Source of the DNA: Absidia repens
Lineage: Eukaryota; Mucoromycota; Mucoromycetes; Mucorales; Cunninghamellaceae
DNA: 64,000 nt
Assembly: GCA_002105175.1 (NCBI GenBank)
Contig: MCGE01000025.1
Coordinates: 186,001-250,000, forward strand
Reading direction: 5' to 3'
Position numbers and translations under genes: made by a program. This document shows positions 1 to 64,000 of this stretch, in pieces. Each line of letters starts with the position of its first letter. The stretch's first letter is position 1. The notes under the pieces were generated by a model. It did not search any database, was not told the DNA's origin, and saw only the letters and a program-made list of their open reading frames with translations.

Positions 1-562
1 CGATATCATCTATCTTAATTGAAGAGTAGTGTGTCACTGAATGAAAGTGGATAGTTTGGCATTAATGACTGATTACATTATTATTGATGATATATAGTAT
101 TAGTGATATGATAAAATTACATGTGTGATATTTTGTTTTTCGTTTTTACCAACAAAATACCATGCATCTTTTTTTTTTATTTGTGGTGAGCTACTCTCTC
201 GAATAATGTGATGACAATTTATTTCGATACTTAGTTTATACAGTAAATTTTTTATTGTAGAATAAACATAACATAAGATAAAGGAGGATAAGCAACTCTA
301 CAGTAAATGACAAAATACACTACAGTACTGTAACAGTACAGTTTAGGGACGAGCTGTTTATGATGTGCGTCTGTATGACAAACTATCCTAAAGCGCTCAC
401 GAGAAGAGAACTATTATACTGTCTATTGCTGCAAAAAGAAGAGACCTATAATATGGGGTACGTTCATGGTGTTGGTAGTGTAGAAATAAATATAAAAAAT
501 GGCTGTTCCGTTTTTCACCAATAATTGCAAGCCAATCCACATGAGAGCGACCACATAAACTT
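1..562. other. AT-rich spacer, no gene seen
   Basis: No long open frame, splice pattern or RNA fold was recognised in this stretch. It is AT-rich and ends where the first copy of the dispersed repeat begins. Confidence 0.5.
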
Positions 563-1213
563 TCAGATTCCGCACAAGTGAACCTTTATTTATTTTCTCC
601 CAATTTTTATTTTTTCGTCTCTCTTTCTTTCCCTCCCCCTTTCTTTTTTCTTCACCATTCAGGTTCTTTGATGTTTAAGTGGACATAGAATACTGTCAGG
701 ACTAGTTTAGAAGGGGTTTAAGTTCAGGGATGACAAGATGCATGGGGAAACCCTTTCATTTTGGATTCAGGATTTGGGAACACCACTAGTTGACTTTTTG
801 GACCCTTCATTAGATTAGTTTAGTTTAGTCTTGGTTTGCCCATAGTTTATATCTACTTCTGAATAAAACATGCCTCTTTCTACATGCTTCAATGAAAAAT
901 GTCCCATTAGTCTCTCTCTCTCACACATGTCTTGTGCAAGAGATCACTATTTTCTTTTTACTACCATCGGCTCCCCCCTTTTGATTAGTGTTGACCACTG
1001 TTGCTATGCTTCAATATAAATTTATCCTTATAGCCATTTATATTCTTTGTACCGTATATTAGTTTGATTGTTTTTGTTTTGTTTTTTGCAATCGTTCCCT
1101 TAGATTAGTGCTGACCGTCCTCCAGATCTCCCGTTACCTCATGTAGCACCATTATATCCCTTCATTGTTGTTGACCTTCCTGGCTTCTATGTATGCTTCA
1201 ATAAAATACAACC

Positions 1214-1240
<27 letters not shown>
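563..1240 (+). repeat. dispersed non-coding element, copy A
   Basis: This copy is colinear with the copies near 13.1-13.7, 33.9-34.6, 37.4-38.1, 40.8-41.5 and 45.9-46.6 kb. It shows the degenerate 5' box (TTCAGATTCCGCACAAGTGA), a long pyrimidine tract, the core GCATGGGGAAACCCTTTCAT near 740 and several units ending in GAATAAAA or GCTTCAAT(A/G)(T)AAA (near 862, 889, 1009, 1197). It has no coding capacity. Borders are approximate. Confidence 0.7.
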
Positions 1241-1249
<9 letters not shown>

Positions 1250-1544
1250 GAAACCCCCCCCCCATCAGCTTCTACTATAAGACTCATAGGATATTGAACA
1301 ATTCTTTTTTGTTAGGGTGGGGATGGGGAGTGGAGTATGGGTGCAATAGGACATGCACTGATTGACCTGAAAAAAATAGAGTCATCATGGTTATCGATAG
1401 AGCTTTCTGACGAAACATTAAAGGCAGTTTTTAAATATGATGGGCAAAATGATATGGGGCATGTTTTTTATTATTATCATTATCGTTCAAATATAATATA
1501 TAAATATAAATGCTACCTCTATTTTGTCGTCGAAGATAACTAGT

Positions 1545-3017
1545 CTAGTTTGCTGATGATTTGACAATGACTGCTCTATACCGAGCTTTGTAGTTGACAC
1601 AGCTTTCGAATGCATCTTCCAAACCTTGGACAGTCTAATTGAAGCATCAGATAGAAAAAAAAAAAAGGATGAGTATATTTCTTCCTTCAAAAAGGAATAT
1701 ATGGACAATGTTGGATCCCAGCCCTTTTTTTGGTGGGGGAAGTTTTCTCCACTTACAAAAGGATATTCTTCGACTTGAGGTTTAATGTTATGGCGTGCTA
1801 CAAACTCCAACATGAGTCGAACGGCCCGTCTTCCACCCACAAGAGACCCGCGCATACCCAATTCGTTACCAATAAAGGGGAAAGCATCCACATTAACGGA
1901 TTTGGAAGGAAGACCAATCAAAAGGAATTGCCCTTTACTATAATAAACCACACACACCATAAAAAAAAAAAAAGTCAACATACCGCTTTACTATTTTTAT
2001 GTCTATATATAACTTACGGCTTCAGTAACTTGATATAATCATCATAAGGCAAATCAACACTGGCAGTGTTCAGGATCAAATCAAATTTGGGCGCGTTGTC
2101 ATAAAAGCCAGGGGTAGCAAAATCCTTGGAGCTAAGATAGGCATGGGCACCAAATGATAAGGCTTCGTCCTTTTTGGATGGATTGGTAGAGATGGCAGTG
2201 ACATGACAACCCCACTTATTAGCAAATTGAAGAGCAAGATGACCTAATCCGCCAATCCCCACAATACCAACCGAGGCAGTAGGGCTCAAATTGCTTGAGT
2301 AAAGAGCGTTGAAGACAGTGGAGCCAGCACACATGAGAGGAGCCGCATGTTTAGGTTCGATGTCTTTGGGGATATGGTAAGAGAATCTAAAAAAAGAAAG
2401 GGGGGAGTGAGTGAATGAATGGGTAATGAAAAAGGTATGATATCCACCCCTTTTTTTTTTGGTGGGAAGACTTGTTTACCTTGCATCAACAATGGCAGTA
2501 TCGGAAAATCCATTGTTTTGACCACTTCCAGGATACATGACCCTCTTTTCACAATAAAGATCATCACCAGCACAACATTGATCACAAGTCAAGCAGCTTG
2601 ATTGCAAATAAGAGAATCTAACAAAAAAAAAACAGAAAAGACAATCAGGGACACGGTGTTTTAAAAGCCGATTTTGACAGGTGTTTTTTCTTTACCCGAC
2701 ATAATCGCCCTTAGAAAAATTGGTGACAGCTGATCCAAGTTCTTTGACAAGACCCACAGGTTCATGACCAAGGTTCAATCCTTCCGTACCAGTATAATGA
2801 CAATCCTGGATAGTGACATAGATTTATAATTACATCAGAAAAAAAAAAGTCTTTCAATATCTATATATATATATATATTGCTTACCGTATAACAAATGCC
2901 TGACGCCAATAAATCGACCAAAATTTCATGTTCACCAAGTTCTTGGACTTGACGGCTTGTTTCCTTGAACTTTCCGTTGGTGGACGTAGTGACAAAAGCG
3001 TTGATTTCAAAAGGCAT
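1545..3017 (-). CDS. zinc-dependent medium-chain alcohol dehydrogenase
   Basis: Six exons (3017-2886, 2805-2696, 2617-2480, 2386-2018, 1937-1757, 1634-1545) join in frame to 339 aa, the usual length for the family. The N-terminal GroES-like domain carries the catalytic-zinc motifs GICYTDCHYTG and LGHEPVG. A structural-zinc loop follows (SSCLTCDQCCAGDDLYC). The Rossmann domain has the nucleotide-binding motif VGIVGIGGLGHLA, and the second catalytic cysteine is in PLMCAGST. By family it oxidises alcohols or reduces aldehydes with NAD(P) in the cytosol. The GxGGLGHLA form fits the cinnamyl/NADP-ADH branch, but substrate cannot be read from sequence. The last exon is small (90 nt) and ends in the typical RYRAVIV strand. 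Confidence 0.9.
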
Positions 3018-3255
3018 TTTTTTTTAAAAAATAATAGAGGTATGAGTAGAATAAATTAACAGAAAGACATAAAGAACAGTGGTATTTATACCTTTGACAG
3101 ATTACTAATGCACGGATAGGCGTATTGTAAAGGCGGATGTTTGTTTAACCCATTCGAGGAGTCAGATCAGAGTGCCCTGAACCACCACAGTAGAAAACAG
3201 AAAAAAAACACACAACCTTAATATACACCTTCTTGACTAATCGTTCTCATCCTTT

Positions 3256-3286
<31 letters not shown>

Positions 3287-4000
3287 GTTGTAGTTCTCTT
3301 TCTTCAATAATGTGCGTAAAAGCACTGTAAAAAAAATGGATCCTCCATCATCCTTACACCCTTTGCTGTTCATAAAAACGTCATCCACTTCCATATTTGG
3401 TAGTTCAATATTGGACTTTATTGTAAAATCAAATCATATTCTAAACTACAAAGCAACATATCCAAAGAAACAACAAAAATGAATTTGTAATACAATCAGC
3501 TAATACTAAAAAAGGGAAGATCCCAGGTCCGCCAATGGTCCAAAAAAAAAAGAATGCGATATAGGGGTTTTCAATGTCCGAACCAAGAGAAAGCTTGGTA
3601 GTGATGCTGACAAATTCATTCCAAGTGCAATAGGTGATTTCATTCTAGGCGCTGGTATTGAGATTCCTATTCCCGCAAAGGAAAGTGCTTTTTTTTTTCG
3701 CATCATTTACCTACAAAAAATAAAAAAAAATCAGGCAAAGTAGGTTGGAGGAAGGAAGGATGGTGATGTGGATCCGGTAACTATTTTGTCGCTTGCCTGC
3801 CGTGTTCTGAGTTGTTTCACCTTGATAAAGCGGCATTTCATATATTCTGATTGATCAACAATGCCCGATTCGTTCTTCCGACAAGTAGGATAGAGGCTGA
3901 CATGAAAGGTCCAGAAAAAAAAAGTTTTTCCCGTCAATGTCAATGCTTTTCAGTTGCAACGCCTCTTCCCGCTCCACCGCCCACGTGTCATCCCCCCTCC

Positions 4001-4031
<31 letters not shown>

Positions 4032-4312
4032 CTTTTGAATAATGGTTCACGACCAAACCTCATTTGCCAAAGTCCACGGGGGGGTGTTTGCTTCAGTTTG
4101 TCAGCAGGGAATAAATAAACTAAGGGAAATCAGAATCATTAAAACTAAAAAAACAAACAAAAAACAAACAAACAAAAAAAAAAAAACGAAAGGACATCCA
4201 TAAATAATAAATGAAATAAATAAATTTTATTGAGAGGTTCATATCTTTTTTTTTTTTTCGGTAATTAACAAAAAAGGAATGAGCGGGGGGGGGAGAGGAA
4301 AAGATTTCTAAA
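3018..4312. other. spacer with homopolymers
   Basis: This is the upstream region of the alcohol dehydrogenase and the downstream flank of the Ser-rich orphan gene. It contains T runs near 3259-3286 and 4000-4024 and an isolated CCGCCCACGTG box near 3977, the same box that opens the dispersed repeats. No convincing coding exon was found. Confidence 0.5.
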
Positions 4313-5941
4313 CTAAAGTAAAAAGCTGGATCCTACCGAGCGATCGTCGTCGTTGGTGGTGATCGGATGGACTTTTTTGTTGGATGAGAATAACGTCGGG
4401 AACGAGACCTTGCGATGGATCAACGACCGCACAAACCGACCTGATTTCCCATGATCACTGCCGTTACTACTTCTGTTGCTGTTGTTGTTGTTAATCGCGG
4501 ATGCTGTACAATGGTGACTAAACGCTGCTGATGCCGCAGTTGTTGTTGATGATTTCTTTTTCGAGGCATCGGTGTTTCGTTTAAAATGGAATCTGGTTGA
4601 CATGGTGTGCACCATCGATGAAGACGACGAAGGCGTACTAGGCGTGATGTGGGATGCCAACGTGTGAGTACCGAGAGCAGGGGTTGATGCCATAGCTTTG
4701 GGTACCACGGCGGCAGCGGTGGTGCTGATCATAAATGGAGTTGCTGCAGCGGTGTCCAGTGATGACGATGTTCGGATGGGGATCGGAATGGATGAAGGTG
4801 GAGAAGGGAATTGGTGGGCACCGATGTCTTCGTCATCTTCATGAAGCGTGGATGTCGAATGATTTTGTTGTTGTTGTTGCCCAGAGTGGATGGATAAAGA
4901 GGAGGAGGAAGAAGAAGAAGATCCACTTCTGACTGATCGAGCAGGTTCGTTCAAGGAGAAGCTTTTTTGTCTAGGCATGGACGAGCGACAAAAGAAACAC
5001 TGTTGACATTGTTGCTGCTGATCCACTGCATGGTCGTCACCATCCATAGATTGCTGTTTGCTGTTGGAGGATGGATAATAGTTGTAGGTGCATGCTGGTT
5101 TAAAATTCGATGAGCACTCATTCATTTTTTCAGTGGTGGCGGTGGCGGTGGTAGGGGCATTCTCCTCTTGTTGGGTCAAGTCATGAATCACTGGAGCAGA
5201 AGACGAAGGAGCCAAAAGAGGGCGCATGGGTTTGGGTTGAGAGACAAAAATAGAAGACGCGTTGTTGGAGTATGAGGAGGAAGAAGAGGAGGACGAGAGA
5301 GAGTCAGGTCGTTTCTGTTGAAGACGATGGTGCTGCCATAATTTGGAATGGAGAGTAAAAGGGGAGTCGCCAGTGATAATAGAATCGCGACTTTCAATGT
5401 TGGGATTGTCATCTTTTTCATCGCCACCATATACAGCCGTTGTTTTTAGTGGGTTTACTCTTGACAATAAAGGCTCATAAATATCAGATTCAGGAGAAGA
5501 GGGTAAAGACATATAAAAAGATGAAGAAGCGCCTAATTTTTTTTTATACGATACATTTTCAACTCCGCTGTCATCTGCCGTGGTGGACGTTGCTTTGTTA
5601 TCAGGGCGACGATTATTGTCGTCCAATACATCAATAGGGTAAGCATGATTGACTAATTCTTGACGTATATCGAGAAAACGTTGAATAATCCCAAGTTCCA
5701 AGTAACTTAATTCTTTGACAATCCTATCAAGGTTTCGTTGACTATGATTACTAGAATTCTTCAATGCTTTGGCACATCCAAGTAGTTGCTGCGAGTCCTT
5801 CCACTGTTGCTCTAGGCATCGGTCCACGATCCCAGCCCATTTCTGAACGAGTTGATTGTTATCAACATTATCGTTATAGTTGTTATTGAATCCCTTTTGT
5901 GATAGAGTAAAAGGGTAATCCGTCGTACCTTCATTCAACAT
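4313..5941 (-). CDS. Ser/Thr-rich protein of unknown function
   Basis: A single uninterrupted frame of 542 codons that I do not recognise. Residues about 25-105 look alpha-helical and non-repetitive (QKWAGIVDRCLEQQWKDSQQ onward). The remainder is low complexity, with poly-Ser, Gln and Thr/Ala stretches, and it ends in a basic segment (GRFVRSLIHRKVSFPTLFSS). Such tails are common in fungal signalling or regulatory proteins, but no domain is visible. The open length and the ordered N-terminal segment support a real gene. Shorter open frames on both strands here are shadows of its trinucleotide repeats. An intron could have been missed at either end. Confidence 0.65.
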   Translation of the reverse strand: MLNEGTTDYPFTLSQKGFNNNYNDNVDNNQLVQKWAGIVDRCLEQQWKDSQQLLGCAKALKNSSNHSQRNLDRIVKELSYLELGIIQRFLDIRQELVNHAYPIDVLDDNNRRPDNKATSTTADDSGVENVSYKKKLGASSSFYMSLPSSPESDIYEPLLSRVNPLKTTAVYGGDEKDDNPNIESRDSIITGDSPFTLHSKLWQHHRLQQKRPDSLSSSSSSSSYSNNASSIFVSQPKPMRPLLAPSSSAPVIHDLTQQEENAPTTATATTEKMNECSSNFKPACTYNYYPSSNSKQQSMDGDDHAVDQQQQCQQCFFCRSSMPRQKSFSLNEPARSVRSGSSSSSSSSLSIHSGQQQQQNHSTSTLHEDDEDIGAHQFPSPPSSIPIPIRTSSSLDTAAATPFMISTTAAAVVPKAMASTPALGTHTLASHITPSTPSSSSSMVHTMSTRFHFKRNTDASKKKSSTTTAASAAFSHHCTASAINNNNSNRSSNGSDHGKSGRFVRSLIHRKVSFPTLFSSNKKVHPITTNDDDRSVGSSFLL

Positions 5942-6852
5942 GATATATATATCTAAATAAAAAAAAGAGAGATAAATAAAATTCTTCCCAAATGTTTTTT
6001 TTAAGCATTCCGAGGAAATATGGTATTCATCACCCTACCCTTCTCTTCAAAATCCGTTGTCTTATCTGGAATGTTTCCCCCTATTTTGCCCCGCACCGCT
6101 CCCCATCTTTTTTTTTTTTTTTTTTTTTTTCATCGCTATCATTTATATTCCAAAGGAGAAAGGCATTTTGTGCTCTTATTTTTTTTCTTTTTTACTAAAC
6201 ATAAGACTAGATTAACTAGATAATACGTTGCCAACGCTTTACTATAGATAAAAGTACCACTGGTTAGCTTAGCTTCATCACGATGCTGTGAGATTTTTTT
6301 TTTTTTTTTTTTTTTTTGCCTGACGTTTCGTGAGTCCATTCTCTGAATGACAGGATTAAAGCACATGATTCCTTTACAATCTTGTAGTTGGACCCTGGAA
6401 ATAGTCTTCCATTCTTTTTTTGGGTGCGTGAGTGGGTGGGCATCAATATTGGTTCCCCAATTATTTGATGTGGGTGTCGAGGTCGAGTGATGGTATGATC
6501 TACATTTCACTTTGAATTGAGCATTAGCGCAGAGTTTGATATTAATATTGCACTAAACTAATGGTCCGTGTGGTACGACGATCCATCAAACAATGGATTA
6601 AAGTTCATTTAAAACTGGGACAAGTAGAGGCGCGGGGGCTCATTCTTTGTTTTGTAAAACTGGGGGGGGGGCTCATCAGGGCAACTTTCTTGGCAATCCT
6701 CGGTTAATCTATTTAACTCCGGTTCGAAGTTTTTTTTTTTTTCTTTCTTTCGCTTTTATTTTCCCTTCACCTCCCTTCCTCATTTATCAGCTTGTTAGAA
6801 CGCGAAAGACCGTTTATCAGTAGTGCGATTGCTTCACTCAAAAGGTCCAACA
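5942..6852. other. divergent spacer
   Basis: Shared upstream region of the Ser-rich orphan (-) and the VC0807-like gene (+). It contains poly(T) runs at about 6108-6130 and 6294-6317 and a pyrimidine-rich tract before 6853. The small open frames are interrupted by Lys/Phe homopolymers and match nothing known to me. Confidence 0.5.
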
Positions 6853-7935
6853 ATGGTGTGGTTTTTTGGAAAAAAAGACAATGATAATAATGACGATCAA
6901 GAAAGATTGAATGGACATGATCAACAAGACAACCATGACCCCTCCCAATCGCCCTATGCGCCCAAGGAACAGGATGAAGAACTTCCTATGGATTTGGGCT
7001 CACTTCAAGATATATTTAGTTTTAGTTTTATCCGTGGTAGGCCCATTACCAACTTTTTACTGGCTATTCTCTGGAGTATTGGACTTCCTATATTATTGTA
7101 TCACATTCTACTTCCTCATTTGGGTCAAGTCCTAGCGATGATTATCGCGTCTTCTCCTCCTTTAGCTATTGTAGTCTTGTAAGTTTTGTTATGTATATAA
7201 ACCTCCTTCCCCTTTCTTACTTTTTTTTTATTGTAGGCGTATCTTCAAGGAAAAGGCGGTGGATATTTTAGGAATAGTTGCTGGTCTTAGCTTTTTGATA
7301 TCTGGTATTATTGTAAGCATCATACCTGCTCCTTTTTTACGCTGGTAACACTTACTGATTTTTCTTATTTCTAGTCCATTGCTGAACCTGAGGAAAAAAC
7401 AAGTGCCATTTGTGAATCCATCGTCCCGCTGTTGGTTGGCGTCTTTTGTTTGGCTTCATTAATCCCTATCCGTATTGGCAACTTCGAATCAAGACCGCTT
7501 ATTTTTCAGGTAGCCAATCAAGTCATGCCTCGACAAGAAGAAGATGAAAACCTGAATGCGTATGATCATCGGCGCCGACAGCAGCAACAGCAGCCTTCTA
7601 CAAAGCGACAAAAACTGGATTATCTTTATACACACATGTCCCGGTTCCGTCAAGATATGCGTGTCATGACCGCTTGTTGGGGGATCACTTTGGTAGTAAC
7701 ATTTATCGTCAAGGTGATTGTGGTACTCACGAATGTTGACACCGGTTACGCTGAAACTGTTGGGTATATTGTATTTGGTCTTGCCACTGGGCTCATGATT
7801 ATGTTTACTTGGTTTTATACAAAGGTAGTCAAGAGGCATGTGACGGACTCTACCAAGGAAGGACTCCATAATGCTACTTGGGGCGTACAAACGATGGGGA
7901 ATACGTTTGGACAGGTGGTAAGCGGTGGTGGCTAG
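6853..7935 (+). CDS. VC0807-like multi-pass membrane protein
   Basis: Three exons (6853-7178, 7237-7312, 7375-7935) give 320 aa. The start is the ATG in CAACAATGG; the frame also opens upstream at a GTG, which I discount. After an acidic, hydrophilic N-terminus of about 65 aa there are about six membrane segments, including SIGLPILLYHILLPHLG, VDILGIVAGLSFLISGIIV and AETVGYIVFGLATGLMIMF. Segment order and the conserved RPLIFQVANQ and ACWGIT motifs resemble the VC0807 family, mostly bacterial membrane proteins of undefined function. A soluble Gln-rich loop separates the two halves. Function is unknown; membrane location is the only firm statement. Confidence 0.75.
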
Positions 7936-8278
7936 TGCATAGTTTAGTTTATACCCCCCTGGCTTTTTTTTTTCTTCTACCTGTATATGTATATTTCATT
8001 CATTCAAGCATTATTTTGGTTTGAACTCAGATTATCTCTTTTTTTATGATTTTTCTTTTTTTCTTTTCTTTTTTCACTTTTGACCACCATTCTTTCTAGG
8101 ACAATGTGGATAATTAGATTAGAAATTGTGTGCCTATTAGTTTAGCAAATCAGATTATCATTTTTATTCATTAAAAATTATTTTTACATACACATTTTCT
8201 GTCAATATATTGAATCACCGCACGCGTTCCCTTTTTTTATCTCATACAACTTCGTACATTTTTTTCTCTTCACTCACT
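7936..8278. other. spacer and eS6 promoter
   Basis: Intergenic AT-rich DNA between the membrane protein and the eS6 gene. A pyrimidine-rich stretch directly precedes the ATG at 8279. Nothing else was recognised. Confidence 0.5.
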
Positions 8279-9396
8279 ATGAAAGTAAGGAAAACGAAAA
8301 ATAGAAAATGGGATGCGCAAATTTGACGATGGAGAATGCACCATGAAAGAAAAGATGTAAACGGAAAACACAACGATCTCGATGGATGGATGGATTCAAT
8401 AGAAATGTTAGATGGATGGATGGTCTTTTTTTTTTTTTTTTTTTTTTTTTGACTCAACACATTCCGACCTCCCCTCCCTTCGATTCTTCATCGTCATCTT
8501 ACGCTACCCTATCAAATCACACAATGACTCTTTTTATTCATTCCTCCTTTGTTTATTTGACAACTAGTTGAACATTGCCAATCCAGCTACTGGCTGCCAA
8601 AAATTGATCGAAATCGATGATGAACGTCGTCTGTAAGTGTGGGCTGACGAAATACATGCAGACATACAATGTTGGATTGAAAGAGAAGACTGATCTTTAC
8701 ATATATGTATATATCTATATATATATTCACACGCAAATATAGCCGCGGCTTCTACGATAAGCGTATGTCTCAAGAAGTATCTGGCGATGCTCTCGGTGAT
8801 GAATTCAAAGGTTACGTGTTCCGCATTTCTGGTGGTAACGACAAGCAAGGGTTCCCCATGAAGCAAGGTGTCTTGTTGCCTCACCGTGTGCGTTTGTTGT
8901 TGTCCAAGGGTCACAGCTGTTACCGTCCTCGTCGTACTGGTGAACGCAAGAGAAAGTCTGTCCGTGGCTGTATCGTGTCCTCTGACTTGTCTGTGCTCTC
9001 ATTGGTCGTGGTCAAGCAAGGTGAACAAGACATTCCTGGTTTGACTGACACTGCCGTCCCCAAGCGTCTCGGTCCCAAGCGTGCTTCCAAGATCCGGAAG
9101 TTCTTCAACCTGTCTCATGCCGATGATGTCCGCAAGTATGTGATTCGTCGTGAAATCCAACCCAAGAACGCCGAAAAGAAGCCCTACACCAAAGCCCCAA
9201 GATCCAACGTTTGGTCACCCCTGCTACTCTTCAACGCAAACGTCATCGTGTTGCCATCAAGCGCAGACGCGCCGAAGCCTCCAAGGAAGCCGAAGCCGAA
9301 TACAAACAATTGCTCGCCAAACGTGTCAAGGAAACCAAGGAAAAGAAATTGGAACGCCGTCGTACATCTTCCATGCAAAAGTCTGCTTCTGCTTAG
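8279..9396 (+). CDS. rps6: small-subunit ribosomal protein eS6 (one-base frame break)
   Basis: Exon 1 is only ATGAAA (8279-8284). Exon 2 is 8568-8632 and exon 3 is 8743-9396. The joined product follows eS6 from the N-terminus ([20 protein letters not shown]) to the basic C-terminal helix and the [13 protein letters not shown] tail, which carries the serines phosphorylated by S6 kinase in other eukaryotes. The frame breaks inside [15 protein letters not shown]: the run at 9195-9198 has four C where five are needed. Exon lengths sum to 725 nt, one short of a multiple of three, and one more C would give 241 codons. eS6 is essential and the rest is intact, so an assembly error is the likely cause. 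The codon use is strongly biased, as expected for a highly expressed gene. Confidence 0.93.
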
Positions 9397-10200
9397 AAAC
9401 ACAATTTTACACCTCCTGCCCTCTCTTCCTTCCCCCACCTCCCACTTTTCTTAGAATTTTGATAGTCATAGTTTTAGTAAGTGTAGTTACTAGGTATAGT
9501 TGTAATTATTATCCCCCCCCTTCCAACCCCCTTCCCAATCTACTTTTTGTCAATAACATATCCACTTCCATTTTTTATAATAAAGAAAATAATCTTCAAA
9601 AAAATATTCGTATCATATATATGTGTGTGTGCAGATCTTTTATTGTTTGCCATGCTTTATTGGTTTGTAATACAGAAAAGTACATCTGAAATCCCGATAC
9701 ATCCCACTATGATGAGACCCTTTATTTGCCTATTTTGCTAGTCTTGATCATTGATTATCTTTTCTCAAGGCCTAGTACCCATTCCCCGTTCTTCCCCGTA
9801 TAGCATGACCACCCCACCCTTTCCTTTTTATTTGTATCGGCGAGGCTAACGACAATCAAATAATCCACACATCCTCTCAAGATTTTTCTCCCTCTGTCAT
9901 CCATCTTGTCCTTTTCAAACATGCAGCCATTGCATATCTAGTAACAATTTTTATTGGGAAGGCCCTGAAGTTGTATAGTTCCTTATGTAATACTTAGTGT
10001 TGTGGAGCAACATATACAAGATCAAAAAACCAGACGCCTGCAAAAAACAAAAAACACGACCACCACTCCTCAATTCGAAAAACGCACCAAAATCAAAAAC
10101 GGTTAGAGAATCAGCATCATACAATAAAAATTGATAATTTTATTAAAAGTCAAATGATAAGAACAACATAAAACTAAATGCTAAATATAATCTAGACCAT
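9397..10200. other. convergent spacer
   Basis: Holds the 3' ends of eS6 (+) and eL30 (-). A likely poly(A) signal for eS6 (AATAAA) is at 9579-9584. A reverse-strand AATAAA-type signal for eL30 lies near 10137-10145. No further gene was seen in the roughly 550 bases between. Confidence 0.55.
9579..9584 (+). terminator. putative poly(A) signal of eS6
   Basis: Canonical AATAAA about 185 bases after the eS6 stop codon. Assigned by position only. Confidence 0.45.
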
Positions 10201-10773
10201 TTATTGGGCAGTCAAGATGTCAGAGTCACCAGCATCAGTGATGGAGAGGACACTGGTACGGAAAAGCTTACCACAAGCAGTACCGAGATCGATGTTGTCT
10301 ATTCAATAAAAAAATAAAAAATCAGTATCAATACACTCCCCAAAACATACCATAAAAAAAAGAAGAGAAAATTCAACTTACTGCCGTTGTAGTGGTGGAC
10401 ACCGGTCTTGGACAACATAGCGTAGTATTCGATTTCAGACTTGCGGAGGGGAGGGCAGTTACCAGCAATGATGACCAACTTGGCTAGAAGAGATCAAAGA
10501 AAAAGAGAAGCATAGATTAATAACACAAATTTGGGGGACGATCTCTGCCTGAGAGAAGTTCTTTTTTTTTTTTGTAGAAGAAATAGGCTCCTGTCCCCCC
10601 CAATAGATGAGGTAGTTTTTTTTGTAATTTTAAGACTTACACTTTCCAAGACGGAGAGACTTCAAGGTAGTCTTGTAACCAAGGGTGTATTTACCAGACT
10701 TGGTGACAAGTTGGAGACGAGAGTTGATGGATTCAGCGTTCTTCTTGGACTTCTTGTTGGTGATGGGAGCCAT
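10201..10773 (-). CDS. rpl30: large-subunit ribosomal protein eL30
   Basis: Three exons (10773-10641, 10483-10382, 10298-10201) give 110 aa. The product follows eL30 throughout: [40 protein letters not shown], and the C-terminal [14 protein letters not shown] and DAGDSDI. It is a component of the 60S subunit and a member of the L7Ae/L30e kink-turn-binding family. In budding yeast it represses splicing of its own transcript by binding a kink-turn. Here intron 1 contains a predicted kink-turn (see 10531-10603), which suggests a comparable control. It is convergent with eS6 and tandem with the Rad6-like gene. Confidence 0.95.
10531..10603 (-). promoter_or_regulatory. predicted kink-turn RNA element in eL30 intron 1
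   Basis: In the transcript orientation the arms are UUGGGGGGGAC (10603-10593) and GUCCCCCAA (10539-10531), giving the non-canonical-side stem. A second 4-bp stem, GCCU (10588-10585) with AGGC (10550-10547), encloses the loop and ends in a C-G pair. Between the stems the long strand reads AGA-GA-UC and the short strand AG-GA. This allows a three-nucleotide loop followed by tandem sheared G-A and A-G pairs, the kink-turn signature. Position 3 would be U-G and position 4 a C-A mismatch. The fold is drawn by eye; binding by eL30 is inference from its family and from the yeast precedent. Confidence 0.6.
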
Positions 10774-11231
10774 TGGTCAAGATTGAGTAATGAAAAATAA
10801 GGGAAGAGAGAAAAAGGGAAGGATGTAAAAAAAAATCTTTTTTTATTTCCACCCACAAAAAAATTTTCTGATCCAAGCCACTAGCTAGCTGCCCCTCTTT
10901 TTTTTTTTTTTGTGGTGAGGCGGAAATTCTGATCAAGCTAAAAAAGTTACAACTCCGTGCGTACGAAAAAAAAAAGCATAATATCTATGCATTCAACATG
11001 AAAAAAAAAATATAAATCAGATTTATTGTTTGAGGATAATAATGATAATAAGGAATCATAAAATAAAAAGAAATACTATTCAAATAAAAGAAGATGGGAA
11101 GGCTAGAAGGAATATGGTGTTTGAAAGCACGAGGGAGGGGGAATGGAAGCAATCAGCTAAATATAAACGATGATGATAATAAAATAATGATGATAATAAA
11201 AGACATATACAACAACAACACATACCCTGTT
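10774..11231. other. spacer between eL30 and the Rad6-like gene
   Basis: eL30 promoter and downstream flank of the E2 gene. It includes A/T homopolymers and GAT/AAT-rich simple sequence at about 11030-11205. No gene was recognised. Confidence 0.5.
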
Positions 11232-12068
11232 TCATTCCCATGAGGATTCTACAATCTCACGGACACGTCTGACATATTCCTTTCTGTTTTCACGATAAAG
11301 GTTGGCAGCTTCCGCATTAGCCGGTGAGTTTGGGTTGGGGTCGTGCAACAAGGATTGAATACTGGTAAGAATAGCCGCCACATCATATGTTGGACTCCAT
11401 CGGTTTTGTAAAATGTCGAGACACAGTTCACCATTGGCATAAACATTTGGATGGAACATCTTCGACACGAATTTCACAGAGGGCGGTTTGTTGGGCTATC
11501 ACACATGTCAAAAAAGGGTGTGTGCATGAATACCATGTATTCCATTTTCTTCAATCGCCACCACCACTTTCCTCCTCTCCTACCCACTACTTACATAAGT
11601 TTCATCAAACTGTAAAACAAGTTTAAAAGTACCATCTTCAAACGGAGTATCAGCTATGAATCAGAAGAATAAAACTTGGCTATCAGTTAACGGTAAAACT
11701 TCCCTCCCCTTCCTTCTCCAGGATGTTTTTCATTTCTGCTTACCAGGTCCAAATATCACGGCGTTCCACATCATAATATTGTCAGAGCAAGGCGCACCTT
11801 CAAAAGATAGAGAGACTCGGTTAGCTTATTTTACTCCCCCATTACAACAACGCTCTATTCTTTCCTATGTGTTTCCCTCTGTCTACATGTATTAACATAC
11901 CTGATACGCCACCTATAAAATAATAAAAAGTAAAAAAAGTTCAATACAATATGACCAACTCAATCATGTCCACTATGTACGCACCACTTCTTTGTCAGAC
12001 TTACCAGGAGGATCGCTCTGTAAACGCTTAAAGTCCCGCATAAGACGTCTTCTTGTAGGTGTTGACAT
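11232..12068 (-). CDS. rad6: ubiquitin-conjugating enzyme E2, Rad6/Ubc2 type
   Basis: Five exons (12068-12005, 11912-11901, 11797-11744, 11653-11595, 11495-11232) give 150 aa, the core Rad6 length. The N-terminus [16 protein letters not shown], the HPN motif ([13 protein letters not shown]) and the catalytic cysteine at residue 88 coincide with Rad6. The product ends shortly after the last helix and lacks the acidic tail of budding-yeast Rad6, as in fission yeast and animals. By family it loads ubiquitin for Rad18 (PCNA, post-replication repair), Bre1 (histone H2B) and the N-degron pathway. Exon 2 is a 12-nt micro-exon encoding most of GVSG; without it the frame is kept but four residues of the conserved PPGGVSGAP loop are lost. 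Confidence 0.95.
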
Positions 12069-13059
12069 GATGTATAAATATTGTGCAGTAGATTGAATAG
12101 AAAAGAAAAGATGAAAATATAACGATAACCAATAGATGAGAACCGCAGGTAATGTCGGCTTCTGGATGGGAAAAAGAGAGGAAAAAAAAAAACGAAGAGC
12201 GGATTTTCAAAAGCTTGGAGGCCATGCTTTGTCCGTTCAGTCACACGGCAAAATGACGCTCTATTTCATTCCCATCCAACCAGCCTCCCCCTTTTGTTTT
12301 TGGCGCCCATCCTCCCACAAAAAAAAAATCAGTGTTCATTTCTGCTCGAATTTTTTGCAAAGAGCACTGGACATTAAAAAGTTACACTAACATAGGACAA
12401 AAATCTTTTTGGCATGAAGAAAAAATCTGGCATCAAAAATTTTATAGCGTGGTTTGCGTCTCAGAAGTCGGTATGTCCATCGGTCGAAAACACAGTGTTT
12501 AAATGGCCACTTCCCCCCCCACCTCTCTCCGCCAGGTGATTGTTAAATTTGGGTCAAGATTCGAGATGCACTTCTCCCAAATTCGAAAAACCAAAAAAAA
12601 AAAAAAAAAAAAAAAAAAGATTTCGCCGGGTTTAAACATTCTCACATCCTCCCAAAAAAAAAGTCTACAGAGCGCAAAGTGACGTGTTGAGGTGCGTATT
12701 TGTGTGTGTGTGTGTGGGGGGGGGTTCTCTCTTCACCGTACCATTCACAATGGAAATAATGAGCTGGCTGGATATATAGATAGTATGTAAAATTTTCTAT
12801 GGCGGATGACGACTTTGTTCAACGGTCCTAAGACTCATTGATATACTGGCTCATGCAGGGATATATAGAACCGCATACATTTCATAGAAAAAAGAGCTTA
12901 CGGGCTGCCAGTTAAACGTTAACTGACTGACACTCTAGGGGAACGGAGAGTGGTATTGTCAAGCTGAAGCACAGATGTATGATAGGACACTCACAAAGCA
13001 GCTATAATAACGGCATTACCCACTAGTCCGTAGGTCAGAGAATGATTGGTAAAAAAAAA
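12069..13059. other. spacer upstream of the Rad6-like gene
   Basis: Contains the divergent promoter region, an A run near 12593-12618 and a short GT repeat followed by a G run near 12700-12724. No coding exon was recognised. Confidence 0.5.
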
Positions 13060-13690
13060 AAAAAGGGGCATGTTTTATTTACAGCAATATTGAACACTAA
13101 ACTAAAAGCGCGAGATTCATTGTAATTGGGAATCTATTGTGGACGAAGCATGAAAGGGACTATAAGGTGAGATTTATGGAATGGTCAACACTAATCTAAA
13201 GGGACAATGGTAAAATGGGAGTCAATATCATGTGCAAGGCATGATAATGACGGAGGAGACAATAGTCATTAAGCACAACACCACACGTCATCACTAATCA
13301 AAAAGGGGGAGAGGATGGTTGTAAAAATGTATTCTACTGCACAAGACATGAGAAACACTATTGGGACAGCGTTTTTTTACTGAAGCATGTAAAAAAGGAC
13401 ATAATTTATTCCGATATAGATACAAACTATGAACAAACTATACGAAGTCATCTAATGGTGTGCTTGATCCTAGATCCAAAATTAAAGGGTTTCCTCATGC
13501 ATGTTGTAATCGCTGCGCTGAAAAGCCCTCTAAACTAGACCTGACATTATTCTAAGTCCATCATAGCCCTATAGAAGTCGAATGGTGAAGAAAAAGAAGA
13601 AGAAGGACGAAAAGAAAATGGGACAGAGGCGGGAAAAAAAAATTGGCAGAAAATATATATTCACGTGGGCGGCGTTTGAAATGAGGGTCT
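13060..13690 (-). repeat. dispersed non-coding element, copy B
   Basis: Reverse-oriented copy. Read on the minus strand it opens with ATTTCAAACGCCGCCCACGT near 13678-13659, then a pyrimidine tract, the core GCATGAGGAAACCCTTTAAT near 13505-13480 and degenerate CTTCA(G/A)TAAAA units. No open frame of note. It sits in the divergent spacer between the Rad6-like gene and EXO70. Confidence 0.7.
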
Positions 13691-14352
13691 TCAGTCTCAT
13701 GAGAATTCGGTTTTGCCGATTATCATTTTTTGGTGAAATCGGCTTTTTATATACAAAAACCTACATCATGCAATATCATCAACATGTTTGATCTCTTCTC
13801 AGAACAGAAACTTCCTACCATTCAGCATTGGGAGCATGGTGGTTCTCTTTTCGCCATGGTGTTTTTGAACGCACATTTTAGTTTGTCATATGATGTGGAA
13901 TAGTTTGTCACCCACTGTAGAGCAATTTATCCCATCCCACCTTCCCTGTACATGTAGAATGGTTTGTCACTCGCATCAGAATTACATACTCTCATAGTTT
14001 ACTAGACGCTATATTCTTCTACAACAATAAAAAAAAAATCATACATGCCCACAATACCTGACAACATATCATATAAGGTTTTTCGGTGATATATATATAT
14101 ATAAAGATGTTGTATATAGAAAGAGCATGTGTGCCGTTAAAAGTAGACAAAAATATGAACTCATTTGTCGAAAATTCGGTAGCTGGCGTTTGTGGGCAAC
14201 CTTGATTTGGTTTCGCTTCCTCAATGACACTTGGAAGAGGGAGATTAAAGCGACGAATGGCGGTAATTTAAATTCAGCTCGTTTTTGTAAATTGAATTTT
14301 GTGCAGTTTTTCCTTGCCTTTCCCTTTCCCTTTCTTTTTTAATCACTTCGTC
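13691..14352. other. EXO70 upstream region
   Basis: AT-rich, with a short TA repeat near 14089-14102 and a pyrimidine-rich tract (about 14307-14341) just before the EXO70 start. Nothing else was recognised. Confidence 0.5.
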
Positions 14353-16142
14353 ATGAACGCTATCCACGGATCCTCCGTATCTATATCAAGGTAAATAAAA
14401 TAAGACAATGCATAAAAGAATCATCGGCACCGACAAATGACTGACATGCTTCATCTTCTTTGCAAACACATAGTCGAAAGAACAACCCTGCTGTTCGACA
14501 ACAAGACGATGGAGACGAACTGCAATATTTAGAGAACGAACTTGGCAAAATGGATGGTTTATCATCGAAACTGGTAAATGGTGAACATGATGTTAGTTGA
14601 AACCTCTAGGAAAAATAATAATACTTAATACGCTATTTTATTTTGTAGACTGGTATCCTTGATTCTTTTGACGATCGACTTTTAAAGCTCGAAGCTTCCA
14701 TTTTACCGATCCACAAGTCAACGCAAAATCTTACAAGACTCGTCAATAGTAAGTGTCTATCCCTTTCTTATAACATAGTCAGTGAATATAATTTACTAAC
14801 GTTTTACTACTACTCTTTCTGGGGTCATTTTTATTTATAATTTTTGTTCACTAGACATCGACGCGACGTTACTTGCTACTGATAATATTGTGCAGTGTTT
14901 GAATTTGCCAAGTAAAGAAGAAGGATTTATACTAAAAGGGTAAGTTCAAAGGGTGCAGAATAGAATGACGACTATCATAAACTTGTTTTGATCCAAATCC
15001 TTCCCCTCTCCATGGTAGGCCTGATGAAAATGATATTCTTCCTTATCTGCAAGCAATGGGTCGCCTAAAGGATGCGGTGGATACGATCGAGAAAAGTCAG
15101 TTAAAGTCCTGTGAGAAAGCAACCTTCCAAACCGTAAGTAACTGCTGATTATTATTGTCTATATACTGTACATGTGTTCATCGACGTTTTTCTTTTTTTC
15201 CTTTTTTTCCTTAGAAACAATTACTTAAAGCTGGTATGCTGCATTTGGAAACTTTATTCCGCAAATGGTTGACTACAGTTAGCCATCCCGTTGATGTTCA
15301 TACCATCTTGGAATCAGGTATGCCTAAAAAAGGGTTAGAGGGTCAGAGCCACTACAGCAAATGGAAGTGACTATATTCACAGTGAAATATATTTTGACTG
15401 GTTAGATGAAATCATGCCATCGTCTACCGCCATGAAACAGCTCTCACAACTCGCCACCTATATTGCCACTTCAGTGACCGAAATTGGATACGCCGTCGAT
15501 TTTACAAAACCATATGCGGATATCCGCTCTGTCTACATGCAAAAGTCGCTCACACCACTATCTCAATCCGTCCAATCTTCGGAAAAGCATAAAGGCATCT
15601 CTTATGAAAAAGGTTCCAGTGAATTCTTGAAATATATGGAATGTTTTGTGAAAATGGTCAAGGTAAATAAAAAAAAAAAAAAGAGTTAGAGCACGCATGA
15701 CCATTAACTAATTCTTGTTTATTGTCAACAGTCTGAATGCTCCTTCTCAAGAAAAATCCTTGGCAATGCCACTCAACGTACAGCGGCTCTCAGGTCGACG
15801 ATTGGACCTCCACTTGCTGAATTCGTTGCGGCAGGTCGACAACTGGTGGCCATTGCAAAACGGCTCCCCTATAGTGAATCCATCTTTGTGTTTGACATTT
15901 TGGAAAAGTATGAACGTGATTGCCAAGCTAGTTTGGATGCTATTGGACAAGAATACGATTTGGAAATGAAAGAATTGACAGAATTGATGCAATCTGTTAT
16001 TACGACAGCACTCAAGAGCTTCTATGACTTCATGGAGGATATTAAAGGCAAACGGGAAGCGAACTCTATCGTCAATATCAGTGTGGATGGTACAGTCAAT
16101 GAAATGACTAGTAACGTAAGTGGGGTTATCAAAAGAATGGAC

Positions 16143-16182
<40 letters not shown>

Positions 16183-16751
16183 GGAGTGGGGTTGGCAAAA
16201 ACATACAATTGTAGTGACATTTTTCCTACTTTTCTAAAATAGACTCTCAATTATCTGAAACGACTTATATTATGGAGAGATATGGTGGAACCATTGCTGA
16301 TATGTATTGGAGATGGAGGGTGGAATCAACCTGTGATGAGCCAAAGTATTTCGTTCGACAAAATATCCTTTGGCGGGTCATCTTCTTTGGGTGCTGCACT
16401 TTTACAAAAGTTCCTGGTGGATGCTCTGGATCAACTGTGTATCTCGCTACAAACCAAATCAAGGGGTTACAAGAAACCGACATTGGCCACCGTCTTTTTG
16501 CTCAACAATTACAACTACATTTTGCGACAAATACGTTCTCCTCCGTTGAATGCCATTTTTGATGAAAATACAGAAGTCAAGTTTGGAAAATTGGTCAAAA
16601 AACAACTGGATGCTTACCAAGAATCTTGGAAACCTTGTGTGGAAAACCTCATGGATGTTACTTATGTTCGAGGTGGTACCATCAAGAATGCACTTAGTGG
16701 AGCAGATCGACAAATGGTCAAGGATAAGTTCAAGGTATTCATTCTCTTTTC

Positions 16752-16799
<48 letters not shown>

Positions 16800-16988
16800 A
16801 GGCAAGATCAATACAATGCAAGAGTTACTTAATTTTTTTTTTTGTAGAACTTTAATATGGAATTTGATGAAATTTGGCGAACCCAAACTGCGTATGCTAT
16901 TCCCGATCCAGAACTTCGCAACCAGGTGATTCGTGATGTGAAGAACGTGATTGTTCCAATGTATGGACGATTTTTGGACAAGTAAGTC

Positions 16989-17030
<42 letters not shown>

Positions 17031-17219
17031 TACCCTTCCCCCCCCCTCCTCCTCCCCCTTTCTAACCACGGATTACTCATCTTTACTCATCATGATACTT
17101 TTTCCCGCCCCTCTAGGTACCAAAGCACAGAATTCACCAAAAACCCAAGCAAATATATCAAGTACGACAAGGAAAAACTGGAAAGGATGATCAACCATTT
17201 GTTCGAACCCTCAGCATAG
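14353..17219 (+). CDS. EXO70: exocyst complex component Exo70
   Basis: Eleven exons (14353-14390, 14474-14573, 14649-14748, 14855-14939, 15019-15133, 15215-15317, 15406-15662, 15732-16115, 16243-16734, 16848-16981, 17117-17219) join in frame to 636 aa, typical for Exo70. The N-terminal coiled coil (about residues 20-70) leads into the helical-repeat body. The C-terminal part shows the family signature around GRFLDKYQSTEFTKNPSKYI and KYDKEKL. Exo70 links the exocyst to PI(4,5)P2 and Rho GTPases at the plasma membrane and supports polarised secretion at hyphal tips. The intron at 16735-16847 has an unusual GTATTC donor and a 42-A run. Exon 8 is followed by a GA repeat in the intron. Confidence 0.93.
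16754..16795 (+). repeat. poly(A) run of 42 in an EXO70 intron
   Basis: An uninterrupted A tract inside the intron between exons 9 and 10. Other low-complexity tracts in neighbouring introns are a GA repeat near 16145-16179 and a TA repeat near 16994-17026. The exact lengths depend on the sequencing. Confidence 0.9.
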
Positions 17220-17639
17220 ATATATATAGTTATTTTTATCCCCCCCCACTTCCCATTCCCCATATATACACGCCTAGTTTACAACCCCCTTTCAACCCCT
17301 TTTTTATATACACAAACAATAAATAAAAATAAAATAAAAAAAAACAATCATGAATACAAATTTGCAAAAAGTCTTTTGATATGGTATTATATATGTATAT
17401 ATATATATATATTTTATTAAACAATCAATGTGTCAAAAAAAAAAAAAAAGATTTGAATAATGGAGTATAGACGAAAATATAAAAAGACCAAAAAAAAAAA
17501 AAAAAAAAAAATAGAGAGAATCCGATAAGGTATATCAAAGAAAGAGAAAGAGAAAAGAAATAAATTAAACTAAAAGTAAACTGAATGTATATAAGGTAAA
17601 AAAAAAAAAAAAAAAAAAAAGTGTGTGAATTCAATTGTT
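17220..17639. other. convergent spacer
   Basis: 3' flanks of EXO70 (+) and the acidic regulator (-). Dominated by C, A and TA runs. AATAAA-like signals occur near 17319-17326. No gene. Confidence 0.5.
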
Positions 17640-18617
17640 TTAAAACAATGTAAAGTCATCCATGTCGGCAAGGTCTTGAGGTACCAGGGAAGGAGAGAGT
17701 GGTGGTGATTGCATGGCCAAAAAAGTTGAAGTTGCAGTAGACGATGATGATGGTGGTAATTGGCCAAAAGCGTCGAATATTTCATCATCATCCATGATAT
17801 CATCCAGGTCACCGTTGTTTATCCCATTAGTAGAGCCGCCATCATCATAATCATTGTTGTTGTTGTTGTTGTTGTTGTTGTGATCCAAAGGAGGAAGAGT
17901 GCCAAAGAGAGAAAAAGGGGAGAGTATGGGTGAATTCTGGTTGTTGTTGTTGTTGTTGTTGTTGGGGATAAGGAAAGGTGACATGGGATTGTCTACCATG
18001 GAAGAGATAGACGATGCTGGTGATGCAGTTTGCGTAGGAAGAATAGAGGAGAATAATGAAGAAGAAGAAGAAGAAGATGATGATGATGATGAAGAAGAGG
18101 TCGTTGATGATGGATATAAAGTAGTAGTCGTAGGAGAGGTGGTGGAGTGTTTTTTAGAATAAGGATGATACCGCCTTGATGATGAGCGTCGACGATAAGA
18201 AGTTGGTGATGTTGTGGTGGTGATAACGGCGGTAGTTGTGTTGGTGATGGAAGAAGAGGAAGGAAGATAACAGGAATCCATATGGTAATCGTTGTGTAAA
18301 GTTGGCTGAGCTGAATAATAGAAGTGGTGGTGGTTGTGTTCTAATGGAGCGATGACTGGTACACGAGGATGAATGTTGGTGCTTGCAGAGTGATGTGTGG
18401 CGTCAGTCCAAGGTTTAGTTGAGGTTCTTGCAGCCTTTCTTGTCGACTTATCTGTGGAGAGTAGGCCGGCTCTTTGTTGTTGATAATGTGTTCCATGTTG
18501 CGTGGAGTAAAGATGGTTTGATCTTGAGAATTCATTGTCAGTTGTTGTAAGAGAAATGTTGTGGGTAATGTGCTTGGGTGGCAACAAAACGAAGTTTTGG
18601 GAAAAGAGTGTTTTCAA
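17640..18617 (-). CDS. low-complexity acidic protein, possible transcription regulator
   Basis: A 325-codon frame with no domain that I recognise. It contains long Ser, Thr and Asn tracts, a basic patch (SYRRRSSSRRYHPYSKKHS) in the middle, and an acidic C-terminus (LDDIMDDDEIFDAFGQLPP, then DLADMDDFTLF). Acidic segments with embedded aromatic residues resemble activation domains, so a regulatory role is possible but is inference only. The tracts come from CAA/AAC and GAA/GAT-type trinucleotide repeats, and the protein may vary in length between strains. The start at 18617 is the first ATG of the frame; a second overlapping frame near 18535-18341 leaves the N-terminus uncertain. Confidence 0.5.
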   Translation of the reverse strand: MKTLFSQNFVLLPPKHITHNISLTTTDNEFSRSNHLYSTQHGTHYQQQRAGLLSTDKSTRKAARTSTKPWTDATHHSASTNIHPRVPVIAPLEHNHHHFYYSAQPTLHNDYHMDSCYLPSSSSITNTTTAVITTTTSPTSYRRRSSSRRYHPYSKKHSTTSPTTTTLYPSSTTSSSSSSSSSSSSSSLFSSILPTQTASPASSISSMVDNPMSPFLIPNNNNNNNNQNSPILSPFSLFGTLPPLDHNNNNNNNNNDYDDGGSTNGINNGDLDDIMDDDEIFDAFGQLPPSSSSTATSTFLAMQSPPLSPSLVPQDLADMDDFTLF

Positions 18618-19070
18618 AAAAGAGAAGAGAGAGAGTGCGTTTGCTTCTTTTTTCCTTTTCTTTCAATGAGAGAAAAAAGTAAAAAGACGATAGTTAGACA
18701 AACGGGAGGGCAGTGATTCACAATCAATAAAAAAGTGAGATCCTTTCCAGTAACAAAGGGTATGTGTACTTTTTCAAAAAAAGGAAAACAAATAAAACCT
18801 CTTTGTTAAAAAACAAGAGGCTAGTATAAATATAAATAAATGGGAAAGAAGAAGAAAAAAGAAAATGTGGTCAAATTCCATTTTTTATTGTAAAAAAATA
18901 TATACACCCGTTTGTGTACCAAATCAGAAATCTGATTGGCTGATAAACTACCGGGCGTTAAAAAAAAGAGCTTCGCCACCTTGTAAAGCAATAAAAGATA
19001 TATCACATGGTGACAACAAGTATAAATAACTACTGTAATAACTAATAAGCTAGAGTGGAGAGGAGAGGGA
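18618..19070. other. spacer
   Basis: Promoter side of the acidic protein gene and the 3' flank of the glucosidase gene. AT-rich; no exon recognised. Confidence 0.5.
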
Positions 19071-21629
19071 CTATACTACAAATTTTGATCCTTTCAATTC
19101 CAGCACCATAGTTGTATTCATGGCTTCTTGTTCAGTCCACCACCAGTGCAGTAGCCAATAGTCTTGTTGATTCCGATGGATTTTCCACTGTCCGCGAGAC
19201 ACCACAACTTGAGTCGACGGTGTTGTATCCGATGGCAGTATCGTTGATGGTAAAGGAAACCCGTTTTTGGGGACAAAAATTTCGGTGATTGCAGTGCTGA
19301 CTTTGGTGCTAGGTTGGAACTCATATCGATAATAAGCATGATGCTTGCTCGTGGGGGAATTGAAGGTGATACCAGTCGGTGTTCCTGCAGTCAAGCGAGG
19401 ATGAGGTCGATGAAGGCAAACCAGTCGTCGTTTGTTAATATCGTCAGGTAGCAATACGTTTTTATCAAGGTCCTTTGCTGGTGGTGATGGTGATGATTCT
19501 CCGGCAATAGTTGATATTGTGCTTTCGGTGCATATTTTGTCCATGTCCCCATCATCGCATTTGCCCATTGCTGCCGTTGTTGTCCTCGGTCCTTGGTTTG
19601 TGCTATTGTCATATCCTTGTTGTTCTTGTTGCCATATACTGAGATCTTCGCCATTCCACTGATCGCCCCACACCGGATCATTGTCAGGTACATATTGCCA
19701 AAGTGTATAGTTTAACAGTGTGTTCTCGACCGCATTGATACTTGCATCCATAGCCTTATTTTGAGAGGAATCCGGTTTGTTGATATCATTCAGTTGAGAA
19801 TAAGCCAATGTCATAGTTGTAGCTGTATTTAAAAAAAGAGACATAAACCAATGCCAAAGCCGTTGCCAAATAGATGGAGTTTGTTTAGATGCAGCAGTTG
19901 ATGATGATGATGAGCCGTCTTTCATGTCATAAGGAATACCGATTTCACCAAGCAAACAAGGATAATTGCCAATTTGTTCTAATCCTTCAGCACGAATGGT
20001 TGTCAATTGCTTGATGAAGCATTTTCGAATAGCATTTTCACCCAAACACAAAGCACGGATGAATCGTAAAGGACCAGAGCCATATTTGCCACGATTCAAG
20101 TTGATAAAGTCAATGTTGTAGCTGCACCATTTTTTCTTGACCAAAGTAAGACCATCATACCAATGGGGAGTATAGACGAGACGTTGATAAAGCGGATCAT
20201 TTTCCGGTAGCTTGGGGGGCTTGTCCAAGATAGGGGGCTGGACAAAGATGATGGCATTCCTGTGAATTGTCCGAATCGTTTGTATATAAGTTGTTAAAAA
20301 AGGTAACCAGTAGTCCTGAGCAAAATGTGTCGGTTTTTCGGAGGTAGGGTGCGTGGCAAAATAATGAGGCAAAACGAGCGATTGCGTGGATTTATCCCAA
20401 ACACCATGCAGTTCCCATATGCAGCCAGCCTTTTCCCAGGATTTTGCACGTTTCCATCCAAATGCTATACAAGAGTCATCCAGCTGTTCCTGTGTGAGCC
20501 ATGCCGAAGTGATATCGTCTTCATTGCTGCCACCATCATTTGGATCCACCAAGATATCGCCCTTTTTCTTTGGACCGGACCAAATAAATTCATAATTCGC
20601 CACCTTGGTCGCCAATCCACTACCCAATAGCATTCCTTGAAAAGGTGTTGGCATCAATCCCATCTTGAAACTTGTATCACTTTCGTCCAGTTTGTTAAGG
20701 TCAGGGAAACCAAGGTATCCATGGCCAGGTTCATTCATAGTGTCATAGCCCAAAACCACACTGTCCTCCAGTTCATGTTGTTGAATCCGCATAGCCAATT
20801 GCGCAATAGCATTGAAAAAGTGCCTTTGAAGATAATCTTGAATGTTGACTTGATCAATCACACACTTTGGAGCAAAAGTCTTTCCAGCAAAGAAGAGCGT
20901 GAACATGGTCGCCGCCGCCAATCGTTGGTAATTGGTGTTCCATATCATTCGTGGGTATTTTTCAGGGTTGTCGTATGTATTTTGAACAAGCGCTGCTATA
21001 GTAGTGTTGAAGTTCAAGGGATTTAAGCCAGCAAGTGTAAGAGTCCAACCAGGATGACCCGAGCCACCACAATGACGGGACCACTAAAAAGAAAAAAGTT
21101 GCTGGATTAGTGAGTAACTTGTAAACTTGGCATAGTTGAATATCGATACGTGTACTTACGGTATCTTGATGGGGATCAATGAAAACTTGAAGGCCATAGT
21201 GTTGACACTTCTTTAGCATTTGAATAACGTAGTCCAAATAATCGGTATCGTATATTCCACTATCAAATTGGTTAAAGGAGGCTAAAGTCAATCATATATA
21301 TTCAAGTGCTAAATTCGGGAATGGGGAGGAGCTGGGGAGTAAATGTTGACTTACGGTCCTTCATGTTCAATTGCCTCCCAAGTAATGATAAAACGGACCA
21401 AGTTAAATCCATAAGTCACAAGTCGCTGGAAGTGAAGGTCAGCCTCTTCTAGAGGAAAGGGGCGTCCAACAAAGGTCACGTTTCGGTCATAGTCCACCCA
21501 AAAGCCGCGGCGAGAGTGAGAAGGAATTCCTACAGGTAATTTAGCACCGCCACCCACATTGATCCCATGAAAAAAAACAGTTCGTTTGGTTTCGCTATCA
21601 ATAAAGAAAGGTCCGTCTAATTCTATCAT
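19071..21629 (-). CDS. GH5_12 sterylglucosidase / glucocerebrosidase-like hydrolase
   Basis: Three exons (21629-21355, 21259-21160, 21083-19071) give 795 aa. The N-terminal GH5 barrel opens with FFHGINVGGGAKLP and continues through TWEAIEHEGPGIYD, FIDPHQDTWSRHCGG and TMNEPGHGYLG. The predicted acid/base is Glu243, and the nucleophile is Glu505 in LLGEIGIPYDM. A C-terminal beta-sandwich-like region (about 620-795) follows, as in fungal EGCrP2/Sgl1 and yeast Egh1. These intracellular enzymes remove glucose from ergosteryl glucoside and, in some members, glucosylceramide. Low-complexity inserts (SSSSSTAAS, PSPPAKD) sit in loops. Intron 1 must end at 21260, not at the nearer TTTAG near 21284, to keep frame and restore GPGIYD. 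It is divergent from the mannosyltransferase. Confidence 0.88.
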
Positions 21630-22128
21630 CGGTCAAAGTAGGTAAGATAATAATAAAGTGAAAGGGATAGAAAAAAAAAAAAGAGAAAGGAAAAGGGCAA
21701 AATGGTAAAAACAGCCCCGCGGCATTTGACGGCGATTCAAAAATCATCAGGGAAATTGCCCATTTTTTCCCTCACCATATATTTGTGTGGAGGCATGACC
21801 AATTTTTTCGTTTTTCACATAAAGTGCAACAAACACTTTTTGAGGTTTAACAACCCATTCAGTGTAACAGTCTGAAAATCAATACTATCCAGATGAAACA
21901 ACCCTTGGCATAATGTGGCCGCCGTATCAGATATGGGTATTGATAGGCAAAAAAAAAGGATCGACTGAAACCCCGCAAACTAACACTGTCTAGGTTAATA
22001 TATTTTAGGCATAGTATATGTGTTTCCATCAGTGTGGTAATTGGACATATAAAAATACGCAGCTTTTTAGACCTATTTTTCTATTTATTTTTTCTTCTCT
22101 TCCTTCTTTCCTTCTTCATACTATAAAG
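21630..22128. promoter_or_regulatory. divergent promoter region, glucosidase / GT71
   Basis: A 499-base spacer shared by two divergently transcribed carbohydrate genes. The glucosidase side carries TCAAATGCCGCGG (minus strand, 21729-21717), similar to boxes upstream of several other genes here. Pyrimidine-rich DNA precedes the GT71 start. Confidence 0.45.
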
Positions 22129-23927
22129 ATGATATCGGTTTCTTATAAATATCGCCTACCGTATATATTCGCCATTTTTTCATTATTTTTTCTATATCGG
22201 TTTACTCATCTTGACCAAGAAATTCGCTCACCATCCGTCACCCCAACTACATCCGATAATCAACAAGGAGAACAATCGATTTTTTTTGAACAAGATAAGT
22301 CATCGCCATCGTTGAGTGGTCTCGAACAACAGGATTCGAAAGCATCATGTCTTTCAAATGACGTAGAAAGGAATACAGACCGTAATCATAACAATGCTCA
22401 TCTGGACTTCTGGGTGAATTTACCTCAAGAAACAATCCAGACTTACCAGGCGCAATGGCAGCAGTTTATGGAGCGGGAAATGAAAAAACCTGTACCAACT
22501 TCCAAAATATTTAAAGGCAGTGGTATCGTTCTCGTCGCTGGTAATGGGGATACTTTCACTCGCGCCCTTACTACTATTAAACTGTTAAGAAATTATGGAT
22601 GTTCTCTACCTATCGATGTATGGCACTTGAATGATGAACAACCCACGGTTGAAATGGCAAAAGAATTAAATGATCTTCAGGCACAACCACGCGACTTATC
22701 CGACAAAAATCTAATTCGACCGATTGATGAACGAAGAGGTGCCAGTAAACAGTAAAGCACATTGGGAAAAAAAAAATAAAGATGAAAGCTAATCTCATGA
22801 TCAATCGATTTTTTTTTTTTTTTTGTCAGGTTTCAAATAAAAGTAGCGGCGATCATTAATTCGGCGTTTGAAAATGTTTTATATCTTGATTCTGATAACA
22901 TACCCACCACAGATCCAAGCTTCCTTTTTGATCATCCTGCTTATTTGAAGACAGGTGCACTTTTTTGGCCTGATTTCTGGTAAAAAAAAAAAAAAAAAAA
23001 AAAAAAGAGAGAGAGAACACATACTAGCAATAACAGCTAACGATTTTGACTTTTAGGAAGACACATGGAGAAAATAGTATTTTTGATATTCTTGGTGTTG
23101 ACTGCACTGATGAATGGGAACAAGAAGTAAGTTGAGCAAACGAAATGAATAATTAAAGACATTTTATTAAATTGCTTTTTTTGGACGTAGTCCGGACAAA
23201 TGGTGATTAACAAAATCAAGTCTTGGCATCCTCTACAATTGGCTTGGTACATGAATGATCATCATGGTGAGTAAATCACCAATATGTTCTTTTCCTTTTA
23301 CTAACCTTTTATTTTATTTTATTTTTCCCAAAAAAAAATATAAACAGACCTCTATTATCAATTTTAAATGGTGATAAAGATACATTTCGATTTGCATGGA
23401 AGGTAAGCTCAATTTTTTTTTCACATATATTTTAAATCCCCGATCGCATGACTTTTTTTGTACCTGAAATGGAATGACTGATTTTTTTTTGTTGTTATTA
23501 GGCATTAAAAGTACCTTACTACATGAACCCAAATTACTTAGGGATGGGAGGCACTCTAATCGATGACAAATTTTGCGGACATACAATGATACAATACCCA
23601 CCGCCATTTTCTTCTGGTGAAGAAAAAATGATCCCGCTGTTCGTGCATGCCAACCTTTTGAAAATTACTGACAAAGTCCACTTTTTACATCAAGACGGTG
23701 TAATGACAGAAAGACCATGGGAATGGATTAAGCGATACCCTAAAGGAACGAAAACAACTTGGCTATTACCTGAATTTTATATTAGTGGATTTAGCCGTGC
23801 GTGTATGGATTTTTCATCAAATCAAGGTGAGCTGCGAACTGAATTAGAGCCTTTTGATTCGGTAGTGTCAGGGTTACAGCAGCTCTATTTCGATTTTGGT
23901 GGAATTGGTGGGGAAACAAGAGGATAG
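22129..23927 (+). CDS. MNN1-type mannosyltransferase, glycosyltransferase family 71
   Basis: Six exons (22129-22751, 22830-22979, 23057-23126, 23191-23270, 23348-23402, 23502-23927) give 467 aa. A short cytosolic tail and one signal-anchor (about residues 10-27, LPYIFAIFSLFFLYRF) give a type II Golgi topology. After a Ser/Gln-rich stem comes the catalytic domain: GSGIVLVAGNGDTFTRAL, the metal-binding DSD at 228-230 (VLYLDSDNIP) and KTGALFWPDFW, all typical of GT71. Members add alpha-linked mannose to N- or O-glycans from GDP-mannose. The exon 4 donor must be GA|GTAAAT, four bases after the nearer GTGAGT, to keep the frame open. The precise linkage cannot be told. Confidence 0.9.
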
Positions 23928-24490
23928 TCAATAAAATAAAATAAAAATAAAACTGTTATATATTACAAAAAGATTTTTTCTCAATAAAAATATATATCTG
24001 ATGTGGGGGAGGAGATGCTTGCTTCAATGTCTCCTTGAATGAAACAAGAACGTTATGAGAGGGATGGGATTTTGATACATAGATAATGGGTTGTATTTAA
24101 AAAATTCAAAAATGATTTTATGAAACCCCGCCCACACGCACAAAAAAAATTAAAGCAAAAAATAAATATCAATGCACACACAAATACACACACACACACA
24201 CACACAAGCAGCAGCCAATACATGAGATATACGCAATTTTTAAGAAAACTATTATCGTCAAACATAGTATTGTCAAAAGAGAAACAAGAAAAACTCGAAA
24301 AAACATACATATCATCCTGAGAAAGGAGGTTAAAAAAAAGAATCAAAGGAGAATTGTGGAAGAAGGGAGCATTTTTTTATGCGCGAGGGGTCAAAAACAC
24401 TCCATACTACTGCATTATATAAAAAAGACCTCTTTGGCCTATCAATCCTCTTTTTTCTCTTTTCTTATTTTTTGTTCTTTATTATACGAG
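23928..24490. other. spacer with CA repeat
   Basis: Contains a CA microsatellite (about 24175-24206) and AT-rich DNA. A pyrimidine-rich tract with a TATATAA-like box near 24417-24423 precedes the next gene. Confidence 0.5.
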
Positions 24491-25177
24491 ATGTACTTGT
24501 CTAGTCTATTCCTATTTTTCACAGTAACCATCTTCTCTTTATGTTCTGCTGAAACTCAATCAAAAAGTGGTGAATTTATCATCACCTCACCTTTGGATGA
24601 TGGTGTTTATGTTGCCGGGCAGCAATTGCCCATAACCTACATTCTCCTTGATTCTGGTTCAGGTAAATCTTTTTTTTTTTTTTTTTTTGCTAGTCAATAT
24701 TAAAAAAACAAAAAAACATCAACCGGGAACTGAATCATATCTTTCTTTCTTTCTTTTTTTTTTCAAGGGTTAAACTTGAATATTTATTTTCAACCAGGAC
24801 CTGGAATCAATAGCACGGGAAGTGTGATTGCGCAAAATGCAGATGTTTCAAAAGAAGCAGGAGCTGTCGTCACCATCAATGGAAAATATTACTGGCAGCA
24901 TACCTACAACTACAAGATAGCTGATAGTGCCCCACCAGGATCTTATCATGTTGTTTTTGAATCGGTTGATACAAACACAAATACTTCTGTGCCTGTTCTT
25001 ATACGCCCTTATGTAAATATGACAGTAGCAGCTGCATCCTTTAGTGCCTCTGCTTCTGCTGCTAGCGCTACCGAAAGCACAAGTACTAGTAAATCAATGG
25101 GATTGCATTTGGAGCCACTCATGCCTTTCATATTGGCTTTCACTTCCTTCACCTTTTATTCATTAATGTGTTACTGA
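24491..25177 (+). CDS. Kre9/Knh1-like GPI-anchored Ser/Thr-rich surface protein
   Basis: Two exons (24491-24662, 24768-25177) give 193 aa. There is a signal peptide (MYLSSLFLFFTVTIFSLCSA), then a single beta-sandwich domain of the Kre9/Knh1 N-terminal type (FIITSPLDDGVYVAGQQLPI through GSYHVVFESV). A Ser/Ala/Thr-rich stalk and a hydrophobic C-terminal segment (PFILAFTSFTFYSLM), as in a GPI signal, follow. Potential N-glycosylation sites are visible (NST, NTS, NMT). Such proteins sit at the plasma membrane or wall. Its role is not known from sequence, though Kre9 relatives affect beta-1,6-glucan. It lies directly downstream of the mannosyltransferase. Confidence 0.82.
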
Positions 25178-25536
25178 ATATAGATAAAATGGTGACCTAA
25201 TTCAAGTCACTCTATTTCTTTAAACTGTATGTGGTGTATACTTTTGATCCCCCCTTTTTGCAATGATTTAATTTTAATTCCCGCCATTTTTTTATTAGGC
25301 GGGCACAATAAATATTCCTTTTTTTTCATTTCCATTTCCATTTTTCTTTTCTTTCTTTCTTTTTTTTTTTTTTTTTTTTGTTTTGATTAATTAATTGACA
25401 ATGACTTCAACTTATAACCATTTACCCGCTCAACTCAAAAATCGCTACATTATTGCTAGACATGGATTTTCTTTGGCTAACAATGATAAGTTGATTTGCA
25501 GCAACCCGGACATCGCCATACCTGCCACTGGGGGAC

Positions 25537-25818
25537 TGATGTGATTTAGCTTTATTTATGATTTTGACATTTCGGGTTTAGTTTTTTTTTACCCCTTTTT
25601 AGTTTATATTTTTACACCTTCCGTTCTTTCTCTTCTTCCTCTTATTTTTTTATCTCAAACCACTCTACTTTTAACATTCTATATTGAACCGGCCATAGTC
25701 GGTAAGTGTTATTTTATTCGCCCTTCATTTCTCTTTTATGTAAATATGATGTGGGTGCTAAATACCCACTTTTAATAAATTAGGTTCTTTTTACACAACA
25801 AATCTTCACTCTATATCA
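25537..25818 (+). repeat. 5' LTR
   Basis: 282 bp, starting TGATGTGATTT and ending CTATATCA. It contains TATA-like sequence and TTTAATAAATTAGG near the 3' end as a likely poly(A) signal. Confidence 0.97.
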
Positions 25819-26087
25819 AATTGGTGCTCACTACAGGGGAGATTATCGTATACTCGTCTTTCTCAACAATAGTAACGAATCTCACCTTCGAAACCTTTCC
25901 TCAAAATATTTATATTTTTGAAACACTTTGTCTATTCAAACACTTCAAAATTACCAAATCCAACAAAATCAACAAAAACAACAAAAACAACAAAAGCAAC
26001 AAAATCAACAAAAACAACCAAACAAATCAACCAAATCAACTAAATCAACCAAATCAATCGAATCAACAACCAACTAAACAAACCAAA
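25819..26087 (+). other. retrotransposon leader: putative primer site and A/C-rich tract
   Basis: Two bases after the LTR comes TTGGTGCTCACTACAGGGGA; TGGTGCTCACTAC would pair with a tRNA 3' end (GUAGUGAGCACCA) if such a tRNA exists. About 130 bases of CAA/AAC/AAT-type A/C-rich sequence follow (about 25950-26080), which would be unstructured RNA. The Gag frame stays open through it without an ATG. Confidence 0.6.
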
Positions 26088-29000
26088 ATGTCAATGAAAG
26101 CCCCGAAACTTCTAGACAAGCGTTACGGTGAATGGCTCACCGTCTTTGAAAGGATTGCTTCATTTAACGAATGGCCTGAAGATGAAAAGCTAACCAGGGC
26201 CGTCATGTCTCTGACTGGCTCGGCCCAATCTTGGGCTATCCGATCATCACACACCTCATGGAAATCTTTTGTCAAGGACTTCAAGGATAGATACATGAAA
26301 AAGGAAAACGTCTTTACTTACTACTCAAAGCTCACTTCCATCAAGCAAAAACGTGGAGAAAGCAATCGTAAATTCATCCATCGTGTAGACAAATTGTGGA
26401 CCTCTTATAAAGCTATTGCCAATGATTCTGGTGAACCCATTCCTTCCTTTGAATTGCTTGTAATCAAAAACATCATCAAGGGCCTGAAATCCAAATCTCT
26501 TCGCTGTGCTTTGAGGATGCAAGGTTATGTCACTGTTGCAAGCTTCATCCAGGGTTTCCGGGATGTAAATGACCTCTCTGGCTCTGAAGACGAATCGGAC
26601 TCGTCATTAGATTCTGATCATTCAAGTTCCTCTAAATCCTCTCAAGACTCTATCTCATCCAAGCTGGTAACCAAGCCTGGAATCATCAGTCAACCTACCA
26701 TCCTTCCTAACAGTACCAACGTGGAGGAATTAGTTGAATCAGTGAAGAAGCTGACGGTGGTCCTCATGTCGAAAAATATTGTGGATGCGAATTCAGATTC
26801 GGCGTCATCTTCAAAGGCTCAAAGTACACAGTCTATCCCACGCTCCCACTATCCTTGTACAAATTGTAATGAAAAAGGTCATGGTCCTAGCAAATGCAAG
26901 AGGCCTTGTAAATACTGTGAAGGTGACCATAGGTTTTATGATTGTGAACAACATAAAAAAACCACGCCTGCTGTTGATTCAAAACTATGTTTACCCGAAG
27001 TCCTGAAGGTTACGGATGCCATGGCCATTACCAGGAAGGCGAAGGAAGCAGATCTACAAACAGCTACTCCAAACAAACGGTTGAAGGTTAAAATCAATTC
27101 TTCTTCTGATGTTACCCCTCTCACTGATAATCCTTTGGATGCCATTCAACTCCTCAATGAACCTGTCTTCTCAGTCTCACTCTCTCAATTAGCTGATCTT
27201 AGTCCAAGCATAAGAACAACATTGAAAAATGGTCTCACCAAGCATCATGTCAAGAAAGGAACAGCCCTGAAACTAGTACCTGACTCTCAATCAGTTGAAT
27301 TTGCTCTGCCTGAAGGAAATTCTGCACCTCACACACAAGGTATGGTTGCAGGATGTCACTGCCCTATGATTTTGGATGGTGGTGCTACCCAATGTATTAT
27401 AAGCAAAAACCTTGCTTTGTATCTCGGAATCCATGAACTTGATGCTACGGATACTCTATTAATGATGGCTAGTGGGAAAACTGTGACTCCTCTCGGTCTA
27501 TTAAAGAATTTACTCATCTCTGTTGGTAAATCCAAGGATGTTTCGGTTGAAGCCGTCTGTCTGGATGTGGATGATTATGACTTCTTGGTTGGAAGGTTGG
27601 CATTCCATGCTCTGGGTATAGACACTGATTGGAAAACACACTCTTGGACTGTCATGGATACTAAAGGAAATAAATCGCCATTGAAGGTTTCCTATCGCCA
27701 CACCAGGCTCACTGGAAATTTCCCTCCCCAATCTAGCCCTGAATCTATTGAAGATAGTGACAGCGATACCTCTTCTCAAGTTTCGTCTGAATCCATTATC
27801 TCATCACCTACCGAACAGGATCAATCCCCTGCCTATCTTGTGGCATTTGCTGGTCTCGCTGATTCAAATACTTCAGAAAATGATGATGTGGATCCTCGCC
27901 TTGGTAACCTTGTTAGTCGTATACAATCCAACAGGGTCATTCAAGATTTGAATATGGTAGATGAAGTCACTGGCTGTATTCAAAGAAATGTTGATTGTTT
28001 TGGAACTGATTATCAACATCTCAGACAAACGGATGTTACCACTCTACATGTCGAAACCGGGGATGCTCTCCCTATCTACCATAGACCTTATGGAAATCTC
28101 TCTTTCAAGGAAAAGGAATTTTTGAAACAAGAACTCACTGCCATGGTTGATAATGGTATCATTATTCCTACTACTTATCTTCCTTCTAATTCCAAAGCTT
28201 CGGGATGGTCATTCCCTTGTCGGCTTATCCAGAAGAAAACTGGTGATAAACGTTTGGTCACAAATTTTATGGATTTGAACAAAGTTACGGTCAGAGATAC
28301 ATGGCCGTTGCCCATTATGATTGAATTATTGGAACAATTGGGGGGATCAACTTTATTCTCTTCCATGGATCTTCTTAAGGGATTCCATCAAATCAAGGTA
28401 CAAGATTCTTCCATAAATAAACTCACCATCGCTACTCCTTTTGGGAACTATTCTTATGTGGTAATGCCTTTTGGTATACAAAATGGTCCCTCTACCTTCT
28501 GTAGAGCTATCTACCTTGCTTTAAATGAATTATTAAACAAGTCTGTGGTGGCCTATATCGACGATATCATTGTACACTCCCCTTCTCCAAACAAACATCT
28601 CCTTGACCTGGAAGAATTCTTTGCGTGTATCAAAAACGCCAATATGGTTCTTAATGCCAATAAATGCTCGTTCTTTGATCGGTCGGTCTTCTTTGTGGGG
28701 TTTATTGCCAACGAATTTGGGTATTATCCTGATCCTAAAAGGGTGGAAGTTATTCAGACATTCCCCAGACCATTGTGCCAAAGGGATGTCAGAGCCTTCT
28801 TAGGCATTATTGGATTTTACCGTCGACATGTACAATCGTTTGCGGATCAAACGGCTCCTTTGACTCTTCTTCTCAAAAAAGACGCATACTTTACCTGGAC
28901 TGAACAGATGGAAAAGTGTTTCCAACAAGCGAAATCGTTGTTGTCTCAGAAATGTTTACTGGTTTACCCTGATCCAAACAAGCCCTTTTATCTGTTCACG

Positions 29001-30629
29001 GACGCTTCTGACATCGGTATAGGTGCCGCCCTATGTCACAAAGATGAAAATGAATATGTGCCGATCGCTTTTATATCAAGAAAATTGCAAGCTGCTGAAA
29101 TCAAGTATCCCACCGTGGAAAAAGAATTGTTAGCCGTTGTCTACGCTTTCAAGCAATTTCGCAAGTTTCTCTTGGATAAGGAATTTTTCCTTTTCACAGA
29201 TAATTCAGCTGTGACCTATCTGTTTGTCAAGCAAGATGCCTCACAACGTTTACAAAGATGGACCCTTTGTTGCCTGGAATACTCATTCATTGTAAAACAT
29301 CTCCCTGGTAAACAGAATGTGGTAGCCGACACACTGTCAAGATTTCCTCCAACGCATGAACCCATATCAAATGGACAAGACGACATCGAATTTCTGTATC
29401 ATGGTCTTTTATTAATGGATGCTTTTTACGAATCTGAACTTGCCTTGATCTTCAAATTCTTACAACATCCCTGGTCTCAACGCTTCAATTCCAAAGTTAA
29501 ACAACAAGCTCGATTTTACTTTATTCACAATGGAAAATTAAACAAACGTGTCGGCGAACGGTCAGTGGTTGTCCCTTTCATTCCGGAACGACAAAGTATC
29601 ATAAAAATGATACACGATGGACATGGTCACTTCGGATCGCAATCTTCTTGGTCAATTTTATACCTTCATTATTGGTGGCCTTCTGCCTATAAGGATCTCA
29701 AGCATTTTCTACAATCATGTCACGACTGCCAAATGTTCTCAAGTGGCATTGAAGCACATTACTCTCACCATGTGGTTGGTACAAGACTCTTCGAACAATT
29801 CAGCATTGATTTTATTGGACCCTTTCCTGTCACGTCAAGAGGAAGTAAATTCATCGTCCTGGCGGTGGAAAACTTTTCCAGATGGCCAATTGCCCTCGCT
29901 ACTAAGGATAACGATGCCATTACTGCTGCTAGATTCATGTATTCTGAATTGTTTTGTAATTTCGGCCCTCCCACTCATCTCTTGTCGGATAATGGGGTAC
30001 ATTTTTTAAATCATACTGTCAAGCAATTTTTGGAAATCATAAAAACAAATCACAAACTCACCTCTATCTATTATCCTGAATGTAATGGAATGGTCGAAAG
30101 AATTAATGGTGTCATCATTGGAAGTCTCAAAAAAATCGCTCAAGAACAACAAGAAAATTGGGACCTACTATTACCTGCTGCGTTATATGCTTATCGTATC
30201 AAATGTCATTCTAGATTGAAAATTTCCCCATTCGAAGCATTATATGGACAAAGCCCTGTTTTCCCTATGGAGGACGTTCTGTTTAAGATTGGCAAGGTCA
30301 TTGGCTATGAAAGATTGGTCAGATTGTGGGGCTTAAGGAAAACACTCGAAACCAATGCTGTGGAATTAGAAGCAAAATCGAAGCAAGCAAAAGGAAAACC
30401 TCTATTCAAGACTGGCGACAAAGTTATAATGGTCAATTCCAAGCGTAGGGGACAAAGCAAACTTGATCCCAAATACTTCCCAATCATCTATCGTATCATC
30501 AAAGGATTTCATAACTCGTACGAGTTGATGGAAGAAGATGGAACAAAATTCAAACATAAGGTCAACGCCAAAAACTTGAAGTTATATCGACAACCCGATG
30601 AAGAGGTTAACCAGATAACTTCTGATTAA
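26088..30629 (+). CDS. Gag-Pol polyprotein of the Ty3/gypsy element
   Basis: One frame of 1513 aa from the first ATG (AAAATGTCAATG); no frameshift separates Gag and Pol. Gag ends with two zinc knuckles, CTNCNEKGHGPSKC from residue 257 and then CKYCEGDHRFYDC. The protease has LDGGATQC, with Asp430. RT carries YIDD at 823-826 and RNase H begins near FTDASD (Asp972). The integrase has an HHCC-type zinc domain (GHGHFG to SCHDCQ) and catalytic Asp1241, Asp1301 and Glu1337, with exactly 35 residues between the last two. No chromodomain is evident at the C-terminus. All catalytic motifs look intact except the unusual DGG in the protease. Confidence 0.96.
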   Translation: MSMKAPKLLDKRYGEWLTVFERIASFNEWPEDEKLTRAVMSLTGSAQSWAIRSSHTSWKSFVKDFKDRYMKKENVFTYYSKLTSIKQKRGESNRKFIHRVDKLWTSYKAIANDSGEPIPSFELLVIKNIIKGLKSKSLRCALRMQGYVTVASFIQGFRDVNDLSGSEDESDSSLDSDHSSSSKSSQDSISSKLVTKPGIISQPTILPNSTNVEELVESVKKLTVVLMSKNIVDANSDSASSSKAQSTQSIPRSHYPCTNCNEKGHGPSKCKRPCKYCEGDHRFYDCEQHKKTTPAVDSKLCLPEVLKVTDAMAITRKAKEADLQTATPNKRLKVKINSSSDVTPLTDNPLDAIQLLNEPVFSVSLSQLADLSPSIRTTLKNGLTKHHVKKGTALKLVPDSQSVEFALPEGNSAPHTQGMVAGCHCPMILDGGATQCIISKNLALYLGIHELDATDTLLMMASGKTVTPLGLLKNLLISVGKSKDVSVEAVCLDVDDYDFLVGRLAFHALGIDTDWKTHSWTVMDTKGNKSPLKVSYRHTRLTGNFPPQSSPESIEDSDSDTSSQVSSESIISSPTEQDQSPAYLVAFAGLADSNTSENDDVDPRLGNLVSRIQSNRVIQDLNMVDEVTGCIQRNVDCFGTDYQHLRQTDVTTLHVETGDALPIYHRPYGNLSFKEKEFLKQELTAMVDNGIIIPTTYLPSNSKASGWSFPCRLIQKKTGDKRLVTNFMDLNKVTVRDTWPLPIMIELLEQLGGSTLFSSMDLLKGFHQIKVQDSSINKLTIATPFGNYSYVVMPFGIQNGPSTFCRAIYLALNELLNKSVVAYIDDIIVHSPSPNKHLLDLEEFFACIKNANMVLNANKCSFFDRSVFFVGFIANEFGYYPDPKRVEVIQTFPRPLCQRDVRAFLGIIGFYRRHVQSFADQTAPLTLLLKKDAYFTWTEQMEKCFQQAKSLLSQKCLLVYPDPNKPFYLFTDASDIGIGAALCHKDENEYVPIAFISRKLQAAEIKYPTVEKELLAVVYAFKQFRKFLLDKEFFLFTDNSAVTYLFVKQDASQRLQRWTLCCLEYSFIVKHLPGKQNVVADTLSRFPPTHEPISNGQDDIEFLYHGLLLMDAFYESELALIFKFLQHPWSQRFNSKVKQQARFYFIHNGKLNKRVGERSVVVPFIPERQSIIKMIHDGHGHFGSQSSWSILYLHYWWPSAYKDLKHFLQSCHDCQMFSSGIEAHYSHHVVGTRLFEQFSIDFIGPFPVTSRGSKFIVLAVENFSRWPIALATKDNDAITAARFMYSELFCNFGPPTHLLSDNGVHFLNHTVKQFLEIIKTNHKLTSIYYPECNGMVERINGVIIGSLKKIAQEQQENWDLLLPAALYAYRIKCHSRLKISPFEALYGQSPVFPMEDVLFKIGKVIGYERLVRLWGLRKTLETNAVELEAKSKQAKGKPLFKTGDKVIMVNSKRRGQSKLDPKYFPIIYRIIKGFHNSYELMEEDGTKFKHKVNAKNLKLYRQPDEEVNQITSD

Positions 30630-30640
30630 GTTGGGGAGAC

Positions 30641-30922
30641 TGATGTGATTTAGCTTTATTTATGATTTTGACATTTCGGGTTTAGTTTTTTTTTACCCCT
30701 TTTTAGTTTATATTTTTTACACCTTCCGTTCTTTCTCTTCTTCCTCTTATTTTTTTATCTCAAACCACTCTACTTTAACATTCTATATTGAACCGGCCAT
30801 AGTCGGTAAGTGTTATTTTATTCGCCCTTCATTTCTCTTTTATGTAAATATGATGTGGGTGCTAAATACCCACTTTTAATAAATTAGGTTCTTTTTACAC
30901 AACAAATCTTCACTCTATATCA
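30641..30922 (+). repeat. 3' LTR
   Basis: 282 bp. It matches the 5' LTR except for one extra T in the run near 30713-30718 and one T fewer near 30772. It is followed by the second target-site copy GGGAC. Confidence 0.97.
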
Positions 30923-31595
30923 GGGACCCCTTGGAACTGGCTATGGTTTACATGAAAGAGGCAAACTTCAAGTCAAAGAAGTAGGAACAAAAAAAAAAGC
31001 ATGGGTAGTTTGATTGATGTGATAGCTCATGCCTATTTTCTCTCTCTCGCTCTTTTGAATTTAGTCTGCCACCTTGCTCGCTCAGCATCTTTTCCCTTCT
31101 GGTAAATATGAAGGCGCGACTGATGAACCTGTCAAGATTTTCTGCTCACCATTCAAACGGACCATGGAAACCGCCGCCATTATTCAAGAAACTCTCAACA
31201 ACAATGTTCTCAACAACAATGATGCCTCTGGTGATAGCAACACCAAGATTCAAGATCCTACCCCCACCTTGTCTCTACGCGAACGATGGTATGCCGACTA
31301 TGACATGACAAACGACGATAATTACAAGCTTTGCTGGGTGGACGATGAAACGGCTCCTGATCATGGTGAACATTCGAAGCACGGTGTGGAAGGCCCGGCT
31401 TCCGTCTCCGAACGTACGACACGATTTATTGTGGAAACCGTGGAAGCCACGATGGAAGGCAAGACAGTGATTCTCGTATGCCATGGTGATGTCTGTCAAA
31501 TCACGGCTACTGCCTTTATGCACATTGAACCTTGGCGCCATCGGGGCATCAAGCATGTCGATACAGCCGAATGGAGAGATACTTTGGAACTTTAG

Positions 31596-32111
31596 ATGAT
31601 GACTGACTGACTTAACTGGTAGGGTCGGTGATAGGAATTTTAGTGCCTTTTTTATAGACTAGTTTAGATGTGTGCTTTCTTATTACGTAGATAGATAGAT
31701 TAGATAGATACATAGACTTAGGTGTTGATAAAATAAAATACAAAAATGATACACTATTTTGTCCTGCCCTTTTTTTATTTTTTTATTTTTTTATTTTTTT
31801 ATTTTTTTTTGCATTGCTGTGATTTGGCAGGTGCTTGGTTTTTATTTTTGGTTATTGAATCAACAATCATTGTATTGTATATATCATACTGGGACAGATA
31901 GAGACAGACGGTAAAAAAAACCATCACATTTTATTTATTCCTGATTGCTTGATGGAAGAGGGATAAAATGATAGGGTGAAATTTGTTTTATTCATAATCG
32001 TGTGATGAGGAAAGGGGATTGTTTGAATATATTTTATGTTAGGATGTAAAATGCGTGATTGTGTGATGTGTATCTAAACTAAGTGTGTGATGGGAGAAAG
32101 AATAGTTTGTA
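31596..32111. other. convergent spacer
   Basis: 3' flanks of the phosphatase (+) and MTR3 (-). It includes an eight-base T7A-type repeat (about 31768-31811) and several AATAAA-like signals. No gene. Confidence 0.5.
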
Positions 32112-33246
32112 TCAACGAAGGGATTCCAACAATGCAGAGGACATGACACTGTAAATCTTGGAACATCCATCTATACATTGTTCCATTGCCTAATAACCAA
32201 GAAAACCCCAACGGTATGAGTATTCGATATAGCATTCGAGCATTTCCTTCTATTCTATCTTTTTTCTATTACCTTGGATATATTGTCAGTGTCCAATTTT
32301 CCTGACTGAAGTATATGGGTGATTTCGTTCAATGACGGCATATAGGATAGCATCAATGATCCATCCTGTTGTTTTTCTTCTATTGCGGTTCCATCCATCA
32401 AGATCGAATCACGGGAAAATACCTACTTGGATGACAAGACAAGATGGAGTCAAATTGAGTAGTTATAGTAAGATATGACTTACCGCAGAGCATGCAGTGA
32501 CTTGATCCATCATTTCAATGCCAGCATCCGCCAATGCAACACTGGAAGCAATGATAGCAGCAGCTAAACATGCATTGGTACCATCATTTTCTAATACATT
32601 GACATAGATATCCACTGCCGATTTGGGAATCAATTCCAGCCGTACCGCAGGTGTAAGTGCCTGAATCAATGTATGCGAGAATTCTCTCTCTTGTGCATCC
32701 TAAAGAAATAAAAAGAGGTTGGTATATGCGTGCCACTGTGTCCATACCCAGTTGACGTCTCTTTTTTCTTGTTTGTATTGCGCTTACCCGCATATGTCCA
32801 CGACGTTTCGCACATGAAAACGTAGCAAACTTGAATTCACAATTTAACGTACCATGGGGCGAGAAGCCGACTTTTTCAACTGCCGCGGTCCATATCTAAT
32901 AATATATCACACAGCGAATTTAATACACAACACTGTACATACTGCATAGGAAGGAGAAAGGAGGATTTCTTACACAGCACAAACGACTTTCGTGTTTCCC
33001 ATTTCAATATAGGTAGATCCATTAGCTTGAGTTACCAGTCCTGTTTTCATAACTGTTGACAAATAAGTCTTCGAGTCTGTTCAATTTCGTTTGTTTTTCC
33101 TAAACCTTACAAATAGGACGAAGATCGTCAAAGGCGCGATCATCAAGACGTTGATTATTTTCAGTCAATATATCCTTTGGTGTTGTAGAATTCCTGAAAA
33201 TTGGTTGAACACTGAGTTCAGGTCCAGTAACACGTTTCCGATCCAT
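32112..33246 (-). CDS. MTR3: exosome core subunit Mtr3 (RNase PH-like), one-base frame break
   Basis: Six exons (33246-33111, 33052-32974, 32895-32788, 32699-32484, 32422-32273, 32189-32112). The N-terminus MDRKRVTGPELSVQP and the motifs TGLVTQANGSTYIEMGNTKV, VCAVYGPRQ and the later VALADAGIEMMDQVTACS place it with Mtr3/EXOSC6 among the RNase PH-like ring subunits. This subunit is catalytically inactive and forms part of the RNA channel of nuclear and cytoplasmic exosomes. After YGPRQLKK the frame is lost. The A run in the coding strand (T5 at 32872-32876) has five bases where six would give KKVGFSPHGTLNCEF. Exons total 767 nt, so one extra base makes 255 aa plus stop. Confidence 0.85.
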
Positions 33247-33881
33247 ATAAGAGTTGTCTATTGATTGAAGAAATAGGAGGACATGTACTTCCCCCCACTT
33301 GTAAAATAATAATAATTGGAAGACCGCCCAATACGGAAGAATATGGTCACATTTTCGGGCAAGATACTCCCCCCCACTGCGCTCTCAAATCCCGAAAAAA
33401 AAGGGATGAAGCTGATTTATTAGTTATATGTTACATAAACCTCTCAAATTGATAAGTAAAAGAAAAAAAGTGGTACCGTATTCACCTTCTTTTTGTCATT
33501 ATTTGTATCACGTTATGAAATGTATGTTAATGTATTCATTTCCAACTTTTGATATTTATATATATTATATTCATCGTCTCATAGGTTTATCTTGTTATTT
33601 TGATCCAACTTGACATCAAACCAACAAAATCCCCCTTTACATTGGGTTTTGGCTTCCTTTTTTTTTTTTTTTTTTTTTTTTTGGCTCATAGCTTTAAATA
33701 AGAGAATGACATCATATGATATATTCAAGTTTATAGAATGTGCGACAGAAAATCTGGTCCAGGCCGATTATGATCGACCAAGTGATTTCTCCTCAAATCC
33801 TCCAGTGCCCTTCAGCTATGCTCCCATCACTGTTTATTTTTCAATTTGTCCACTTCAAAAATTCACCACAAAACTATTTAA
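33247..33881. other. spacer upstream of MTR3
   Basis: AT-rich with a T run near 33658-33682. Small open frames show no family resemblance. Confidence 0.5.
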
Positions 33882-34570
33882 AATGCCGCCCACGTGAATA
33901 TTTATTTACACGATGTTTTTTCCGCTATCTCTTTCTTTCATTTCTTTTTTCTCTTTATTTTTTTCTTCTCCATTCAAACTTCTATGGGGCTAAGTTGGAC
34001 TTAGAATAGTACCAGGACTTGTTTAGAAGGGGTTTCAGCACAGGGATTAAAGATGCATGGGGAAACCCTTTCATTTTGAATTCAGGATTTGCAGTGACCG
34101 TTAGTTGGCTTTTTGGAGCCGCCAAAAGCTTAGCTTAGTATTAAAGTCTCATAGTTTGTATCAAAATCAATAAAAAATGTCGCTTATTTACATGCTTTAA
34201 TGAAAATTGTCCCAGAAGTCTTCTTCATGTCTTGTACAATAGAACCCTTTTTTACTACCATCACCCTTTTTGATTCGTGTTAGACCGTTGTTGTGCTTCA
34301 ATAAGAAGTGTCCTACCATTCTTTATTATGTCTTGTGCAGTGTATTATATACCTCTTTGCAATTATGCTTTTAGATTAGAGTCAACCATTTTCTGAACTT
34401 CCATTAGTCTACCTTTTAGTATCCCATATACTACCTCCATTAGATCCTTCCATTAGATCTCTAGTGGTAATGAGCCTCTCATCTTTAGTTTAGCACCTAT
34501 CAGTATACTTTAATAAAATATTACTTTTTATTCGTTAACCATTCTATGACACATATGATGGTGAAAAATG
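33882..34570 (+). repeat. dispersed non-coding element, copy C
   Basis: Opens with TTTAAAATGCCGCCCACGTG (about 33877-33896), then TATTTATTTAC and a pyrimidine tract. The core GCATGGGGAAACCCTTTCAT is at about 34052. CTTTAATGAAAA, CTTCAATAAGAA and CTTTAATAAAAT units lie near 34195, 34296 and 34508. No coding capacity. Confidence 0.75.
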
Positions 34571-35157
34571 TCGTTATTGTTCATCTTTTGTGAGCGCCTT
34601 ATCGAGTACCTGCTTTCTAGTTCCCCAGTCTTGTCCAGTTTTGCTCATCCCCTTGCCCTCTCAAAAACCATATCTGGTAGCAAATGTTAAAATGACTAAA
34701 TCCCGTATAATCTTTTATTTTTTTGAATCTGGGAGTGTAAGATGAGAATGTCTTGAGCCTTGTCTACAACTTCCTACCGTCCTGTGCCTTGTCCCCCGCC
34801 CCACGCCCCGCCTGATCCTATGCCGAGTCTCTCCAGATCTTTGATTTGATCCGCATTTGATCAATTATCAAGTTCAATCATTAACATTACGTACATCATT
34901 TTATCGCAACCATCATATAAACAAAAAAGAGAGACATTGTTGTATATTGATACCTGAGTATAATTGACAATAAGGAATAATATTTTTATTGATGTGATAA
35001 GGAAGGGGAGAGATAATAACATGGAGAAAATACAAATAAAATCAAATAAATGAATACTGATACTAATATCAACAGGATATAATCATTGATAATGTGTAGG
35101 TCCCTAATTTTATATACATGTAAAGGGGAAAGGGAAAAAAGATCCAATAAAAGAGCC
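34571..35157. other. spacer after repeat copy C
   Basis: No exon or RNA gene was recognised. A C-rich patch is near 34790-34812. The 3' end of the Dam1-like gene lies just beyond. Confidence 0.45.
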
Positions 35158-36355
35158 TCAATGGGAGGCAAATTTGGCGGGATCCATTTGATAGATTGCC
35201 AATTGACCCTAGACCAAGAAGGTAAAATAAAAAGAAAAAAAAAACGAAATTGAAGAGCCAAGCCATTTACTGTTTTTTTTTTTTTGTTTGGAATCACATT
35301 TCTTATTTTTACCTTGGGATTAAACTTTTGAACGTCTTTGCTTCGCACTAACGCATTCAAACAATCTGTTACGCGATATTGTGGCAATCCTATCTCTCGT
35401 ACCATAGCAGCCATTGTCCTAAAAATAATAATACTAAGTACCATTCTGTAGATTGCATATTTTTATTTTCTTTACTTACATTCCCTCTGGTTTCAGTCGT
35501 AAAACACGCAGCACCGTTTCCATTGTTTTCATATGTTCCTGAAAATACAACCCCCCATCCCAAAATTTCATTAACCCGTATGTTCCTCATTTTTCTATCT
35601 TCATTCTTACCGTTTGTTCCCGATATTTCAATGGCAAGTGCGCAATGATCTTGTTGATATCGATCTATTGAATAGTATCATTGAGTGGATTGTTCTGATC
35701 ACTATAAATCATTCACTCCCATACGTTTACCTTTGTTACAAACTTGCGCCTTTTCTTTGCTATTTTTTTATCCTTAGTTGCGGTAGTACCAATTTTGCTG
35801 GCTAATGGCGATTCTTTCTTTGGTGCTTGATCTTCGGTGGGTTTCGCACTAGTCCCTACTGTTTTCAATCCCCCCCCCACATCATCCATACACACACACA
35901 CACACACATTCAAAAAAGGCAAAAAAAAAAAGGTGAGTGATGAGGTTTCTTTTAAAAACCATCACTTTTCCTTTTCTTGATATACCTTGAGCCACTTGAG
36001 CCATTTGGGGTGTCTTGTATTTTTCAATATCGAGTATTGTTGATGTTTTGGGCCACTGTACCGTAGTTCCATTCGCCGATAAACCAAATAAAAACGCACC
36101 AAAAGCATCGTTAAAGCGTGCTAAAGAATCATCCACCTTTTTTAATTCCTGGAACTGGTCATTCATGGCCGTGAATTTTTCGTTCATCGCCAGTAAGGTA
36201 GGTGCCAACTGATCAAAGGTGGTGCTGGTGGTGCTGCTGCTGCTAGTTGATGTTGTGCTGGGAAGTGTTGATTTGTTGTCAACCGCCCCATCGTCATTCG
36301 CCGCGTTTAGTTTCGAATTGTCTTGATCTACTACGCGTCGAGTTTTCGGTGACAT
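35158..36355 (-). CDS. DAM1: DASH complex Dam1-like subunit with C-terminal winged-helix-like domain
   Basis: Six exons (36355-35986, 35855-35731, 35664-35611, 35538-35480, 35418-35313, 35208-35158) give 254 aa. Residues about 46-108 match the Dam1 domain (FDQLAPTLLAMNEKFTAMND, DDSLARFNDAFGAFLFGL, then a VxWP segment). A linker rich in Lys follows. The last about 70 residues (METVLRVLRLKPEGMTMAAM, LPQYRVTDCLNALVRSKDV, GQLAIYQMDP) have the helix-turn-helix plus wing pattern of a winged helix, not described to my knowledge for budding-yeast Dam1. In the DASH ring Dam1 couples kinetochores to microtubule ends. Exon 2 has a tandem CAGTAG acceptor. A chance fusion of two adjacent genes is unlikely because the exons are phase-linked and closely spaced. 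Confidence 0.75.
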
Positions 36356-37379
36356 TTTCTGTGGATTCAACTGCGTATGATAATGATAATAAGAGAAGGA
36401 AGTGAGAAAAGAGCAAAAAAAATGTTTTTTTATTCACAAGCTTTAACAAAAATTCAAATGAATTGAATCCCCGATGAGCCCATTCCACGAAAAAAAAAAA
36501 AAAAAAAATGTCGTTCGTGCCTGAATCAAAACACTTTCCCTCCCCCAAATCCCTATTTCCTTAAGACAACCCCACCATATTCCATTGATTGGCCCAGAAA
36601 TTTGCTTACCATTATTTTGTTTCGTACTATATATGAGGTATTCCAGCAAGAAACGCAAAGTTGAGTTGTTACAATTTTATTTTAGATTTTCAACCTTCGT
36701 GAAGGGCATGGCGTAGAAGACTCTCCATGTTGAACACGCCAAATTCAAAAGACTTGTGGGAGATGCAACCATTTTTTACAATTCCAAAAAATGTATACAC
36801 TTGGTACCAGAGAGGTTTGGGGGAGGATGCCGGAAAGAGGTCGTTGGAAGTGTGGTTAAGACACTCCCTTTATAGGAGACCTTTTAGTGCTCCATTGGTT
36901 TCAGTTTGTGCTTCTGTTTTTGTTTCTTTTTTTTTTTTTTTTTTTTTTTTTTGTTATTATTATACAACACAGTTCCCCAAAAAATGTTAAAATAAAAAAC
37001 AACAAGCTGAATATATAATGTTCAATCTTGGAAGTTGGTGACTGGCATAACCCGGTCTGGGCGGAATGATGTGAAGTATAGAGGCGGAAATATGTCAAAA
37101 TTTCTTAAATGATTTGGAACTGTCAATCAGTCGCAAGACGGCCTCCGAAGGCGGCGCAAATAGTTGTCATAGATAAGCTAGAAAGCAATGCAACATATTC
37201 CAAATAGCGGAGATCACACGCACGGCACGCTCTAGACTTATATTTATGATTTGCCGAGCAGAAAAAAAAAAGTCAACTTTGATAGTACGTGATTTAAGAA
37301 TGCCACCCGGTTTCAAGAGGATAGGGTGGATGGGGGCTGGAGTGAGAGTAATAATGGTGGATGAATTTGAAAGCAAGAG
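36356..37379. other. spacer upstream of the Dam1-like gene
   Basis: Contains A/T runs (36490-36508, 36929-36952) and CT-rich DNA. No supported exon. Confidence 0.45.
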
Positions 37380-38115
37380 TTAGGCAAGACACTCATAAAA
37401 TAGCAACAATAGCAGCATAGATTATCATGCGACGGGTCAGAGGAGGGCTAGTAAAAAGGCGTATTTTATTGAAGCATATTGGCAGATACTACACTATAGA
37501 AAACGGGGTTTATTTTAAGAATGTAATTTTATGGAGGGATCTATTGAAGGAATCATGAGGGGACTAATGTGAGTCCTAAATAATGGTCAACACTAGTATA
37601 AAGGACAATTATCAAACGTGATCTAGTATACAGTATAAGGCACGAGGAAGGCAACAAAGAGATACATTTTATTAAAGCATACCACCAACATCACTATCTA
37701 CATTGGACGATGCAAGGAGGGATCCATTGCACAAGACAAGAGAGAGACTAATGGGACATACTCCATTAAAATATCTAAAAGAGAAAAAATTTATCAAGTG
37801 GTAGGTACAAACTATGACTAAACTAAGACTAAGACTAATGTAAGCGAATGAGGGCTTTAAAAGGCCAATAATGGAATAATGGCGGTTCTAAATCCTGATT
37901 CCGAAATGAAAGAGTTTCCCCATGCATCTTGTCTACCTGTTCTGAAATTCCTTCAAAGCTAGTCCTGACACTATTTTAAGCCCAACATAACCTCAAAGAA
38001 GTTATAATGACAAAGGAAAAAAGGAATGAAAAAAAAAAAAAAATTGAAAAGGAAGAGAGTGAAAAGACAAAAATGGGGGAAACTAAAAATCCACGTGGGC
38101 GGAAGTTGAAATGTT
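37380..38115 (-). repeat. dispersed non-coding element, copy D
   Basis: Read on the minus strand it begins ATTTCAACTTCCGCCCACGT (about 38111-38092), with a pyrimidine tract, the core GCATGGGGAAACTCTTTCAT and repeated GCTTCAATAAAA or GCTTTAATAAAA units near 37475, 37675 and 37765 (some degenerate). No open frame of note. Confidence 0.75.
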
Positions 38116-38575
38116 CCACCCTCTGATATTTTACAGGTAACATTCATTCCGAGCTATACCACACATTGAATATATAAATGCATACGTTCATATATCCAAC
38201 CTTGTACATCACCTATACGTACTACACATCATATAAACACATTTGGTTTATTTTGGAATCAAAACATATATTTTTTTATTGTGATTCATCGTCAAGCAAT
38301 TTCCCCCCAAAAAACACAAGAAAACTATACTACGTAGAACCAATACTCCAACACACATATATCATAAAATAACTAACCATCAAACATATATAAATAATAA
38401 TACATTCTATATACTAAAGATGAGTAATAAAAGTTAACGAAGGTAAATGGATAAAATGGGAAAGATAAGGTGAGTGGGCAAAGGGGGAGAGGAAGGGAAG
38501 AGAGGATCACCGAGTAGATAAAGATTGGGGATATAAGACAGGTTCCAAATCAGGATAAGTACACCAGTCCATAAC
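38116..38575. other. spacer downstream of UPF3
   Basis: AT-rich 3' flank of UPF3; nothing else seen. Confidence 0.45.
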
Positions 38576-40025
38576 TCATGGTGCTTTTTGACCGCCACCA
38601 CCGCTCTTGTTTCCTCCGTCTTGTTGGCGACCCAGTATTTTCATCACAGGTGGTTGCTTGCTAGAATCGCCGCCGCCACCGCCGCCGTCAGGTCCAGATT
38701 TCGATTTTTTATCACGGTTCCTTGATCGTTTTGGTTTACTGCCTCCTTCCTTTTTTGCTGCTGTTGTCGTCGAGGATTTGTCCGATTTTTTCGAGGTAGG
38801 TGTTGCTGTACCAGATGATGACGGTGTTATTCCTTGTCCATCTTTTGATTTATTTGCTGCTTCTCCAGATGCCTTGGCCTTGTCCTTTTTCTTTCTGGAT
38901 CGGCTTGGTTTCTTTTCCTCAGATCCGCTCCCCTGTTGTTGTTGTGGTTGTTGTCCATCGGCTGGTGATTTCTTTTTCAATATCGTTTTGGCGGCCGCCT
39001 TCTTTTTTGCCGCTTTTGCTGCCTTTGCTGCTTTTTGTGCACGGAGATGTTCTAATAAAGGTGTTGTCTTGGGTTTATTGGCCTGTTCTTGCGCAAGGGC
39101 TTGAGCTAAATGTAAAATAATATAGGGTTTAGATACATCGACTTGGCTGCAATTACTTCTTCTTATCGTACCTGATACCAAAGCAAGCTTGTTTTCCAGT
39201 TTTTCAATCTGTGACCCGTTTTCGGTGAGATCTGTCGTTTCAGTTGATTTGGTCTGTTCCGCCTTGAGGGATTCCAAGAATTGGAGGTAGTCAGTATCTA
39301 ATAAAAAATTGAATGTCGTGTCAACTTCCAAGCACCAGCGGCACTATTATTATTTTTTATAAAAAGAGAAATATTACCATCATCGATTGTTCCTGAACGG
39401 GGATCGGGGGTCTTGTGTTCCTTTGGAATACCTTGATAAGGTGCGAATTCTACCACTGCACGGCTTTCGTTACCTATTGGTATCCAAGGTTAGCTTAAAA
39501 CATCAAATTGCATATAAGGTTGTAAAGACGCTACTTACCACGGCTGTCCATAAAGATGTGTCCATCAAATCCTTGGTGAAAGGCAATAACAGCATCAACA
39601 GTTTTCATATGGAAGTATGCACGGGAGAAGACGCTTTCTTTTGCTTTGCTGAAAAAGGGCAAAATACAGTGATGAGTATCATCCGTGCTATATATATATA
39701 GATAGATATATTTTTATTTCTATCAGTGTTACCTTGTACTTAGTTTTCCGGGAATATAAGTCTTGAAGTCCACCAAGTCATCAGTAGTCCATTGTTGTAC
39801 GGTATTCATAAAGATATCTTCGGGCAGATTGGGAGGTAGACGGCGCACAACTACCTTTGTTTTTGGTTCGTTTTTCTTGGCACGCTTTGCTTTCTTCTTT
39901 CGTCGGTCTCGTTTCTTCTTTTTCTTTTCTGCAATCGCCTTTTGCTTGTCTTTATTGACATCTTGAGTTGGAGTGGTTGAGTCTGTCTTTGTAGATGATT
40001 TAGACGCTTGTATGGGCTCCGTCAT
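38576..40025 (-). CDS. UPF3: nonsense-mediated decay factor Upf3
   Basis: Five exons (40025-39733, 39648-39539, 39473-39378, 39297-39172, 39105-38576) give 384 aa. A very basic N-terminal stretch precedes the Smg4/UPF3 RNP-type domain (about residues 54-160): TKVVVRRLPPNLPEDIF, SRAYFHMKTVDAVIAF, FDGHIFMDSRG and the diagnostic VEFAPYQGIPK. DTDYLQFLESLKAEQ follows. The rest is a Lys/Ser/Gly-rich low-complexity tail ending in GGGGQKAP. In other eukaryotes Upf3 shuttles between nucleus and cytoplasm and bridges Upf2 or the exon junction complex to Upf1. Interaction sites in the tail cannot be located by eye. Confidence 0.92.
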
Positions 40026-40789
40026 AATATATTTTGCAAATGGGTAAACAAAAAGATTCGCCGCAGGTTTTTTTTTCCTGAAAAAATAAACATATCGGTG
40101 TTTAAATCATCGCTGCCTTTTTTTTAAAAGAAGCTTTTTGGGCAGACAAGACGTCTAATCATAACCAAGACTCAGGACAGACACGTCCACTTTTTATTTC
40201 CTGGCTCAAAAAGATGTTGCAATATTTAAACGTGTCCACATTTACAAGGAGAAAAAAAGAGTTATTGAGTATCAGGAGCAGCAGTGGGCAGGGGATTTGT
40301 TGAACAACCGCTTTTCAAGATGGACTAGACGCCTCCTACCGCCTCCTACATTTCATATTTTGGTGGGAGGCTCCTCGGTGACCAACTGGTATGTATTCAG
40401 TCTAGTTAGGCTATTTTGTGTGTAGGTGTATTTGTGTGTGTTACAAAAAAAAATAGGCAATGTGTTGTTGTTTTTTGCCTACGCCTCTGACATATTGCAC
40501 TTTGGAGTGCAGCCCCCTTGGGGTCCTACTGACCTTCGTTTGGATTTCATAATATATCAAAAATAAAAATGATGAATCGAATATTTACGGTATGTATATT
40601 TTAGTGAGACGATGTTATTTTATAGGAGAGCTTGAACGGGCAGCAGCACCTAGGTTGACTAATATGCTGCTAGCCAATCGCTGAGGCTCTATGAAGGGAG
40701 AAAATAAGACTGCTTAGCTAAAAGGCTAGTACTTCACAGGATATTCACAAAACTGATATATTTGCGACATTGCTCACTATTTGAGGATT
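40026..40789. other. spacer upstream of UPF3
   Basis: First part of a 3.2-kb gene-free interval between divergently transcribed UPF3 and the amino-acid transporter. No exon recognised. Confidence 0.45.
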
Positions 40790-41455
40790 CAGAGGATTGT
40801 TTTAAGAGGCATATTTTATTGAAGCATATTGCTAGAGACTAATACTAAAGACAAGGGTTCACTGCAACAAAGGGAGCATTGGAAGTGGCGTAAGGGAGAG
40901 TAATGATAGCTCCGAAAAATGGCCAATACTAAGCCGATCTGGTAATTGTAAAGAGGAACTTAGTGTAAAGTACTGTTTAATATATGCCTTTGGGATAGCC
41001 CAAGGGTATCTTTTTAATTGAAGCATGACGGTAGATCTACAGGGAGTGATGGCGAAACGGAATTTTTTTTGTCCGTATCGTACAAAACATCAAAGACCCT
41101 AATGGAACGGTTTTCATTAAAGCAAGTAAAAATAAGCACGTTTTATTCAGATATAGACACATACTACGGACAAACTATCACTAAACTAAGCTGATGGTGG
41201 CTCCAAAAAGTCGACTAATGGGGGGGGGGTCCTAAATCCTGAATCTAAAATGAAAGGGTTTCCCCATGTATCTTGTAATCCCTTAACTGAAACCCCTTCT
41301 AAACTAGTCCTAATACTATTCTAAAGTCAACATAGCTCCATAGAAGTTGAATGGTGAAAAAATAAGGAAAGAAAAAAAATGGGAAAAGAGAGACAAGAAA
41401 ATAACAAAGTGCACCAAAATAAAATAATCATGCGCGGCGTTTGAAATTTTTCTTT
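40790..41455 (-). repeat. dispersed non-coding element, copy E
   Basis: Minus-strand copy starting ATTTCAAACGCCGCGCATGA (about 41445-41426), with the core ACATGGGGAAACCCTTTCAT near 41271-41250 and GCTTTAATGAAAA, GCTTCAATTAAAA and GCTTCAATAAAA units near 41125, 41020 and 40820. No coding capacity. Confidence 0.75.
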
Positions 41456-43272
41456 CGATCTGTAGCTTACCATGTTTTAGTTTTACTCGAATTATTTCAC
41501 ACTACGTTATGATTCTTTTACAACAAGACAACACCACGATTTACTGTAGCCATTTCACCAGATGTACACACTCCACAGTAACCTACCCTCATTAACCTCA
41601 ACTAAAGATAGCTGTCATGATAATGTCATTCGAAGCCATAGTTTATATTTAGCACCTGAATAAAATATATAATGTCTTTTTACTACTAGTCTCCCGTACA
41701 TTTATTGTCGAATGGGTATATATAGGTTGCATAGAAGTGCTTAGGGTGACAACTACTGGGTTTCAAAGAAATCGCGATGATCGACGCATAAAGTAAAAGC
41801 ATAGTTGTTGGTGCGCAAGAAAATGAATAATGATGAACGCAGAAGAAAAACGCATACAAAAATAATTGCCTTGCCAACAGCCTATGATCCATCTACTACC
41901 AAATTATACCGTTGGCGCTTCAAGCATTCAGTGTACAGAACAGGAAATGGGCGGAAAAAAAATGGGAAAAGATTCGGGCAGTATCATAACGAACTGGTGA
42001 CAACTGTTATCATATACCCTCAAAAACGAGTGTAAATATAGCACTATAATGAAACACTATAGTCATGAAAGTCTGATAAGAAAGTAATTGTTTGAAATAC
42101 AATCACCCCGCTGATCCAAATGATCAAGAATATCAAAGAACCATTAAGTGTCGAGTAGCAGCAATGCACCTTAATTATGAAAGGTATTGCCGGGTCCAAA
42201 TACCTTTTTGGATGGATTGGTTGGATCCGATGCAGATCAAACGAACCAGTAAATTTGAATGTGTCATTTATTCATGTGACCAAACCATTCGCCCAATAAG
42301 TCACTTTTTTTTGGAATATGGAATGTGGAATGAGCGGTCCAGTCCATTTCCCAAAAAAAAAAATCGAGCGGGAATTAAATCCATACCTTTTTTTTTATCT
42401 TTCAAGGTATTGGCAACAGTGCTGGACTTACAAGTGCATGTGATATAAAATATGAGGGGTGTAACTCACTCACGTCATGATTTTTTTATTTTATTGTTTG
42501 ATGAAACCATAAAAAATCATTCCATCTTTTCCAAGTGTGAAACCAATCGATAAAGCTATATTGGAAATGAGGGAAGAATAGAAAAAAAAATTCACGCGCA
42601 TACCCAACCAAAAACGGACGAATGTGTTAAAGTGGCGCTTATCTGAAGATGTTTGGAACCAATAACAATATCAACTTTTTACTTTCCGGAATTCTCGTAG
42701 GCTCCCAGGTTTTCTTTTTATGATCCAACCAATCACACACAGACATTGTTTCATAGTATGTCTTGCCTCCGCCCACAACGTTGCTGTTTTAGGCATTTCT
42801 TGGTGTCAAAGAAAAAGAATAAAAGAATGTGGGTGGAAGGTGATGACAGTTGTAGGGGAAAGACGGGTGGATCAGGTAATAATAATAATACTAATAATAA
42901 TACGACTTTAGAAAAATACACAAATCTATGGGAAAAAAGGAGTGTGAGAAAACCTTATCTTGGTAAAGAAGTGCTATAGTGAAAAGGGACAATCAATTTC
43001 ACTTATTACCATATAAAAAAGAAGGTTGCCCGATTTTACTCACCTGACTCATTTAGAATTGTCCAATAATATCTGACAGTTCCATACTTCGGGCTTCGAT
43101 TGAGTTTTGACAAATGGGGTACTTGACCTTTTATCAAGAAGAGCAAAAAAAGCAAAAACAAAAAAACTTTTCAAACACCGCTTTTTTTTTCTATAAAATG
43201 AAAACAAATTCCTTTTGTTCTGCTTCCTTTTACTCTATTTTATTTTTTATTTTTAATACCAATACCATCACC
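41456..43272. other. long gene-poor spacer
   Basis: Two modest + strand open frames (about 41805-42035 and 42092-42448) match nothing I know and lack start context or clean splice partners. They could be exons of an orphan gene or degenerate remnants. AT-rich DNA and a pyrimidine-rich tract (about 43219-43258) precede the transporter start. Confidence 0.4.
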
Positions 43273-44768
43273 ATGTCGATGCAAGAAAAAAAAGGGGATG
43301 CTATTAGCTATGAAGGATCTATTGCTGAAGATGTTTATAGTGAATCCTACAACGGTGAAGCATTTATTGATGTTGATCGATCTCAAGCGGGTTCCTCCTT
43401 TTGGGCTTATTTCAACATTGTCTGTGTGATTGTAAGTATTCAAAGAACATCCCCGCGCCCTCTTTTATATAAATATATATCGATCAGAATACTGATGTTT
43501 TTATTTTTGTATTTATTTAGGCTGGTACTGGTACTCTTGGTCTTCCTTATGCCTTGAAACAAGGTGGATGGTTTGGGTAAGCATAAAAAACTCATCGTAA
43601 CCCCTCAACCCAAAAAAAAAAAAAAAGAATTCCATACTAAATGTGATTTTTTTCTTCTTACGCTTCTAGTTTATTTATTCTATTTTTGGCCTGGTTTATG
43701 TCAACCTACACTGCTATTATTTTGATCAAATGTCTTTATGTCAAGGGAAACAAGCGTCTTCATAACTACAAGGATGTTGCTACTGCCGCTTTTGGCGCTA
43801 TTGGTGGATGGGTCAGTTTCTTCTTCAACGCCTGGATCACTCTTGGTGCTCCTATCCTTTACATGGTGCTATCTGGACAGAATTTGAATCAACTTTGTAA
43901 AGGCACCGTCGGTGAAATCGGTGACATTTATTGGACCATCATCTCTTGTGTGATTGTTGCCATTCCCTTTGTTTTGGTCAAGAACATGAAAGAAGTCGCG
44001 TTCATGTCTGCGTTTGGTGCTGTTGCCACTGCCATCGTTGTCATCATTGTACTGATTGTCAGCTGTATCGATCAAACCCATTTCACTGCTGAACAAGCCG
44101 CTACTCATACCCATCAATCTGTCATTTGGAGCCAATTCCCCATTGCTTTGGCAACTATCTCCTTCAGTTTCGGTGGCAATATTGTGTATCCTCACGTGGA
44201 AGCCTCTATGAAGAAGCCCAAGGACTGGTCCAAGGTTGCCGCTGCTGGCTTGGGTACTTGTGCTGCCTTGTATTTCCTCACTGCTATCCCTGGTTATTAT
44301 ATTTTTGGTGATGCTGTGGAATCTCCTGTCTACAATAGCATTTCTGATGGTGTTCCCAAAATTATTGCTATCATCTTGATGACTATTCACGTTATTATGG
44401 CTGCTCCTATCTTGGTGACCTCTTTCTCTTTGGATTGCGAAGAAATGGCCAACATCAGCGTCGAACGATTCGGTAAATGGGGTGAATTCGCTATTCGTGC
44501 CGCTCTCCGTGTGCTCATCATCGTCTTTGTTGGTGTCATTGCCTGCGTGTTTACCAATTTTGCCGCTTTGATGTCTCTTATTGGTGCTTTTGCTAACTGC
44601 CTCTTGATCTTTATTTTCCCTGTCCTCTTTTATTTCCGTTTGACTGGATTCCGCAACAAGCCTATCTACGAATTGGCATGGTGTGGTCTCATTGTCTTGC
44701 TCGGCATTGTTGGTCTTATCTTCGGTAGTTGGTCATCTATCGACGCTCTTCGTGAAGCCTTCAAATAG
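43273..44768 (+). CDS. amino-acid transporter, AAAP/AVT family
   Basis: Three exons (43273-43431, 43521-43576, 43670-44768) give 437 aa. The ATG in CACCATGTCG is preferred to one 75 bases upstream, which would add an unneeded hydrophobic stretch. After a hydrophilic N-terminus there are about eleven membrane segments. The first contains AGTGTLGLPYALKQGGWFG, the signature of the AAAP family. ISFSFGGNIVYPHVEASMKK is also typical. Relatives exchange neutral amino acids across the vacuolar or plasma membrane with protons. Which membrane and which substrates cannot be told from sequence. Codon use is biased toward the pattern of the ribosomal genes, suggesting high expression. Confidence 0.93.
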
Positions 44769-45399
44769 AATAATTTAGTTTAATAGACTTAGTTTTTTAT
44801 TAGTTCTTTTTATTTAGTTTAGTTTGATTTTTATCTATCCTAATATGACTTTGCTGGATCACAGAGTCGGCCTTGATTTCTATTATATATTTTGTAAATA
44901 AATAAATACCCCTCTTTGATGAATCATCACCCTATGTGTTTAAAAGTCTTTTTTGTTTAGAAATACAGTGAATAGTCCAGTACTGAAAAGTGTCTTTTTC
45001 TTTTTTGGGAGTCAAATGGCCACTATGGTACTGTTTATCAAGGGCTTTAAAAAAAAAAGAGCTTAAAAAAAAGAATGTTTATGTGGGTAAACGAAATATC
45101 TTTCATTATGCTTCAGTCATCATATTTTTATGCAGTCATCGCTATTTACTTCTTATGCGTTCACCATAATCACTTTTTGAAACCATCAAGAAATCCGACC
45201 TAGCTCCAATTCATTGAAACCCCCCAGTACAGTTGACAGAGCACTTAGCACGACGTTTGGTCAAACCGCCTAATACCTTATCTTCCTTTTTTTTGTGGAA
45301 CATACAGGTACTCATACACACACTTCAATTTTTTATCTACATGCACATGCACTGTACAGTTTGAATATACCCATACGACAAGACAAACTAAATATATTA
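44769..45399. other. spacer after the transporter
   Basis: Carries several AATAAA-type signals just after the gene (about 44895-44906). No gene recognised. Confidence 0.5.
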
Positions 45400-45560
45400 G
45401 AGACGATGTAAAAGCAAATAGACAAGGCATATTTTATTGAGATGTAGAGAAAAACTATGACAACTAAGCTAGACCAGTCTAATGGTAATACTATGATGCG
45501 TATCTAATGGTGAGGCTACCAGGAGTGTGCGTAGAGTAAGGTATCTTGTTGAATAATAAA
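45400..45560 (-). repeat. dispersed element fragment, copy F
   Basis: A short piece resembling the inner part of the element: GGCATATTTTATTGAGATGT, then CTATGACAACTAAGCTAGACC and TCTAATGG. Truncated on both sides; assignment is tentative. Confidence 0.4.
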
Positions 45561-45869
45561 CATAATACCTGATGAGCTAGCTCAATTAAAGAGTACGCTA
45601 TTCTATGGTGAGCAATAAGCTATTCTAGTGAGGAATGGAGTTGACTAAGCTTGGCCAATTGCTCCAATTTGATTGCAAAGGCATCATGTCGAGAGAACAA
45701 CCATGCTGCCAATATTAAATGCTAACGGTTATTGTAAGGGGGGATGAGAACCACTATGTTGATGATGCTGTATGGTGTTGACTGCTGTAAAAAGAAAGAA
45801 AGAAAGAAAGAGGAAGGGGGCGTTATCATCCAAAAAAAAAACACCTCATCAGCGACCACCAAAAAATAT

Positions 45870-46610
45870 AATTTAAATCCCGACCACGTGAATTTTAGTT
45901 TCCCATCTTTGTTTTTTTTGGCGCTCTTTCTTTTCAATTTCTTTCATTGATTTTTTTCAATTGTGGCGCCTATGGTGTTATGATGGATGTAGATTAGTGT
46001 TAGAGCTAGTTTAAAAAGGTGTTTCAGCTCAGGGATTACAACATACATGGGAAACGCTTTCATTTTGGATTCAGAATTTAGGACAACCGACAGTTAACGT
46101 TTTGGGGTCTCCATTAGCTTAACTTAGTGTCAGTTTATCCATAGTTTGAATCTATATTTGAATAAACATGTTTTTTTTTTTTTTTTTACTTGCTTCAATG
46201 AAAAATGTTCCCATTAATCTTTCTCATGTCTTGTGCAATAGATCTTTTTTTGTTTGACTACCATCAAAATCCTTTGATTACTGTTGAATGTTGTTGGGTT
46301 TCAATAACAGATATATCCCTTTAGTCTTTCACATGTCGTGTACTCTATACTTATAGTCATTCGCCTACTTTATGATTGTACCTTTAGATTAGTGTTGACC
46401 ATTCTTCAAATCTCACATATTAGTCCACTCATGCTTTCTCCAATAGATCCTCCCTTTATACAATAAACCCTTCGTATTTAGTTTTTGTGTCTACCAATAT
46501 GTTTCAATAAAGTATGTCTTTTTTTATAAACAATGTTATGACCCATCGGATAGTCAACAATGTTGCTATGATAACTGTTCTGATAGTGTCTTTACTCAAC
46601 ACTTGTTCTC
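45870..46610 (+). repeat. dispersed non-coding element, copy G
   Basis: Opens TTTAAATCCCGACCACGTGA (about 45869-45888), then a pyrimidine tract and the core ACATGGGAAACGCTTTCATT near 46044. GCTTCAATGAAAA, GTTTCAATAACA and GTTTCAATAAAG units lie near 46193, 46298 and 46503. No coding capacity. Confidence 0.75.
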
Positions 46611-47316
46611 TAATTTACCTATTATGACTTCTTTCACCTTGAAAGACGGAGGACCAGGTTAACAGTCGTAGATCACTTACCATCAAAGATAGACGATATT
46701 CCGGATTGGCGAATCATAATAATAAAGCTTGATCGAGTTGTGAGTGCAGCTGCCGCTTTAGAGTATTCTTCACCGTTGTCTAGCTTATCTAAGAATATTG
46801 GCTCCCCTCCCAGAGGCCCGTTCCTGCTACGTTTTCTTTTTTTCTCTCTGTCTGTCACTTTTATTTTATGTGTATATGTATTAAGAGCAAAAAAAAAAAA
46901 GGGGGGGGAGCGATTTGACAATGACAGTAACGATCATTCGTAGGCCATCACTCAAAAAGCAAAAACAACCGTTACACAAATAAATAAGATACTCGGTAAT
47001 GATCACCGACATTTAGAACCATCAGTACCATATTTTTACAAATATTATGTTATTGCTAAATAGAATGGAAGAAGGAAATGCATAACAGCACAGGGGGGAG
47101 GGATTGCCAGTCTGATTAGAGGATCATGGTTGAAGAACAATGGCCTTCTATTTTATGGCGTTATCGGTATTTCAACTGGACACCAGCAATTCGAGACGTC
47201 ACAGTGCGAGCCTTTTTTTTTTTTGTTTTTTAACCACCCTGGATAGGACTGAGTTTTTTCTTTTTCCTCTTTTCTTTTCCCCTTTTATTATAACTTGTAT
47301 AAAACCACACTCCACC
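46611..47316. other. spacer upstream of QCR10
   Basis: No exon seen. Pyrimidine-rich DNA (about 47212-47286) and TATAA-like sequence precede the QCR10 start. Confidence 0.45.
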
Positions 47317-47623
47317 ATGCCTGTCAGACAAATCGTTTCTTCCCCACACTTCTCTCTCATCACCCCCGAAAAGCTCGTCCGTGTGTAAGTAGTTGTATCC
47401 ATATTTATCATGTGCAATTGGATAATAGCCAGTATGAGTATTGACCCTTTTTTTTTTATTATACCATCATAGTGTCCCCACTTTGGCTGTCTGGGGTGCC
47501 GGTGCCGGTGCTGCTGTTGCTCTTTTGGGCTCTGACGTCCCTTTGGTTCGCAAGGATATCTTATCTAACGTTCCTTTTGTTGGTAGCTACTGGGCTGTTG
47601 ATGGTCCTGCCGACGAAGAATAA
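47317..47623 (+). CDS. QCR10: cytochrome bc1 complex subunit Qcr10
   Basis: Two exons (47317-47384, 47473-47623) give only 72 aa, the usual size. The N-terminus lies in SSPHFSLITPEKLVRV. A single membrane segment with a glycine/alanine face (TLAVWGAGAGAAVALLG) follows, and the conserved SDVPLVRKDILSNVPFVGSYW identifies the QCR10 family. It is a small accessory subunit of ubiquinol-cytochrome c reductase in the inner mitochondrial membrane. No cleavable presequence is evident, as in relatives. Confidence 0.9.
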
Positions 47624-48447
47624 ACAAGCATTGAGATTCGACATAAAAAAAGTAAGTACATCATTTCAAGGGAACCGACCAATGCCACCAAAGGTTGAAT
47701 GAAAAGGGAGGATGTTAACTGGACTGAAATGAAACGAACTGTTACTCAACAACTTCTTTGCTTTATTACTGCAGTTTTAGACATACGTACCTTTATTTTT
47801 GTTTTTTTATCTGCCAAATAAAATCTCTTTTATTCACCTATTTTAGTCATTTGTATGTAATATTGTGCTTAGTGTTTGGTGGTTATATTATTTTATTTAA
47901 TGGATGATCAGTATGATATTTTGTGTTAAGTGGGTCTATGTGTATGATGAACAGTAAACGGTGCGATGTGCCTTTATGTCGAGGTCAGGGGACGAGGGAA
48001 ACGGAATGACGACTAGGGAAAAGGAGAAATTAGATTTACCAAGCGAATGATTCGTCGATAACATGTCTTTGCCTAATTTTACTCTCTCATATATTCATAT
48101 GATATCTTCCTTATTATATCATCAAAAATGTTTATTGTATATCTCGCCGCCTATGGTGTATTTGCCATTTGATTGGAGGGGTATTAAGATGGTCCTTTTG
48201 TTTCGAGTCTAATGATGGATGTCAGTACATACCTAATTAACATTTATGTATACAAGTATTCTAAATGGTCTACCAGCAGGGAAGTATCATACATTTACAG
48301 TCAACCCATAGTAAAAGTGCACCATCACTTGATCTATTCCAAGAAAGTGAATTTCCATTTGTATCGGCGTTTGAAATTAATTGCTCGTAAAAGAAATCAA
48401 CTGAAGCAAATTTCTCTTGTCCTTTCCTTTTCCCCTTTGTCATAACC
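47624..48447. other. spacer between QCR10 and RPL5
   Basis: AT-rich; no gene recognised. It ends with a pyrimidine-rich stretch (48415-48440) typical of highly expressed promoters in this window. Confidence 0.5.
48365..48376 (-). promoter_or_regulatory. ATTTCAAACGCCG-type box upstream of RPL5
   Basis: TTTCAAACGCCG on the minus strand, about 75 bases before the ATG. The same box opens repeat copies B and E. Function unknown. Confidence 0.35.
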
Positions 48448-49742
48448 ATGGTATGTAAACTTCACAAAAAAAAAAAAAAAAAAAGAAGGGTGAATGGATA
48501 CAATAAATACAATATTGTATGGATGGGTTTGTGGATGGATGTATGGATGGATGGATGTATGGATGGATGATAGGTGCAAAATGAGAAAAATTTGAACTAG
48601 CCACTCACCAATTTTTATTTATTTATATACAGCCTTTCGTCAAGCAACAAAAGAACAAGGCCTACTTCAAGCGTTACCAAGTCAAGTACCGTAGAAGAAG
48701 AGGTAAGGAAAAAAAAGATTATTGGAACATGTTGGTTGTGCAATGAATCATAGGATGATTTAGCAAAAGTATAGTTCATGTGACAGTGGATTTACTACCC
48801 ATTGTATGATTGTCTTTCGCCCCTATCTGATAATGATTCATTAAACAACAACAACAAACTACTACATTTTAGTAGGGAAATTGTGGTTGATCTTGATTGC
48901 TCATGACCTTTTTCTTATTGTTTATTATTACTATAGAGGGTAAGACCGACTACTATGCTCGTAAGAGACTCGTCGTTCAAGCCAAGAACAAGTACAACTC
49001 TCCCAAGTACAGATTGGTTGTCCGTTTCACCAACAAGGATATCATCTGTCAAATTGTGTACGCCAAGCTCCAAGGTGACTTCGTGTTGTCTGCTGCCTAC
49101 GCTCACGAATTGCCTCGTTTCGGTATCAAGGGTGGTTTGACCAACTGGGCTGCCGCTTACGCTACTGGTTTGTTGTTGGCTCGCCGTACCTTGACCAAGC
49201 TCGGTCTTGCTGACAAGTACGAAGGTGTCACCGAAGCCGATGGTGCTCTCTCCTTGACTGAAGCCAACGAAGAAGGTCCCCGTCCTTTCAAGGCTTTCTT
49301 GGATGTCGGTTTGGCTCGTACCTCCACTGGTGCTCGTGTCTTCGGTGCCATGAAGGGTGCTTCCGATGGTGGTATCTTTGTCCCCCACTCCGGTAACCGT
49401 TTCCCTGGTTATGATATCGAAACCAAGACCAACGACGATGAATTGTTGCGCAACTACATCTTCGGTGTCCACGTCGCTGAATACATGGAATACTTGGAAG
49501 AAGAAGATGAAGAACGTTACAAGAAGCACTTCGCTGGTTTCATCAAGGCTGGTGTCACCTCCGATGCTCTCGAAGATATGTACTCTGAAGCTCATGAAGC
49601 CATCCGTGCCGATCCCGTCCACAAGCCTACTGAAAAGAAGGGTGTCCCTGCCAAGCCTTACCGCCGTCCTCAACGCCTCAACAAGAAGCAACGTGATGCC
49701 AAGGTTGCTGACAAGATTGCTGCCTTCCACAAGTCTGAATAG
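48448..49742 (+). CDS. rpl5: large-subunit ribosomal protein uL18 (Rpl5)
   Basis: Exon 1 is the start codon alone (48448-48450). Exon 2 is 48633-48702 and exon 3 is 48937-49742, giving 292 aa. The product follows uL18: [56 protein letters not shown] and [20 protein letters not shown], to the Lys/Arg-rich tail. It binds 5S rRNA and joins the 60S central protuberance with uL5 as part of the 5S RNP. Intron 2 carries a predicted C/D snoRNA. Intron 1 contains a GGAT tetranucleotide repeat. Codon use is extremely biased. Confidence 0.97.
48742..48842 (+). ncRNA. predicted box C/D snoRNA in RPL5 intron 2
   Basis: A perfect 10-bp terminal stem (AATGAATCAT 48742-48751 with ATGATTCATT 48833-48842) brackets a weak C box (ATGATTT, 48755-48761) and a canonical D box CTGA (48827-48830). 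The 15 bases directly before the D box (GTCTTTCGCCCCTAT, 48812-48826) are the exact complement of AUAGGGGCGAAAGAC, a highly conserved stretch of 25S/28S rRNA as I remember it. By the D+5 rule the second G of that GGGG would be 2'-O-methylated. Size (about 100 nt) and location in a ribosomal-protein intron fit. The C box is two bases off consensus. Confidence 0.78.
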
Positions 49743-50166
49743 ATTATTTGTTTGCTTTGATGTTTGGGTTTAATAAAAAAAACAATTTTTACTTATTTTA
49801 CATATGCTTTTATTATTATATGTGTGTGTGGAACGGATTATTTTGATTGGGGTATGGTGTGTGCGTTTGGAATTTGAAATTAAAGTCTGCGCTTTTATGA
49901 TTTTAGTGGGTTTTATGAATATTAGGATGATGGGTCTGTTGGGTTGCCCCTCATCATTGTCATCAGCTTTTTATTTGGCGGCATAAAAAAGCCCCTGACC
50001 TTTTTGGATTTCACATGGCAAAAATATTTGAAATGCCGACATTGATGAAAGGTAAAGGAGTCAAGAACGATGAATTTTTTATTCTATTCCCTGACTTTTT
50101 GTCTTCTACTATTTCTTCTTCTTCTTCTTCTTTTTATTAACTGAATATATACCAACCAAAAAACCA
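49743..50166. other. spacer after RPL5
   Basis: RPL5 poly(A) signal AATAAA at 49772-49777, then AT-rich DNA and the upstream region of the CC1-box gene, with a pyrimidine-rich stretch at about 50093-50130. Confidence 0.5.
50028..50038 (+). promoter_or_regulatory. TTGAAATGCCG box
   Basis: Located 128 bases before the ATG of the coiled-coil gene. Similar boxes precede HCS1 and RNH201 and open several copies of the dispersed element. Role inferred from position only. Confidence 0.35.
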
Positions 50167-52019
50167 ATGACATCACATACAACACCGCTACCTTTGAAGT
50201 TGGATAACAAGCTTCCTCATGATGCACTTCAACATGCACCACCATCACCAACTTTTTCCACGACGTCTTTGATATCTTCCATGTCCTGGATTGCTGATAA
50301 AGGTCCACAAGATTTGATTCCACTTTTAAAAAATGCCTATACTGCCATTAAAGAAAAGGAAAAGGGTAATTTAAAAAAATCGATAAGGATCACTTGTCAA
50401 AGGAAAACGTAGGGTGGCTGCTGGTGCGTGATTTTATTATTTTCATGTGATTGACATTCTTTTTGATTCTTATTATGGGAATGATGGGGGCTCCTATTTT
50501 TTTTTTTTTTTTCATAGATTTGACTTTAGCAGCTGAAATCGGAAAACAACTACTATCAACAAATGTCGAATTAGAGCAAAATTATCGTCAACTATTGCAA
50601 CGACAACAACAACAGCCACTCAGTGCCACCGATGAAAACGAATCTACCGACGACGATGAATGCCCTGACATGCAATATATACCTTCCATGAATGCTCGGC
50701 AAGTAATTATCGAAGTACTGGAACAGAAAAACGTCGAACTCAATGAACGCTTGGAATCCCTTTCGACGGAACATACTACAATGAAAAACACGAGTGGAAA
50801 ACGTACAAAACAACTAGAAGCTGAAATGACTGCTTTGAAAAATGACTTGGAAATGGCCACCAACAAAATTCAAGAACTGGAACTGTTGAATAAAAAGCAG
50901 CAAGAAAACCAACTACGCAATAGAAATGGAAAGAACAACAGCAACAACGAAAATGAAGCCACCAGTATTGATGGACTTTTGAACGACGTGCAACGCCTTG
51001 AAACGGAACATCAGCAGGCGCTCGAAGCGAAACGAACAATGGAATCAAAACTAGCTGCAGCATTGACCGATTTACATCAACTCAAACAGCAATTTGACAA
51101 CTTTGAATTCACTGAATCTGGGTATAAAACACTTCAACAGACGTATGATCGCCAATTCCAACATATCACGCAGCTGAATCAATCCTTGGAAGATCATCGC
51201 GCGGTGTTTCAAAAACTCAGGGACAGGGGCATCAACATCCATTCCTTATCGTCAACACCCTGCCCAAGTGTTATCATGAAACAAAACGACAATACCTCAG
51301 ATCACCACCACCCCCATCACTCCCTTTTGGACGAATTGGAATCTGAATGGAACAAACGAAACAATCATGGAACAGCAACAACACCAGCACCATCACAACA
51401 GCAAGATCCTTCTTTTCCGTTAGGCTCACAACCAAAACCAACAGCAACCTCTTCATCTTCTTCATCTACATCCTCTTCCTCTTTATTATTCTCTCAATAC
51501 TTTGGTGATATGGATCCATTTGAGTCGCTACTCACCAAGGCTACTGGGATAGACAATGGATTGATTGATGATGCACTCAACCTTATCAACCAATTGGAAC
51601 AAGGCATCGAACAGCAAGGCAACAACCAAACAACAAACAAAGTACCAGCATCCATTTCTGCTGTAGGTGATGACGCTTTTATGACCACATGGACAACAAT
51701 AGCCAGTCATATGGGCGGTGTGGACAGTAGTAGTAGTATCATCAACAACAACAACGACCATGACCATGATCTTCATTTGGCTTTGGTGGAATATACATTT
51801 CCGAGTCAAGACCTTTACCCTGATTTACCATCGTCCTCTTCAGGTACGTTGACCCGCTATGATCCTTCAATGACACGACCTGGACTTGTGAGACAATGGA
51901 TATCGAAAGCTTTCCAACGGTTATGGCGATGGTTCCGATTTGCGTTTGTCTTATCAACCGCTGTGATGATTAGTTTATGGTCTGGTCCAGATGAAATGCT
52001 TTTGGCCATTGACAACTGA
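50167..52019 (+). CDS. CC1-box coiled-coil protein with C-terminal membrane segment
   Basis: Two exons (50167-50365, 50518-52019) give 566 aa. Residues about 47-83 (QDLIPLLKNAYTAIKEKEK followed by DLTLAAEIGKQLLSTNVELE) resemble the CC1 box (AAxxG) and its flanking helix in the BICD, Spindly and TRAK/HAP1 families, where it contacts the dynein light-intermediate chain. Long heptad-like helices follow (about 110-285), then a Ser/Gln/His-rich disordered region. Near the end is one hydrophobic helix (FRFAFVLSTAVMISLW, about 539-554) with a basic, Trp-rich approach, as in tail-anchored proteins. I infer a membrane-bound motor adaptor. The similarity is to a short motif and needs testing. I know no named orthologue. 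Confidence 0.72.
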
Positions 52020-52447
52020 TGCCGATTTTTTTCATTTAGCTAATTAGTTATATATATATATTATATCCTACACACCCTTTTTTTTGTTTACTTATTTTAT
52101 ATTATTCTATCCTATTATTTATCCTATTACTTAGTTACTAGTACCTCTCCTTGTATATTTTAACTTCACATATCTATATATCACCTCATTGACATTTTAT
52201 TATTTAGCCCAATAAATATGAAATATTCGTTTCAATAAAAAAAACAAAGAAGTCGATGTGATTGACTGTACCTTGACTTTTATGCTTTTATGTATTGTAT
52301 GATCACACCGTTCATGGCAACTCCACTCGACGCCGCAGTTTTTTAAAATGCCGCACGGAACGATTTTTCTTGCACTTCTCTTCTCGTTTTTTTTTTTTTT
52401 TTTTTAGCCCGATTTTTATTTTATTTTCTCTTTGTAACTTGAAAAAC
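52020..52447. other. spacer before HCS1
   Basis: 3' flank of the coiled-coil gene with several AATAAA-type signals (about 52209-52245), then the HCS1 upstream region. Confidence 0.5.
52342..52354 (+). promoter_or_regulatory. TTTAAAATGCCGC box upstream of HCS1
   Basis: About 95 bases before the HCS1 ATG. It shares a 13-base match (TTTAAAATGCCGC) with the 5' end of repeat copy C. Confidence 0.4.
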
Positions 52448-53126
52448 ATGGAGACCTTTATTGATCATCAAGTCCAACTCGTCCAAGAAGAAAAACGTAT
52501 CGATGTGGAGGACACGCAGAAAATGCTTTCTTCTTATTCGCCTATCCAACTTCAAAAACGTGGCGTGGCGCTTCTAGGACTTCGGGTTACTGGTAAATGC
52601 AGAACAACGCAACGCCAACTCATATGACTCGTTTGACATCTTTACTGACCCCCCCCCCTTTTTTTTTCTTTACAATCTATTGTGATGAAGCAATGCGTAC
52701 TGGACTTGGTGGTAAAAGGTAAGAAAAAAAAAATAGATTATGTGTATTTTTATAAAATGTCGCACAAGCAAATGGATTGACCTGGAAACCTGTTCTTCTT
52801 ATATATGCATATAGTTTGATCGATCTTGAACTTGGTCAATCCAATAAGCAAATCCCTGCATTTCCGGCTCACAAAATTACTACTGGCGATATTGTTGGAT
52901 TGGACGAATATAAAAAGGACAAACCGACCAAGAAGGCATCACCATGGTCTGGGGTGGTATTACGGGTCACTGATACTAGAATCACTTTGGCTCTTTCCCA
53001 GGATACGGATGATGGCCTGCCTCCAGAAATACAGGATAGGTGTCAAATGTAAGTTTATTCCAGAAAAAAAAAAAACAGAACCATGATTCTCTGACTTGAG
53101 CTGACTCTCTCTCCCTTTCGCAATGC

Positions 53127-53159
<33 letters not shown>

Positions 53160-55330
53160 TGATTCTAGTGTCAAACTGGCCAACAACGTCACCTACGAAC
53201 GAATGATCAAAGGATTGGAACTACTAAAGGTGAATGCAGCAAATGGATCTTCTCGTCTGGCTCAAGTGCTCCTTGGACAACAAAAACCAGCGACTGTGGA
53301 GGATGTATCAGACTTCGAATTCTTTGACACCACATTGAATGATTCTCAAAAGGATGCTGTACGATTCGCTCTAGGTGCACAAGATATTGCTCTTATCCAT
53401 GGGCCTCCTGGGGTAAGCATCGTATATAAATAGTGGCGTCATGAATTAATCTATAACTCCCTTTCTCATTCTGTTTTTTACTTCTTTTTTCTATAGACTG
53501 GGAAAACTTATACTCTGGTCGAAATCATCCGACAGCTATCTGTCAAGCAAAATAAAAAAGTCTTAGTCTGTGGTCCTTCCAATGTATCAGTAGGTATGTT
53601 TTAAATTATCATGAAAAAGCTGGCGGAGGGCGGGGGTGGATTATAGGATAAAATAGATTAACCAACTATTATTACACCTCCTGTTGTTGGTTTGTTGGTT
53701 TTTTTAGATAATCTGGTGGAACGTTTAGCTCGACATCGCATGGATCTTGTACGGGTAGGCCATCCTGCACGTATCCTACCGACAGTATTGGAACACTCTC
53801 TGGACATTATCACTCGCACGTGTGACTCTGGCAAAATTGTAGCGGATGTGCGGAAGGAAATGGATGATACTTTGGGCAAAATAGGCAAATCCAAAAGCAG
53901 GGCGGAACGAAGGTTATTATATGGTCAGATCAAGGAATTAAGGAAAGATTATCGGATTCGAGAACGAAAGGTGGTGGATGAAGTCATCTCAAATGCACAA
54001 GTGGTTCTTTCTACTTTGAATGGGTAAAGCAGGCTGAAATAGTAGAATAGAAAAAAAAAAGTCAAATACAATATTAAAATTCTCTCTCTCTCTTATTTGT
54101 ATATCTTAGATGTGGAAGCCGAACGATGATGAAACGTGAATTTGACATTGTGATTATTGATGAAGCAACTCAAGCATTGGAAGGTAAAAGCCATCAACAA
54201 AAAGAAAAGGTTTATAATTTGGAACAGTTCACTCATTATTGACACCTTTGTAGCTGAATGTTGGATCGCTTTACAAAAAGGAACCAGAGCTATTTTGGTA
54301 AGTCGTTTTCGATGGTAAACTGCATCTCTCAATAATAACTTGCTTACATGCTTTATTTTATTTTATTTTCTTTCAAACAACAAACTAGGCCGGTGATCAT
54401 TTACAGCTACCGCCCACGATTAAAACTCCAAGTAAACCAGCGAAGAAAAGCGGCAGCAACAAAAATGGATTATCAACAACAACGGATTTATCAACGACGC
54501 TCTTTGATCGACTACTAGCATTGCACGGAAACAAGATCAAGAAAATGTTAGTGGTACAATATCGCATGCACGAAAAAATCATGGCATTCAGCTCCAAGGA
54601 ACTTTACGACAATCAATTGGTGGCGGACAAGAGTGTGGCCAGTCATTTATTACAAGACCTACCGGACGTGACGTCTTCAGAAAATACCGAAATGCCTGTT
54701 GTGCTCTTGGATACCAGCGACACCGGTCTGGGGCATGAAGTGGTAGATAATCAGGACGACAACAGCAATAGCAAAAGCTCATTGGATGACCAAAGTAAAG
54801 CCAATGAACTGGAAGTCGCCTTGGCCGTGCACCATATACAGGATTTGCTGGAGGATGGATTGACGCAGGACCAAATCGGTGTGATCACCCCTTATGCTGC
54901 TCAGGTCGCTCGATTGGTGCGTGATATTCGTGATCAATGGCCCCATATTGAAATTGGCACTGTGGATGGGTTCCAAGGACGTGAAAAAGAAGCTATCTTG
55001 TTATCTTTGGTCCGATCCAATGATGATGGCGAAGTGGGCTTTTTACAAGAAAAACGTCGGTTGAATGGTAATAGCGTAGTTGGGGGGGCAGGGGGAGGAG
55101 GAGGTTATATGATAGGATCTCACCTCTATTCCCACCTTTTTTTTTTTATGATAGTGGCAATGACGAGGGCAAAGCGACATTTATGTGTAATTTGTGATTC
55201 TGAAACACTGGCTGGAAACAAAGGTGGTGGCAATGGTGGGTCTTCTCGCGTGGATGGTGGGTTCTTGAAACGATGGATGAATTGGTTGTGTGAAGAGTCA
55301 GATCTTAGATTTAGTGAAATGATTCTCTGA
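52448..55330 (+). CDS. HCS1: SMUBP2/Hcs1-type superfamily 1 helicase
   Basis: Ten exons (52448-52592, 52691-52718, 52815-53048, 53169-53412, 53497-53593, 53708-54023, 54110-54183, 54254-54297, 54389-55067, 55155-55330) give 678 aa. An N-terminal OB-type region (about 1-135) contains GDIVGLDEY. Helicase motifs follow: Walker A GPPGTGKT (214-221), VCGPSNVSVDNL, VVLSTLNGCGS, VIIDEATQALE, AGDHLQLPPT, QYRMHEKIM, TVDGFQGREKEAILLSLVRS and VAMTRAKRHL. This is the Upf1-like order and matches IGHMBP2 and yeast Hcs1, a 5'-3' DNA/RNA helicase tied to DNA polymerase alpha or ribosomes. There is no R3H or zinc-finger extension, as in the yeast protein. An intron splits Walker A between GPPG and TGKT. Confidence 0.92.
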
Positions 55331-56385
55331 TGATTTTGTTAGTATAGTGTAGTATAGTTAGTTGACACTTTTATATCTATTAGAACTAGTACCCCTCCCA
55401 TATTTTTGTATTACAGTATGATTCCATTTTCAATAAATAATTTGTTCCGTTTTTTTTTTTTTTTTTTTTTTTTGCTTGATGTAAAAATGATGTTTTTGAT
55501 GGTGAATGAATGATGGGGGAAAATGACTATGCAGTAATGAATAGATATTTGTTCGCAGTGAGAAATGCCAACATGGGATTATCATATGCATTAGGCTATA
55601 ATTATAAAATCGGTGTATGCGTTACATTGCTGTAAATATAAAATGAACACTTTTTTTGGAAATATATATTGCCTCATTGAAGAAGCTCATAAGAATTAGT
55701 AGTCTACAAGGGGTGTTGACTGCACAACGTTTTCGATGGGGGGTAAATGGAAGATTTGTTAGTCCGGATCAGAATGACATGATCTAAAATCATTTCAGGA
55801 GCTCATATTCAAACCCATTATCTTGGGTTGTTGAATTTTTTTAAAAAAAAATCTGGCATTACCATACGGGGTTTTTTGAAAAGAGATTCAGGTACAGGAG
55901 TTTTTTGCTTCCGATAAATCAACAATTCCTTCCCTGTATTCTTTGTATTCTAATTCGAACCGAACCAAGTGTAATTATTCCGAATCAAAGAAAAAAAAAA
56001 CACGCACACAGATACATGTGTATTCCCAGAAATAAGGAAGATATTATTATCTTTTAATGAGCCGATGCTGATGCAACGTCGGTAAAGTAGCCAAATACCC
56101 ACATTTTGCAGTGGCAAGGTTGAACTATCGTTGGCTTGGCGCAATAGGTAATAGCAGACGGACGTGTACCCAATCCTTTTGTTAATTTTATATTACTAGA
56201 TCTCATAAACATCGAGTGTAATCATATATGAGGTGTGCTGGTAAAGTATGCATATAATAAAAACGTCGAAAAGGCTTCAAAATAAATTGAAACGCCGCAC
56301 TGCGTTAGTGATGGGCAAAAAGATTTTTTATTCTCAACGCGAAACGTGTTTTCTATTTTTCTTTGTTATTAAATAATATATCATT
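55331..56385. other. spacer between HCS1 and RNH201
   Basis: Just over 1 kb without a gene. HCS1 poly(A)-type signal near 55432-55439, a T run (about 55451-55473), then AT-rich DNA. Confidence 0.5.
56287..56298 (+). promoter_or_regulatory. TTGAAACGCCGC box upstream of RNH201
   Basis: About 90 bases before the ATG; same type as the boxes before the coiled-coil gene and HCS1. Confidence 0.35.
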
Positions 56386-57833
56386 ATGACGGCCGATGCT
56401 ATGGAAACAGACACTGCACCTTTACCTTCAGTCATGGTACCTATGACACGATCCTACACTTATATTAGTCCTGTGCCAACATTTGTCACTCAAAATCTTG
56501 CCAACAAAGTCAATGAGCCTTGTGTTTTGGGCGTTGATGAAGCAGGTCGTGGACCCTGTCTTGGACCGATGGTGTACGCTGTTAGCTTTTGTCCTTTATC
56601 AAGGTATGAAGAATTCAAAAGTCTAGGGTTTGATGGTAAGGGCTGCTCAAAAAATAAGGGGAAAAGGATATAGCACTCTCCAACTCCATCTATTTTTTGC
56701 CTTTTGATCTTGTAGATTCCAAAAAACTGACACATGACAGACGACTTGAACTTGCGCAAATTATTCAAGATAGTCAAGATTATGTTGGCTGGGCTGTCAA
56801 GGTGATCTCACCTCAAGATATATCCACGAACATGTTTAACAGGTAAGGTAGAAGTGTGTGTATCAATCGAATTGTCTGGTTATGATAGTGATAAGGTTAC
56901 TAATATTTGATCTGTTACAGAGTGAGTCCTATCAATTTGAATCAACTGGCCCACGACGCTACTATTGAACTCATCAGTCTTGTTATTCAAAATCAAGTGA
57001 ATTTGACGGAGGTAAGCATTATGAACTAGGTGAAAACAAATAGAGCAGCTTTAATTAACTCACTAGGGGGTATATTTTGGGTGATCAACTTATATTTTTG
57101 GGAATGGGCATTTTAGATTTATGTCGATCCTGTTGGACCCTCAGCTTCATATCAAGAAAAATTATCTAAATATTTCCCTGGTATAGCCATTACGGTGGAA
57201 CCAAAAGCAGATTCTCTATATCCAATTGTCAGTGCTGCCAGTATATGTGCCAAGGTGACCAGAGATCAAATCGTCAAAGGTTGGGTTTGGACAGAAAACG
57301 GGTTGGATCATGTATCAAAAGAATTTGGATCAGGCTATCCATCAGGTATGAAAAAGAAGAGATAAAAAAAAGTGCACGGGGTAATAACGGGATATGATTG
57401 TTGTTTGCTGGATGGAATTAACCGGTTCTTCTTGTTGTCTTTGTATGATCATATTTTTTTGTGTGTGGGGGTGGGCGTGATGTTAGATCCTAATACTGTT
57501 GCCTGGCTGGATGAGAATGAATCTCCCTTTTTTGGATTCCCTAGTATTATTCGTTTTAGCTGGAAAACAATCACCAATCGTATGGAAAAGACGAATACCT
57601 GTGAATGGTAAGTCAAATCCCTGTTTTTTGAATACGCTTTTTTTATGTTTCTATTTTTACTGACAATAATGTCTATTTCTGAACTTAGGTCCGATGAAGA
57701 AGACGTGGAAAAGAAACCGAAACGAAGTATCAAACGACTATTTGAAGGACAAACTAAGAAAAAGGATGATGGTTATGAAAAAGGACAATTCTACAGGACA
57801 TTTCGGATGGTATCAAGCGACCCCTCACTGTAG
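56386..57833 (+). CDS. RNH201: ribonuclease H2 catalytic subunit A
   Basis: Six exons (56386-56635, 56716-56842, 56921-57011, 57117-57345, 57487-57607, 57689-57833) give 320 aa. The type 2 RNase H core begins with [19 protein letters not shown] (catalytic Asp51 and Glu52), then [26 protein letters not shown] and [20 protein letters not shown]. The C-terminal part ([15 protein letters not shown], then RFSWKT) is the eukaryotic extension that binds subunits B and C. The enzyme removes ribonucleotides and RNA-DNA hybrids from nuclear DNA. It lies next to the Hcs1 helicase gene on the same strand, which may be coincidental. A second ATG at codon 6 is an alternative start. Confidence 0.94.
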
Positions 57834-58417
57834 TTTATAGTCATATTAGATTTAGTACCTTAACAAAACCCTGTAGATAGATTTTATGCTATATGTATAT
57901 ACCTGTCATTTGTATGATGTTCCCTCCCACCTCCCACCTCCCCTCCGAGCTCCGTTTCTTCCCCTCTTCCCTATTTTATTTGCTTTATTAAAAATAAACT
58001 GGTGACTTTTTGTATCATGATCATTTATTACTTTATTGATTGATCGTTTATGTGTTTTGGTTGCTATCTATGAAAAGAAAAAGAAAAAAGTGCTTTGATT
58101 TTATTTTGCATCTCTAGGTCACACTGATTGTACTCTATGATCAAGGTCCAACCTTATTCGGGGAATACCTCCCAGTATTCATTCACTCTATGAAATGCTC
58201 AATATCGAATGGTTATTGTCATTCTATCTGTCCTCCCTATTTTCTTTTTAGAGTTACGATGATGAAAAAGAACCGAGGTTAGTGATACAAAATTGGCTTT
58301 GTGTAAGGAGGAAAAATAATCATACTGTGAAGCTCAATAAAGACTGTAAATTTGTTTTATATCGTTTTCTTTTTTTTTTCTTTCGTTTTACAAACTTGAT
58401 GGTATCATATATTTATC
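57834..58417. other. spacer before the RapGAP gene
   Basis: 3' flank of RNH201 (AATAAA-like near 57991-57998) and an upstream region ending in a pyrimidine-rich tract (58364-58389). No gene. Confidence 0.5.
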
Positions 58418-61400
58418 ATGTATACCTCAAAACATCAAACTAAAGCACCTAACATTGCCCCGACCTCAACCGCATCATCATCATTATCATCGTCGTCACC
58501 ACCAACTAAACTTCACCAGCGTTTGTCGCATTCATTTTCGATAAGAGCATCGTCATCAACCACTACTAGTGAGTTATACCGTAGACAATCTTCGCAACTG
58601 ATGAAAAAAATCGACGACCCAGTATGGGCAGTTTGAATAAGCTATGGCGACTGCAACGGACTACTAGTACCTTCACTGATACTGATTCATCATTGGTAGG
58701 GCCATCCACGGTGATTCAGACTCCGTCCAAAATCTCCAAAACCTCAACAATTGTAAAGAAACAGCCTAAAAAAAGTGCTGTTTTGGAGAAAGAGGAGTTG
58801 CCTTTTGAAGTACCCCCTTCTTCACTATCACCGAAGCAATCCCCTTCCCTCTCCTCCTCTTCACCCTTGGAACGTCTTCAAGCCTCTTCCCCTCCAAGTC
58901 TCATGGAATTTTATTTATGGATCAGTGATTATTTGATACCACTCTCTAAAACAAACCATATTATTACTACAGATAAGCTAGCAATTGCAAAGGAATGTTT
59001 ATGTCTCTTATTGGATAATGTGGTGATCGATGATGAAACATTTGGATCAAAAAATACACTTAAAAATCAGTTACATAGTCTGAAAATTCCAAGACAACAC
59101 CCCGCCCCATATTCAGTCCTCGCTGGGATTTTAAAAGTAAGCCCCTCCGCCAAATATTATTTTTCCCCTTTTTTTTCTTCTCTTCCTCACTTTTTTTGTT
59201 TTATAAATCATTCAAACTGTAGTGCTTGCTACATATTCTCACCACACTTCAACCTACCATACACAACTCATCCAAACTGATTGATTCAGCTGATACGCCG
59301 TCTTCTTATACCCTGGAACCAACATGTATTATTACTACTGCTGCTGCTGAATGCGACGCTTCATGGCCGGACCATCTTGATCGCAATACTCACTGGTTCC
59401 GTACTTTCTTTTGTGGAAAGGATTATACCACCTCACTTGTCCCTATCTACAACAAACAATCTCCCTCAACTACCTACGCCATTGTTACAGTCATTCAGGA
59501 ACCAATTCTCACTACTACCACTGCTACTTCTACCACCAACCATGCCAGCCGCAGTAACGATCCTACCTTCACCAAAATTGATCCTTGTCAATATCGATTA
59601 ATCGTTCGCCATCCAAACGTAAGGGGAAAAAATGACACCACTACTATATACGATACTTCGTTGACTGACCATTGTCTTCGTTTTCCTACTTCAATTTTTT
59701 TTCTTTTTTTTTTTTTTTTTTTTTTTTGATTCGGGGGATTTTTTTAATATGCATAGCATACGATACGACAAGTTGTTTCCAGCACTCAAGCTCACCACTA
59801 TCTGACAGGCAAGAATGGATCACAAAAACGTCTGAAACACCAACGGCGATCACTGCGAGGCTACCATCAACAAATCGTATCATCATCATCCCAACGACTT
59901 CAAGACAATTTATTGACCGCAGCCATTTCATCGGTGTGCCCTGAATCCGATATGACTAAAGCCGTCTATTTAAATGCAGAAACCACCATGGCCTGTCATT
60001 TGGAAAAGGATTTGCTACATTTGGATGAAATAGAGGTAATATATTGAATAGAGGTGGACAGTATATCAAATTTTCTTTGTTTTTGTCATGAATCAAATCA
60101 AAACCCCCCTCTTTTTAACTAACGCATTCTCTTTGTCTTAGATACCTCCTTCCTACAAATTTGGAGTTTTGACCATCAAAAATAACCAAACCACGGAAGA
60201 AGAATGGTTCTCGAATACTGACTTGACTCCTTCGTTTGACCACTTTTTAACTTTGATTGGGAAGCGCATTCAACTTCAAGGTTACAATGGATATTCAGCT
60301 GGACTGGATACCAAAAGTAAGTGAAAAAAAAAAAAAGGTGAACATGGTGAATGACACTAAATCGACTACTTTCTCCTTACTTGGTTTAGCTGGCGAAACA
60401 GGTGATACCTCGGTCGTTTCTCGATGGAAAGACTATGAAATCATGTTCCATGTAGCTCCCTTGATGCCATATCGACAGAATGATAAACAGCAAGTCCAAC
60501 GCAAACGATATATTGGAAATGGTAAGCAACTCGTTTCTCTTCATTTTGATATTTGTACTCAATGATTCATTCTATGTGTGCGTTTTTTTATTAGATATCG
60601 TTTGTCTAGTATTTTTAGAGGGTGATGCCATATTTGATCCAAAAGCAATCCGATCCAAATTCTTACATGTCTATATCGTGGTACGACAGGAAAAAATAGG
60701 CGCCAAGCATAGATGGAGGTAAGCTTTATAAAGTACGTACTTGAGAATACGGAGTTGACCATTAATTTGTGCTTTTTTTTGGGGTGCTCGTAGAATTGAG
60801 GTGGTACGGAAAAATAATGTGCCTGAATTTGGACCTTCTCTACCCAACCCACCACTCTTTTACGACGACGAATCCCTACAAAAGTTTTTGATTGTGAAGT
60901 GTAAGTTGAACAAAAATAGCAATGGACGAAAAAAAGGAAGAATCCTAGCAGACTTATACTTTTTCTTCTTCTTCTATACTAATATATTATAGTAATCAAT
61001 GCCGAAAACGCTTCGCTCAAATGTGACAATTTTTCTATACCAAACAATCGTGCACGTGCTGGCATACTCGAAAGCATGGTAGAAAAAGGCTTGACGCAAG
61101 GAAAACAACGACCATCGTCAACAAACTCAACTACGACAAATAAAGTGGCATCAACTTTGAAAAGGCAGAAATCGCAATCGCAACGACATACGCACACCAC
61201 CAATTCATCATACTCTTCTACTGGCGATCGACTCTCCCGTGGCTCTTTCCACAGTATCAGATCGAACCCTGACAATGGTACCAAACCAGCAGCAACAGCA
61301 GCAGTAGATCCGCCTGTCCCACCTGTGCCCTCACCAACACGATCGACGATTTTGCAAGATTTAAAAAGATTTGCTTTACGAAGAACACCCACCTTGCCTT

Positions 61401-61839
61401 CTTTACAGCTTCGAACCACCACCACATTGAAAGAGGAACCACTCACTCCCCCGGATGATGGCACTTCGACGGATGACGATGAAAAGAAGCAACCGTTCCA
61501 TTTTACAAACTCACTTCTCACAGGATCCTCAGGTGTCCAAGTACATCATGGTAATGTACCTAATGGTAAGTAGGAAGGAAGAACCAATATCTATTATCTT
61601 GGGCGATACATGATATCTTGATTAATCTATCTTTCTTTTTTTGTATAGGCGAATCAATGATTCAACGGTCCTTTTTAGCGGCAAAAGCCAAATTACCTGC
61701 AACAACCACAACATCGCATGTTCCTTCTTACCCGCAAATGGATGGATTTCGCTACAAAGCTGACAACTTGATGATCAATGTCATTGGAAGACGATCTACC
61801 AGCACTTCCAGGCCTATGGCCTCCTCTTTGCCCGAATGA
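58418..61839 (+). CDS. RapGAP-domain protein (GTPase activator)
   Basis: Nine exons: exon 1 to 59136, then 59223-59618, 59757-60035, 60142-60316, 60390-60521, 60595-60718, 60794-60900, 60993-61565 and 61649-61839. From the ATG at 58624 the product is 829 aa. An upstream frame from 58418 would add about 69 Ser/Thr-rich residues if one base were missing in the CCC run near 58618-58620. The Rap-GAP domain spans PPSYKFGVLTIKNNQTTEEE, FDHFLTLIGKRIQLQGYNGY, RKRYIGNDIVCLVF (holding the catalytic Asn thumb) and LHVYIVV. The tail is basic and Ser/Pro-rich. By family it accelerates GTP hydrolysis on Rap/Rsr1-type small GTPases in polarity or growth control. The substrate here is unproven. Confidence 0.85.
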
Positions 61840-63239
61840 TTCTATGGGTTGGGTTGGATTTACGATGTGTGTTATCTTGGTTCTCAAGAAAAAAAAAATT
61901 AGGCTGGATCCAATTTAGTTTTTAGTTATTTTTATCCCCCCCCCCCTCCTCTCATCTTTATTTTGTAGCATTTTCTTATTATTACACATTTTATTTTATT
62001 TTATATATCTTGCTTAGTTTTTACCTACGCCTTCTTCCTTTTGTCTGTCAATAAAGCCATCATATTATATATCATATAAATCGTTATCATAATCCTTTTC
62101 TGTTTCCATTCTGTCAATAAAAAATCTATATTACTCATCTTTTTTAGATTTTTATTTGCACAAATGCCTCATTCTCGATAGTGAGTTCCAGAAAGCATAG
62201 ATTATTTGTATTCAAAGGCATTAGTCATACGCCGCCTTCAACATCTCATAATATGCTAGTTCGAATTTTTTTTATCACTAAAACTTGATCAATAAAACTA
62301 AGCATAGTTATACTATTATATACATATTAATATGAGGTCTACGCGTGATATGTTTTTATTGCTTTTTATTGGTTGTAGACCGCAACTGAGCATTGGAATG
62401 GTGGAGGTTTTACTATCATACTGAGATGGCGACCTCCTGGTGTTGATTGTGTGCTTTTTTTTTATATTTGTTCATTTTGTGCAAAAAAAGTCCCCCACCT
62501 ATTTTTGAAGCTTTCTCAAGCCACCAATACCTCTCCCATAAAAACGAGACGGAGATATCTGAGTTGTGTTCAAGTTTGATTGTCATCGGCTTTGTAACAT
62601 CGGCTGCATCAAATCAGTGGTTGACTTTTTTTTTGAAAATAGAATAGCTCCTTCCAATATAGAGAATTGAATCACCACAATGGGTCTGCATGTCTTTTTG
62701 TGTAACGTAGCTCCTCACGTGCATTTCAGGGAAAATGAAGATTATTATAATAATTCTTTTTTGAATCTGAGAAACCGGAAAACGAACAATAGAAAAAGCG
62801 CAAATCTCTTTTAGGAGAGGGCCAAATAGTCAATGACGACATCCTAGTTATGAGCTGCATACTATACTTAGTATTAGCTTACTATTTGATATGCTTTAGT
62901 TCTCAATATCTGACATGATCTTTATATTAATTTAGTTTTGACTAATAATTGACTTAAATGAAACCTTGGGGTTAATAGCTTCTCTTTCCCGCCCTGAAAA
63001 AAATCCTGTGAATGGATACTTGGAGTTATTGGTGCGGTCACTTAATAGTAATCTAAGTTGGGTTTCAAGGTAATTGAGGCAAGTTTTATCATTGGTGCAG
63101 TTGAGGTCGTCGGGTGACGATAAAAAAAAAAAGATACAGTTAGCTTATTCTGATTGTGGAGCGGGAGATAAATTCTTTTTTTTCCCCTTTTTGTCTTTTC
63201 TTCACTTCTCTTTCTTGTATTTATTTTTTTGAATGTACT
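61840..63239. other. spacer before the RGS gene
   Basis: 1.4 kb of AT-rich DNA without a recognised gene. RapGAP poly(A)-type signals near 62050-62056. A pyrimidine-rich tract (63176-63230) precedes the next start. Confidence 0.5.
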
Positions 63240-64000
63240 ATGCATATAGATCGTACAACTAGTACTACTACAAGAAGAAGACCTTCGCATATCAACCTTA
63301 GCGGAGCAACAGCTATCAACGACGACATTTTATCTCCACGAACTCCTAAATCGATTAGCAAATCTCGGCGAGGCTCATTAGTGGCTGACTGTGTACAAGA
63401 AGCCTTCGAAACCTCTTCAACTTCCAGTTCTCGACCTAGCAGTATTCTTGGAGCAAACAATGGAACAAATGGTCAGTTGACACCAGGTCTTCTTTCTGAA
63501 ACGACCACCAATTATTTCGACAATTCCCAACACCACCAGCAACAACAACAGCAACAACAACAACAACAGCAGCAGCAGCCCAGCACGTCTGTGTTTACTT
63601 CTGATGCGATTACCAGTGATTCACATCAGCGTCCTCCTCCTCCTTGCCCTCCTTACTCAACACCAACGCCTACAACAACTGCAACGACACCTGCAAACAA
63701 CACTCCTGGTAATCGAATGTCTTCCATGATGGGTGCTAACCGACCCCGCTCCTCCTCCATTTCCAGCATCATGACCACCAATGGCGCCAATCCCAATCCC
63801 AACTTTGATGTCCACACGCTCTACCGTATCAAAACCTCTCGTTCATCGAAAAAACTGGATCACTTTTTTGGTGAACAAATCCCTCACGATATCTGTATCA
63901 AGGAAATCAAGAAGGAAGGTCTCAAGGCGCTGTTGCAATCCAAGGTTCCTCTGTGCTATTTTTTGTACCATTTATTGGAAGAATACAGCCACGAAAATCT
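63240..64000 (+). CDS. RGS-domain protein, 5' part only
   Basis: The frame is open from the ATG at 63240 to the window end (253 codons visible) and continues beyond. The N-terminal part is Ser/Thr-rich with a poly-Gln tract of about 13 (about 63540-63578) and a Pro-rich patch. From about residue 205 it shows the start of an RGS domain: KLDHFFGEQIPHDI, EGLKALLQSKVPLCYFLYHL and LEEYSHENL. RGS proteins speed GTP hydrolysis by heterotrimeric G-alpha subunits at the plasma membrane. CATATAG at 63243-63249 could instead be an intron 3' end with an unseen upstream exon. A short overlapping upstream frame starts at 63233. Confidence 0.75.
   Translation, partial: MHIDRTTSTTTRRRPSHINLSGATAINDDILSPRTPKSISKSRRGSLVADCVQEAFETSSTSSSRPSSILGANNGTNGQLTPGLLSETTTNYFDNSQHHQQQQQQQQQQQQQQPSTSVFTSDAITSDSHQRPPPPCPPYSTPTPTTTATTPANNTPGNRMSSMMGANRPRSSSISSIMTTNGANPNPNFDVHTLYRIKTSRSSKKLDHFFGEQIPHDICIKEIKKEGLKALLQSKVPLCYFLYHLLEEYSHEN

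Follow-up and report, generated by a model that had tools for sequence, protein, structure and literature searches.

A putative eL30-binding kink-turn in the first intron of an Absidia repens eL30 gene, probably used for negative feedback

Kink-turns in L30 transcripts and the eL30 locus of Absidia repens

Autoregulation of L30 through a kink-turn is established in yeast. Splicing of the RPL30 transcript (older name RPL32) is inhibited by the protein that it encodes (PMC7732827, PMC6298567). The RPL30 kink-turn draws on both exonic and intronic sequence and includes a splice site; once the mRNA is spliced, it carries a very similar structure that inhibits translation (PMC5640933, PMC6298567). 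The title of a reference cited in PMC7732827 states that yeast L30 represses recruitment of the U2 snRNP. In other fungi, Li and Breaker (2017, PMC5640933) described an "rpl30 motif" from 47 examples in 26 species, most of them in 5' UTRs. This L30-linked motif is a hairpin with a conserved purine-rich internal loop, preceded by a long stretch with little sign of structure. The terms mucor, zygomyc and rhizopus have no occurrence in the main text of that paper, and some of its examples may be intronic as well. In archaea, the leaders of l7ae transcripts contain a kink-turn that is bound by the encoded protein in negative feedback, with both terminal-loop layouts represented (PMC6298567; such leader kink-turns also in PMC5539422). 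The proteins of the L7Ae family bind kink-turns selectively (PMC6298567).

The element that we analyzed is a 73-nt hairpin in intron 1 of an eL30 gene (10531–10603, minus strand), within a window of 64,000 nucleotides of the Absidia repens genome to which all positions below refer. It was delimited from the sequence, folding, a kink-turn scan and comparison of two gene copies. The kink-turn of RPL30 in Saccharomyces cerevisiae is likewise part of the L30 transcript and close to its first splice junction. However, here the element is wholly inside intron 1 and is lost on splicing, in agreement with the original prediction that its location would differ from that in yeast. Judged by the general description of the fungal rpl30 motif in PMC5640933, motif and element are both L30-linked hairpins whose internal loop is purine-rich, although the motif examples are mostly from 5' UTRs whereas the element is intronic. 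The archaeal leaders offer an analogy in that a family protein and a kink-turn in its own transcript act in feedback, the part of eL30 being proposed in our case; unlike the Absidia element, they control translation near the ribosome-binding site. In a literature search of titles and the starts of abstracts, no L30 kink-turn in an intron of the Mucoromycota was present among the matches listed. The published fungal rpl30 motif (PMC5640933) makes the element less novel. What is new, as far as the literature was searched, is its wholly intronic position, such that the mature message loses the element, and its occurrence in a Mucoromycota genome.

The coding part of the eL30 gene (10201–10773, minus strand) was assigned from the sequence, exon matches and PDB sequence matches. 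It has three exons, namely exon 1 (10773–10641, 133 nt), exon 2 (10483–10382, 102 nt) and exon 3 (10298–10201, 98 nt with the stop), which are separated by intron 1 (10640–10484, 157 nt) and intron 2 (10381–10299, 83 nt), and encodes a product of 110 aa. The protein matched 84 distinct PDB sequences at E ≤ 0.001, the top match (E 5.1e-51) being an eL30. Among the 120 matches listed of 4,377, the named relatives with the highest identity included Phycomyces (88%), Zychaea, Fennellomyces and Umbelopsis (86%) and Dichotomocladium (85%), all of which are Mucoromycota. The aromatic residue that contacts RNA was kept, as F91 within KLFR, where yeast has F85 and rat has Y89; F91 was equated with yeast F85 from matched ranges of equal length (11–109 here versus 5–103 of 1t0k_B). 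This residue is the main RNA-contact position of yeast L30 according to PMC3706390.

In the 47.4-Mb genome (79 contigs), a protein search gave a single further eL30 gene, located on contig C34. The two copies sit in a collinear duplicated block, as blastn pieces of window 6981–12069, which we read as four genes, matched C34 in the same order. The genome contained eukaryotic rRNA, and there were 15 exon matches to the Pfam model of the L7Ae family. Separately, six places in the window (640–918, 13437–13603, 33951–34581, 37790–38026, 41111–41370 and 45977–46568) matched approximately C34:270040–270690 at 66–80% identity, which indicated a repeat dispersed through the window. Six matches to 5.8S rRNA, on contigs C38, C64 and C66 versus C35, C51 and C75, fell into four score classes (137.5 bits for three of them, then 132.1, 123.5 and 121.2 bits), pointing to divergent rDNA copies in this genome.

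Anatomy of the intronic hairpin

In the transcript the hairpin reads, in order, GGGGGAC, AG, GA, GCCU, a 34-nt loop, AGGC, AGA, GA, UC and GUCCCCC, with all parts on the minus strand of the window. The outer (NC) stem has seven contiguous pairs between GGGGGAC (10593–10599), which starts at intron position 42, and GUCCCCC (10533–10539). The inner (C) stem has four pairs between GCCU (10585–10588) and AGGC (10547–10550), and it encloses the 34-nt loop (10551–10584) with its A-rich run. Between the two stems 5'-AGGA is opposite 5'-AGAGAUC. As located by the kink-turn scan, the non-bulged strand has GA (10589–10590) with AG before it (10592–10591), and the bulged strand (10540–10546) has an AGA bulge (10546–10544), GA (10543–10542) and UC (10541–10540). 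The position and letters of the element (10603–10531) were confirmed on re-reading the sequence. With regard to the stems, GCCU/AGGC was present as predicted, but the longer outer stem that had been proposed, UUGGGGGGGAC/GUCCCCCAA, can form only if two G's bulge, because seven G's face five C's and extension of the stem by UU/AA depends on that bulging.

With the inner stem as the canonical stem, the register has C:G at -1b:-1n, AGA as the bulge, the pairs G.A and A.G, and U.G at 3b:3n. A kink-turn is defined by two stems joined through a bulge of three bases and then tandem G.A and A.G pairs, and the three-base loop, the tandem pairs and the C-G end of the canonical stem were all found as originally described. 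The mismatch C.A at 4b:4n, before the seven-pair stem, is a departure from the ideal kink-turn. We take the yeast L30 RNA of PDB 1T0K to have the core CAGAGAU/GGAG, the same letters as in the element, and likewise the AGA bulge, tandem G.A pairs, U.G pair and C:G closing pair; its 4b:4n is presumably G-C, versus C.A here. The sequence determinants given for kink-turn folding in metal ions in PMC6298567 are C:G before the bulge and either 3b = C or 3n = G, and the sequence of the element has both, as C:G at -1b:-1n and G at 3n. By comparison, of six archaeal l7ae leader kink-turns in that paper, a C at 3b or a G at 3n occurs in one, and C:G at -1 in none.

Both strands of the 64-kb window were scanned for kink-turns with a C:G closing pair required and up to two unpaired positions permitted beside the G.A pairs, rules that were chosen after the element had been seen. 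There were 13 matches with an inner stem of at least three and an outer stem of at least four pairs, and three matches with at least four and at least five pairs, respectively. When the inner stem had at least four pairs and the outer at least six or at least seven, the element was the only match, making it the strongest in the window on either strand. Among 20,000 dinucleotide shuffles of intron 1, the same four levels were reached by 76, 12, 4 and 0 shuffles.

Folding, splice signals and the proposed feedback

The folding energy was ordinary both for the 157-nt intron stretch (z = 0.73, with 154 of 200 shuffles folding equally well or better) and for the 73-nt element (z = -1.14, with 32 of 200 shuffles equal or better), and the predicted minimum-energy fold was without the inner stem. 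For this copy, ViennaRNA gave -19.6 kcal/mol for another fold versus -16.7 kcal/mol for the forced kink-turn pairing, and an inner-stem pair probability of ~4%; for the second copy the values were -19.6 versus -16.1 kcal/mol and 0.6%. The advantage of the competing fold, ~3 kcal/mol in both copies with a type of program that scores neither kink-turns nor bound protein, counts against a free-standing kink-turn. In these protein-free predictions the outer stem had a pair probability of 0.87–0.97 in both copies. The strands of the competing fold were also conserved between the copies, and a competing fold of the kind modeled would fit a switch that is driven by protein.

Intron 1 starts with the 5' splice site GTAAGT, and the first in-frame stop on its retention, TAA at 10632–10630, follows within the same short stretch (10630–10640, minus strand). 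The frame of the retained transcript ends after 47 aa in this copy and after 83 aa in the second copy. The candidate for the branch point is TATTAATC (10515–10522, minus strand), which is TATTGACC in the second copy; both were assigned as branch-point-like by resemblance to a consensus. It is separated from the outer stem by 10 nt. Immediately 3' of the hairpin, the 12 bases ATTTGTGTTATT (10519–10530, minus strand) were likewise identical in both copies, so that the conserved block extends past the hairpin into the branch-point-like motif.

We consider it probable that the hairpin forms a kink-turn to which eL30 binds on its own pre-mRNA, and that it is used for negative feedback. Surplus eL30, outside ribosomes, would bind the hairpin in intron 1, and the bound protein would lock the kink-turn together with its short inner stem. 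The resulting protein-RNA block would have the 5' splice site on one side and the branch-point-like site on the other. The locked hairpin would plausibly hinder branch-point assembly, most likely when the branch-point machinery is recruited, and intron 1 would be kept. The retained message, with its early stop, would presumably undergo decay, such that the output of eL30 would drop. The element probably works like the yeast L30 kink-turn and the rpl30 motif.

A different explanation is that the structure is an aid to splicing that was selected without any binding of eL30, either as a stem that brings the 5' splice site closer to the branch point or as two exclusive folds that determine how efficiently the intron is spliced. 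That GGGGGAC/GUCCCCC is strongly predicted (0.87–0.97) and placed after the 5' splice site and ahead of the branch-point-like site is in line with such an aid, as is the conservation of the loop and of the alternative pairings, and yeast RPL7B forms a zipper stem as well as an exclusive alternative structure (PMC12311795). However, neither the AGA bulge nor the tandem GA pairs would be needed in a plain stem, and at 157 nt the intron is already short. This explanation would also leave as a coincidence that the gene product is of a kink-turn-binding family. We regard it as unlikely and favor negative feedback through the binding of eL30.

Conservation, specificity and meaning of the element

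Between the two eL30 copies the element was identical at 71 of 71 aligned bases. The alignment had two two-base gaps, one adjoining the G-run and the other in the A-rich run, the latter being the sole difference between the copies in the loop. Elsewhere in intron 1, identity was 25/32 before the element and 41/47 after it, and in intron 2 it was 55/81. The chance of 71/71 would be ~1e-12 at the rate of intron 2 and ~3e-6 at that of the flanks (66/79). The longest run shared in eL30 intron 1 was 42, versus 6–11 in control introns of other duplicated genes, which had 48–56% identity. These controls were introns 1 and 2 of the SNU13-like genes, introns 1 and 2 of the NHP2-like genes and introns 2 and 3 of the eS12-like genes, names that are our reading of the sequence rather than database annotation. 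Intron 1 of the eS12-like genes, extracted from one copy only, is outside these counts, and no controls were taken from the four best-matched eL8-like loci, which make up 4 of the 15 Pfam matches. A ubiquitin-conjugating-enzyme-like neighbor in the same duplicated block had four introns with 42–60% identity and longest runs of 6–10, bringing the controls to ten introns of four other duplicated genes (42–60% identity). Based on the preservation of the element against its diverged flanks, intron 2 and the control introns, the comparison indicates that the element is under selection.

The loop and the bases beside the stem were conserved too, and thus selection may concern more than the kink-turn, and the block may have a further or a different role. 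None of the 11 pairs varied between the two copies, both from one genome, so that the comparison shows no covariation. A coding role for the conserved block was considered and rejected, as in this copy the retained frame stops three codons past the last whole codon of exon 1, and the length of the A-rich run differs by two bases between the copies.

Recent gene conversion, instead of selection on the element, might also account for identity between the copies, and the exons are indeed very alike (132/133, 99/102 and 96/98). However, if a single tract had run from exon 1 through the element into exon 2, the flanks would be leveled, and the divergence of these (25/32 and 41/47), like that of intron 2 (55/81), speaks against conversion. 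We judge it very unlikely as the explanation of the identity, although some conversion may have taken place between these genes with their well-conserved exons.

The pattern GACNGGAG-N4-60-CAGAGATNGTC, which represents the L30-type core with three outer pairs and was written after the element had been seen and from the yeast RNA core given above, had two matches in 47.4 Mb, these being the two eL30 introns, and the reversed control had none. The looser pattern GGAG-N4-60-CAGAGAT had 349 + 351 matches versus 187 + 253 for its control; the short core alone is therefore uninformative, and only the core together with the stem is telling. With a covariance model built from both copies, none of the further matches in 16 sources (115,396 bases) was below E = 0.23. 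No eL30 relatives were found in viral contigs, and six viral stretches that matched the L30-type pattern were taken for chance. In rRNA, the eL30 site is in helix 58. At the place in one rDNA copy (L028) that we take for this helix, CCTAAGAGATAGG faces CTATCGAAAGG, with AGAGAU in common with the element and a different pairing register; the kink-turn scan did not single out this place, and the comparison gave no clear match.

The conserved block could in principle be a small RNA encoded in the intron, a snoRNA or other, as snoRNAs are often hosted by introns of ribosomal-protein genes and box C/D RNAs carry a kink-turn. Against this, a scan of 1,201 bases spanning the element gave no Rfam family at its gathering score, the best hit (E 0.38) being to a microRNA family and outside the element. 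By eye, box C (RUGAUGA), box D (CUGA) and the H/ACA boxes were absent, and the layout is opposite to that of box C/D RNAs, as here the canonical stem is the inner one and the 3' strand carries the bulge. There is, in our estimation, only a slim chance that such an RNA accounts for the block. We think it similarly improbable that a different L7Ae-family protein (Snu13, Nhp2, eL8 or eS12) is the binder, giving cross-regulation and not self-regulation: the family binds kink-turns selectively, as cited above, and has the 15 exon matches in this genome, but the element sits in the eL30 gene itself, has what we take to be an L30-type core, and has a precedent in yeast L30.

As an observation in its own right, an identical 35-nt block with AATGATCG and CTGAG was present in both SNU13-like genes, in their 3' UTRs on contigs C8 and C23 (L029:834–868, minus strand, and L030:1638–1672, plus strand), while their introns were diverged and the remaining 3' UTR was only partly alike. 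SNU13 is another kink-turn-binding member of the family. The kink-turn scan of this 35-nt block found none, and the block is a possible regulatory element.

Together, the preservation between the copies against diverged controls and the occurrence of the core-plus-stem pattern in the eL30 introns alone argue for the kink-turn and its link to eL30, as originally predicted. The presence of both published folding determinants and of the aromatic residue F91 points in the same direction.

The element offers a concrete and testable case of ribosomal-protein feedback via splicing outside yeasts, for which RNA element and protein are both in hand, along with a second copy that occurs naturally. Its comparison with yeast, the fungal 5'-UTR motif and the archaeal leaders bears on whether one contact of protein and kink-turn was retained as its position within the transcript shifted, or whether the circuit was repeatedly reinvented. 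We would suggest, tentatively and with some doubt, that L30 kink-turn feedback is old in fungi or has arisen more than once. Here the yeast core would have been kept in a wholly intronic place, and the dual control of yeast would have become a splicing-only switch, possibly with two exclusive conserved folds between which eL30 chooses.
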